This document shows positions 1-64,000 of a stretch of 64,000 nt of DNA, one piece after another. Numbering within the stretch: the first letter of the stretch is position 1; the number at the start of each line of letters is the position of its first letter. The position numbers were made by a program, and so were the translations under genes. This stretch comes from Rallus limicola (lineage: Eukaryota; Chordata; Aves; Gruiformes; Rallidae): assembly GCA_022605955.1 (NCBI GenBank), contig JAKCOZ010000015.1, positions 4,717,287-4,781,286 on the forward strand. The letters are read 5' to 3'. Under the pieces are notes generated by a model. It worked only from the letters and a program-made list of their open reading frames with translations. It had not been told where the DNA came from and ran no database searches.

Positions 1-1114
1 GGGCAGGTGGCTTTTTTTTTGAACCAGCAATTGTTTAATGGGGTCAAACAGCATCGCCCACAGAAACCAAAGCCTCCAGCTCTCTAGGAATGCGTGTATT
101 TCAGGCAAAGGTTCTGGCAGGGGATGTAAAAATAGACAGAGAGCAGGGCAGGGAAGAAGAGGAAGGCAAAGGGCTGAATCACGGGGTCACCGGTTACCTG
201 AGATGCCTGCATAGCACCGGCTGCCCTCAACCCAAAGGTGAAGTCCTTGGCCTTTGGTGCCTCATTTGGACAAGAGCTGAGCAGCCTGGAAAGCCCGGAG
301 GTGACCTCCTGTGCTCTGTCAGGGCCTGGGAGAGCTGAGAACAACCCTTGGGGGATGCCTCCTCGGGCGGTGCGTCTACCCAGTGTGTGAGGGCCATGGG
401 TGGGTTTGGTAGGTCTTGGCAGTGGAACCCCAAGTGCCCTCAGCCACCTCCACGTGGGGTTTTTGGGCTCTGCCAATGGAAGACTGACTCCTGGGAAAAT
501 ATTATAACTATTTTTAAGGTTTTTAAAGCCTTATGAGACTCTGCGTAGGACGTTGGCGGATGATGTCCTCAGCTTCCAAGCCATACAACTGATGGCTTCC
601 CCAACGGGCCCTGAAAACGATCCATCCCGGTTGTGAAAGAGGTTCAGACCCCATTTGCTGCTGCTAGACTGGTTTGGGGATGAGGGAACAGGCACCAAAC
701 AGCTCGTAACGGGAAGGAAGCCGAAGCTCTTGAAGGCACAGATTGTCTTCTGGCTTGGAAGTGAGTAGCTGCTGCCTGATAGACACTCAGGGCTCTTTGC
801 AATCAGACAGTTTGAATCTGCTTTTATCAGATGCAGAGAATCACTGGTTGGAATGCTGGCTGGATATTTTAGTCAACACTAGTGCCTATGAAAAACCAAG
901 GGTTTGATGAAATAGGACTTCTGTGATAAACTTAGCTTTTCTTGGCTTATCTTGCATTCTACTGGGGAAAAAATAGAATATTAGGTTTGTTTGCTGCAGA
1001 GTCTGCCCAGGTTTCTCACTGCAAGCATTATTTTGTGTGGAGTTGAAGTCTTCAGCCCACGAGGTCCGGATGTGAAGAGGCATGGCTTCTCCATCACGCA
1101 TACCAGGGCAGGAG

Positions 1115-1376
1115 TGGCATGGCCACGAGGGAAATGGCCTCAAGTTAGAGCGCAGGAAGTGCCACACCAATCTGTGGAAGAACTTTTCCCCAGTGAGGGT
1201 GAGGGAGCCCTGGGCCAGGCTGCCCAGGGGGGTGTGGAGTCCCCTTCTCTGGAGAGATTCCAGCCCCGTCTGGACGCCGACCTGTGCACTATGAGCTGGG
1301 AGCTGCTTTGGCAGGGGGTTGGACCCGATGATCTATGGGGATCTCTTCCAGCCCCTACAGCTCTGTGATTCTGTGA
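1115..1376 (+). repeat. CR1 LINE 3'-end fragment, sense
   Basis: The order of landmarks matches the 3' end of avian CR1. A 'gggaaatggcctcaagtt' block lies near 1,129. 'caggctgcccagggggg' follows near 1,217. A 'ggttggacccgatgatct' block lies near 1,317. The element ends in 'gtgattctgtga', a variant of the terminal ATTCTATGA-type repeat. The match is from memory of the family consensus. The 5' boundary is approximate. Confidence 0.85.
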
Positions 1377-4300
1377 ACCTCAAGTCCACGCTGCGCCGAA
1401 GGGAGCTCGGATCAGCGGTGACCAGGCTCTGGTGGGCGTCTGGACTGGGCTCCGTACGTCTCGTGGGCGTTACTGTGGGATTATCGTCATGTGGCTGGAG
1501 ATCCTCCTGCTGCTGTGAACCCAGGCAGCGAAATACAGCCTGATAATAGGGGATTGTTAAAGATAAGGCCGTGGGCAGGCTGATGAATCTCATTCTGGAG
1601 TACTGCATCGCCGAGTAAATTACCCTGCGTGGCCAGATCGATTCAAAGAGAAATGAACAATGTAGTGCTGCTTTATCGGTGGGGGAAGAACAGGCTCCTG
1701 GCTTCTGCACCAGCGGCGTTTAGTGCTGGACACAGAGCTGTGGGGTGATGCTACAGCTGAGAGGACGTGGTGGCACAGCCGGAGCATCCCCGGCAGCGCT
1801 GGAGGAGGAACTCAGCAGGGTCCTCGGGGGGAGGGAGGGTGCAGGGAGTAACTGGTCTGTCTGTGGGTGAAAGGGATGTGAAGAGGAAACGAGCCCCGTC
1901 CATCTCTCCTGCGTGGTTAAACGGGGGGCGTTGCAGTCTGGTCTGTAACGACCGTAAAGCGATCCAGGCAGCTTTATAAACCTCACGTTGGAGCAGAATG
2001 GGAAAATCTGAGCTTGTCTTCCTCAGGACAGCCGTAACTAATCTTTGAAAACCAGACCCAGCCCTCTGCTGCTTTAATACCGTTGGCTGGATTTTATTGT
2101 GAACAGAAAATCTTCTTAATTCTTCAGCCATTTGGATCCAGTCTCTCAGAACTGAGCTGCTAGGTAATTCAGCTCTTTCTCTGAGATAAACCCGAGACAA
2201 ACAGTGAGGCTCGATGGAACAGGGAACACAGAGTGTTTCCAGCTCTCCTGGTCCAGCTATTTCCTTACCCTTTGTGATTGCAGTGCCATGCTCGGGTGTT
2301 TCCTCCTGCAGTGGCACCTTCGGGCACTCAGCCCGGATGGGTTGTTTCTCCTGGTTCCTGGAAAAGATGCTCCATCTGAACCCTGTCCCAGGCCAGAGGC
2401 AGGTGTGTGTCCATGTGCTCACTGCAGAAGAGGACACCAAGGGAGCAGAAAGGGGTGGTGCCAGTGGCCGGGGAGAAGGGGGAGCTCGTTCAGGCTGGGA
2501 GTAACAGTGAAGATAAACAAGTACCATCAAACCTGCTGTCAGCACCCTGCAGTGAAGGTGTTGTACCTGAACCGAAGTCCTGAGGGACGATGATCAAGTG
2601 CAGGAGGTGCTGGTTGAACAGAGTGAGGATGATGTATTTCTGGTGGTGGCATCTGGCCCCAAAAACGGTCTTCTCCAAACAGTAATGCAGAGGATGTCCC
2701 AGGTCCCACCTAGGGGTGGGTGGCCTCCATGCCTTGCCTCCTTGCTGTCTGGAGGCAAAGCCACATGCATTCAGCTCCATTGCCATGCTGGGAGCTGGCA
2801 TCTCTGCTTCCCCTGCCCAAAGGCAGCTGGTTTATCACTGGACATCAGTGTTACTGCAGAAGTGTGGCAGTGACATGATGCTCAGCAGGATGCTCCCAGG
2901 GCAATGGATGCTCACCTGCAGGCCTGGGAATCGGTCCCATGGCTTTTAGAAAAGCCCAGAGCATCAAAGTGCTCTCCTTCTCAATATCCTTCTGATTTTT
3001 TAAAATGTTTTTATCTAATGAACTGGAAGGAAATATGTTGAGTGGGGAGGGATAGCTATATATATTCTGCAAAAGCACCAGTTTCCAGATTTTGGACAGC
3101 TGTGTACCCTTTTTTAGCAGCCCCTTCACACAGCCCACACAGCACCCAGGCTCTCGCAACCGGGCTCGTTTGGAAATATGCTTCCTTGATTGCAAAATAG
3201 TTTAAATCCTTTAACTTAGAAACATCCTTGCCATTGAAAAAGGAATTTATTTGGAGCTCAGAAAATACAGAAGGCACTTCCTGCTGCAGCAGCTGCCCTC
3301 GCTTCAGAGGTGGTGGAAGATGGACAGGGGTCAGGATGAGCTGGGGGAGCCCGGCTATGGGCTCACAGCTATGGCCATGTGAGGATGCGGGTGTTGAGAT
3401 GCTCCAGAGCTGGGCTGGGCTGTGGGTGCTTTGGCTGGAAGCCAAAGACAGGGGGAGGTACTCTGGGGTCCCAGCCAGACAACTCAAACCAGTTACCCAA
3501 CTGGGTATTCAAGTCAGCCAAGGTGAGCTTCTTTCCCAGCTCCAGGGAATCAAATGACATGGGTCCGGCAGTGAAATGCTACTGGGGAAGAGGAGTCTGA
3601 GCCTACGCTTGACTCTAGTACCCCAGTTCCTACTAACATGGAAGGGTTGCCAGCCTTTTTCCTCAGGCCTCTGTCAAGCCAAATTTGGGAGGGACCCTTG
3701 CCAGGGGTCCTGGGACAGCCCAGGAGGCAGAGCAGAGCAGCACAGGCCTTCTCTGTGTGTCAGCGTGCTAAAAAACTCATCAGTTTTCTGCAGGTCCCCG
3801 CAGATGGGGAGCAGCGATGCCCTGACCCTTGGACACTGCTCCTGGGGTTTGCAGCTGGGTGAGAAGCTGGAGGAGGTCCAGACTGGTGGAAACCATGTCT
3901 GCAGCTCTCCTGTGACCATGGAGGTTTGTGGCACAGTGGCATTCACTGGCCCTGCCATCAGCTGCTGCAATGGAGTAAGCTGGACTTGGCAAGAGCGCAG
4001 CTGTTCCTCGAAGGCAAGTGGGGGGAGCATTACTGTTACTCATCAGCCCAAGACTTTCAGCTGGAATAATCCCCCAGAGGTGTGTCCTGCTGGCAGTGCC
4101 TTGGGGGATGGTTCTCTGCCCCCTGGGCTGTGCCATACAGGGCTGAGCATCCCTGCAGCATCCCTGCTGAGGCCAGGAGCAGGGCAGGAAAAAATCCCCA
4201 ATGCAAGGCTGCTGTAGAGGGAAGAGGAAGGGAGAGCCCAGGCAGGAGGATGCTCCTGCGTGCTGCAGGAACAGGATGGCCATGGCCATTTCTGCCCAGC

Positions 4301-5316
4301 TCCCCATTTCCACTCCACCGCCTTCTCTCCATGGGTTGGGTCATAGACTCTGCTGCTGCCCCTACCCAAACCAGGCAGGTTTGGCAGGAGGAGGGAGCGT
4401 GACACTGCCTTCTTCCCTTCCCTGCCCTACCATCCTGTGCAGCTTCTCCCATCTTCTCTTCCTGGGTCTTTTTTCCAACCGGGAGAAGTCCCAGCACAGC
4501 AAAGGGAGAGGGATGGAGGGGAGCAGATGGGAGGCAGAAAACGAGCCCAGCAGAGCTCATCCCAGTGAGCTCATTACCCTACGCTGCTTTTAATCACATT
4601 ATGGTGGTGTGAAGGCTGCCGATACATCGCACACTTCTAAAATAGAGCTGGGGAGGGACTGTCAGCTCCATCGGCTTGAGAGAGGCCATGGGAACAGATA
4701 AGAATAGGCTGATGCTAGGAAACACATCACTGGGTTGCTTAGTCAAAGGCTATATTTAGCCAGGATGGAAATAACGGCGGTGGCTTGCAGCTCTGCGAGC
4801 CCCGGCTGCACCAATAGTTGCCCAGTTGATGGTAATGAAGGCAATTAGCGTGGAGCAGTTGGCAGCCAAGGAAACTCTGCTGCGGGAGGCGAGCGCGGTC
4901 CCCTCACTGCCTTTCCCTGCAGATGCTTCTGGGAGCCCAGGGCTTTATGCTGAGGGAGTGCTGGCTCTTTGCTGTGCTGCCTGAAACAGCCTCTGGCCGG
5001 GCAGCAGCCCCCCGGGGAGCCCACCGGCCTCCCCCCAGCTCCCCCAGCGGGGCAGGCCTCGGCTGGAGAGGCACAGCCCGCTGCGCTGAGGGGCATTCCG
5101 GTGCTGCACTCGATGCTGCCTTTGTATTCACAGGTGATACTGTGTGGAGATGTGGATAGAGGTGTGTGTTGGCACGCAGCAGCCCCAGGAGCAGCACCCA
5201 TGTGCGGGTGGGATGTGGTTAGCAGGGCCGAGTCCAGGCAGCTCAGCCCCAGCTTTAGCAGGATCTTGAGGGTGGGGTTTTTTTGGGGGGGAAAAGCACC
5301 ATTGGAGCAATAGCCA

Positions 5317-5360
5317 GTGCCAGTGGCTGTCCCCACAGGTGCCAGTGGCTGTCCCCACAG
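5317..5360. repeat. Perfect 22-bp tandem duplication (two copies)
   Basis: The unit beginning gtgccagtggctg and ending ccccacag occurs twice without mismatch at 5,317-5,338 and 5,339-5,360. Each copy ends in a CCCACAG that resembles a splice acceptor, but no reading frame downstream supports an exon. It is most simply a recent replication-slippage duplication. Confidence 0.9.
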
Positions 5361-8300
5361 CAGTGTGTGAATGAGCATGCATGCACAGCCAGCCCTGCTT
5401 GTCTCCTCAGCACTGCCCCGGCCTGCCCTCTGTGTTCCCCTCAATCTCCATCCCCTCCTGGCACCAGGACCAGTCGAATCCTCCCTGGTCTCTTCCCGAT
5501 GAGCTTCTGTGAGGAGCATCTCCTGCATTTGCTTCATCTCACCTCCTGATCTCTGTCGCTTCTTCTGTCTCCCTGCATTTCCTCACCCTCCTCTCAAATC
5601 CCATCAGCCTCTGAGGAGAGATAAGGGCCGGGCGGAGGTAAAACCAGGCCTGTGGTTGTTTCCTGATGGCACACGAGGTTGACAGTGCGCTTTGCGGAAC
5701 ACACCCTGGTCAGGACCCCGATGTGCATCCTCCCCTCCCGCAGGCGAGCAGCCTGAAGGAGCACAGACTGTGGATCCTTGAAGGTGGATGAGCACTGGGG
5801 CTTGTCTGGGGAAGCTGCTGGTGGAGAGGGCATCTTTGCCCATGGGAGGGGAGGGCACGGCACGGGAGCAGTTACAGGATGGAGAACCTGCCAGCTGGAC
5901 CCCATGCACTGCCCGAGGTGGCTCTGAAACACTGCCAGCATCTAATGATCAAACAGAATTCAGTCCCTTTCCTTTAAAACCATGGTAAAATCCATCCCCG
6001 GGCTGGATAGAGCTGTGCTAGAGTTAGCAGCAGCGTGCTGAGCGCTTAGGAGCTGGGATAGTACAGTGAAATGCCCCGCTTCTGCTGCAGGAGCAGGTAT
6101 AGAAAGGGGCTGGATGTCAGGAGCGCCCCCGAAACAGGAGGTTTCCTGCGAGCGGGGCTGACAGGAGTGTTTGGGAAGTGATTTTAGGAGGTTCTTGTTG
6201 TTAGTTTGGATCTTGATTCAGATACCAGAAGTGTTTTCCATATTTTCCGAGCACCCATCTGTCACAGTGATGAGCCCTGCACAGTACTTGTCAGCAAATA
6301 AATGAGAAATTCTTGTGAGATTCACTGAGTTTAATGCTGGGAGATGAGCTGTGGCTCATGAGATACGTACACCTTGCACTGCTTAGCTTATTTGATACAG
6401 ACTGTTGTCCTGGTATTTTTAATAGATACCAGTTTGGGTGTGGAAAGTAGAACAGAAATAGCTGTCCTAGAGATGATGCTACAGGGAGTGGTTTGGGCTG
6501 TGATGAGCACTGTGGCCATGTGTCTCCCAGAGAGATTGCAGCGGGGGCTTCAGGGGTAAAGGGGACGGTGGGACTGACAGCCCAGGGAAGCTGAAAAGCC
6601 CCCCGGGGAAGCCTCTGGCACCACCAGCCCCGACAAGGCTCTCAGACCTCCACGTCGCTGAACAGGGGGTTCACATGCAACTGTGACGCTGAAGCTCGCT
6701 GGCTCTGTCGTTAAAAAGAAACCCAGAGCAGCGCCGGGGGATTCAGCGTTTAATTAACTTGCCAGGCGGTAACGCTGACCAGAATTACACGGGAAGGCTT
6801 CTGCTTTAGTTAATTACAGTTTTGTTGTCACCCATTAGTAAATTAAAACAATTGCAGGGTAAAACCCGGCGGAGGTTGGCGAGTGCGGCTGTGGCCACCT
6901 GCCAGCGGGTGCCAGAGCCTGGGGGGACCCGGAGCATCCCCCCACGCACGCAGACCCCCCGAGGCGTGCTGACCCCGTGCCATGTTCCCCCCCTCTCTGT
7001 ACCACGCTGGAGTATCAGGGCAGCAGCCTCGGGAGCTTCCCTAGGAGCAGGGCTGCCCCTAAGCCACCCCCAGCCCTGGGAGGGAGCACGGGCTGCCATC
7101 TGCACGGCACTGGCAGAGCCTGTGGGATCACAGCCGCATGCTGGATTCCCAACCCAGAGAGTTGTTACCGCTCAGGTGTGATGCCCTGAACCAAGCCGCT
7201 CACTCTGGGTCACTGGCCAGGGCTGCCCAGCGCCCCGGGCTCCCTCCTGCCCCTCAAGAACTCTATTCTTCCTGCTGGGAGCTACCTTTTCCAGAGCTCC
7301 TCTGCAAACCCCAGTGGATGGGGGGCAAGGAAGGCTGGGAGCCTGAGGGCTGGGGCAGTGACCCTCCCAAGGGTGTAAGCTGACAACCCAGCTGGTTGGG
7401 CAGCCCACCCTCAACCCCCCACCTCGTGCCTTCACTCCCCTGCCTGCTCGCTGGCCAGTGTCCAGGACTCCTGCCCTGCCAAGCGCCTCATCACTTCAGA
7501 TGGCATCTCAGGCATGCTTTGGTTTCATTCTTCTCTTTAATTATTGATGTGTTCCTTTGCCTGGAGCCCTCTCTGCATCCTGGACGCATTGCCCTCTGCA
7601 CAGTTAAACCCCCCCACTGTGCCCACCACCATGGTGCCCCCTTGGGCATGAAGCAAGCCCCAGTCCCAGGGCTGTGATTTCCCTGGGGGCTGGGACTCAG
7701 ATGGGTGCCACCATGTCTTCGCCCTAAGCTCCTTACTCGCTTCCTGCCCCAGCAAGGAGCACCCTGACTTCCTGGGCATCCCAGGGCATCCCAAAGCACT
7801 AAATGCAGCCTAATTATTATTATTATCTTCGTGGGATCTAGGTGATCCTGTCAGGAATTTACGAGCTGTGAGCACATCAGCTGGTCAACAAACCTCTGTA
7901 TTTTTCTCAGGGGCAGCTTAATCCTGTTTCCCATTAGCTGGGAAATGCTGGTGGCCAAGTTCTTCATGCAGGGGACCTGCTCCAGGGCTGATCCCTCTGA
8001 GAGGGAGTGGAGGTGCTGTGGGATAACCAAACACCGAGCTGATAACACCCCAGGTCTGTGATAGGGAGATGGGTCATTGGTCACCAGCAGCGTGGGGTGC
8101 TGAGATGCTGCCCTCAGCCCCTCAGTGTTGGGTGTGGCTGTAGGGGGTCCTAGAAAGATGGGGATCAAGAGCTGGGAGAGATTCACCAAAGATGTTCCTG
8201 CAAGGTGCAGGTGGCTTTGCTTGTCTCCATCTCCCTGCAGCTGCCACAGGAAGGATTTCATCCCCCCGTCCCCCCTCTCGTGCACATGTAGGAGCTGGGC

Positions 8301-9795
8301 AGCTCGCAGCTCCCGCTGCCGGAGGGATCCGCTGCAGCAAGCGCTGGGATGCGATGGCAAACGCTGCGCTGGCTGCTGCGGCACAGGCTGTGCTTGCAGC
8401 GTACGCACAGCTCTGCTCGGCGCTGGCTGCCCACGGGGCTGGGGGCTCTGCCACAGCTCAGGAAGATTGTTATCCCTTCTGCCATCCGAGGCTGTGGTCA
8501 TGTCAGGATTTTCCAGGGGGGTTGGAGGTAAAGCACAGGGTGCTGTACTGTCTGCAGGGTCTCCCCAGCACTGGAGACCCCCAGGAAAAGCCCAGAGGAG
8601 AAAGTGCAAACTCAGTATATGCCAGTCTGGCATCTCTGGCATCTCCCAGGGCTTGGCCGGCACCTCTCATGGCTGGTGAAGGCTAAGGGCTCGCTGCGCC
8701 TGCAGCCTCCCCTCAATACCCCAGCCTTCCTCCCTGCCATGAAAGGCACAGGGCATCTCAGACTAGAGCTCCACAATTTTTTTGGCAGGGCTATTTTTAC
8801 CGGAGATTGTTCCCTTATCCGCTTCCCGGTGCGGTCCCACGGAGTGAGCTGTCACATCTGCGAGAGCAGGATGGCAGGGCGAGCTGCTCAAACTGGGGCA
8901 GCTGCCAAGAGGAATGGCTGCGGAGCTGCGGCTGGGGGACCTGGGGGAGGATGCTCTGAACGATCTGTGGAACCACTGTTTCCCCATCCTCCGGGTCAGT
9001 CCCGTGCTCACCACGTCCTGGAGGACCCCCGAGCCTCAGCCTGAAGAGGTGACTCCAGCCGAGCATCCCTGCTGACACCCGCATCACACTGCGGTGCAGT
9101 CCCTTCCCTGTGTGGTCTCAGGGAGGTGCCTGTGGGGGAGCGGGGGTCTCCAGGCCAGACTCCCAGGCAGAGCAGTGCAACCACCAACTTGAGAGGCTTT
9201 GTTTAGCGCAGTCTTGAACCCCCTCCAATGATGGAGACCCCAAAGAGGGACTGTCCCAGGCTGTACCACTGCCTCTGCACAGGAGCTTTCCCAAACATCC
9301 ATCTCACAGAGCACATACACTGGTACCCATTCAAACCTGGATAACTGGAGTGTGCTGGTGGGTGTCCATCAGAGCTGTCCCTCCAGGGACAGAGCGTGTG
9401 TGACCCCTGCCTCTTCATGGGTACAAGAGCCACCTCCTCAGTCAAGACCTGACCTGTACTTGGTACACATAGCTGGTACATGGGGGCCAGCATTTGCCTT
9501 CCATGGTCATTGTTGGCTTGAGTTTTGCCCTGGGAGAGCAAAAGCAGCTGCGCCTGTCCCCTCACCCAGAGCTTCCAGCACAGTCTGGCAGGGTGGGACA
9601 TCATGAGCGCAGGCAATGCCCCATCCAGGCAGCTGGTTAAGTGCTTGGAAGTGGCAGACTGGCTTGTTCAAGGTGGACTGATCTTCTTCGGTTCCTGCAG
9701 CACTGAGCTGGGAGCTGGCTCGATGGCATGGCTGGGAGGGACGGACAGGAGCTGAGCTCTGCCCTGGCATTGCCAGCCCATCCCCTCCACGTCTG

Positions 9796-9923
9796 GTCTG
9801 TGTTGGAAGGGACCCCAAGGATCACAGAGCTCCAAACCCCCTGCCATAGGCAGGGCCACCAACCTCCAGGCCTGGAGCTACACAAGGTTGCCCAGGGCCC
9901 CATCCAACCTGGCCAGCATTGGG
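9796..9923 (-). repeat. CR1 LINE fragment, antisense
   Basis: The plus strand reads as the reverse complement of a CR1 3' region. 'gttggaagggacccc' is followed by 'ccccctgccataggcaggg', then 'ggttgcccagggccccatc' and 'caacctggcc'. This is the standard order for the reversed element. Boundaries are approximate. Confidence 0.8.
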
Positions 9924-10517
9924 GAGTGAGCTCTGGTGAGAAAAAATGGAATTCCTGAAAGACAAACGGACAGCCACACGTTTCCATGAGGCAGGGATCC
10001 AGTTTGTGTCACACAGTCACATTTCCTTCTGCAGCCTGAAATAATTACAGAGCAGAGTGGGGAGAGGAGATCTGATTCAGAGGCACGGGGACGAGAGCGG
10101 GTTCTGAAATAAAAGAAGACAAATGCAATCATTAAGATACAATAGGCTGCACTTGCCCCTAAATTAGACTTTCTCTTTGATTAAGCAGTAATTAAATATT
10201 ACCATGCTGAAAGAGACTTTTCTTTGTGGCCCTCTGAAGCCCTACCATGTTCTTAAGATGTTTGTGTGACGAGCAAGGTGGTGGAGGTGGGAGGGAGGAC
10301 GTTGCATGCCTGCCTGTCCTTGCAGAAGAAGCCCTCCTGCTCCACTGCTCCCTGAGGAGTGTGGGCTGGATGGCTGCATGAGTGAAGATGTGTCCATGGG
10401 GAAGCCCACTGCTCCTGGCCACCACCAGCTGCAGAGCTTCTCCAGCATCTCCTTGAAAGGTGAGGGCTCCTGGGTGCTGGCTGCAGGTGCCAAGCCCTTT
10501 ACACCACTGCTGTCTCT

Positions 10518-10830
10518 TAGGTTTGTAGAGTCATAGAGCAGCATCCTCAGTCATTTAGGTTGTAAAAGTCCTCATCATGGAGTCCAACTGTTAACCTAGC
10601 TCTGTCAAGCCCCATGCTAAACCATGTCCCTGCACACCATGTCTGTGCTTCTTTTCAGTCCCTCTGGGGATGGTGACTCCACCGCCCCCCTGGGCAGCCT
10701 GTTCCCATGCTTGACAACCCTTTTAGTGGAGAAAGTTTTCCCAATGTCCCATCTAAACCTTCCTGGGTGCAATTGAGGCCATTTCCTCGAGGCCATTTTG
10801 GTGAACCTCATCTTCTACGTGGAGACAATG
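10518..10830 (-). repeat. CR1 LINE 3'-end fragment, antisense
   Basis: Reading the plus strand gives the reverse complement of the CR1 3' end. A 'gtcatagagcagcatcctc' remnant of the terminal repeat comes first. It is followed by 'gagtccaactgttaaccta', 'ctaaaccatgtccctgcac', 'gggatggtgactccaccgc', 'ctgggcagcctgttcccat', 'tgacaaccctttt' and 'ttgaggccatttcctcgag'. It is more complete than the copy at 9,796. A related but very degraded stretch may lie at about 9,190-9,300. Confidence 0.9.
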
Positions 10831-11903
10831 ACCTCTGTGGCCCCAGGAGACATGGCTGCTTTGCAGCCCCAGTCCTGGGTAGGTCCAGCTGAAGACCAAG
10901 ACGACCTCTGACAGTGTGACAGCTCCTTTGGGGCCAGCTGCCCCCCAAGCTTGGCCACCCCGAGCTTCGGGAGTCATCAGAAGAGGAGTCTGGAGAAAAG
11001 GACTTGGAGCCTATCGGGCTGTTAGCAGCAAAGCCAAAAAGACTTAAGGTGAGGAAACATTATGAAGGAAAGAAATGTCAGAGCCCTATTCCTGGGCATT
11101 CCTGGGTGGGTAAAAATAGCCCTCGGATGGCTTGGGAGGGGGGTTGGGAAAAGTGCTTCTGATCTCTTAATGCAGAGCCCCTGCCGTAGCCCCACGGGCT
11201 CTCTGCCACTCAGGGCCCCGCTTGCAAGCTGCTTTTTCCAGGCCATAAACCGCCGAGTCTTGCTGAGAATTTCACTAGATGAGATTGTCTTGTTCTTTCC
11301 CCTCACAGCGTGTGCTTCGGGTAAGATCTTTGGGAAAATTGTGCGTCCTTGTGTACCCAGGATTTTCTGATAACCTGGGAAAAAAAACAAGACCCTCAAG
11401 TATTATGATTATGCTATTAAACCTTCATTGTATCGAGGAAAATAAATCAGAGCGGGAGAGGAGCTGTGTGGAGCCTGAGAAGTGTTAAGCTGTGGTACTA
11501 ACCTGCCTTTGTTGTTTAATTTCACTTAAAAATGAAGTACCGGCAAGGCTGGAGGTGAAGAGAGCTGGTGATGCTGCAGCATCGCGGGGGTGGTGGTGGG
11601 GGAGGTATAATCCCTGTGTCGTAGCCATGGGCCCTCTACCAGCTCAGCTCTGAGGTCTGGACAAGTGTAGGGGTTGGGTTCAGCTGGGTGGCTGTTCTCC
11701 TTAGAGTTGGTTTGTAGAGTACGGCTGTGATGCCGCATCCCCCTCCGCAGCGCACGCTGGCATTTCGGTGCTTGGGCTGTGTCCTCTGCACCATCACCAT
11801 GTGTCCCATCAGCTGAACTTCTCGGTGGGAACCCCCCCACCCCTGAGTGCTGCAACAAAGCTGCTGCAGTTTGAGCAAGACTTCTCCTTCCTCTGTTTTG
11901 CAG

Positions 11904-12320
11904 AAGAACGAATGGCTGTGCTTGAACTGCCAAACTCAGCGGCTGCTCGAAGGCAGCCTTGGCGACCCTGCCCCGATGCCGCTGCCTGCCCCCAAGCAAC
12001 CGCCCACCGGCTCCCCGCGGCACCAGCAGCAGCGAGCGCCCGCGCCGGCACCCACCGAACCAGCGGCACCTCCCGAGCGGCAATCCTCACCCGCAAAGAG
12101 CCTCCGGGCTGCCGAGCAGAGCCGGACTCCCAGCCCTGCCCCAGCAGAGAAGAAGCCCCCGGTGCCAGCAGAGGAAAAGCCACTGCCCAAAGCTGTCCCG
12201 GAGCCATCCAGAGCTCCAGAGAGCGTCGTGCCCAAAGGGAAGATCACGACCCCCAAACCAGATCTGGAGAGCAAGGAGAGCCGGGCACCCCCCGAGGTGC
12301 CGCGGGTGAAGGAGCAGGAG
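11904..12320 (+). CDS. BSN: BSN exon: end of zinc finger 2 plus proline-rich linker
   Basis: The exon is 417 bp (139 codons, phase 0 at both ends), with acceptor ttttgCAG and donor GAG|GTGAGC. It starts KNEWLCLNCQTQRLL, which supplies the last CxxC pair of the second Piccolo/Bassoon-type double zinc finger. It then runs into a low-complexity Pro/Ala/Lys/Ser linker that carries no recognisable domain. The linker is expected to be disordered. Confidence 0.93.
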
Positions 12321-15300
12321 GTGAGCTCTCAGGTTGCGTCCGGCTCGCGATCCCCAGGGATGATGGATCCCACCCTGGGCTAGCCTGGTGCTGAGCCGTG
12401 TCTCTGCCAGCAGCGATGCCTAGAAACAGGGTGGGTTGTTCCAAGTGAGAGCAGAAACCCTGTCATTGAGGCCGTTTGTCTCAGGAAATGACCTTTTGGG
12501 AAACAGTGAGCTCCAAACGGCTTAGGGGCTCCAGAGGCTCCACAGCAGCGTGCTGGTATTTGCCTTCTTTTTATTAGGATTATGCCAATTTGGACACAGT
12601 GAAAGAGCTCAGGTCGCCTCTGGCCTTTGGAATTGTTTTAGAATAATGTCAGGGCAGGTGGATTTGTCGTTAAACACACAACCCTTCTCGCAGTACTGCG
12701 TGTTGCTGCAATGGTATTTTTCAGGCTGCTGGGCCACCCTTCTTTTAAATTCAGTACAGTTTGGGACCATGTTTGGCTGGGTTTCCCCTACAAGCAACTG
12801 TCCCAGCAGCCTCCCCGTGGGGAGGGGATGAAGTGGGAGGTCCCCACTAGCTGGGAGAGAACAGCTGCCCCCCACGCTGCCATGCGGCCCCCAGGGAAGA
12901 GGCTTCTCATACTCTCCCAAAAACAAATAAGGTTTGTGGTGGCTTCATGCTGGCGGGGTGGTGGGCCCTGCTGGGGCCAGGCATGACAGCACAGACACCC
13001 CCCATTCCCAGTGCTCCCTCTTCTCCCTGAGCAGGCCTGCAGAGAGCAGCCAGCAGCTCTGCCCCAGCACCCCAAGGTTTCCTGGGGTGCCCCGAGGCTC
13101 CTGGCCTGGGCACTAAAACTCTCCCACTGCCATTTGACAGTCCACTCCCATTAGGGATGGGGCAAGTAGCACTGCAGGCTGAGGCCTTTCAATAGCTTGG
13201 AGGCCTACAGTGCCTGTACGCCCAGGGATGTTGGCGGGGCCATCCCCTGCTTGTAGCATGTTCCCTCCCCTGCTTCATTAGTGTGCAGACAAATTGCTGA
13301 CGAGCCACTGATGGGGGACACGGGGCAGATCACAGTCTCCATGTTGGGCTGGCTCTCAGCACTGCCCAGGCCTTCTCCTGATCCCCGGGGGAGGATTTGG
13401 GGGAAAGCAGGGGGAGCAGCTCCAGAGCTGCATGGGTCTGACGCTGTGCTCTGCCTTGCCTGCAGGACGGGAGCAAGCCTTACCCCCCGGACCTGTCCCG
13501 CAGCCCCCAGAGCCTGAGCGACACCGGCTACTCCTCCGATGGCATCTCCAGCTCGCAGAGCGAGATCACCGGCCTGGTGCAGCAGGAGGAGGAGAAACTG
13601 AGTGGCACCGGGCTGGCTGGGCAGAGCCCTCCCAGCCCCTCCGAGCTCACCAAGCTGGAGAGCAGCATGCGGCCTCTCCTGGAAGGCCGGGGTGCCCCTC
13701 CAGAGCCCGCCGAGCGCAGCAAGGGGGAGGCGCGGGAGGAGCAGCGGCAGCGGCAGCGACCACGGTACCTCTCCATCACGCCCGAAGCCTTTGACTCGGA
13801 CGAGGAGCTGGAGGACATCCTGGAGGAGGATGAGGACTCGCTGGAGTGGGAGAACCAGCGGGAGCGGCGGGAGAGCGCAGAGTCCTCGGACGAGTTTGGC
13901 AGCAAGCTGCGGCACGACTACGTGGAGGACAGCAGTGAGGGGGGCTTCTCCCCCGTGCCCCCTCGGCCCAAGGGCCGAGAGGCAGAGACGAGTGACGAGG
14001 AGTTCATGCGGAGGCAGATCCTGGAGATGAGCGCAGAGGAGGACAACCTCGAGGAGGAAGAGGAGGAGGGCTACGGGCGTGCTAAGTATGGCGTCCCCAA
14101 AGCCGGGCAGAAGGCTGAGGTGGAGAAGGGCAAAGAGCCGGCATCGGCCAAGCGGCGCCTGCCGCACGGCGCCAGCAGCCTCTACCAGGAGGAGAGGAAG
14201 GAGCTGGAGACAGCAGAGGGCGATGACTTGAGTACAGCTCAGGGCGGACTGCGGCGCTTCAAGACCATCGAGCTGAACAGCACAACTGGCTACGGCCGGG
14301 AGATGGAGATGGGCCAGGAGCCTGACACCAGCCTGGACCGGGAACCTGAGCTGGAGATGGAGAGCCTGACGGGCTCCCCCGAGGAGCGCTCCCGGGGCGA
14401 GTACTCCTCCACCCTGCCGGCCACAACACCCAGCTACACCTCGGGTACCTCACCCACCTCCATCTCCTCCCTGGAGGAGGACAGCGACAGCAGCCCCAGC
14501 CGAAGGCAGCGGCTGGAGGAGGTGAAACAGCAGAGGAAGGCTCGACACCGCTCCCACGGCCCCTTGCTGCCCACCATAGAGGACTCATCTGAGGAGGAGG
14601 AGCTGAGAGAGGAAGAGGAGCTGCTGCGGGAGCAGGAGAAGATGCGGGAGGTGGAGCAGCAGCGCATCCGGAGCACTGCACGCAAGACCAAGCGTGACAA
14701 GGAGGAGCTGAGGGCCCAGCGGAGGAGGGAGCGCTCCAAAACCCCTCCCAGCAACCTCTCCCCCATCGAGGACGCCTCCCCCACCGAGGAGCTACGGCAG
14801 GCAGCGGAGATGGAGGAGCTGCACCGCTCCTCCTGCTCTGAGTACTCACCCTCCATCGACTCAGAGGCCGAAAGCTTTGATGCTGTGACCTCCAAGCTCT
14901 ACAAGTCGGGCAGCGAGTACAACCTGCCCACCTTCATGTCGCTGTACTCCCCAACAGAGAAAGGGGAGAGCGGCCCCAGCCAGCCGGCCAGCAAGCCCCT
15001 CAAGAGCGCCGAGGAAGCCTACGAGGAGATGATGAGGAAGGCAGAGATGATGCAGAAGCAGCAGGTCCAGCAGGCTCAGCCATCTGTTCCCTACGGCAGC
15101 ACCTACCAGCAGGTCGGCTACCACAGCACCGAAAGCCAGAACGGCTTTGAGTACCAGTACACCGAGGAGTACCGGTATGACGGCGGCCCCGCGCGCCCCT
15201 CCCAGCCCGGCTATCCCAGCTCCCTGCCAAAGGCAGGCACGGTGTATGAGGAGATCCTGCAGACCTCCCAGAGCATCTCTAGGATGCATCAGTCCTCCTC

Positions 15301-18300
15301 CTTCGACCTGGCCCTCGAGCAGGGAGAGAAGGCGAAGGGGCAGGAGGAGGCATTCCAGGAGAAGCACTTCCTCAACGCTGAGAGCGCCTACGCTGACCTG
15401 ATGAAGCAGAACGGCGGCCCACTCACCCCCGGCACCAGCCCCACGCAGCTCTCTGCTCCCGTCTCCTTTGCCACCTCCGAGGGCAGCACAGGCAAGGCCA
15501 TTCCTGACGTCCGGGTCACCCAGCATTTTGCAAAAGAGGGGCAAGACCTAGCCAAGCTCCAGGGCACCCCAGCAGCGCCCAGCCCGGCATCCAAGCCTGC
15601 CGCCACCCCTTACGCTTATGGCAAAGGCACCACCACGGTGACTACGGCAGCGGCAGGTGGGCCCGGGAGCACACCACGGAGCTACAGCTCCTCAGCTCCA
15701 GAGGCCCCGTCAGGAGCCAGCAGAAGCTATGGTCCAGTGAAGAGCACTGTCAGCTACGGCTCACAGACAGAGGACACCGGCAGAAGCAAGGCAGCGGTGG
15801 AGATCAGCGTGCAGACGGCCAGAGAGAAGCCCCCAGCACCAAGCGACAGCAGACCCCCCACACCCAAGACGTACCCCTTCTTCAAGAGCTCCAGCCCACC
15901 GCTCTCACCCACCTCCCCCACACACAGTCCCACCCGTGCTACAAAGGCCACGGCGGAGTTTTCCACGCAGACGCAGAGCCCCCTCCTCCCCTACGAGGGT
16001 CCCGCTGCCACCGCCGCTGCCAGCCCTGCTGCCTCATCCCCCATGGTGGCACAGGGGACACAGACGCCGCACCGGGCAGGCTCGCCGCGCCTGACCCGAC
16101 AGCCCTCCTCACAGGACAGCCCCTTCATGGTGATCACTCTGGCAGCCGATGCAGCCAGCCAAACCAAGCCGGTAAGCTCCGGCTCCTCAACGTCTCCCAC
16201 CTCGTCACCCACCAGGCCAAGCCGGCAGCTGCCAGTGCATGGCTACAGCCAGGTGCCAGAGCCGGAGCAGACACCTACTGCCTACATCAGGGCGCAGCCA
16301 GTGAAGGAGCATGCCCAGAAGACCCCAGCTGTGAGTTCAGCCACCGACGGCATCACAGGGCTGTATGGCTGGGGAGCGCTGCCTGCAGAAAACATCTCCC
16401 TCTGCCGCATCTCCTCCATCCCCGGCACGTCCCGCGTCGAGCCAGGCCCCAAGGCGCCGAGCACTAATGCTGTGGACTTACGAACCGCGCTGAAGTCCGC
16501 CCCCATCATCATAACAGACCAAGGCATGGATCTCACCTCCTTGGCCACCGAGGCCAGGAAGTACTGCCTGACCTTGGACCACATTCCGAGCCGGCAATCC
16601 ACAGCCATCCAGCCCTTGATCATCAACCTCAACGCCCAGGAGCAGCCTCATGCCATCATCGCGGCAGCCAGCACCGCCGGCCTGGCCATCGCCTCACCCG
16701 TGCTCCTCTCGCAGCCCAAACAGCCCGTGGTGTATGGAGATCCTTTCCAGAGCCGGGTGGACTTTGGGCAGGGCACTGGGAGCCCAGTGTGCTTGGCACA
16801 GGTGAAGCAGGTGGAGCAGGGGGTCCAGACAGCCACTGTCAGAGCCAGTGGGGCACCCGGCGGCAAGCCTGAGCCCCCCGCTCCCCCCCAGACCAAGTTT
16901 GGTAGGTACGGCATGCCCAGCCAGATGGTGAAGAAGGACATGCTCATCACGCAGACCGGAGGGGTGCAGAACATCAGTGGCCTCCCACAGCCCTTCCCAT
17001 CGGAGCCAGGCTCAGAGCTGTACCGTGCAGTGCCGGTAGAGCTGAAGAGCCAGAGCCCTCTGCTCACACTGGGTGGCAAGAAGTCCCAGGTGATGATGGT
17101 GCAGATGGAGGAGGCGGCAGCTGGCCCGGTGACCAAGGTGCTGAAGGAGGAGCCACCGGCCAATGTGCTGGACCTGACGGGTGTGAAGCCGGAGAGCCAG
17201 GTGGCCTGTTGTGATGTGGTCTACAAGTTCCCCTTTGGCGGCAGCTGCACTGGTGCTTTCAATCCCACCTCCAAGATGCCAGAGAAGAAAGCTGGGGAGG
17301 TGCCAGCACCCAGCCGGAAAGCCAGCGGGCCCCTCTATGGCAGCAGAGAGCCAGAGCTGCCAGAGACCTTTCCCTACCGGGAGCAGCCAACCCCGGCGCC
17401 CGCACTCTATGAGGAGCAGAAGTTTTACCCCACCGGTGCCTTTGGCCGCCTCTACTCCTCCATGTCTGACACAAACCTCTCTGAAATTGGGATGAGCTAC
17501 TACCCCACAAAGGGGGATCAGCCCTTCCCCTCCCCGGCGGGTGACGCTGCTGTGGACCTCAGCACCATGAAGCACTCCTACAGCGTGGGCTTTGCCGAGG
17601 GGGGTTACCTGGGCCATGGGCTGCAGTACGGCTCCTTCTCCGACCTCCGCCAGCCGGCAGAGCTGCTGGGCCACCCGCTCCCCATGCGGAGGTACAGCTC
17701 TGCCTCCAACATCTACTCCGACTACCGCTACTCACCCCGGGGGGACCTGGCCAGCTTCCAGGAGTCCAGCCTGGCTCACTACAGTGCCACCACAGCACGG
17801 GAGATCAGCCGCATGTGCGCCGCCCTCAACTCCATGGATCAGTACGGGGGTCGGCATGCCAATGGCCCCGACGTGCTGCCCTATGGCCCCGGCACCGGGC
17901 CGGGCAGTGCAGGGAGCCTGGCAGCTCAGCAGCAGGGTCCTGCACCCCCCAAACCTGGTGGGATGTACAACCCCACCTTCCCTGAGGGGCGGCAAGGCTT
18001 CGGCAGCCTGGCACAGTACAACGTCCCCGGCATCCGCCTGGGCACCGTCCGACAGATGTTCCCTTCCACCGCCACTGTGCGCGCTGCCGATGGCATGATC
18101 TACTCCACTATCAACACGCCCATTGCCTCTACGCTGCCCATCACCACCCAGCCAGCCTCAGTGTTGCGGCCCATGCTGCGTGGGCTGTACAGACCCTATG
18201 GTCCGGGTGGGGTGGCCGCGGTCCCGCTGGCCAGCCTGGCCAGGCTGCCAGTTGTCACCCCCCGTGTCCCACTGCCGGCACAGAGCCTCTACCGCTACCC

Positions 18301-21300
18301 AGCGCCTGGCCGGCCGGCCCCAGCAGCCTCACTGATGGAGACACCTGTCTACCTGGGCAAGCCTGTCAGCACAACACCGGCCGCAGCGGCCACCGGCCCC
18401 GCTCCCAAAGCCCCTGCTGCCCCTGCCAGCAGTTTGCAGAGAGCAGAGCCAGCCGGGACTGCTCCCCGTGCCGAGGGTCCGTCTGCACCAGCATCCGGCA
18501 AGGAGGGTGGGCAGGCGGCCACGGTGCCCAAGCCACCGGTGGATGGGGCTCAGAGGGAAGAGCGGGAGCGGGAGGAGGAGCGGCAGCGCAAGCAGCAGGA
18601 GCATGTGCTGCAACTGGAGCGGGAGCGTGTGGAGCTGGAGAAGCTGCGGCAGCTGCGGCTGCAGGAAGAGCTGGAGCGGGAGCGCGCGGAGCTGCAGCGG
18701 CACCGGGAGAAGGAGCAGCTGCTGGTGCAGCGGGAGCTGCAGGAGCTGCAGTGCATCAAGCAGCAGGTGCTGCAGCAGCAGCAGGAGGAGCGGCATGCAC
18801 AGCTGGCGCTGCAGCGGGAGCAGCTTGCCCAGCAGCGCCTCCAGCTTGAGCACATCCACCAGCTCCAGCACCAGCTGCAGCAGCAGCTGGAGGAGCAGAA
18901 GCGGCAGAAGACGGCCTTCCCCACGCCTGCCGAGCCTGCCACCCGCCTGCCCGAGGGCCCTGCTGAGGTGCCACCACGGGGCCCGACGCACAATGGGCAG
19001 GCATGGCTCCCGCCAGGCCAGGCACCACCAGAGGGGCCTGCTGGCTCCCGCTACCCTGCGCCGCAGCGACCGCTTAGCAGCTCTGCTTCGGACATGTCGC
19101 TGCAAGCGGAGGAGCCCTGGGAGCCTGTCCGGGGCATCAAGAAGAGGAACTCGATGCCACGGCTGCGGGACGCCTATGAAAAGGAGGCAGTGCGGGAGGC
19201 CTTCGCGGCGAGGAAGATGGCGGACAGCAGCGTGCAGACAGACGAGGAGGACGGCGAGGAGCGGTACCTGCTGTCACGGCGGCGGCGGGTGCGGCGCAGC
19301 GCTGACTGCAGCGTGCAGACTGATGAGGAGGACAGCGGGGAGTGGGAACAGCCCGTACGCCGCCGGCGCTCCCGGCCCTCGCGGCACACCGAAGCTGGTG
19401 CTGAAGGCAAGTCGGAGGGGACGGCCCGCGGCACAGCCAGCGTGGGCATCCAGACCATCAGCGACTGCTCGGTGCAGACAGAGCCCGATCAGCTCCTCCG
19501 CGTCTCCCCCTCCATCCACATCACCACCCATGATCCCCGCGTGGAGATTGTCAAGTACATCTCAGCCCCGGAGAAGACGCAGCGGGGTGAGAGCCTGGCT
19601 TGCCAGACAGAGCCAGAGCCGTCTCCCCAGCCCGGCGTCGTGGTCCCTCAGCTGACAGTGCCCACCACCATCCCACCCTACTCCACCAATATCCAGATGG
19701 TGAGCACAGGCCCCCTGGACCCCCATGCTGTCCGGCAGCAGACTCTGGGCAAGTTTGAGAAGAAGAAGCCGGATCCCCTGGAAATTGGCTACCAATCCCA
19801 TCTGCCTGCCGAGTCCCTCTCCCAGCTGGTGACCCGCCAGCCACCCCGCTCTCCCCAGGTCCTCTACTCCCCTGTCTCCCCTCTCTCCCCCCACCGCCTC
19901 CTGGAGTCCTCCTTCGCGACCAGCGAGCGGCTGAACAAAGCTCACGTCCCTCCGCAGAAGCACTTCACCGCCGAATCGGCCCAGCGCCAGCAGACGCTGC
20001 CGCGACCCATCAAGACCATGCAGCGCTCCCTCTCCGACCCCAAGCCCATCAGCCCCACTGCCGATGAGGCTGGCAAGGACAGGTTCTCCCTCTACCAGCA
20101 CCCACTGCTCCCTGGCACCCAGGTACGTGGGAACTTCCCTTCCCTCAGGGAACAGCCCCAGGAGGCACCTCGGGATGTTTCGGTTTCATTAGTGCAGTGG
20201 TAATTAATATTTTAAAAGGCTGGCTTCCTGCAGCACCCGATGCTGGCAGCCAGAAGGAAGCCCTGGAGCTCTGTGGGCTGCACAAGCCCCTCAGGGGTAT
20301 GAGCTGCAGCTGGGTGGCATGACAAGGGCTGTGCCCTGGCCCCCACCCCAGCCAGGTCCCACTCCTCTCCCATGGAGCAGCCACCCCACGTGGCTTCATT
20401 TCAGGCTGCGGCAGCAGCTCTCACTCCCACCTTTGTCCCTGCACACCAAGGTTGCTTTGGGCTGCCAAGAACCTTTCAAAGAGCCCTCGGGACTTGCCCA
20501 GGGGAGGCAGCAGCCCCCAGCCACCCCCCCAAGCCCTGCTGCCAGGCACTCGAGGACGAAACGCCGTGTTTGCGGCAGGCGGCGAGGCGCACATGGCCAG
20601 ATAGGCACTTGGCCGGCTGCCACCCCGGTCATTGCTCACGGGAAGCGCCCAGCCTGTTACTTCCATCCTATTTATTGTGCTTTTACATAAACGCCGCTTC
20701 CTTGGTGCATGGGGGGACACGTGCCTGGCCATCCACCTTTCTACAGCCCCAGGGCACAGGAGGAGTTCCTCAGTGCTCAGGTGGGGGGGAGGATACACTG
20801 GAGAGGGGGACGCCCACCCGCACCCCTGACCTGCTGTCCCTTGGCTTTGCAGGTGGGGGGGCTCCAGTCGAGCCCGTTGGCACGCAAGGTGAAGCGGACG
20901 CTGCCCAGCCCTCCGCCTGAGGAGCCCCATGTCCCCCTGGCCAGCCCAGCCACCCCCCAGCTCTACCTGAGCAGTCTGTCCGCCAAGGCCACCGCACCGG
21001 TCACCAAGGCAAGCCTGCTGAAGGAGCTGGACCGCGACCTGAAGCTGGTGGAGCACGAAGCCACCAAGCTGCGGAAGAAGCAGGCGGAGCTGGATGAGGA
21101 GGAGAAGGAGATCGACGCCAAGCTGAAGTACCTGGAGCTGGGCATCACTCAGCGCAAGGAGTCGCTGCTGAAGGAGCGGGGGGGCGGGCGGGACCACCCC
21201 TACCTGCGCTGCGCCGGGGATCGGCGCGACTACCTGTCCGACAGTGAGCTGCACAGCCTGCGCCTTGCTGCCTACGATGGCACCGGCCTGCGCCCCGCTC

Positions 21301-24300
21301 CCACTGGGCAGTACCCCGACTTCGCCGCTGCCGCCGCTGCCTCCTACGGCGCTTACCCATTCCCCACCGCGCAGGGCCCTGCCGCCTTCCCACCGGCACG
21401 CCTGCAGCCCGCCCAGTACCCCACGGCCAGCACCTCGCAGGACGGCTTGCCGGCAGCCCCGCTGCCTGCCTTTGCCTCGCCCGGCTCCTTCCCAGCTCCC
21501 GGTGCTGCGTACCCAGAGCTGGGTGCCCCAGGCCAGCCGGGCTTCCGGCCCCAAAACCCCTACCAAGCCCCGAGCGCCTTTGCCGGGGCGGCTGCCGTGC
21601 CAGCAACGCAGCCCGCCCTCTTCCAGAGCTTGGCGGAGGCAGCCGGTGGGCATCAGAAGCCACGTCAGACCTCGCTGGCTGACCTGGAGCAGAAGATCCC
21701 CACCAACTACGAAGTCATCAGCGCGGCCACCAGCTCCTCTGCCATCCCTGACGTCACCTTCAGCGCCACGACAGCAAGCACTGGCTATGAGCAGTACAAG
21801 ACGCCCGAGGCCCGGCCGGCTGAGAGAGCTGGCACGGCACAGGGCCCCTCAGCCAGCTTCTCTTCCGAGTCTCTCTACACCAGCCTAGAGCAGAACATCC
21901 CCCGTAACTACGTGATGATCGAGGACATCAGTGAGCTCACCAAGGAGAGCCCAGCGGTGGAGGGGCAGAAGGTGGAGCCGGTGGGCACAGGAGCCGATGG
22001 TCGCCACGGCAGAGAGAAGAGTGAGCTGGGGGATGCCGAGGGCTCCAGCCGGCCCTGCTGCTACACCAAAGCCGAGGAGGAATCCGAGGAGGATGTGTAC
22101 GACCACCATGGTCCTGACCATCGAGGGAAGAACAGCTACCACCGGGGCATGGAGAGCAATGGCAGGGTGTCAGGGAGCTCCGCCACCTCGTCCTACTACT
22201 ATGGGGACAGCGAGTACCGACACTCCTCACGGGCTGACAAGCACGGCTCCAGTGCAGCACTGCCAAAGCATTCATCCAAGAACCTGGCGCCCGCTGTGGT
22301 CTCCTCAAAGCGCAGCAAGCACAGGAAGCAGGGCATGGAGCAGAAGATCTCCAAGTTCTCCCCCATCGAAGAAGCCAAAGATGTGGAGTCAGACCTGGCC
22401 TCCTACGCGGCAACGACCTCGGTTGGCAGCAGCAACGTGGCCTCCCGGGCCAAGAAGCTGCAGGAGGAGATCACCTACGGCCTGAAGAAGAATGTCTATG
22501 AGCAGCAGAAGTACTACGGCGTCTCCAGTCGGGACCTGGTGGACGAGGAGGAGCGGGTCTACTCTGCCGGCAGCAGAACCCGCTCCTCTGGCTACGGGAT
22601 AGAGAAGGCCTCCAGCCGGGAGGCGAGCAGCCGGAGCAAGTCCTACGAGCGTGAGGGCATGGAGCGCTCCCAGAAAGGCAGTTCCAAGCCCTCATCCCTC
22701 AGCATGAGCCAGAGCCGTGGGCGGGCGCCTGTCCGTGCACAGCCCTCAGAGGAGGAGAGCCCCGTCAGCCCCATGGGGAAGGCGGTGGGGGGTTCACGTG
22801 CCGCCGGGGGGCCCGGCTCCCAGTCAGCAGGAGACCCCTGCTCCCAGTTCTGCTCCAGCCACTCGTTGCCTGATGTGCAAGAGCACATCAAAGACGTGCC
22901 AAGGAGTCACTCGTACAAGCACGAGGAGGGCTACGGCATGGACGATGCCCATTGCGTTGTCTCGGACAGCGAAGGTAACGGCTCCCCGTGGTGACCACCC
23001 CAGAGCATGGCGCTTCCCCGGGGCATGCTCGTCCTCTCATATGCAGAGACACTCTCACCGCCTCAGTTTGCTTGACACGTGCCTTCCTCCCCCCTGCCCG
23101 GGTGTTCGGTGTTCGCCGGCCCTGCGCGGTGCCTCACCGTGCCGTGCCGTGCTGTGTCCCATCCCCAACCGGCGCGGGCTGTCCCTGGCGCGCGTGCCCG
23201 CTGCTTGCCTCTCCCGCCTCATTGCATGGCTTCTGCCCAAACGGCCTCGAGCGAGGGATTGACTGTGGTTTGTTTTTGGTTTCCGAAGCCTATCATTTGG
23301 GCCAGGAGGAGACAGACTGGTTTGATAAGCCCAGGGAGGTGCGGGCGGAGAGGGTCAGGCACTACGGTGGCCACTCTTCCTCGCAGAAGAGACCCCCAGC
23401 TAAGCACACCTACCACGACTACGATGAGCCCCCCGATGAGGACCCATGGCAGCATGATGACTACCCCCAGCACCGTGAGCACCGGCACCATGGGGAGTAT
23501 GGGCGCCACACCGGCGCCTCCCGGCACACAAGCGACGAGCCCCCACGACGCTCAGCCAAGCAGCACCCACGGGAGCCCAGCCGCCATGAGCCCCGTGGTC
23601 ACGGGCCACCAGCTGCTCCCAAGAAGGCACAGCAGCCCGAGCCCCGTGCACCTGCGCCCTACGGCCCCGGCTCTGCTGAGTACGCCCCACCATCTCGCCC
23701 CGCTGCTCACCACCACGGTGCTGAGACCTCCAAGGCACAGAAGCCCACCCAGCCACACGGACCAGCCGCCCCAGCACCGAAGCCAGAGCCCCTCGCACAC
23801 CCGCAGCAGCCAGCAGCCAGGCAGCAGCAGGCCGGGCAGCCAGCGGCACGGCAGCAGCCAGCAGTGCGGCAGGCTGCCCAGCCGGCAAGCTCAGCGCAGC
23901 CTGAGGCCAGGGGCAGGACGCAGGGACCCCCATCGTCCCGGCCACCGCAGCAGCAGCCAGGGCCAGCTCAGGGGGCAGGGAAGGCACCGGCCACACTCCA
24001 CGCGCAGCCGGGCGGCCACACAGCACCAACCGTAAGTATGGACTCAGCCAGCTCAGCCACCATCGCATCCCATGGCTCTGCCCAGGGCTGGCCCAGGTGC
24101 TCATGGCCAGGGGCTGGTAGGGGGAGGGTTAGGGGACAGGAGCCTCGGGGCAAGGTCTGTGTTACCTGTGTGCCCACCACGGCCACCCCTGAGTGCAAGG
24201 GAAGGAGCCGTCCCCTTGAGGGGGCCTTCCTGCACCCTAGATCCTGCCCTGATGCTTTTGGGGTTACAGGGCCTTTTTCCCATGGTGTTTGGGGGTTTCA

Positions 24301-24968
24301 GTGTTGTTTCCTGGCCCGGGACACCCCTGGAGAACACTCTGCCAGGGGGGACAAGTCCTGAGAGCTGTTTTCCCCATTCCAGCCAAAAGCGGAGCAGACG
24401 GACGCATCCAAACCCGCAGCGAAAGTGCCACAGCAGCCAGGGAGAGCGCCCACAGCCCAGCCCCTGGGGGCAGCAGGTCAGTGGGCCCGGTGCCATGGTG
24501 CCAGCCCTTGCTTGCCCGCTGCCTGCCAGCCCGGGGACTCCCTCAGTTGAGGCCCCAGGCCAGGCCCATCTTCCCGCTAACAGTGGCTGTGTTCATCCCC
24601 CAGCAGACAGCAAGGCCGGTCCAAGGGCAGCCGGGCCTCGTGGTCCTGCCGGCCCAGCAACGGGGCAGCCGGGAGTGGAAGGAGAGAGCGTTTTCTCCAA
24701 AATCCTGCCGGGGGGGGCAGCGGAACAAGCAGGCAAACTGACCGAAGGTGAGGGCTGCTTATGGGGACAGGATGGAAACACCCCACTGCACTTTGGGGGT
24801 GACCGGGAGCAGATGACGGGATGTGGTGCTCCTACAGCTCAGGGGAACAGCAGCGGTTTGGGGGCTGGGCAGGTGGGGGGGCCAGGGTGGCTGCGCTGTG
24901 CTGACACCTCTCCCGGCTTCCCTGCAGCGGTGTCGGCTTTTGGCAAGAAGTTCACTTCGTTCTGGTGA
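11904..24968 (+). CDS. BSN: Bassoon presynaptic scaffold protein (3'-most seven coding exons; 5' part outside the window)
   Basis: Bassoon is a giant (about 3,900 aa in mammals) cytomatrix protein of the presynaptic active zone. It organises vesicle docking sites and binds partners such as ELKS/CAST, RIM-binding protein and dynein light chain. Coding exons read here: 11904-12320, 13466-20122, 20853-22974, 23289-24031, 24383-24476, 24607-24747 and 24928-24968 (stop). All have GT-AG boundaries and compatible phases, and together encode about 3,400 residues, close to the human length from zinc finger 2 to the C-terminus. Diagnostic blocks include WLCLNCQTQRLL (end of zinc finger 2), SPQSLSDTGYSSDGISSSQS, LDREPELEMESLTGSPE, the CC3 coiled coil and the C-terminus ESVFSKILPGGAAEQAGKL...FGKKFTSFW. 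Identification is from memory of mammalian Bassoon. Piccolo is the only serious alternative and does not share these blocks throughout. Confidence 0.97.
13466..20122 (+). CDS. BSN: BSN giant exon (6,657 bp, 2,219 codons)
   Basis: This single uninterrupted exon has acceptor ttgcctgCAG and donor CAG|GTACGT, with phase 0 at both ends. It corresponds to the very large exon 5 of mammalian BSN. In order it encodes: the DTGYSSDGISSSQSE block; acidic stretches (ILEEDEDSLEWE, 13,801-14,070); a charged coiled-coil-like segment of EELREEEELLREQEKMREVE type (about 14,580-14,740); several (S/T/V)QT motifs typical of dynein-light-chain ligands (15,760-16,170); the ITDQGMDLTSLA region (16,512); and tyrosine-rich repeats (17,400-17,800). 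These are followed by a long Glu/Arg/Gln coiled coil (about 18,555-18,915) and a cluster of SVQTD/E motifs (19,226-19,615). Most of the rest is Pro/Ser/Thr-rich and probably disordered. High GC and few stops create long shadow frames on both strands. Confidence 0.97.
20853..22974 (+). CDS. BSN: BSN exon with the C-terminal CC3-type coiled coil
   Basis: The exon is 2,122 bp, enters in phase 0 and leaves in phase 1, with acceptor ggctttgCAG and donor GAAG|GTAACG. Near its start (about 21,000-21,180) it encodes KASLLKELDRDLKLVEHEA...EEKEIDAKLKYLELGITQRK. This coiled coil is strongly conserved between Bassoon and Piccolo and is known from work on mammals as the ELKS/CAST-interacting region. An Ala/Pro/Tyr-rich segment follows. 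Two near-repeats, DLEQKIPTNYEVI (21,680) and LEQNIPRNYVMIEDI (21,885), come next, and then a Ser/Arg/Tyr-rich tail ending in HCVVSDSE. Confidence 0.95.
23289..24031 (+). CDS. BSN: BSN exon: His/Gln/Pro-rich C-terminal region
   Basis: The exon is 743 bp. The codon split with the preceding exon gives SEA, then YHLGQEETDWFDKPRE and HTYHDYDEPPDEDPW. These match the mammalian Bassoon C-terminal region closely. The second half is a low-complexity Gln/Ala/Pro/His stretch with repeated PAARQQ-type units (about 23,800-23,880). Acceptor is ttccgAAG (an AAG acceptor) and donor ACC|GTAAGT. The phase at the 3' end is 0. Confidence 0.93.
24383..24968 (+). CDS. BSN: BSN last three coding exons and stop codon
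   Basis: Coding segments are 24383-24476 (94 bp), 24607-24747 (141 bp) and 24928-24968. They encode PKAEQTDASKPAAKVP, then DSKAGPRAAGPRGPAGPATGQPGVEGESVFSKILPGG... and finally AVSAFGKKFTSFW followed by TGA. The conserved terminal block supports both the splicing and the stop. The acceptor of the 141-bp exon is a NAGNAG pair (CAGCAG at 24,601-24,606). Use of the upstream CAG would add one in-frame alanine. Confidence 0.93.
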
Positions 24969-26314
24969 GAGAACGGCACAAGGTGAGTGCAGCCGGCACC
25001 GGGTGCTACACCGCAGGCTGGCAGTGCCCCTGGCTGTGGCTGACGCCCTCCTGCTCTCTCCCACCCCAGGAGTTTGGGAAGCGAGAGGAGATCGAGTCGT
25101 TGCAGTGGAAAAACCTATGAAGAAGACAGTGCGCAGCGCCAGACTCTGAGTATAACGGTGAGTGCTCGGAGCGTGGCCACGCACCCGGCCCCTCTGCCAT
25201 GCCATTCCCGGGGGGCCCATGGCACCTGCCTGGCACCCGCTGAGTCCTGCCCTGCCGCGCTCCCAGCGCCAGACTGAGAAGGACACGGTGCAGCCCCATT
25301 CCCGTCATCTGGGGCCACTTGTCCCCATTGCCAAGGCGTGGGGGGTTGGCCTTGTTCCCCGGCCTCAGCAGCACAGCGTGGGCCGGCACCATGTGGATGC
25401 TGGTGCAGACCCCAGGTTTGCGGGGAGGGTTTGGGCGGCCCAAGCTCTGCTCCGGGAGCCTGTCCAGTGCGGGGGTGGCAGCAGCTGCTCCGCCGGCAGT
25501 GTCTCTTGGCTCACCGCCGCCTGCTCGCGCGGGCCGGTGCTGCCGCTTGGCGGGGTACCCTCTGCGGGGATGGAGGCGCTTGGGCTGACTCCTCTCTCTC
25601 TCTATCTCTTGAAGCTTTTGAAAGCGGGGCGATCCCTGGATGCTGGACCAAACGGCGGCCGAACGGGGCCCGGTGGATGCCCCGGGGCGGGCAGGCGAAC
25701 CCCCATGCCTGGCAAGCAGCTCCGGTGCGGCACGTGGCAAACCCCAGCACTGGGCGGGCAGTTGCACCCTCTGCCCCCGCAGCTGCCCTGAGGGGACGGG
25801 CCTGACCCAGGGCGTGGGGTCAGGCCCTGTAGGCGGGCCGGGGCCCTTTCTCAAGATTATACGCAGAGTTGCTCCCTCTGAACCCCAGCTCTGGCCTCTT
25901 CATAGGTTTTTCCCCGCCGCGAGTCGAGGGCTGGGCGCCGCGAGCGCTGCTCCCCCTTCCCAAACCCCATCCACCCACCCTGCCGGGGCCGTCCCCGCGC
26001 CCCCCTGCACTACGTCCCGCTCCCAGCCCCGCCAGGGAGCCCCCGGAGCGCGTCAGCTAGGACCTAACACTGTTTCACTACCGAAATACGAGGCCATAGG
26101 ACTCTGACAGGCGGCACGGCCGGCTTCTTGCCGAGGCAGCCGCCAGCTGGGTGTGCGTCCCGACACGCGGCGCTGCCCCGAAGCCATCGGAAGCATCGAA
26201 AAGGGCCGCGCTCGTCCTCGCCACGCAGCCAGCGCGCCCGCCGCCGGGCACCCCTTTTCTTTCAAGAACAGCCTTAATCATCCCACTTTGATTTCTGTGT
26301 ATACCTCATCCACA

Positions 26315-26372
26315 CCGAGGGGGGGGGTGGGGGGAGGGGGGGGGCATGGAGGTGTCGTCGGAGGGGGGGTAA
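26315..26372 (+). repeat. G-rich simple-sequence tract in the BSN 3'UTR
   Basis: Runs of seven to nine G separated by single T, A or C residues occupy this stretch. A poly-T-rich segment follows (about 26,418-26,462). The G runs could fold as a quadruplex in the mRNA. That is inferred from composition only. Confidence 0.7.
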
Positions 26373-27750
26373 AGGGGGGATCACTTTTTTCTCAGTTTCT
26401 CCGGGTTCATTTTATTTTGGTTTTGGGGTTTTTTTCTTCTTTGGTTTGGGGTTTTTTTTTTAAACTTTCTACCAAATCCTCTTCCCTCTTTGCTTTGTGC
26501 GATGAGTTAGCACACGGGCTGTCGTCTGTAGAAGCAATAGAGTGCAGGAGGCTACAAAAGAGCACAAACCCCGTGGAACAAGATCAGGAGAGCTTTGCCT
26601 CCGGCAGTATCCTTCCTCTTACTGTGCAATCCAAGTCCTTCTCAAGCCATTTTGCGGGGACGGCCGGCGCGGTGGCCGAAGCCCACTCACCCCACCGGGA
26701 GGGTGGGAAGGGGGTTCCCCAATATAGGGGGAATGGGGCGGGGCGGGGGGGAGGCAGCCTGAAGAGGGGGGGCTCGCCGGCCTACAGCCGCGCACGCCAC
26801 CCGCGCTTCACCGCCTCCCCGCGCCGGCGGCACCCCATTCCCGGTGCCCCCACCCTGTCCCTGTGGCGGGCAGCAGCCGCTCGCTCACCCGCCTGATGTT
26901 CTATGCAACGAAATAACACGACTCCAGAACAAGACCTGTGAATAGCTCATCGGTTCAATGTCGCGCCCAAGGGTTCCATCGCAAAGCGTGCCGCCGAGCG
27001 ACCCCCGACAACTACTCTTTTAACCACCACCCGTGCATATGAATTCGTGGCATGTTCGACCCACGGAGGGCCACTTTGCCAAAGGGCAGCCCTAGCGCCC
27101 CTGACCGTCTGTCCCGTCGTAGAGCATGGCTTGCTACTCCTCTGCACGGTTCCACCCGCCTTTCAGCGCTTGCTGGAGCTTTGCCTGGACTTTTCTTTTC
27201 TTTCTTTCTTTTCCATCGGTCCATCGCCGTACTGAAAGCTCTCGAGCAGGTTTATGCACTTGTTATCCGCGGCGGGTCCCTAGCACGGGGCTCTGCCCGT
27301 TCCCCAGACTGGGGGGGGGGGGGAAAGAAGAGGCCGGCAGATTTGGGATGGGGTCGGGGGGTCACGCGGCGCTCCCGCGGAGGAGAACCCCGGCCCTGCG
27401 CCGATGACAAGTGCATAGCACGAGGGTGACTCCTCCGGGCCCCCGGCCCCCGCTGCTCCTCATGCTGTAAATACTTGTACAGGGTGTAAATCGTATGCGG
27501 GACCGAGACCCTCGCCGGGGGCCCGTCCTGCCGCCTGAGCACCGTCTTGCCCACCCCACCGGGACTAGGGGCCTGTAGCCCACCGTGCCGGGCCAGACCC
27601 CCGGCCCCCAACCGCGGCGTGTGCCAGCTGGGGCAGGGAGTCGGAGGGCGCCAGGGTCCGGGCGCCGCTCCCTGCGGTAAGTGCGGTGCCGGGCTGAACA
27701 TTGTGACGGTGTGCGTGTCTGCTGTGCTCTGTGCCACCCGTAGTGACCCC

Positions 27751-27786
27751 GTACCGTGCCGTACCGTGCCGTACCGTGCCGTACCG
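27751..27786 (+). repeat. 10-bp tandem repeat GTACCGTGCC (about 3.6 copies)
   Basis: Three perfect copies of gtaccgtgcc are followed by a partial gtaccg, about 70 bp upstream of the BSN poly(A) signal. Confidence 0.9.
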
Positions 27787-27853
27787 ACCCCGCCGCTGTG
27801 TCGTGACCCCCTCCCAGAAGCTGCCCCCTCACCAGGTGTTTCTGTGGGAACAG

Positions 27854-27859
27854 AATAAA
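27854..27859 (+). terminator. BSN: Poly(A) signal AATAAA of BSN
   Basis: A canonical AATAAA lies in cagAATAAAaagg, at the end of the GC-rich terminal exon and about 485 bp before the APEH start codon. It is the best canonical signal I noticed between the BSN stop codon and APEH. Confidence 0.7.
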
Positions 27860-27899
27860 AAGGACTTGACACAACCACCGGCTGGCCCCGACTGCTGCC

Positions 27900-28344
27900 T
27901 GCGCCGGGGGAAGGGGGCGGGGGGAGGGCCCCTGGCGCGGCTGGGAGTCCCAGGGCCCGGGCGGCGCTGCGCTCTGCGGCTCCCACCGGGGCTGCTGGGC
28001 CGGGGGACCCCGATCCCCGCCCGGGCCGTGCGAGGAGCCCGGCGCCGCAGCCACCTTGTAGGGAAGCCCCTCCGGGGCGGGCCGGAGGCGCCCGGACACG
28101 GCTTCCGGCGCGGACGGCGGATGGGCCGGTGTCTGGGGGCTGGAGCCGGGGGTCGGGGGGCGCGGCCCGGGGCGGAGCCGAACATCACCAGCCCCCGCAG
28201 CGGCGCCGCCCGCGCCCACAGGGGGGCGCCGCAACGCGGGCGGAGGCCCGAGCGCCGCGGCCAATGGGAGGCGCCGCACGCCGCCGGCTCCGCCCCCGTC
28301 CCGGAAGTGCCGGGCCTGGCCCCGCCCCGCCCCGCAGCTACGAC
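27900..28344 (+). promoter_or_regulatory. APEH: CpG-island promoter of APEH
   Basis: This GC- and CpG-dense stretch lies directly upstream of the APEH start codon. It carries a CCAAT box (28,261-28,265), an ETS-type site CCGGAAGTG (28,301-28,309) and overlapping GC boxes (about 28,317-28,335). There is no TATA box. This is the usual architecture of a housekeeping gene. The transcription start is probably between the ETS site and the ATG, but it cannot be fixed from sequence. Confidence 0.7.
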
Positions 28345-31300
28345 ATGGAGCCGCCGGTGAGGGGCCGGGGGGAGGTAGGAGAGGGGGGTGCCGTGACGTC
28401 ACTGCCACGGATGCCCGCCCCCGCGCGGTGTCCCCCCTACCCTTCCCCCCCCCCCCCTCCGCCCTCCATCGCAATCCCCGTGGGCTCCGTCCCGGGTACT
28501 GCCCCGCCCCTCCCGCTGAGCCTCGACTCCGGTACCTCCCCGGCACCACGCTCCCGGCTCCGCAGCGCTGCCCCGGCGCCCCCGTAGCACCCCTCACCCC
28601 GGTGATGCCCCGTCCCCGCCCCGCGCCGCCCCCGGCGCCCCGGCATCGGCCCCCGCCCCGCTCCCTCCTCACCCCCAGCGATGCCCCTGGGTCCCGCCGC
28701 GGCCCCGCAGCCACCCCGGCGGGTCCCGCAGGTGCTGTCGAACCCTGAGGAGGTCGCGGAGCTGTACCGGGAGCTGAGCCGGCACCCGGGGCTCGGCGCC
28801 GCCTGCCTCGGCCCCGACGTCACCACCCAGTACGGGGGCAAGTACTGCAGCCTCTACACCGGTACGGCCCGGGGGAGGGGGTGTCTGCCCGGGCGGGGGC
28901 TCTGCCGGCCAGGGGGGCTCGGTCGCGGCCGGTGCCCTCACCTGCTCTCCCGCAGAGTGGACGCAGCGGGACCTGGCACGGGCTGAGAGCGTCAAGTTCT
29001 GCCGCCAGTACCTCATCTTCCACGATGGGGCTTCCGTCGTGTACTCGGGGCCCGCGGGCACCTGCTCTGAGATCAAGGACGAGTGAGTCCCGTCCTGTCG
29101 CCCCCCTGCTCCCTTGCCCTGGCTTTAACTCGGGGTGCTGATGGGGTGGGGGGGGCTGACGGATGGCCACCTGCCGCAGGCTGCTGAGCCGGGAGTCCCC
29201 CAGCGGGATGCTGAAGGCTGTCCTGCGCAAGGTCCCCGGCAAGGAGAAGGAGAAGCAGTTCGTGGAGGTGAGGAGGGGGCCCAGGGGGTGCTGGTGGAGA
29301 CATGCCGGCGCGTGGGGCCACCCCGACATCTCTGCCCCCAGGTCTGGGATCAGAACCGCAAGGTGAAGAGCATTGACCTGACGGCACTGGATAAACACGG
29401 CAGCGTCTACGATGATGGTGAGGGGCTGGGGGGTGCTGGGGGATGTCGGGGTCCTGGGGGGTTGTTCCTGACCCACCCCCACAGACCAGTTTGGCTGCCT
29501 GGCGTGGTCACACTCGGAGACCCACCTGCTCTACGTGGCGGAGAAGAAGCGTCCCAAGGCCGAGTCCTTCTTCCAAAGCAAAGCCCCCGAACTCGGCACC
29601 TCCGACGAGGATGTGGTGCGCCCTGAGAAGGATGCACCCCTCAAGGTGGGGTCCCCCCACCCTGGGGCTAGCGGGAACCATTGAGGCGGCCATGGGGCTG
29701 ACAGGGCTGTGTCACAGGGTGAGCAGTTCGTGTACCGTGAGGACTGGGGGGAGACGCTGAGTACCCGCAGCGTGCCCGTCCTCTGCGCATTGGACATCGA
29801 GGGCAGCAGCGTCTCTGTCCTGGAGGGCATCCCAGAGCACCTCTCCCCTGGCCAGGTTGGAACAGTGTGCCTGGGGGAACCAGGGAAGGGAGGTTCTGGG
29901 GGGCAGCGGTGACCCGAGCCACTCGCCACCCCTCTACACACAGGCTTTCTGGTCTCCCGGTGACACCGGTGTGGTGTTCGTGGGCTGGTGGCACGAGCCC
30001 TTCCGCCTGGGGCTGCGTCACTGCACCAACCGCCGGTGAGTTGCCATGGGGCAGCGCGCCCACAGCCAGGCCCCACGGCCCCACCGTGACACCATGTCTC
30101 TGCTGGCAGGTCAGCGCTCTTCTACGTGGACCTGACGGGTGGGAGATGCGGTGAGCAGTGTGCACCCCAACCCTGCCGGGGCCCCAGCTCCCTGCAGCCC
30201 CTCACTGTCCCCTCGTGCCTGTGCAGAGCTGCTCTCTGAGGACACCAGAGCTGTGTCGTCCCCACGGCTCAGCCCTGACCGCTGCCGCATCATCTACTTG
30301 GAGAATGATGCCCTGGGCCCCCACCAGCAGTGCAGCCGCCTCCGCATGGTAAGTGGCACCTGGGGGGGACCCCAGCGGGACACCAGGGAGGTGGCAGGGT
30401 GCCCATGCTGGGGCGAGGGCTGGCAGGAGGGGGTTAGTACCCCCTCCCCGGGATGCAGCAGGGGCTGACAACCTGCAAAATTCATCCCACCCGTGTTTCC
30501 AACAGTATGACTGGTACACCAAGTGCACCAGCACGGTGCTGGAGGCCGTGCCGCGGCAGGCATGGGGTGAGTACAGTCCTGGGGTGGCATGGGATGGGGG
30601 CACGGGGTGGGGTGGGGTGGGGGGGGCTGCTGAGCACTGCCAATCTTGTTACAGGTGCCTTCCCGGGCATCTACTGCGGCGCTCTGCCGGGGCTGTGCTG
30701 GGCAGCTGACAGCCGCAGGCTGGTGCTGGATACAGCCCAGCGCAGCCAGCAGGTGAGGGCTGCCGCACTGGGACGGCAGGGGGCACGTGGTGGGGCTGGG
30801 ATGGGTCAGGGCTGTGCTGGACTCTGCCCTCGTTCCCCTAGGATGTGTTCGTGGTGGACACAGCAACGGGCGCCACGACCTCGCTGACGGCCGGTGAGTT
30901 GTCACGCCGGCAGCACCGTGCTGGTGCTGGGGAGGGTGTCGTGCCTGCAGGTCTGACACAGCACCCCCTCCACAAGATGCCCCCCAGGGAAGCTGGTCTG
31001 TCCTCACAATCGACCGGGACCTCTTGGTGGCCAGGTTCTCCACCCCTAACTGCCCCCCCACGCTGGTAAGGTGACACCCCCCCACCTCTGCCCAGCACCC
31101 ACTGGGCCCTCGGTGCCAGCGCTGACCCTTCTCCCCACACAGAAAGTGGCCGTCCTGCCCAGTGCTGGCCAGGAGGCGCAGGCACGGTGGGTCTGCCTGC
31201 AGGACGCTCCCCCTGTGCCCGGGATCAGCTGGGGCATCCGTACCCTGCAGCCCCCACCAGAGCAGGAGCACCCCCAGTACAGTGAGTGCCTGGAGAGTGG

Positions 31301-32649
31301 GGGGAGACAGGTTGAGCTCCACCACACCCGATTAGCTCTGACCCACCCCCTACCCCACATCTACAGGGGGCCTGGACTTCGATGCCATCCTGCTGCGCCC
31401 AAGCGAGAGCCCCACCGCCCAGAAGCCCCCCTTGGTTGTAATGCCCCATGGTGAGAGCTTGCCCCCACCCTGCTCCCCTGCCTTGGGCAGGCAGCATCAC
31501 CCCCTTGGCCTTTGCCTTTCGCAGGGGGTCCCCACTCTGTCTTCACAGCCGGGTGGATGCTGTACCCAGCGGTGCTCTGCCGCATGGGCTTTGCTGTGCT
31601 GCTGGGTGAGTAATGGGGGAGGCCTGGGCACTGCTGGGGGGTACAGCACCCATGGTGGCACCGGGGTGAGAGGAGGAAGGGTTCTGACACCACCCCCCTC
31701 CAGTGAACTACCGCGGTTCACTGGGCTTCGGCCAGGACAGTGTGGCCTCCCTGCCAGGCAACGTGGGCACACAGGACGTGCAGGACGTGCAGGTATGGTG
31801 GGGGACACAGTCCTGGCCCCAGGGTGCCCTGTGCTCCTGCGGGTGCCCCCAGGGAGAGAAAGCAGGGTCACCTGCCTCAGCGGTTGTCCCCCATGCAACA
31901 GCTCTGTGTGGAGCGCGTGCTGCAGGAGGAGCTGCTGGATGCTGGCCGGGTGGCTCTGGTGGGTGGCTCACACGGGGGATTCCTGGCGTGCCACCTCATC
32001 GGCCAGTTCCCTGACACCTACCATGCCTGCGTGGTCCGCAACCCTGTGGTGAACATTGCCTCCATGGTGGCCACCACCGACATCCCTGACTGGTGAGCAC
32101 CACCAGCCCCAGTGCCCACTACCCCAGGCCCCCGCCACCCTTGCCCCACATGTGCCCCCGGCCCTCTGCCCGCAGGTGCCTGACAGAGACGGGGCTGCCC
32201 TACGCTCCTGACGCCCTGCCAGACCCAGACCAGTGGACAGCGATGCTCTGCAAGTCGCCCATGCGCTATGTTGACCAGGTACGTCCCCGTCCCCATGCCT
32301 GTCCCCATCCCCATCCCTGTCCCCATCCCCTCTAGCAGTGCTGGCACTGAGGCTGTGCTGCACTGGCAGGTCCGTGCGCCTGTGCTGCTGATGTTGGGGG
32401 AGGACGACCGACGCGTGCCCCCCAAGCAGGGGCTGGAGTATTACCGTGCCCTCAAGGCCCGGGGGGTCCCCACACGGTGAGTGGGGTGCTGGGTGCCCAA
32501 GGCAAAGGTACAGGCACGGTGCTGATTCTCCTCTCCCCTCCAGGCTGCTCTGGTACCCGGGGAACAACCACGCACTGGCCGGTGTCGAGGCCGAAGCCGA
32601 CGGCTTCATGAACATGGCGCTGTGGCTGCTCAAGCACCTGCGGTGCTGA
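28345..32649 (+). CDS. APEH: Acylaminoacyl-peptide hydrolase (acylamino-acid-releasing enzyme), copy 1
   Basis: This cytosolic serine peptidase of the prolyl-oligopeptidase family (S9C) removes N-acylated residues from peptides. I read 22 coding exons: 28345-28356, 28732-28861, 28956-29082, 29180-29267, 29342-29417, 29485-29645, 29718-29855, 29944-30035, 30110-30150, 30227-30348, 30506-30566, 30655-30752, 30842-30893, 30977-31065, 31143-31281, 31367-31450, 31525-31605, 31704-31792, 31902-32092, 32176-32278, 32370-32476, 32544-32649. They give 728 aa (human 732), all in phase with GT-AG introns. Exons 1-15 form the N-terminal propeller ([10 protein letters not shown] in exon 8). The alpha/beta-hydrolase half has the oxyanion block PHGGPH and the triad Ser583 (GGSHGGF), Asp671 (GEDDRRVP) and His703 (NNHALAG). 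These align with human Ser587, Asp675 and His707. The tiny first exon (MEPP) matches the human layout. Confidence 0.97.
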
Positions 32650-32674
32650 CAGCCCCCCGCCACTTCCACCCCCC

Positions 32675-32680
32675 AATAAA
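32675..32680 (+). terminator. APEH: Poly(A) signal AATAAA of APEH copy 1
   Basis: A canonical AATAAA lies 26 nt after the TGA of the first APEH copy. The predicted 3'UTR is therefore only about 50 nt. The next gene's start codon follows within 245 bp. Confidence 0.9.
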
Positions 32681-32924
32681 CAGTGTAGTTCAGCACCCTG
32701 CTGTCTTCAGTGCTGGTGCTGGTGTCAGCTCCTCCCAGGGGCTTGCAGCCCCCCAGCACCCCTCCCAGGGGGGTGGCATGTGCAGGACAGGGACATGGTG
32801 TGTCACAGCAAGAGGGTAGAGCCCGCCACGGCATGCAGGCAGCTGGAGAGCTGGCACGGGCCAGGCCCCTCGCGCCGCCTTGGCAGCCTGCCTCCTGCCG
32901 CGCAGCACGCACCCACGGCCCGGC

Positions 32925-35900
32925 ATGGCGGAGCAAGGCCCCATGGCCTCGGGAGCAGAGCGGGACACAGAGGTGGGCAGGGGGAGCTGTGTGGGCAGAC
33001 ACAGCCCTGTTTTGGGGGGTGGGTGTGGGCAGGGGGGTGAGCTGACACCCCGCCGGCGTGCCTCTCCCCCCACACCACCCAGGCAGCCAGCAGCCCTGCC
33101 GCCTGCTACCGGGAGCTGAGGCGGTTCCCTGCTGTCAGCCGCGCCGCCCTTTGTGCCGCTGCGGGGGGACAGACCTTCCTGCTCTACACCGGTGAGTCGC
33201 AGGCTGTGCCGCCCCAGTGCTCTTGGCCCACAGACTGGGCACACACAGGCACTGATGGCCCCCTCCTGCAGAGTGCAGCCGGCACGACCTGCCCCGCCGC
33301 CAGCTCCTGCGCTTCAGCCGCCACTACAGCCTGCGGCACACCGCCAGCGGAGGCCTGGCCGTCAGCCGGGCAGCACTCAGCACTGGGATCCAACACCAGT
33401 ATGGCACAGGCGAGATGTGGGGTGGTGCAGTGAGGCTAGTGCCCTTGGCATGGCCACTGCCCGTGGCATGGCTGGTGCCTGTAGCGTGACCAATGCCCAC
33501 GGTGGTGTGGCTGCCGCAGCCTTCCTCCCTCCTGCCCACAGGCTCCTCAGCCAGGACTCGCCCACAGGCCGGCACCGTGCCGTGCTCAGCCGCTGCCCAC
33601 GGCAGGGCCACGAGCTGCTGGAGGTAACAGCACCCGTGGGGCTCACTGGCATGGTGGGAGTGCGGTGTGGGGCGGTGGCTGCAGTGTGCTGGTGCTGAGC
33701 CCTGTCCCCCCAGGTGTGGGGCAGCAGCGGGCGCAATCACAGCGTGGACCTCACAGCGCTGGGGAAGCATGGAGAGGTCTACACTGAGGGTACGGCTCCT
33801 ACTCCGTGTCCCCTTCCCTGAGCTCAGGCAGGGGGGGCATGGCCAGCAGCCCCAGTGCCTGCCTGGTGGTGCACTGTGCCTGTGCCAGGCTGGCCTTTGG
33901 CACCCACTTACCATGCCAGGGCCCTTCTCCTGCCTGGCCTGGTCCCACTCTGAGACGCGGCTGCTCTACGTCGCTGAGAAGAGTCGGCCCAAACCACGGC
34001 CCCCCTCCCCTTGGGATGTGCCTGGAGCAGCAAGGCCAGTGGAGGAGGATGAAGATGAGGAGGTGGGTGCCATGTGTCCCATGAGAGGGCTGTGTGTCCC
34101 ATAAGTGTGCCCTGCACTCCCTGAGCATGCTGTACCTAGACCCCCACCTCAGGGGCCACCAGCTGTGGGGCTGACGGGGCTGTGCCGCAGGGCGAGCAGT
34201 TCATGTACCACGAGGACTGGGGGGAGGCACTGAGCAGCCGCAGCGTGCCCGTCCTCTGTGCCCTGGACCTGGAGAGCAGCAGCGTCTCGGTGCTGGAGGG
34301 TGTCCCGGAGCACCTTTCCCCTGGCCAGGTTGGGATGGGGCACAGGGAGAGCCCCCGGGGGGGTCAGCCTGGGGCTGTGGAATGAGCCCGACTGTCATGC
34401 AGGCCCTGTGGTCCCCGGATGACTGCGGCGTGGTGTTCGTGGGCTGGTGGCATGAGCCCTTCCGCCTGGGGCTGGCCGCCTGCACCAACAGGAGGTGGGT
34501 GCTCCCCAGTATCCAGGGTTGCACTAGCTTGGCTGTGGTCAGCATGGCTGTGGTCGGTGTGGCTGCAGGGCTCTAGCCTGACCCGTGCCCCCTCCCCAGG
34601 TCGGGGATTTTCCACTTGGACTTGGCCAGCGGGTGCTGCGGTGAGCACCAGGGATGGGGGAGGGGTGTCCTGGGGCTCCCCAGGGCGCTGACCTGCTGCT
34701 GCCCACAGAGCTGCTGTCAGATGAGGCCAGCGCCGCCTTCTCCCCTCGGCTGAGCCCTGATGGCCGGCGCCTGCTCTACCTGGAGGGAGGTCTGGGGGGG
34801 CCGCACCGGCAGTGCCTGCGCCTGCGCATGGTGAGCAGGGCCCTGCGGGGCCGGGCACAGCTGTGCCAGCCTGCGGGACCCAGCCTGGGGTGGCACAGCC
34901 TCTCGCAGTGCCTGGCTGGGGCAGGAGGTAGGCTTGGTCCCCAGGCCCTTCTGCCTCAGTTTCCCCAGCAGGTGCCAATCCCTGAGCACCTGGTCTCCTC
35001 AGCTCACCTGGCAGACGAGGCAGACGGTGATGGTGCTTGACATAGTGCAAGAGCCCACAGAGAGTGAGCGTGGTACAGGGGGGCAGGACTGGGACCCCTC
35101 CCTCAGTCCTAGGTGCCCCCGGCCCGGGCTCACTACTGCTCTGCTGCACTCGCAGCCTTCGCTGGGCTCTATGCAGAGGTGCTGCCACCGCAGTGTTGGG
35201 CGTCTGACAGCCGCCGAGCCGTGCTGGGCACCCCACAGCGGAGCCGCATGGTGAGCCTCTGGGACTCGGGGGGGTCAGGGATGTGGCCCTCAACACCCCA
35301 TGGTGATGGGGTTGCCCACGCTCTGCTCCCTCATAGGACCTGCTGCTCGTGGACACAGAGGCAGCCACCGTCATCAACCTCACAGCAGGTACGTGGCTCC
35401 GGGGCACCCATGGGTGCCCCAGCCAGCACCTGTGAGTGCCAACATGTTCTCTGTCCTCAGGGTCGCCCGAAGGGGCGTGGGAGTTGCTCACCCTCCAGTG
35501 GGACCTGCTGGTAGCCACCTGCTCGGCCCCAAACCAGCCCCCTAGCCTGGTGAGCAGAGCCCTGGCACCGCACAGCATAGTGTGAAACAGCGTGGCAAAG
35601 CGCGGCCAGGCAGACTGTGGCACACCCATGGATAGCACAGCATGGCAGAGCGTGGTGGCCTGGCATGACACAGCCCCATGCAGCCTTGGCAGGGTATAGC
35701 ACAGCTTGGCAGGGTATAGCACAGCACAGTGAGACACAGCTGGCTTCAGCGCCATGTTGCATGGCACAGTGCGGCAAGGCCCAGCACAGCTTGGCACAGC
35801 AGGCCGGGGCCAGGCACAGTGTGGCACAGCCAAGGACGGCATGATGGGTACAGGATGGCATGGCACAGGGTACCAGAGCACGGTACAGCTTCCCTGCAGC

Positions 35901-37470
35901 AGTGGTGCCCCAGTGCCTCCCGATGCCTGTCCCTGAGGTGCCCCAGAGCCCCCTGATGCCTGTCCCAGGTGGTGTCAGTGCTGCCACCGGCGGGCCGGGA
36001 GCTGCCCCTCAGCTGGGTGCCAGTGGAGAACGCCCCGGTAGTGCCCGGTGTCATCTGGAAGACCCTGACAGTCCGACCCCCCTGCGATGACCAGAGCCCC
36101 ACTGCCCTTGGTGAGTACCCTGGGGGCCCCAGCTGCACCCGGGTGTTGCCTGGGTGCCAGGGACCCTTGGGAGCAGTGGGTGGGCGGGCTGGGTGCCCAG
36201 GTAGTGGGTGCTGAGCAGGACCCCTTCCTTCCCTGGGGCAGGCACCCAGGATTTCGAGGTATTGTTGCTGAGCCCAACGGACGGCGTGGCACCGCACCCC
36301 CTCATCGTGTGCCCCCACGGTGAGTGAGGGGATGGCGGGGACACCATGGCAGCACTGGTGGCAGCCTGGGTGACATCCCCCCTGGTCCAGGTGGCCCCCA
36401 CGCCGTCTTTGATGCCCGCTGGCGCCCAAGCATGGCTGCGCTGTGCCAGCTGGGCTTCGCTGTGCTCCTGGGTGAGTACTGGGGAGCCCAGGGATGCAGG
36501 TGACATCCAAACAGGAGTGACACGGCCCCACGGCTCCCGTCTTCCCAGTGAACTACCGCGGCTCCCTGGGCTTCGGCCAGGCCAGCATCAGCTCACTGCT
36601 CTCCCGTGTGGGGGAGCAGGACGTGGCAGACACCCAGGTGAGGGGTTGCCTCAGGGGTGCTGCTGATGTTGGGGGCTGCTGGGAGGATGCTGGCAACAGG
36701 GCCCTGATGGTGGGTGGGTGCCTCATGGGCACAGCTGGCGGTGGAGCAGGCGCTGCGCACCGAGCCCCTGGACCCACACCGCCTGGCCCTGCTGGCTGGG
36801 TCCCACGGAGCCTTCATCGCCCTCCACCTCCTCACCCGTGAACCGGAGCGGTACCGAGCCTGCGCCTTGCGCAGCCCTGTCTGCAACCTGCCCGCTCTGC
36901 TGGGCACCTCTGACATCCCTGATTGGTGAGTGCCACCCCTCACCCTGAGTCCTGCCACATCCCCACAACACCCACCAGCACCTTCGTGTCACAGGCGCTA
37001 CACCTCCCTGGGGCTGCCCTACACCTTTGAGCGGGTGCCCCGTGCTGAGGAGGTGGCCACCATGCTGCTGCGCTCACCCATCGCCCAGGCAGCTCAGGTA
37101 AGGCAGGGACAGGATGGGTGTGGGTTGCCAGATGCAAGGGGGGCCGGGCACACACCGCTGTTTGGTGCTGCAGATACGGACACCGGTGCTGCTGTGTGTG
37201 GGGGCCCGGGACCGGCGTGTCAGCCCCACGCAGGCGCTGGAGCTGTACCGGGTGCTGCGGGCCAGGGGAGTGCCTGTGCGGTGAGTGGGGGGTGGGGGTG
37301 GGAGGATGGTAAAGGGGACAGAGCCTTGGGGAGCCAGCTGAGCACCCCTATCCCACCCCAGGGTACTGTGGTACCCGGAGGGCGGCCATGCGCTGGCCGG
37401 CGTGGCAACAGAGGCCAACGTCTTCAGGAACTGTGCCCACTGGTTCCTCCGGCACCTGGGGCAGCCCTAG
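32925..37470 (+). CDS. Divergent tandem paralogue of acylaminoacyl-peptide hydrolase (APEH-like), copy 2
   Basis: I read 22 exons: 32925-32972, 33083-33191, 33272-33398, 33542-33623, 33714-33789, 33920-34062, 34191-34328, 34403-34494, 34600-34640, 34709-34830, 35003-35063, 35156-35250, 35337-35388, 35461-35549, 35969-36110, 36242-36319, 36391-36471, 36549-36637, 36735-36925, 36995-37097, 37174-37280, 37362-37470. They encode 724 aa without a break. Intron phases all match copy 1, and 14 of 22 exon lengths are identical. The triad is present: Ser578, Asp666 (RDRRVS) and His698 (GGHALAG), plus PHGGPH. However, the nucleophile elbow is A-G-S-H-G rather than G-G-S-H-G. The N-terminus lacks the VTTQYGG block, and exon 6 has an acidic tail (EEDEDEE). 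Divergence is high in exons 1, 2, 6 and 11 but low in exons 7-8. The start ATG has a purine at -3 and G at +4. It may be a hydrolase with altered specificity or a pseudoenzyme. The intact frame argues against a decayed copy. Confidence 0.92.
35560..35895 (+). repeat. Degenerate GGCACAGC-type repeat in intron 14 of the APEH-like gene
   Basis: Variants of 'tggcacagc', 'atggcacag' and 'agcacagc' recur irregularly across roughly 330 bp. They include a near-duplicate 'ttggcagggtatagcacagc' at about 35,685 and 35,706. This expands the intron to 419 bp, whereas its counterpart in copy 1 (31,066-31,142) is 77 bp. No reading frame or known mobile element was recognised. Confidence 0.75.
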
Positions 37471-37621
37471 GGGGACAGCCTGGCCCAGCACAGACCCTAC
37501 TGCCCACAGTGGCCCCACAGCTGTGCCAGCCCCAGAGTGACCATCAGCCTTGGGGACCTGAGGAGGAAGGAGCGAGCACGGCCGGGGGTGGGATTGGACA
37601 TGGGTCTGGGCTTTGGTACCA

Positions 37622-37627
37622 AATAAA
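37622..37627 (+). terminator. Poly(A) signal AATAAA of the APEH-like gene
   Basis: A canonical AATAAA lies about 150 nt after the TAG at 37,468-37,470. Cleavage is expected at roughly 37,640-37,655, in the same few bases where the opposite-strand MST1 transcript should end. Confidence 0.85.
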
Positions 37628-37658
37628 CACCTGAGACCCTATGCCCTGCCTACGGGTC

Positions 37659-37664
37659 TTTATT
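37659..37664 (-). terminator. MST1: Poly(A) signal AATAAA of MST1 (TTTATT on the plus strand)
   Basis: The reverse complement of AATAAA lies 38 nt past the MST1 stop codon (37,702-37,704 on the plus strand). Expected cleavage on the minus strand is at about 37,635-37,650. The two convergent genes therefore share or overlap their 3' ends. Confidence 0.85.
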
Positions 37665-37701
37665 GTGCAGTGACAGCTGTGCCAGGCTGGTCTGAGCCTG
37701 T

Positions 37702-42037
<4,336 letters not shown>

Positions 42038-42440
42038 GGCGGCGGCCCCGCGTCCCCGGGCTGCGGAGCGCCGGGCCGGCCTCGAGCAAATATTTGCCCG
42101 CGGGCCCGGGGCCAGCGGGGCCGGGGTCACCCGGTGGCGGGGCCGCACGTGGGGTTGGGGGAGGGGCCCGCGGCCAGGGGGCGGAGCCGGCAGCGGGGGG
42201 CGGGGCCCGGGGCGCGGCCGAACGGGTGTGGGTGGGGCGGGGCGGCGGGGAGGGCGGGGCCGCGTGGGCAGGGCGCGGGACGCGGGGGGAGGCGGGGCCG
42301 CGCGCGGCCAGGTGGGGCGGGGCTGGAAGGGCGGGGCGGGCGCGAGTGCCTGGCGCCCATTGGCCGCGGCGCGCTCGTGCCGCTGGTTGCTAGGCGCCGC
42401 GCGCCCCTCCCCCAGGTACGTGCCCGCGCGGGGTCGCGCT
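42038..42440. promoter_or_regulatory. Bidirectional CpG-island promoter between MST1 (-) and an unidentified plus-strand gene
   Basis: The stretch is extremely GC- and CpG-rich with many GC boxes. It includes an inverted CCAAT box (ATTGG, 42,359-42,363) and a GGTTGCTAGGC motif (42,385-42,395) that resembles an RFX/X-box half site. On the MST1 side, a perfect 12-bp palindrome GCAAATATTTGC (42,086-42,097) is an AT-rich exception within the island, 49 bp upstream of the MST1 ATG. The CCAAT and X-box-like motifs sit nearer the plus-strand first exon. The division of the elements between the two genes is inferred from position only. Confidence 0.6.
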
Positions 42441-42524
42441 CGCGCCGCGCCGCCCGCTCGGTGCGTCGGGGCCGCTGGCGGCGAGAGCCGGCGGGGAGCG
42501 GCCTCCGGGCCCGGCCGTGGCACG
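42441..42524 (+). other. Probable non-coding first exon of an unidentified plus-strand gene (5' end uncertain)
   Basis: CpG-island sequence with no in-frame ATG ends at a strong donor, GGCACG|GTGAGC (donor at 42,525). It faces away from MST1, as expected for the partner of a bidirectional promoter. The 5' end is a guess. In mammals the gene head-to-head with MST1 is RNF123, but I found none of its coding sequence in the following 21 kb, so I assign no symbol. Confidence 0.45.
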
Positions 42525-43690
42525 GTGAGCGGCCGCGGGGAGCGCGGGACCGGGGGGACGGGAGCCGGCCTCTGCCCGGCGGCGCCGCGAGGCCGCGGCG
42601 GCACCTGCCGGGCCGCCCTGCCCTTGGCCTAGCTGGCGGGCCGGGGCCGGGAGCGGGGCCGGGAGCGGCGGCGCGGCCTGGGCAGAGGCGCGGAGGGCCC
42701 GGGCCTCCCGGTCGCGCGGCAGCGGGGCGGCACGGCCCACCGCCGCCTCCTCGGCCCCGGCGCGCCCTCTGCGGCCTGCCGGGGTCGGGCGCGGGCGGCG
42801 GCCCGAGCCGGCTCTGGGGTCCGTCGTGCCGCCCTTCCTTTCCCTCCTCCTGGTTGCTTTCCCGCCGGGGCCGCTGTTCGGGCGCCGTCTCGGGCCTGGG
42901 TGGGAGCCGCGCCCAGGGGTGCCCGGCGGAGCCGGCCCTGCCGGCGGCGGGAGGTGGAACGGGCCCGGCCCGGCGCTCCGAGCGGCTGGGCTGGCTTGGG
43001 CTGTCCCGGGCGAGGCGCGGGGCTTCGCCGCAGCCGCCGGCGGGGGCGGTGGGAGCGGCCCAGGTGCCGGCAGCCGGTCCCTGGCTGTGCCGCGGGTCCC
43101 GGCCGCGTGTGCCGGAGCCTCTCTGGGTTTCCCGGGCTCGGCCCAGAGCCGTATGCGGGGACCCGGCAGCTCTCCCTGCTTGCCGGGGACCGGCCGGGCT
43201 CCGTGGGCTTTCCGGTGTCCGGCGGGTGTCTCGGGGTGGGCTCCCCGGGCGCTCCCGGGTGGGGTTGGCGCGGCAGCCCGGCGGCTCTCGGCCCCCGCTT
43301 CGGGACCGGCCGGTCTCACAGGGGGCTCCGGGGTTTGACCTTGGGGCTCGGTGCTGCGGAGCCTGATCCATCCCGGGGGTAGAACAGCCCTGCAGCCAAA
43401 CTTTATCTTTACCCGGCGGTGGGGTGACTAAACATAAGCCAACAGTTGTGCCGCGGGGAGGGACGTAGAGACAGAGAGTTCCCCGGGGCCTCCGGCTCCT
43501 GGGAAGCAACAGGCGGCCGCCGGCTCACCCAGCTCCCGTCAGGTTCGCGGGCCCGGGCTCAAGGGAAGGTTTGCCCCGGGTCTGCAGGTCGCAGAGACTC
43601 TTCCCGTGCATGCTGTGAGAGCTCGGCGCGGTCTGCGCTGCCTGGCCGGGTGTGAAGGTGCGGGCAGGGGGACAGGAAGGTGTGGGCGGC

Positions 43691-43704
43691 GGGGGGGGGG
43701 GGGG
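43691..43704 (+). repeat. Poly-G tract (14 G)
   Basis: A homopolymer of 14 G follows ggcggc in the downstream shoulder of the CpG island. It is a likely site of sequencing or assembly error as well as of real length variation. Confidence 0.9.
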
Positions 43705-46141
43705 CGTGGGAGCCGGGCCGCAGGGTTTGCAGGCGCTCCCCGGGGTGCTGTGTCTCCCACGGTCTGGGTGCTGTGGGCTCGTAGGCTTGGGGAAGCGGTG
43801 CTGACATTGCTCCCCTGTCCAAAACAAGCTAAAATCCGCTTTCTGTGTAAAAAGCCCTCCAGGCTGGGGTTTCTTTCCACTGCCTGCCGCTGCTACGTGA
43901 TGGGTTGCCTGAGGAATACCACCCTGGCTGAAAATTGCTATTTAACTTTGTGTGGAATGCTGCCTCTTCCCATCTTTAGCTTTACAGATTCCTTTCCTTG
44001 CCCAGGTTTCTTCACACGGTCTCTGCCACTGTTCCGAACCACTTACTCCTCCTTCCCAATGCTTGTCGTTGCTCTCTTCTATCCTAAATATAGGGTAGTA
44101 TGCCAACGGGAGAAGCTTGAGAGCGAGCTGAAGTGCTGGGAACACCACTGTTTACTCAGAGGAGTAATCAGCAAAGCCTGGCTGATTCCAGGTCGCGCCG
44201 TCTTCTTGCTGCAGGAGTTTGCACTGACTTATTTGGGAGCTGACATGAGTTCTTGAATAAGGAGAAGATGCTGACAGCACAAGCTAGCCTAAAAATACCC
44301 TTTTCTTCTCTTTTTTTTTTTCCCCCCAGCATCGTGTGAACTGAGTAGTAAATCCTGCTTAATTGTCAGTGCCAGGCCTGGAGAATTGGCACAAGCTGCG
44401 GGGCTGCTATCGGTGGAGGTGTTCTGTGTCTCTCTGTGTGCCAGTAGGTTTTGTGTGGTATTTGCTAACCCCAAACACTACTCTGCTTTTAGAAGTGACT
44501 GGTATTAACAGTTCACTGAGTGCTGCTCATCTACTTCTCTCTCCTCTGGCCGGTGTGCTGGGCTCGGCTGCTGTGAGAAATGAAGGAGGATGAGTGAGGG
44601 GTAGAAACCTTTCGCCAGTAATGTGTGTGTGGTTAGAATGGGCTCAGAGCTGTGACTGTAACTCGTCTTCCATGGGCGGCTGCTCCAGAGGAATTCTCAT
44701 GTGTCTCTTGTTGCTGGAGCTGTACCCTGCCAGCGAGGGGGCAACCTCGGAGGGAGATGAGGGGGTAACGTGCGAGCTGGCTTGTGTCAGCTGACAAGAC
44801 TGAGAGGTGCTTTGCACTAAAGACTGGCAGTCCCGCTCAGCTCCGACAGAGAAGAGGACCGTCCAGTTGCAGCACTGGGGTCCCGTAGGAGTTTTCACGT
44901 CCACAGCACAGGCACGGGCTGCTGTTGGCTGAATGAAGGTGTGATAGTTCTGCCTCGGCAGGAGCATCGATGCTCCACGGTAGGAATATTGTCTCCTTGC
45001 CTTTTCCATGTCCCTTGGGCAGGTAACAGGAGCGACTGTCCTGGGGAGATCCCAGGGTGCTGTGCCAGCCTGGGGAGGAACTCCAGCCGCAGGCAGTGAA
45101 GCAGCCTGTCTTGATTCAGCAACGACAACTATCTTAAGTTGTGTTGTGGGGATGGTTTTGTGCCTTTCCTCCTGTTAGCTGGGGGATAGTACAGGAGATT
45201 TAATTCTGGTAACGATTAATCTGAACCAAGAAACTGCAAACTCTGAATTCTCCTTGGGCAAACAGGGGTCATGTAAATAAATGTCTCTGGCGTTCTTTGT
45301 GGTGCCTGTGGACTGTCTGCTGATGACTTCTGGTCTCCTGCCGAATCAGTGGGAGGCTGCTGCTCCTTGAGCTCCCAGTACTTTGGTGGTGGTTTGAGCG
45401 AAATGCAAATAAACACACTTGGATTGACCTAGCATATCTGAGGCCTTGGTATGCTGAAAATATTTGTTCTTGGGATGTTTGTGCAGTCTGGAGAGCTCTG
45501 TACCTCAAAACCAATTTGTGAAGGACTGTGACCGTTTAAGCTGTGAAAAATAAAGGATCAACCCTGAGGGGTGATTCTGTGAGGCTGAATAAGCTCGAGC
45601 GAGCTCAGGTGCTGCTGGATAGAAAGTTAATATATTATTAACCTGCGTGAATACACCAGGTAGGTGCCCTTCCTGGTCTAGTGCCTTTCTTCTATCTGCT
45701 TATCCCTTGGCTTAAACTGCCTCTGGCTCAGCTTTTCTGGGATAAAATTTTAGCTTGCCAGTGAGAAGGACAGTTGTGTGTGTGTGCTGTTACTGCTTGC
45801 TTTGTTGTTGTGTTTTCCACAAGTGTCCAAGCTTACCTGCTGGTGCAGCAGCATCCAAAGGGGATAGCTGGAGTCCCCTGGCCAGGCAGGGACACCCTCC
45901 CTCTCCCTGGTGCCCACCGAACCTGCGAGCTGATTGCCCAGGGACCAGCAGTGAGCTGTTGTGCTGCTTGTGAGTGTCTGATGGGGAGGTGAGTGGCACA
46001 GCATTGTTCAGGGTGTCGGGGGGCAACAGGGGCCTCCTCCTTCTCTTGGCAGTGACTTGTGTGGATGGGATGATGTGTCTTGAAAGCACAGCCTGAGATA
46101 AAGCTGGAGCTTCTGCCCGAGTTAGGAGCTGGGGTGCAAGC

Positions 46142-46152
46142 TATATATAAAG
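46142..46152 (+). promoter_or_regulatory. TATA-box-like motif (TATATATAAAG)
   Basis: A perfect TATATAAAG core (46,144-46,152) lies in unique sequence within the long non-coding stretch. I could not find a well-defined downstream exon with a strong donor, so the match may be chance in a 20-kb region. Confidence 0.2.
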
Positions 46153-49100
46153 CACCCTGGGAACATGCCCTGTCTTCCCAGATGCTACATCCTGCTTGAG
46201 GTCACCAGAACCTGGCTGTGCTGGTGCCTGGGAGCCAGGCTCACTGCTTTTGGAGAGGTCTGACGTCCTGGCTGTGGTGTTTGCAGTCATCTTGCTGGGC
46301 TGATCTTTTTTTTGATTTTTCTTTTGACCTGGGTTAACTTTCTGCTCATGAGCAGTGGAAGTTGTCCACAGGAGCTTGTGAATGCTACAGCCAGAAAGAG
46401 TTTGTCAGCACCTTGGCAGCACAGGTGGAAAGGACCCTGGAGGGAAAGGTGGACACCATCCCGGTGCTGGGGAGCGGTGGGTTAGCTCAGGACGAGCAGC
46501 TTCCCTAGCCAGCCTCACAACTTGAAGCTCTGAAAAGGGCCCTTCTCTTTCCCTGCTCTCAGCTGTGCCCTCCTGCCTCCTCCCACGTGCCAGCTGTGGT
46601 GCTGAGCTGATGCACTGATGAACTGATCTTGCTAACTTGGCATAAAATTGTCCTCTTTTTTTTTTCCCCAGCTTGACCCATTCTCCACTGGTTTAGCAAA
46701 GTGGTCAGGAGGGGAGCAGTGGTATTGGCAAAGCTCTCCTTTTGGACGGTGCCCTTTGCTCATAACGGGTGTTTTCTACTCCAGGGTTGAGTTGTCCCCT
46801 CGCTTTTGCTGTCCTCCAGGCATGGAGAGTAATTCTTGGTGGGATTCAAGGTACCTTATCTCTGTCAGACCTTCACATGCAGAGCATGGGGCTTGGAAGC
46901 AGCAGTAAACTTGTTCTGGTCCGGGCGGTGGACAGTGCTCAGCGTTGGTTTGGGCTCCTACCTTCCTCTGACCTGTTAAAATGTATTTGAATAAAGGTTT
47001 CTGCTGCTGTATTCTCCTTCCTTCCCTTTTCCTTGTGCTGTGGTCTCACCATGGTGCTCAGCATGATGGCTTTTCCCATCGTTGCAACCCCAAGTAAGGG
47101 CACGGTGTGTATTTTCGATGCGCTTTTTGAGAAGGGCTCAGCTCACAGAGGGTTACGTGGGCAGCCTCAGAAATATTTTGGATCCTGGCTTCTCAGAGCT
47201 TTCCAACAAATTGGCTTAGAAGCCTCTTCAAGCAGTTCTTGATTTTGCAAATGCTTCTGTGTGAGGACCTGACGGGCTGCATTCCTCCCCTCCTCCTCCA
47301 GGCTGAAAACTCCTGATTGCAGGAGAGGTTTCAGTTTACTCTAGCAGAGTTATGGGTTGCACGAGTGTTGAATGCAGATAGGTGATGGATCTGAGCTGGG
47401 TCTCATCTCTTTTTTTTGTAACTAGGCTGTACATTTAGACTTGGGAAAGCTTAATCTTCTCCAAAGGGTGTTCCTTCAGGTGGGGATTAGCATTCAGTAA
47501 TTTCAATGAGAGTTTCCAGTAGCAGATACTGATCATTTTATATCAGTCCCAAGGGCTAGGCATTGATTTTTTGGATGAGCTCGAGTAAGAAGAGGCTGGA
47601 CAGTTGGAACCAGCAGTTTTCCACTCAAGTGTTGAATCACAACAGGTGACTTGAAAACCTCATGCTGTTGTCACACCTTTGTATCGCGACATGGGATCTG
47701 TCAGGGCTGTCGGTCTGCTTGCAGTTCATCACACAGGCTTCTTCCCTCCTTCTGCTCCAAGGTTGGTCCCCAAATGGACTCTTAAAGCTTCTTTGGGGAC
47801 CAGCCACATCTCTTCCCGTGAGGTCCAGGGAGGATTCCTTGTGTGTGGGGCTACTTTGGGGCTTCTCAATGGCAGGGAAGAGCAGCCAAGAGCAGTAGAC
47901 TCAAACAATCCCTGTCTCTAGGGCTTGGTTATTTAGCAGTCCAGGATGCTGCTCAGACATTGGTTTAATTAGAGTAGAAACAGTCACTGAGTTTTTCCAG
48001 TGTGGCTTCTGTGCTGTAAACTTAAATTCTTAAAGCCAGCTGCTCAGTACTGGGCTCTAGCTGAGAGCTTCTTTTACTGCAAGGCAAAGATTCCTCTTCT
48101 CTAAATCTCCGTGAAGTAACAGTGGGACCATTTGGTTTGCGTTGTGGCTGCTGGGATTCCTACAGGAGGGATGGTGTGTAGCAGGAGGTGTTTGGAGCCA
48201 GGAGGCAGGAAAAGAGACAAATGTGCTGGTACCGAATGCTTCAGGGGTCATGCTTTTCTCTTCCCCCTAAGGAGAAGACCTTCCCTCTAGATCTGCTTCA
48301 TCTGAGGGTAAGGACTTTGCTTTTTTCAAAGCAAAGGCCTCTTCTAATAAAATGTCCCATCAGCTGTCTACAAACAGAGCTTGATGCCAGTGGCAAATCT
48401 AGTGTGATGATTTTGATGCCAGAATTGTGCCAATAAGAATATCAGAGGCTACAGCGACTCCCTCTTCGTGTCCCTTAGACCTTCCAGCTGAGTCCTGACA
48501 TCTGCAGAGCATTGGAGCGCTCTACTGTAGGAGCCCATTCCTGCATGAAGGGCCATGGATGGTATTTTCCCACCCCAAAGGAAGTATTTCCGTTGGAATT
48601 TTTATGGTGCTGCCTGAGGCTGGCACTGGAGAATAAAAGGTGTTTTATTTTAAACCCTTCTCTGAATTAACTTTGAAGGATCTGGTTGGGGGGGATGCAC
48701 AGAACTGGTGTAACTGTGGCTTTTTTTTTTTCCCCTCTTCTCTCAAAAATTAGGGCTTCTGTCTCTGCTGTCAGATGGTAAAGCCTGCCTGGGGTCAGGG
48801 GTAGGACTGTGTCTGTTCAGAGACACCTTCCTCTAGTATTCTTCCTAAAATACAAAATCCCTTTGCAAATCTCCCCAAATCATCATCATCCTTCCTTTCC
48901 CCTACTTCCTGTATGGGTTTCCTGTGGAATAAAGCACCAGGAATAGGGTGGTAAAGGTTGTTTCAGTGTCCAGGTGTTTTTCAGGCTGGGCACTGATGTG
49001 TTTTGTTGGTACAAAAGTCATTTGGACTAATGATCTTGCTTAATCTAACGCGCAGCACCCCGGCACAGACCTGGATGTGTGCACAGTATCCAGGGAGTGA

Positions 49101-52100
49101 GCTGCTTGCCCTAAATGTGAAACCTCTTGTCCTCTGCACGTGGGAGTCTGGGCTTCCAGCAGAGTTTGGGAAGCCAGTGCTTAGTGTGCTGCAGGCTGGT
49201 GGCTCTGTCAGGAGTATCTCAGTGAAAGTTGGGTTGAGTATCGGGGGTCAGCCTTTAGGGAGGCAAGAGGTTTGGTCTTCTGAGAATAAAAATTGCTCAG
49301 AATAAATACAGAGGTCCTTTGGGAACGTACAGAGGGAAGGTAAAGCAACATATTGTAATGGTTAGGGATTGAAACCCCATGAACCCGTGGTAGTAAATCA
49401 TTTGTAAGAAAAGTGTAAGAATAGGGCTTTATAGCCTCTCAAACTTGGTCATCAAAGCTGACGTGCAAAAGGGCTTCGTCTGCTGCCAAAAAGGATGGGA
49501 AATTGTATGTTGTAGATGTAAAGCATTGAGATGGCAGCGCTGCTCCCCTGTGTGGTAATGGAGATAAGCTGGGATAAAAGTTGTGTGTGATGTTGTGCGT
49601 GGCAGGGTGAAGCGCTCCGTGATGGCCATGGCTGATTCAAGCATGGGGAGTTTTGCTTAAAAGCCTCCATCTGAGGTGGATGAGCTCCTGGCATCTGGAT
49701 GTGGCACTGCAGGCCTGTGATGTGGTTTGGTCACTACCCTCCTCTCAAACCAGTGTCCAGGCACATAGTACTGCACACCTTCTCATTCCTGGGAACTGGA
49801 ATCCCAGCCCTCCCATGCTGCTCAGCCAAAGTCCTGCTCCCACATTTCCTGGTCTTTGGGTCAGGTGGAGACGGTGCAACTGCTGCTCGACTCTGCATCC
49901 TGGCTGGTTGGAGCCAGGACCTGCTGGGGTGGGTAGGGCGGTGCATCGGTGGCTTCTGATCTGCAAGCTGGAGGTGGCTCTGTGAGCTCAGCCTGCTCTG
50001 GCAGCCTGCGCCCGTGGGCGTCCCCAAGGGAGAGGGGTTGTGGTGCTGTCCTGCCGTCACAGGAAGAAGCTGTTTCCTGCAGACCTCCGTGCTGCATCCT
50101 GGTGCTGTGCGCTTTGCTCTGGCGTGACCCAGCTCTGCAGCCTCCAGCCCTTTTCTCTTACCAGATTTTCTCTTCTCAGACTCTGAAAGCTTTCCCTGAG
50201 GTGCATAACGTTGTGTGTAGCCAACTTAATCCTGCTGACTCCAGGTAAGCCTTGTTGCACCTTACAGTCTGTTCACATGCTGGTTGAAAACTGTTGCCTT
50301 GATGGGATGCTTCAGGAGATCCTTTGAGGCAGCTTCTCCCTGTTCCATAAAGAAAAGGAGAGATCAGGGGAATCAGGGAGATTTAGGATGTGATTATTTC
50401 TTTTTCCTGAAGTTAAGCTGCAGCCCAGGTGCTGCAAACCGGGGCAGGTCTGCCCTTTGTGCCTTGGCTGCACATACCTGTGTGTTGTGATGAGTTGGTC
50501 AGCGCAGATCATGCTGGAGAAGCAACCCACCCACCACTGGTGTGAGGGACACCGTGGAGAGCAAGGTTGGGTGCAGAGCTCTTCCCTGTGAGTGCCTTTT
50601 GGGCTGGTGTAGGATGTGGCTTGGTCTCTCCAGCTGACAGCCCAGGGAAGAGCACTTCAACACACTGAAGTCCTCTTTTCTGGTCATATATGGGAATTCA
50701 GGCTGGCTAAGCTGACTCCCTGGGCAAGTGTTTAGGAGTGGGATTCTTCTTTAAGCAGTGACTTAAGATGTTGATTCTTTGCGAGTTCTGTACAGCTGAC
50801 TGAGGCCTGTTTGGGACCAGCCGTTGTGGGCTGTGCCAACTGGAAAAGGTCAGCTGAAGCTGGGAGCTGCCTGGGTGCATGGCTAGGTGTCTGGTTTGCA
50901 GAGAGGGAGAGCTATCCATGGCGTCGGTATGAGCAGATGGCTCAGCTCTGCAGCCCAGCTGATCCAGGAGCAGGCACCTTTCGTTTCCTAGTGCGTCAGT
51001 GTCTGCAGACCTGGGTGTAAAAGCACACAGGGTCCGCATCCCGAAAGAGCAGAAAAGCTGTCTGCTCCCCTCTGGGGCTGAAGGAAGAGTCTTGGTGGGC
51101 AACTTGCTGATATAAATCTTCTCTAAGGAGGTGGGCTTGAGGAACAGCTGGAGCAATTGCAGCGGCCAGTGTCTTCCTGCTTGGGCTTTGCAGCAGCAGC
51201 CAGCTGAGCTGATCCGCAGAGCGCTTTCAAAGGCAAACAGTTGTCCTATTTACCTTGCCTCTCCTGGATGGAGAGGAATTACCTGTGTCAGCAGAGCTAG
51301 GAAGTTACTTCTCTTCTTCGGGCTCAGTTAGGAGGAGTATACGTTTGAACTCTCTGGCTGTAACTAGTTAAAGATCCTTCTGGAGCAGAAGCAAGACAAA
51401 ACATTGCAGCTCCCCATCTGGGTGGTGATCCTGAACGGAAGCGCAGCCCTTTTTGGGGAAGACGGTGCTACGTCGGCAGCCGATGCTGCTGAGCAGACTG
51501 TGTATTGCTCCAGGTTTTTAATCTCAGGCTGGTCCCTGCACTCAAACAAGTTGGCTGGTTGTGCAGGAAAGAAGCCTTGCAGCAGTGGCTCGCTCCATTT
51601 GCTGTTGGCAGGCTTTCGAGCCATCCCTTTGCATAGAAAAGTCACATGAGAAAAGCATTTAATGTATTTTTAGATGTCTTTTAAAGTGGCTTAGTGGCTG
51701 AAAAGGAACCTGCGTCAGGTCACTCGCCTGCTTGCTGCGGTTTGCCCAGAAGTGCTCGAGCGGACTGTTAATGTGGAGACAGACCCAGTCAGAGACTTCT
51801 GCTGTGGTAGCTGCATGCTACCAGGATGCAGCTGCCTGTGGGAGGTGGCCCTTGCTGTCAGTGTGTGCTGCTTGGATGCTGGGTAGGACAATAGTGGGAA
51901 ATGAATGGGAGATGTGCAGCTGAAACCAGTTTAATTTCATTTTCCCTTTATCTTTTGGAATTGTTTGGGTTTTCCTTGGCGACTTTGCGTAGCTCTTGCC
52001 TGGTGCATTTGAGTTTTTTTCCCATTGCCCAGACTTGACATGCTCGGCTTCTCAGTTGGTTTGAGCAGGTGCTGCTGGCAGAAGAGGTCCTGCCTCTCAC

Positions 52101-53813
52101 GTGTGCTGGTGCAAGGGAAAAAAGAAGTGGTCTTGCAGACCCCACATCCAGCCAGGGAGCTGACCCAGATGGAAACCAACCTCTTGTTTGCCTCTTGCTG
52201 GGTTTCTTTAACATGTGTCTGTTCTCCCATCCACTCTGTGCGGAGACACTTGTACCAGCACAAAGTGGGGGGGAGAGAGGAGTGGGATGGAAGAGGTGGA
52301 AATCCTTCCTCTGGAAGAAACGCTAGCTTCCAAGGGCTGTGAAGCTGGTTGTGATGCTGCCGTGGGTCTTCAAACACATCTGCCTTGGGAGGATGAGTCA
52401 GGGAGAAGGTTCAGCCGTTCATTTCTCTGCAGAATGTTGAGTTTCCAAGTCTCTGCTGCTGCAGGAGGACGTGTGCTGCTCATGGGCCCTTGTGTCGTGT
52501 GATCTCTTGAGATCTCTCTGGGCCACTGAATAGGAGGAAAAGTGCACTGGGGTTGGAAGGAAGTGTGATGCACTGAGCCTTGCCTTGGGCATCATGGGTT
52601 GTTGTAATGCATGTGTTGGGGGGTGGAAGTTATTTCTGTGGCCGTATGAGCTGAAATCCTGGCTTGTGTATGTAGAGTGAGATAATTGGGAGGTCAGTTA
52701 TTTGATGCTTGTTTGGTGGCTGGGCAGTTGTACCAGTACCTGCAAGGTAAGAAGAAAACTTACTTCCAGGAGTCCTGCTCTTTGGGGATAAGCTGGGAGA
52801 GTGGGAAGGGATGGCAGGTGTGGAACGCAGGGGGCTTGAGAGAAACCTGTAAGAGCAGTGATTTGTGTGTAACAGCTACTTCAAAATATTAATGTAAATA
52901 AGACAAGCTGTAACTTTTGACCTTGAAGTGTGTGGTGAGGTGACTTCAGCAACAGTGGGGAGGCAGCTGGAAAGCATGAGATTGGTCTTGTTCTCCAAAA
53001 TGGTTGTGACCGTAAGCGACCGATGTCGGTATATAACAGGAGGAGGAGGATGCCAGACAAATGAAAACCTGGGAAAAGGTGAACTTTTGCCTTGATTATT
53101 TGCTAGGGTGCTTAATAATTGAAGGAAACAGCTGGGGGGAGACCGTGGCTTTCCCATCCCTTAAAGCCTTCAAAGTTTGCTTTAATGAAGATGGGGAAAC
53201 CCGAGGGCCCTGTGTAACAGGTCTTGCTAAATGCTGGCTTTGGGTGTTCAAAAGCACGAGTGTTAAGATCTTTCAACGTGACCAGCTAAACTAAATGTGT
53301 ATTTAGTGAGCAGATTTGTTTGTCTTGTCCCTGTCACTTGAAATGAGCCTGGCTGTGCCAAGAGCCCCACTGGGACGTGCCACGTCTCACCCGAAGCCCC
53401 ACACTGCTGCTTAATTTATGCCGCCGCAATGTGAGCTTGGGTTTCTGGAGACAAATCCTGACAGTGAAAGCAGAGCTGGCGCTGAGGCAGGGTGTTTGTG
53501 GGTGGGTTTGCTGGCTGCGGTGGTCTCTGGGGGTGCCGCAAACCGGGGGCTTGCCGCGTGTGGAGTGGGGCTGGTTAAAACCTGTTGCGCGCTCTGGTGC
53601 TGCGGCGAGGCGGGAGATGGACGGCTGCGTGTGCCGCTGCCGGGACTGCCTTCTAGGGAGATGTGCCGGCAGCCAGGACCTTCCCGTCCCTCCTGGACCG
53701 GCCATTTCTGGGAAGGCTCCTGTGGCCAGCAGCTCCTGCCAGCTTTGCCCGTGGGGCGGGGGACACGACGCGCTCCTGTGCCTGGCGCTTTGCCTGGGGT
53801 GCCTTTCAATGCG

Positions 53814-53823
53814 TATATAAATA
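53814..53823 (+). promoter_or_regulatory. TATA-box-like motif (TATATAAATA) below a local GC-rich patch; candidate alternative promoter
   Basis: The motif follows a GC- and CpG-richer segment (about 53,480-53,810) that includes a GC box near 53,754. About 210 bp downstream is a usable donor, CCGG|GTGAGA (54,035). A start about 30 bp below the TATA motif would give a first exon of about 190 nt. The arrangement would suit a tissue-specific alternative first exon of the gene starting at 42.4 kb. It is inferred from motifs only. Confidence 0.3.
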
Positions 53824-56800
53824 CCAGCAGGTTTCGGGCGCCTTTCAGATTCTCCTCAGTTCTTTTTGAAGCCCGAGTCATAAATAGGGTGGTGCTCACT
53901 TCTGGGTCTGGCTGATCTGTCGTTAGAAATGATGTAATGATTAAACTCGGGGTCCTGATGGCTTTCCCGCGGTGCTGCTCTCCTGGGTTCCTCTGTTTTC
54001 CGTCCTCTCCAGGCCTGAGCATCGCAGGTGCCGGGTGAGATACATTCAGGCCTGGGGAAAGGAAGAAAGTTAATTTTGCAGAACTTGCTACGTAGCGATG
54101 ATGTTCTTAGGGTGAGCCGGACGGCCCCGGTCTCTCTTCTCCTGATTCAGATGCTGATTGTGCTCACTCCGCTTCCCAGGGAGCCCATCCCAGCCGCAGC
54201 AGAGCTTTGTGCTAGGCTTTATAGCTAATGCTCTTTGCAGTAAGTGTCATTTAAAAAAGTATCCAACCGAGAAGGAGCACAAGATGTAATTCCAGTGGAG
54301 GGGTTTTTTTATGCCTTGGGGGTTTTTTTCCTTCCCTTTTTCAGCAGGACAGTAGATTCTATTAAAGGGACTTGGCAGCTCATGGCCTTTAGCCTGGGGC
54401 GGGAGACAAGCTTTGAGGGTTGGTCCCTTCGTTGCGGGGCCAAGGTGGTTTGCTGAACTCCTCCAAACAGTGCAAAGCTCAATTCAAGGCATCCCTTGCT
54501 ACATCTGGTATTTTTATAGTTAACCTGTGAAGCTTTTGTGTGCGAAGCAGAGGTCCTGGGAGGGGATGAGAAACAAGCTATTTTTACTCCATCACAAATA
54601 GGGCTTGGCATGTTTATTTTAGACTCTGGAGCCGCTCAGGCCGGTGTGGGGATTTTTAATAGTCCTCTACTGTTACTATCAGATTAAAAAATAAACTTGA
54701 ACTCTGGAAATAACAGGAAAATCGGGTGCCCCGGTGTACTTTGCTCCAGTGAGGCTCCTGTGCAAAGATGCTGGGGGGAGGAGAGTTGGTGGTGTTGCCT
54801 GTGTCATGCAGAGTGCTGGTCTTAGGGTCTCCTGCGTATCAGAGGAGGCTTTTCTGAGCTGCTGGCTGATGATGGGTTCGTGCCTTTCTACTGCCTAAAC
54901 CACCCTGCAGAGAAAGGGCTGCCTTGCTGGGTTCTCGAGAAGCCCCCAGCTGAATAACTTGAGGAGCTCAGGGGAGCAAGAGCAGAGCTTGTCCACGAGG
55001 TGTGAACAATGCTGCAGCGGGTCTTCTGCTGCCACCTGCTCCAGAGAAGATTCGAGTTGTTGCCAGGTCACCAGCATAGCTTTGAACCTTTTTTTATGGT
55101 TTTATTATTATATTTTTTTTGCTGCAGAGAAGTTCACCAGGCAGCAGGAGGTGAAATTAATGAGACGGGTTCGTTTTCCTGCTGCTGCTGGAGTCTGAAA
55201 GAGGGAGGATTTAGGTCAGACCTGCTGGAAGGGTGGGAGGACACAAGGTGGGCCCCATCCCCAGCTGCTCTGGACGGCGTGGTGTGGTTAAGGAGTGCCC
55301 CTTTAATTGCAGGTGTGCTTTACGCAGGCACTTCAAACTTTTAAGCTCTTCATCCCGGGTTATTATTAGAAGCTGTTGCAGTGGTGTGTGCACGGTTTTC
55401 AGCGGTGGGTCACAGCCTCGGCGTGTCGGGTGTTGTACAAACGGTAACACAAGCTGCCCAGGTCGCATCTGCCCACGCAGGCTTAACCAAGGGCTTTTGC
55501 TCAGTTACCATACCTAGACAGCAGCTAGTCCAGACCTCTGGGCCAGGAGATCCTGGCTGAGCTCCTGGTCCGATCCAGCCCCTGTGGAGGGCAGGTTGGG
55601 GACGCGGCTGATCCGATGCACTGCGATGCTTGCCGTGGACCGATACTCTGCTGAGAAGCTGGGCGAGTTAACGACTGCTTTCCACATGTACAACTCTAAA
55701 GCTAATAATTATTACTGCTAAATCTAATGAGATTGCAAATCTGCTGCCTTCCCACTGCAAATCTCTTGCCCTCCCACTGCAACTCCTTTGGATGCAGACT
55801 GGGTGGTGAGCCCAGCAGGTTGTCCAGGGGGGTTTCTTGGCACACTGAGGTCCCCTCTGTTACATCTGTACCCAAATCTGACCTTCCTGGGATTTAGGCA
55901 ATCTCAGTCTATCACTGCTATGGTCATCTCTGCACCAGTGGCCTTGCAAGTCTCCCCTACAGTTACACAGCTCTTACTCAGTGTGCTACTGGCATCCTAC
56001 ACCTAAGACAACTGTCCCTGATGCATGTGTTTATGCTCTACCCTCAATTCCTCTACCTGTGTCCAGTTAAGCTGTCTCTTAGGCACAGTCTGCCAAACAG
56101 CACAATGAATTTAACTTTTTCCAGAGTTTTTAGGCTCCTGCAGTATCCTCACCCTGGAGCTCCCTGCGGAGGAGGAGCAGTGTTCACCACCACCACCTCC
56201 TGCTTGCAGCTGTCCTTGAAGAATTTACAGCCAGAGCTGTAACGATGGGAAAGGAGATAGAGGGGTCACCTAGCCCCATTCCTGCTGAAACAAACTGGGG
56301 GTATGCCTCCTCTAACCTGATTTAGCTGATAACTAGCTGGCAGGCAGCTCCTTGACCTAGACAGCATGCCTCTGCGACTGCAGTACCTTGGGGGTGTTTT
56401 TCCCACCTTTTGATAGCAACCAAGAGCTGGAAAAGCAGGAGGCTTTGTGGTGAGGGCTGCATGGTTGGTGTCTGTGCAGTTGGCTTAAATCTAGCTTTCA
56501 AAAATACGTAAGGCAACCAGGCTCGGGGTGTCCAGTCTGTTCTCCAAAGGGAACATGTGCTTGGCAGCAGCTGCATGGTTTCTGGATGAAGCAGTCCTGT
56601 ATTTATTTGGGAATATTAATATTTGTGTGGTGGAAATCTCTGCTCTGAAGGTTAAGCTGTGGTTTTGTCGGGATCTCAGGCGCAAGACCCTGTATTCCCT
56701 ATGGGATGGAAGCTTGGAGGGGCAGAGCGACTGGTGGAGCTTACACCAGACCTGGCTGTTTGCTTGTCCCTTGGATCTCCCCAGGCTCTTGACTGCCACA

Positions 56801-59800
56801 CCGGGGTTAGATGTCATCCACATGCAGCATCTTCGGGTCTGTGCCTCCCATTGCACAGCCCCGCTGAAGGATTTTGGCACAAACTTTTACAGGCAAGCAG
56901 CTTCCCCTCTCTCTCAGCTCCCTCTTTGCAGGCAGGGCACCCAGATTAGGGCACGGATGGGGTGATCGCTCTTCCCTCTACACACTGCTTTTGCCTTGTT
57001 TCTGGAGGAGAGAAAGGCCTTTGGGAAGCTTTGGCACGCCGTAGTTGGCTTGTTACGTGCAGCCCTCATGTCCTGGCAGCCTGGAGCACAGCTCAGCCAG
57101 AGCTCCCAGAAATCGCTGCCAGTTGTGTGTGCTGTGGCTTTGCTGGTGACAAAAGCACCTAGTCCTGGGGAGAGTTACTTTGCATGTGGAGCTACCAGGC
57201 TGTTTGCTTTTGCATTTGAAAATAAAACCAGTGGTGGTGGTTTGTGATCCCAGGTGTGTCAGTCTGTGGGGCTCAGGTTTGGTGTATTGGGAGAGACTCT
57301 TATGTTGTAACACACAATGAATGTGTTTGTAGAAAAGCACCTGAATAAACCCCCCCAAGATGAGCTGTCTGTAACTGAGGTAGCACAGCTTGGTTTTCAA
57401 ACTCAGCATGATTGGCTGGCGGCTACAGGTCTGAAATCTGATTGCACAGCACTTGCCTCATAAGTTGTGAAACAAAGTGACTTAAAATATGTATTTATAG
57501 AAAATATACTCAGGGACTGGTCTGCAACTGTAATAATGCTTAAAATATCCCTGGAAGAGCTGCACGGCTGATCACTCAACATTTCCCAAGCTCTATTTTC
57601 AACTCTTCTGAAAGTTTCCATTGGTCTTGCAGAGAGCTTTTCGCTGGCACTCTGCACACCGGCAGGCTGGGAGGGCTCCACATCGAGCCCCCCCAGCATG
57701 AGGAACCTACTGCTCGTGCCTGGTGGTCTCACAGCAGGGTGCTCGGTGGGGCACTGTGAGCCCCTTCCCTGGCTGTAGCTGGATCTCTTACCCTGGGACA
57801 GGTGCAGCTGTGGACTTGCCCTCCTTGTGCTGCAGGAGGAATTCAGCCCTTTGGCCAGGCGACTCGCTGCGCCTTTCCTGGGATGAGCCAGCATGGCCCC
57901 TGTGAAATGGCCCTTCCCGCTGTCCTCACTGCCAAGAGCTCTCCCACCACAGCTCAAGGTGACCGTGGGGACCGAGCACCCTGCCACACACACCAGCCCT
58001 CCTCGTGTACCCTAAGCAATTTGCTTTATTTCTTCTGTTCCCCATGTTTGCCATGCGGGCTTCCCTCTGCCTGGTCCCACACTCATCTCTGGGGTTCCCT
58101 CAAAATTTGGGGACCTGCCAGGTGCATTTTTATCAACAGCTTACCCCTAGCAGGTGACTCTTCCCTCTTAAATAATCTCCCTGAGGAGGAAGCAGCCAGA
58201 AGGTTGGGGATGGGTCCGTAACCAGCTTATCACTTGCAGCTTCCAGACCTGGAAGGAGTTGGAATCAATGTGTTTGTCGCTCCCACAGAATAAACAGCCT
58301 TGCCGAGGACTTTGGCAAGCAGAGCTGCGGCTGCCTTTGAGGCAGTTGTATAGTTTGCTTTCTGGGACAAAGGCTACTTAGACATCTGGATTTGTGTTGG
58401 GGATTTTGGGGGGGGGAAACATAAATTATTAGTTTGCTGTATGAATGGAGAAGGACTTTGATTGCTTTGCCACCGTGCTTTTACCAGCTTACTACTGTAC
58501 AGGCTAAATCCACAATCTCCTGCTTGGGAAGGAGAAGCTGGGAGCAGGGAGGCTGCTGGCTGTGTCCTGAGAACAGAGGGCTGAGCAGACCTTTCCTGAC
58601 CCTTCTGGTGCACTGAGAAAACACGCTCATTTTATGGGCAGTTAATTTATAGAAAGTTCCTGTTTAAATTTCCTCCAAGAGCCGTAAAACCGGAGGACAG
58701 CTGCACCCAGCACGCAGCTGATCAAACGCCGCTCGCAACCTGGCTCCCCCTCCCCTTTCTCACTGCCGCTGACTTGGGGTGAGGGCAGCCCAAACTGGCT
58801 GGGAAGGCGCTCTGCAAAAATAAAAGGGGGGAACCTAACTGGCTAGTACTTAGGGGTGTCCTGCTTGCTTGGGGCTGGGTGTGTGCAGAGTTAAGTTGAG
58901 TTTTCGTGGTGTTCAGCCTGGTTCAGAAGGGTGCCAAGGTGCTGTGTGCTTGGGGTGGTGCTGCCTGTCAATGGAAATAACCCCCTCCCAGTCTGAAATA
59001 ACAACCTGGTTTGCCTTTTGTTCCTAGTCCAGGCATGGGAAAAGCTGTGTTTCTCTCCTGCTGCCCTCCCCAAACACCAGGAATAAACAAAAACCTGTTT
59101 GCAGTTGTGTCTGTGCCCCTTGCAGTGACAGGGGCTTGCTTATGGGGAGGGTGCTCAGGCAGCCCAACTCCAGAAATCTGCTTCCCCATGGCTCCCAGCC
59201 CGGGTGTGTGCTCTACTGAATGTGACACTGATAGCTAATTGTCATTCAGTTTGCAGAGGGGTTGGGATCTTAAAGTCACCGAGCCCCTCTTCTGATGATG
59301 GGCAGGCTCATGTTTACCCCCCTGCTCCAAGGCTCCACTATAGCTGGATGAGCTCATTTTCCCCTCACCTTGTTGCCATGTTAAAACTAACTTTGAAGAA
59401 AAGGAGGAACTTCCAGCCCATGTCCAAAGTTCCATGTCTAAACTGCTCCTTCACTCCCAGCAATACGTGTTGCTGCTCTGAACAGCCATCCTGCCTGGGC
59501 TCCCAGCTCTCCATGCTTATCACCCTCTGCTGCAGGGATGGTGGTGAAACCTTGGCCCCTTGGGAAAGGCCCTGAGGTGTTTCCACTGTTGTCTCCCGTT
59601 TGTTCTAGGGGGTGGTTGGCTGGGGCAGAAAACTACTTTGGCATGAGCAGCTGGAATGTGGAGAGACTTTCCTGGAGCCCTCTGTGTTATCTGCCAGGAA
59701 TTTAACAGAGGTACAGTGGCAGGAATGAGCCAAGGGGAGCACTTAACCCCATTATAAGTTCCTGAACCTGTGAGGGGTCCTGGAATAAACCCCTTCAGCA

Positions 59801-62800
59801 GGTTCCCTGATCAGATGCGAGAGAAAACTGTGCTTGGCATGCTCAGGGCCTGAAATCTCTTCCTTTTGTTTAACCTGGGGCCTGTTTCCCTTCCTTCAAA
59901 TCTCCTCTGCAGCAGTTGATAAGCAGCCGGTCCCTTCTTGGAGAAGAAAATGCTGCAGAAAGAAATGCCAGGAATGTGAGCAGCAGGTGGGGACTGGCAG
60001 ATGTACTTATCAATCACGGCAGGCTGACGGAGTGGTTTATTTCTCTAAAGAGCTACTGTTTGCCTCCAGCTTGGTGCTGTGTGTCTTCAGCCTTTACTAG
60101 GGTTGGAGATAAGAGTTTTGGGGTAGTTTTCCTATTTTTTAAAAAAATATTTTTCTTTTTTTTCCCCTGAGGCATGGCATGCTCCGTGCGGGATTCCCGG
60201 CTCCAGGAGGCCAGAGGAAGGAGTCGGTGAAGCCTGACCCTCTGGATCACACTGAAAGGGTCACAGCAGCATTCCTAGTAAATAACATGCTTCATCTTGG
60301 GGATAGGCTTTGGGAAATCTTGCTTCTGCGTTGCCCAAGCAGAAGGCAGACTCGATTAGTTAATTGAATTTGCTGCGCTGTTGCTTTTCAAACCATTACT
60401 TCATAGCTCAGAGGAGTCTGGAGTTATTTCTGTGGACAAAGCCCTGTCTTAAGGTGCTCATACTTTCAGGGGATCACCTGCACTGACAAGTGAGGACTGT
60501 GCAGCTCCAGGCTGCAAAGCTGCCTTGTAGAAAGACCCTCTGGTCTTCAGCAGAGGGATTGAGGGGGTTCAGCCACAGCATGAGCACTGGATGTTTGCTG
60601 CTGCACCTGAGTCTTGCTTTCCGAGCACTTGGCACTTCACATGGGGATGCCTTTTGGTAGCAGGACAACCTGATTTACATGAAATAACAGCCTGACTGGG
60701 AAGAGCTTTTATCAGTTGATCTCGAGCAGCTTCCCGGTGTGCTGGCGGGGTATGGTACCAGCAGAGCCAGCCTGCTGTCACAAATGACACTAGGGATTTT
60801 TTCCCCTCCTCTCAGCTCTCATTCCAACTGATGCACTTGTGTCTGGCTGCGTGTTACCCAGCACTTAGGACCCACTCCAGTGTGTGCAATGGTCCTTGCA
60901 GAACCCACCAGAGACATGTAGGTGATGTGATTAGACCTCTCCTTAAGTGACTTGTGAGGTTTTTGCTGGGTTACTTCACCCTGGATGGACAATGCTGTCG
61001 TCTGCAGTGCTGCAGGGTTGCATCTCCATTCTCAGTGCTTTGCCTTTACAGGGATGCTGCTGGTCTACGTAGTTGATATATATATTAAATTTTTTTTTAA
61101 ATAAAAAATGAAGGCACATCTGCCCAGAATCCTCTTAGCAGTTTTTCTTTGCATCCCTCCTTGGTTTTGTGAAAGAGCAGGGTAAGAAAGAAAGAGCTCT
61201 CTTGAAGAGGAGCAGCAAGGGGAAGGGAGCAGGCCACTGCTATGGCGCAGGGTAGTGCCAGCAGGAGCAAAATGTTATCGTCAAACTCCACTCGGGCAGC
61301 ACCAGCTTGCCCAGACAGAGGCTGGATTTGGGAGGGGCTTCCTTCTGGTTGTAAAGCATTCAGATTCTGGAGCTAAGGCGGCAGTTAAATTGGTGATGGG
61401 AATCGCCGCCCTTGCGTTGCTCCCTAACTGTGTTGTGGGAAGCCCCTTGCCCGTGGACTCGCCAGAGGCTGGCATCCTGGCTGTGCCCTGCTGCTCCTGC
61501 TGTGTCCTGTCCCGCAGTGCTGCCCTGTTCGGGGCTGGCCGAGGCTCAGCCGGTGAGTAATGTTCCCGTGGAGCTGGGACGGAGCAGGGCGTAGCGCCGG
61601 TAACCAGGGAGCACGCACGGCCAGATGCCGTAAGCCCCTTATTACCGCATTCCTGAGGAGTTGCCTCTCAGTTGCAGTGATTTGGCCAGAGCTCCCTATT
61701 GCAGGACGTCCCCGAATTAATTCTAGGTTGGGATGGATTCAGGCTAAAACTCTGGGTGTGGGGTCGCCTGCTTCAGCTGCTGTGGCTGCTTTTCCTCCAC
61801 AGGGCTGGCTGGGTGACACCGGTCACAGCACCTGCTGCTGCCGCGACTGAGGGATTCCATTTAACTCTTGAACTTAATGGCTGGAACAGGAATTTCCCTG
61901 CCCCAGGCTTTGCTCCAGGCTTTCAGCCAAATCAGTTCACTCCTTTCCAGGAGCCAAAGGAATGATTAAATAAAAAACCCCAAAGCTTGAAGGAGCATAG
62001 GTATTTAAAAACTAGAGCAGTTTGCATTGAGGGGTGCTTGGCCTGGCACAATGGCTGGAAGGCTGGCAACCCTGGCTCTGATGGCAAAGGATGTGCCATC
62101 TCTTTTCCCAACAAAACAGCCCCCTATCTCAAGTATCTTCTCAGGTTACAGGCGTCTGAAAGGCTCACAGTCCCCCCCAGTGCTTTGTAGACTTGATCTG
62201 CCAAGTTAAAGTTTTCAAAGACCTTGGTATGGGGCATCCTACAGCCTGAGGGTCTGGATCGTTCCTGGGGTGGGTGGGAGGTGCTGTCACCGCCCCTGGG
62301 CACAGGTAGCAGGATCCATCCCTCTTGGACTGCTTTGCTGAGGGCCACAGATGGGTGAAAGCTTTACCTGTCTCAAGGGGAAAGAGAACAAAGTGCTGGA
62401 AATAGTGCTGGAGAAGAGAGATGCGGTGCTTGCTGGGACGGACTCGCAGACAGCCTTAATTCTCAGGTACTCTTGCTCTTCACAGCCTTGGGGTGGTGAG
62501 GTGTGTTTTGCCTTGCCTGGAACACTGGTGGTGGGAGAGGAGGGTCTGGGCTCTGCCCGCAGCAAATTCCCCGGCTGGCGTAAGCTCTTGAGGAGCAGCT
62601 GCGAGGTGGTCTGGCTGCAGCCCTGCGGTGGGGCACGCACCACTGGTCTCTGGAAGCTTTTCTTCCCTGTTTTTTGTGGAAGCTGCTTCAGTTCTCAAAC
62701 CTGGGTTGGTTTGCTCTGGCATGATAGCAGAGGCCTTTGGAGGACAATGCTGAACATAGGATTATATTTGAGAAGTTCCCAAACTGCATCATTCTTCATC

Positions 62801-64000
62801 ATTACATCATGCTGCTTGCTGCAGCTGCTGGCCAGCTGTTGTATACATGACTCTGGGAAGCGCCAGGTACAAAACTCAGCCTGAAGACTTCAGCCTGTCC
62901 AGCCTAAAGACCAAAATGCACCAAAGCTGCAGCAGAGACCTTGTCTTAGATGGAAGAAAATGCTTCCTTTGGGGAGGCTGGCCACTAAGCCCTGTCTGGC
63001 TGCTGCTGGCTGCATGGTGTGAAACACCTCGGTGCTGCTGGGGTGGGCATCCTGTCGGGTACCCAGCAGTGATGCTGTGATGCAGGCGGTGTTGTTTTCC
63101 CAGGTCAGACCTGCGAAGGGAACACTCCATGACTGTAACTAGCAAGCCAGGCTGGTTTTGGCATAACCACTCTGCTTTATAAGGGGTGCACTGAGCTGCT
63201 AAACCCACAGTTTTCCACTGGTTATTAAGCCCAGAAGCACTCATGCGGAGTTCCTCTTCAGGGCGGGGGGCTCTTGGGTAACTGCAGACTAAACCTGGCT
63301 GCAGTGTAACTTCTTTTTAATTTATTTTTAAACTTTAATCCTAACCTCCGGGTGAGGAAGTGGGAATTGTGAGCTGGCTTTGTAACTGGCTCTGCCAAAT
63401 GACTCGTCCGTCACCTGGACTGTGCTGCATCCTCCGGATGCCGTGCGGCACAGCCATGTCCTGCGGGACCAGCCCGATCTCAGCTCCAACCTTACAGGTC
63501 AGCCCGAACCTGCAGTCTGTTCCTGACAGTAAGCCAAGGAAACACTGTGTGTAGCTGTGAGGTGAAACACCAGGAGCGAAGAAGCTTTGGTGCGTGCGTA
63601 GTGATTGGGTACCGAATTGCTGCGCTCGCCACCTGGGGATTGGAATTGCTCTCCCGCTCTGGAGGCTGAATGGGCCGCACTGTGATAAGCAGTTTAATTG
63701 TTTCCTCACATCTGCAGCGGCGCCCGTAAAGCAAAGGGCTGTAAAGCGAAGGCAAGCTTGAACGGGAGCCCAGCGCACCTTCAGAGCCTCACCGCCCCTC
63801 TGCGACGCCGAGGCTGCGCTGGTCCTGGGGCTCGGGAGCATCTCTCGCCATACAGGCCTTATGCTCTCACCAAACTCTGTTCTCCTGCGCCATTCCATAG
63901 CGTCGAGCTGTCAGGTTTTCTTTCTGGGAAGTGTTTTGGATTTACTGAAATGGGAATGAGACTGTGAGCAGGGTCCAGTGGGTGCCAGTAACAGGGTACC

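Follow-up and report, generated by a model that had tools for sequence, protein, structure and literature searches.

Gene organization of the locus

The stretch of DNA analysed here (the window, 64,000 nucleotides) carries two APEH genes in tandem on the forward strand (Table 1), and the ATG of copy 2 lies 244 bp behind the AATAAA of copy 1 and 275 bp behind its stop codon. Copy 2 comprises 724 codons and a stop, without an internal stop, and copy 1 comprises 728 codons. Every internal junction is GT...AG in both copies, the start phases agree in 22 of 22 exons, and 14 of the 22 (exons 3, 5, 7–11, 13, 14, and 17–21) have equal lengths in the two copies. The proteins are identical at 374 of 712 aligned residues (52.5%), and 11 of the 22 exons show an amino acid identity of 50% or less, with the lowest value in exon 3 (0.21). 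These results confirm an earlier, sequence-only reading of this DNA, which had claimed 22 exons in common phases, 14 unchanged exon lengths, an intact 724-codon frame, and a similarity of about half or less in several exons. The N-terminal start differs between copy-2 orthologue models. Copy 2 lacks a CpG island, from which a narrower expression than that of copy 1 is predicted.

Table 1. Positions of the APEH genes and their features in the window.
Feature	Position	Strand	Evidence or remark
APEH copy 1 (canonical APEH-1), 22 coding exons, 728 aa	28345..32649	+	gene model; 97% identity to Atlantisia rogersi APEH
Copy 1, putative donor (matching) stretch	29693..30041	+	sequence comparison
Copy 1 poly(A) signal AATAAA	32675..32680	+	sequence
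APEH copy 2 (avian APEH-2), ATG to stop, 22 exons, 724 aa	32925..37470	+	gene model; Pfam
Copy 2 exon 1	32925..32972	+	48 nt vs 12 nt in copy 1 exon 1
Copy 2 exon 2	33083..33191	+	gene model
Copy 2 exon 3	33272..33398	+	gene model; 21% aa identity to copy 1
Copy 2 exon 4	33542..33623	+	gene model
Copy 2 exon 5	33714..33789	+	gene model
Copy 2 exon 6	33920..34062	+	gene model
Copy 2, probable old conversion tract	34166..34500	+	exon 7, exon 8, 25 bases of intron 6
Copy 2 exon 7	34191..34328	+	vs copy 1: 85% aa, 86% nt identity
Copy 2 exon 8	34403..34494	+	vs copy 1: 84% aa, 80% nt identity
Copy 2 exon 9	34600..34640	+	gene model
Copy 2 exon 10	34709..34830	+	gene model
Copy 2 exon 11	35003..35063	+	gene model
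Copy 2 exon 12	35156..35250	+	gene model
Copy 2 exon 13	35337..35388	+	gene model
Copy 2 exon 14	35461..35549	+	gene model
Copy 2 exon 15	35969..36110	+	gene model
Copy 2 exon 16, oxyanion-loop side CPHG	36242..36319	+	gene model, motif alignment
Copy 2 exon 17	36391..36471	+	gene model
Copy 2 exon 18	36549..36637	+	gene model
Copy 2 exon 19, nucleophile elbow AGSHGAF (APEH-1: GGSHGGF), catalytic Ser	36735..36925	+	
Copy 2 exon 20, part of S1-pocket helix segment, remodelled	36995..37097	+	RYTS after IPDW
Copy 2 exon 21, GARDRRV = catalytic Asp + Arg677	37174..37280	+	
Copy 2 exon 22, YPEGGHALAG = catalytic His, then stop	37362..37470	+	
Copy 2 poly(A) signal AATAAA	37622..37627	+	sequence

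Conservation of copy 2 across birds

The matches listed for a protein search with copy 2 (at least 120) are all bird proteins, from kiwi and emu to passerines, with no non-avian copy 2 among them. Near-full-length copies were found in palaeognaths, Galloanseres, and many neoavian groups; their identities were mostly 70–89%, and a few isoform models were lower, down to 63%. The window protein shared 78% identity with goose, 75% with kiwi, 75% with guineafowl, 74% with emu, and up to 89% with many Neoaves among these matches. The sequence-only reading had proposed a search for the second copy in other sauropsid assemblies, and within this list it is present in many birds. In six species among the records listed for both copies, Atlantisia (13,770 bp), Syrrhaptes, Morus bassanus, Numida, Chaetura, and Haemorhous, the copy-1 and copy-2 records name a longest contig of identical size, as tandem linkage of the two genes predicts.

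We compared 71 long copy-2 records with 101 APEH-1 records. The Ser-Asp-His triad was complete in 62 of the 71; in the other nine the aligned Asp and/or His was different or missing, which may reflect alternative or mispredicted ends. Within crown birds, copy 2 evolved only 1.25–1.66 times as fast as copy 1 (three comparisons).

Catalytic and pocket residues

The window copy 2 carries the catalytic Ser587, Asp675, and His707 (mammalian numbering), as had been read earlier, together with the oxyanion loop 508–511. Pfam assigned an APEH_N propeller (PF19283, E 1.5e-32) and a Peptidase_S9 domain (PF00326, E 1.1e-27). A structural model of the crane orthologue (P0001, not the window protein; mean pLDDT 79.3, pTM 0.82) matched 7px8 (pig APEH) and 7qun with a TM score of 0.86.

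Among the 264 columns that are at least 97% invariant in the 101 APEH-1 records, copy 2 keeps 191 and has 26 fixed to another residue. Residues 581–640 hold 8 of these 26 replacements and 30 of the 264 columns (hypergeometric P 0.004, for an interval picked after the sites had been seen). G585, G590, C629, and E632, each at least 99% invariant in APEH-1, are replaced in copy 2 in nearly fixed form: C629R in 71/71, G590A in 70/70 filled, G585A in 68/71, and E632S in 67/71 records, alongside M505C in 71/71 and L630Y in 69/71. The RYTS of exon 20 corresponds in APEH-1 to C, then L or M, then T or V, then E. Since the residues that were exchanged and became fixed cluster near the nucleophile elbow and the S1-pocket helix, the earlier proposal of a different substrate is plausible.

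Net charge and amino acid composition

The net charge, calculated as H+K+R minus D+E following PMC4422685, was +13 for the window copy 2 and 0 for copy 1. The median was +19 (range 6 to 42) over the 71 copy-2 records and +4 (range −3 to 16) for bird copy 1. FYMINK residues accounted for 8.2% of copy 2, against 15.5% for copy 1 of birds and 21.0% outside birds, and the share of GARP residues was higher in copy 2. The lysine share of copy 2 was 0.26 of that of copy 1, and M, I, N, and Y were also reduced (0.43–0.62), which indicates that GC pressure explains much of the lysine loss; a selected lysine depletion, for instance for ubiquitin evasion, was rejected for this reason. The positive charge likewise derives in part from GC-driven composition, which weakens its likeness to that of fish APEH-2 (+14 and +16, PMC4422685).

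Sequence likeness in exons 7 and 8

Exons 7 and 8 of copy 2 were 84% identical to copy 1, against 49% elsewhere, a likeness absent from the sequence-only reading. The matching tract consists of positions 34166–34333 (25 bases of intron 6 and exon 7; 86%) and 34400–34500 (exon 8; 81%). In 14 of 14 copy-1/copy-2 pairs, seven of them within one species, identity was 0.74–0.90 in these exons versus 0.48–0.54 elsewhere. Compared with mole APEH, exons 7 and 8 of the window copies 2 and 1 scored 0.69 and 0.71, whereas the remainder scored 0.45 and 0.67, respectively. That these exons were spared from divergence points to gene conversion, by which copy 1 probably overwrote exons 7 and 8 of copy 2 before crown birds. 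Against conversion, intron 7, which lies between the two exons, is not notably alike, silent divergence in the exons is still 0.56, and the two bird copies would also lie side by side in an exon 7–8 tree if the duplication fell on the bird stem. A later event in rails is possible. Repeated conversion in single lineages was considered because copy 2 of a hummingbird (P0024) looked copy-1-like in these exons, and was rejected; this row grouped with copy 2 in the exon 7–8 tree, and we therefore claim only one old event.

Phylogenetic position of copy 2

In the best tree, rooted with sharks and built without fish APEH-2, copy 2 fell inside sauropsids (100/100), in a group with bird copy 1, turtles, and alligator (94/97), on a stem of 1.39. 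These supports are weakened because none of the ten finished AU tests on its placement gave a value under 0.05 (first set: p 0.41, 0.42, 0.23, 0.12, 0.093, and 0.12; set with sharks: p 0.38, 0.28, 0.27, and 0.36, with 0.38 for a position outside bony vertebrates and 0.28 for one outside tetrapods). Among the indels, only one short gap, in the loop after AVLRK, was common to bird copies 1 and 2 and lacking in other tetrapods; the column is missing in fish too, and the gap is too weak as evidence.

Fish APEH-2 was searched for among proteins of up to about 702 aa, with C-terminal segments of 401 residues from three fish APEH-1 proteins as queries. Most of the matches (at least 120) were APEH-1 entries that are truncated or represent isoforms. 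Words from the published APEH-2 primers were absent from 352 proteins, and one loose N-terminal pattern hit a tinamou copy 1.

Discussion

The second gene is intact, conserves its triad, carries fixed pocket replacements, and encodes the more positive protein. We consider it likely that this gene is the bird APEH-2, a conserved and catalytically competent paralogue of changed specificity in which exons 7 and 8 were probably converted. The bird APEH-2 gene is already known: Riccio et al. (2015, PMC4422685) named it in chicken and zebra finch, where it clustered with teleost APEH-2, an endoprotease with measured activity on oxidised proteins, and the other vertebrates that they compared had a single APEH. 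The earlier remark that no function is described thus holds for the bird enzyme, for which neither an assay nor a study beyond that of Riccio et al. was found in open-licence PMC text (subscription papers could hold more), but not for the teleost APEH-2 with which it was grouped. A chicken sperm raft proteome includes acylamino-acid-releasing enzyme with two unique peptides, the copy being unstated (PMC5667776).

A tandem APEH paralogue would have become a distinct, conserved enzyme before living birds split. Its predicted fold is a propeller with an alpha/beta hydrolase. The triad is kept, and so are HGGP in the oxyanion loop, Pro506 as strand breaker, and Asp624/Arg677 as the pair that responds to substrate; activity on acyl-peptides or peptides is therefore still predicted. 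In the sampled bird groups, both the nucleophile elbow and the S1 helix were rebuilt and then frozen, so that a different residue should fit at P1, and we infer an altered P1 preference from these replacements. By analogy with fish APEH-2, the preference may perhaps have shifted to segments of oxidised proteins, presumably in the cytosol. Because the gene is intact and its pocket was rebuilt and then left almost unchanged, copy 2 probably functions as an enzyme in a role other than that of copy 1.

An assembly artefact or a collapsed allele has next to no probability given the 47% protein divergence between the copies inside one window and the contigs of the same listed length that hold both copies in six other species; together with the intact frames, these observations led us to reject an artefact, a recent allele, and a pseudogene. 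A decaying or dispensable copy, kept open through chance or gene conversion, would fit a stem much longer than that of copy 1, the GC-driven amino acid drift, the likely conversion, and the nine long records whose aligned triad is incomplete. However, the 71 long records come from across the bird radiation with copy-2 character throughout, the pocket motifs are fixed, the crown rate is only 1.25–1.66 times that of copy 1, and the likely conversion is confined to 2 of 22 exons. Because its matches span kiwi and emu to passerines (among the at least 120 listed), decay seems very unlikely and is largely refuted as a reading, and the bird-wide occurrence of near-full-length copies with the triad in 62 of 71 long records supports the earlier claim of selection. 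It is somewhat less improbable, although still unlikely, that copy 2 is chiefly a regulatory subunit in mixed tetramers with copy 1 and that selection holds exons 7 and 8 alike. APEH acts as a tetramer (PMC12514842) and the likeness of these exons recurs in all pairs compared, but they are under no unusual constraint in APEH-1 (window copy 1 versus alligator 0.82, elsewhere 0.78), so that a shared interface is not needed, and copy 2 conserves its triad.

As to its descent, copy 2 could be a true orthologue of teleost APEH-2, from a duplication before bony fishes and tetrapods parted, with later loss from mammals, amphibians, and the remaining reptiles; the bird enzyme would then be an oxidised-protein endoprotease like that of fish. 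The published cluster, the similar positive charge, and the AU tests that retain positions outside bony vertebrates or tetrapods favour this descent, which we nevertheless regard as doubtful: the best tree places copy 2 inside sauropsids despite its long stem, no non-avian copy was among the matches listed, and the shorter length of fish APEH-2 (about 690 aa, some 30–40 residues below fish APEH-1; Table 3 of PMC4422685) is not seen in copy 2. Only tentatively, and at less than even chances, we suggest that the archosaur or bird line made its own APEH-2, which went through a burst of pocket change, converged on a fish-type cutter of oxidised proteins, and had exons 7 and 8 re-copied from APEH-1. 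If so, one propeller segment was kept interchangeable between both copies, and the published bird-fish cluster is a long-branch artefact. In a study of plant AARE, the duplications compared were termed lineage-specific, with two icefish isoforms as the outgroup (PMC9845386).

Peptides that are acylated or oxidised are processed by APEH, which also binds organophosphates (PMC12514842). If a second form with a remodelled pocket is retained across the sampled birds, they would divide APEH work between two enzymes, with a bearing on their handling of oxidative damage and pesticides, and positions 585, 590, 629, 630, 632, 673, and 674 would amount to a set of natural mutants with which to study APEH specificity.

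Comparison with known systems

Copy 2 resembles APEH (acylaminoacyl-peptidase, AARE, S9; pig 7px8) in its two domains, the 22-exon layout seen in copy 1, and its triad, HGGP, Pro506, Asp624, and Arg677. It differs from APEH-1 proteins, to which it is about 45–53% identical, in the elbow (AGSHGAF for GGSHGGF), in R, Y, and S for C629, L630, and E632, and in being lysine-poor and more positively charged. The bird models named "acylamino-acid-releasing enzyme (-like)" in NCBI and UniProt, as the sources write it, are the same gene (mostly 70–89% identity among the matches listed), and the listing attaches no function to them. Like the teleost APEH-2 of Trematomus bernacchii and Chionodraco hamatus (PMC4422685), copy 2 is a second APEH with a net positive charge; the fish proteins have about 690 residues, whereas copy 2 has 724, and the bird gene nests within sauropsids in the best trees. 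For the teleost genes, PMC4422685 gives accession pairs such as KC626077/KC626078 and NM_198869.1/NM_001040347.1, in each of which one member is presumably APEH-2.

Structure and neighborhood of the two genes

Two complete genes for acylaminoacyl-peptidase (APEH) lie head to tail within the 64-kb window. GT-AG was found at the exon junctions of both copies, the phases were identical, and exon lengths were equal in 14 of the 22 exons; the gene models of both copies thus reproduce the structure claimed in the sequence-only reading (22 exons, shared phases, 14 unchanged lengths, and 724 codons). The two proteins were identical at 374 of 712 aligned residues. Copy 1 was 97% identical to the APEH of the rail Atlantisia rogersi, and copy 2 matched a partial Atlantisia copy 2 at 552 of 603 residues, which makes a rail, or a bird closely related to rails, the most likely source of the window. 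Intron 14 of copy 2, compared with 77 bp in copy 1, was extended and, on visual inspection, contained degenerate repeats resembling GGCACAGC.

Positions of the features within the window
Feature	Position	Strand	Description
Long open frame	13442–20203	+	2253 codons, no Pfam match
APEH copy 1	28345–32649	+	22 exons, 728 residues
APEH copy 2	32925–37470	+	22 exons, 724 residues
Intron 14 of copy 2	35550–35968		419 bp
Kringle ORFs	39624–41201	−	three ORFs matching the kringle domain

Two of the kringle ORFs downstream of copy 2 scored above the Pfam cut-off and one just below it, and one matched HGF and plasminogen structures. We take this gene to be MST1 from the mammalian gene order BSN-APEH-MST1, which would locate copy 2 in the APEH-MST1 gap. 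BSN is the assumed upstream neighbor of the pair, and the long open frame is, by synteny, probably the large exon of Bassoon (BSN). The GC content fell sharply near position 44000, downstream of the kringle gene, from 0.76 (42–44 kb) to about 0.51 (44–46 kb onwards).

The start-codon region of copy 1 was CpG-island-like (GC 0.78, CpG ratio 0.84), whereas that of copy 2 was not (GC 0.68, CpG ratio 0.46), which hints at a narrower expression of copy 2.

Occurrence in birds

A search with the copy 2 protein gave 678 proteins at E ≤ 0.001, and the 120 top-ranking ones were examined. Every one of these 120 was from birds; copies in crocodiles, turtles, or squamates may rank lower. Identities among the matches listed were 75% (Apteryx), 74% (Dromaius), 78% (Anser), 75% (Numida), and 89% (Grus), and some isoform or fused models went down to 63–70%. 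In at least six species (Atlantisia (13,770 bp), Syrrhaptes, Morus bassanus, Numida, Chaetura, and Haemorhous), the records of both copies named a longest contig of the same size, as tandem linkage predicts. These results indicate that copy 2 is real and old in birds, a genuine and conserved paralogue.

Four models (P0082, P0089, P0090, and P0094, protein records from Falco tinnunculus, Anser brachyrhynchus, Corvus brachyrhynchos, and Nipponia nippon) joined copy 1 sequence at the 5′ end to copy 2 sequence at the 3′ end; they are fused gene predictions or read-through transcripts.

Catalytic residues and binding pocket

From the 238 proteins among the listed matches to the two copies, we kept 71 long copy 2, 57 long bird copy 1, and 44 long non-bird APEH-1 records, a few unnamed ones among the 44 being assigned as non-bird by identity. 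The other 66 were left out because they were incomplete or chimeric, could not be assigned clearly in one of the exon blocks, or differed in length. The kept set includes several isoforms of one species. Residues were numbered by the 732-residue mole protein (record P0204), in which the triad and the loop occupy the positions published for pig APEH.

Among the 71 copy 2 records, Ser587, Pro506, and His507 were conserved in all, Gly509 and Asp624 in 70, and Arg677 in 66. The complete triad, which the sequence-only reading claimed for the window copy, was found in 62 of them, and the other nine showed odd C-terminal stretches. The model of the crane orthologue (mean pLDDT 79.3) superposed on pig APEH with a TM of 0.86. 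By its residues and predicted fold, copy 2 looks like an enzyme and is probably active.

In regards to the pocket, 264 columns were at least 97% invariant in APEH-1 (101 records, bird copy 1 and non-bird); copy 2 retained 191 of these, and 26 were fixed to another residue. Of the 26 replaced sites, 8 lay in residues 581–640, a stretch with 30 of the 264 invariant columns (P 0.004 for an interval picked after the sites were seen), and residues 561–640 held 9 in 36 columns (P 0.0035). The elbow GGSHGGF of APEH-1 was AGSHGAF in copy 2 (G585A in 68/71, G590A in 70 of 70 filled). According to PMC12514842, the S1-pocket helix spans 625–632, the oxyanion loop spans 508–511, and Asp624 and Arg677 move on binding. 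The helix in copy 2 carried R for C629 (71/71), Y for L630 (69/71), and S for E632 (67/71). M505 was C in 71/71 records, and the E-D preceding the catalytic Asp in copy 1 was mostly A-R (60/71 and 65/71). Since the catalytic residues are retained and residues of the S1 helix and elbow replaced, the alignments indicate that copy 2 kept the catalytic machine, whereas its binding pocket was remodelled and has hardly changed since. Such a change may alter the specificity of copy 2.

Similarity of exons 7–8

The window copies were 84% identical in exons 7–8 (65/77) and 49% in exons 2–6 and 9–22 (302/613). This contrast was present in all 14 copy 1/copy 2 pairs compared (seven within one species and seven across two, some not close kin, e.g. 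Falco with Aquila). The top identity segment lay inside exons 7–8, and 0 of 5,000 permutations reached its level. The dS value was 0.56 in exons 7–8 against 0.97 elsewhere, and third positions were alike at 46/61 against 174/294 (Fisher P 0.02). The match extended into approximately 25 bases of intron 6; the copies were not notably alike in intron 7, between the two exons.

As alternatives to gene conversion, the likeness might reflect an interface common to both proteins that constrains these exons, or a bird-stem duplication followed by fast change everywhere else. In regards to constraint, copy 1 matched the mole protein at 0.71 in exons 7–8 and 0.67 elsewhere, and exons 7–8 are not unusually conserved in APEH-1. 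Copy 2 matched it at 0.69 and 0.45, respectively, so exons 7–8 lack the long copy 2 stem, which points to a probable old gene conversion, with copy 1 as donor, that preceded the radiation of living birds. The exon 7–8 tree (77 columns, few forks resolved) set the non-bird rows apart from both bird copies (support 98) and gave copy 2 as one group (94), whereas copy 1 did not resolve as a single group. In exons 7–8, window copy 2 had an identity of 0.84 with its own copy 1 and of 0.81 with alligator (0.74–0.90 and 0.69–0.81 in the 11 tabulated pairs); the pull toward its own copy 1 is small. The Atlantisia copies (records P0075 and P0122) were identical at 69/77 in these exons, the top of the 14 pairs, possibly by a later conversion in rails.

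Age and origin of copy 2

In trees without exons 7–8, copy 2 formed a single clade (support 100) on a stem of 1.36–1.39 changes per site. Its crown-bird distances were only 1.25–1.66 times those of copy 1 (three comparisons), which indicates that most of its change predates living birds. In the shark-outgroup tree, copy 2 branched within sauropsids (100/100) and grouped with turtles, alligator, and bird copy 1 (94/97), whereas earlier trees preferred a position beside lizards, and none of the ten finished AU tests rejected an alternative placement. An origin in the sauropsid line is therefore tentatively preferred.

Comparison with fish APEH-2

Riccio et al. (2015, PMC4422685) describe a pair of APEH sequences both in teleosts and in Gallus gallus, and sequences of teleosts, chicken, and zebra finch fall together in their APEH-2 cluster. 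The gene noted in the sequence-only reading stands, but its statement that no described function was known needs amending, as copy 2 was already published there under the name APEH-2. The present analysis adds the pocket changes, which are frozen across the sampled birds, a probable gene conversion in exons 7–8, and a doubt on the orthology of bird copy 2 with fish APEH-2. According to the same study, the icefish form of APEH-2 is tetrameric, its kcat and kcat/Km values on the acyl substrate are about two orders of magnitude lower, oxidised BSA is degraded by both Antarctic APEH-2 enzymes and not by APEH-1, and the net charges are +14 and +16 for Antarctic APEH-2 against −1 and −9 for APEH-1. 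A positive charge was also found in bird copy 2 (+13 against 0 for copy 1 in the window; medians of +19 in 71 records against +4 in bird copy 1). Residues encoded by AT-rich codons are scarce in copy 2, and part of the charge may simply follow from this composition. Lysine was its most depleted residue (4 in the 724-residue window copy 2 against 24 in copy 1; medians of 6 in 71 records against 26 in bird copy 1), a loss partly accounted for by GC pressure. The fish APEH-2 proteins have approximately 690 residues, compared with 724 in window copy 2. Copy 2 may by analogy work like fish APEH-2; given the shared charge, the composition bias, and the length difference, we keep this possible likeness in working apart from the question of membership of the clade.
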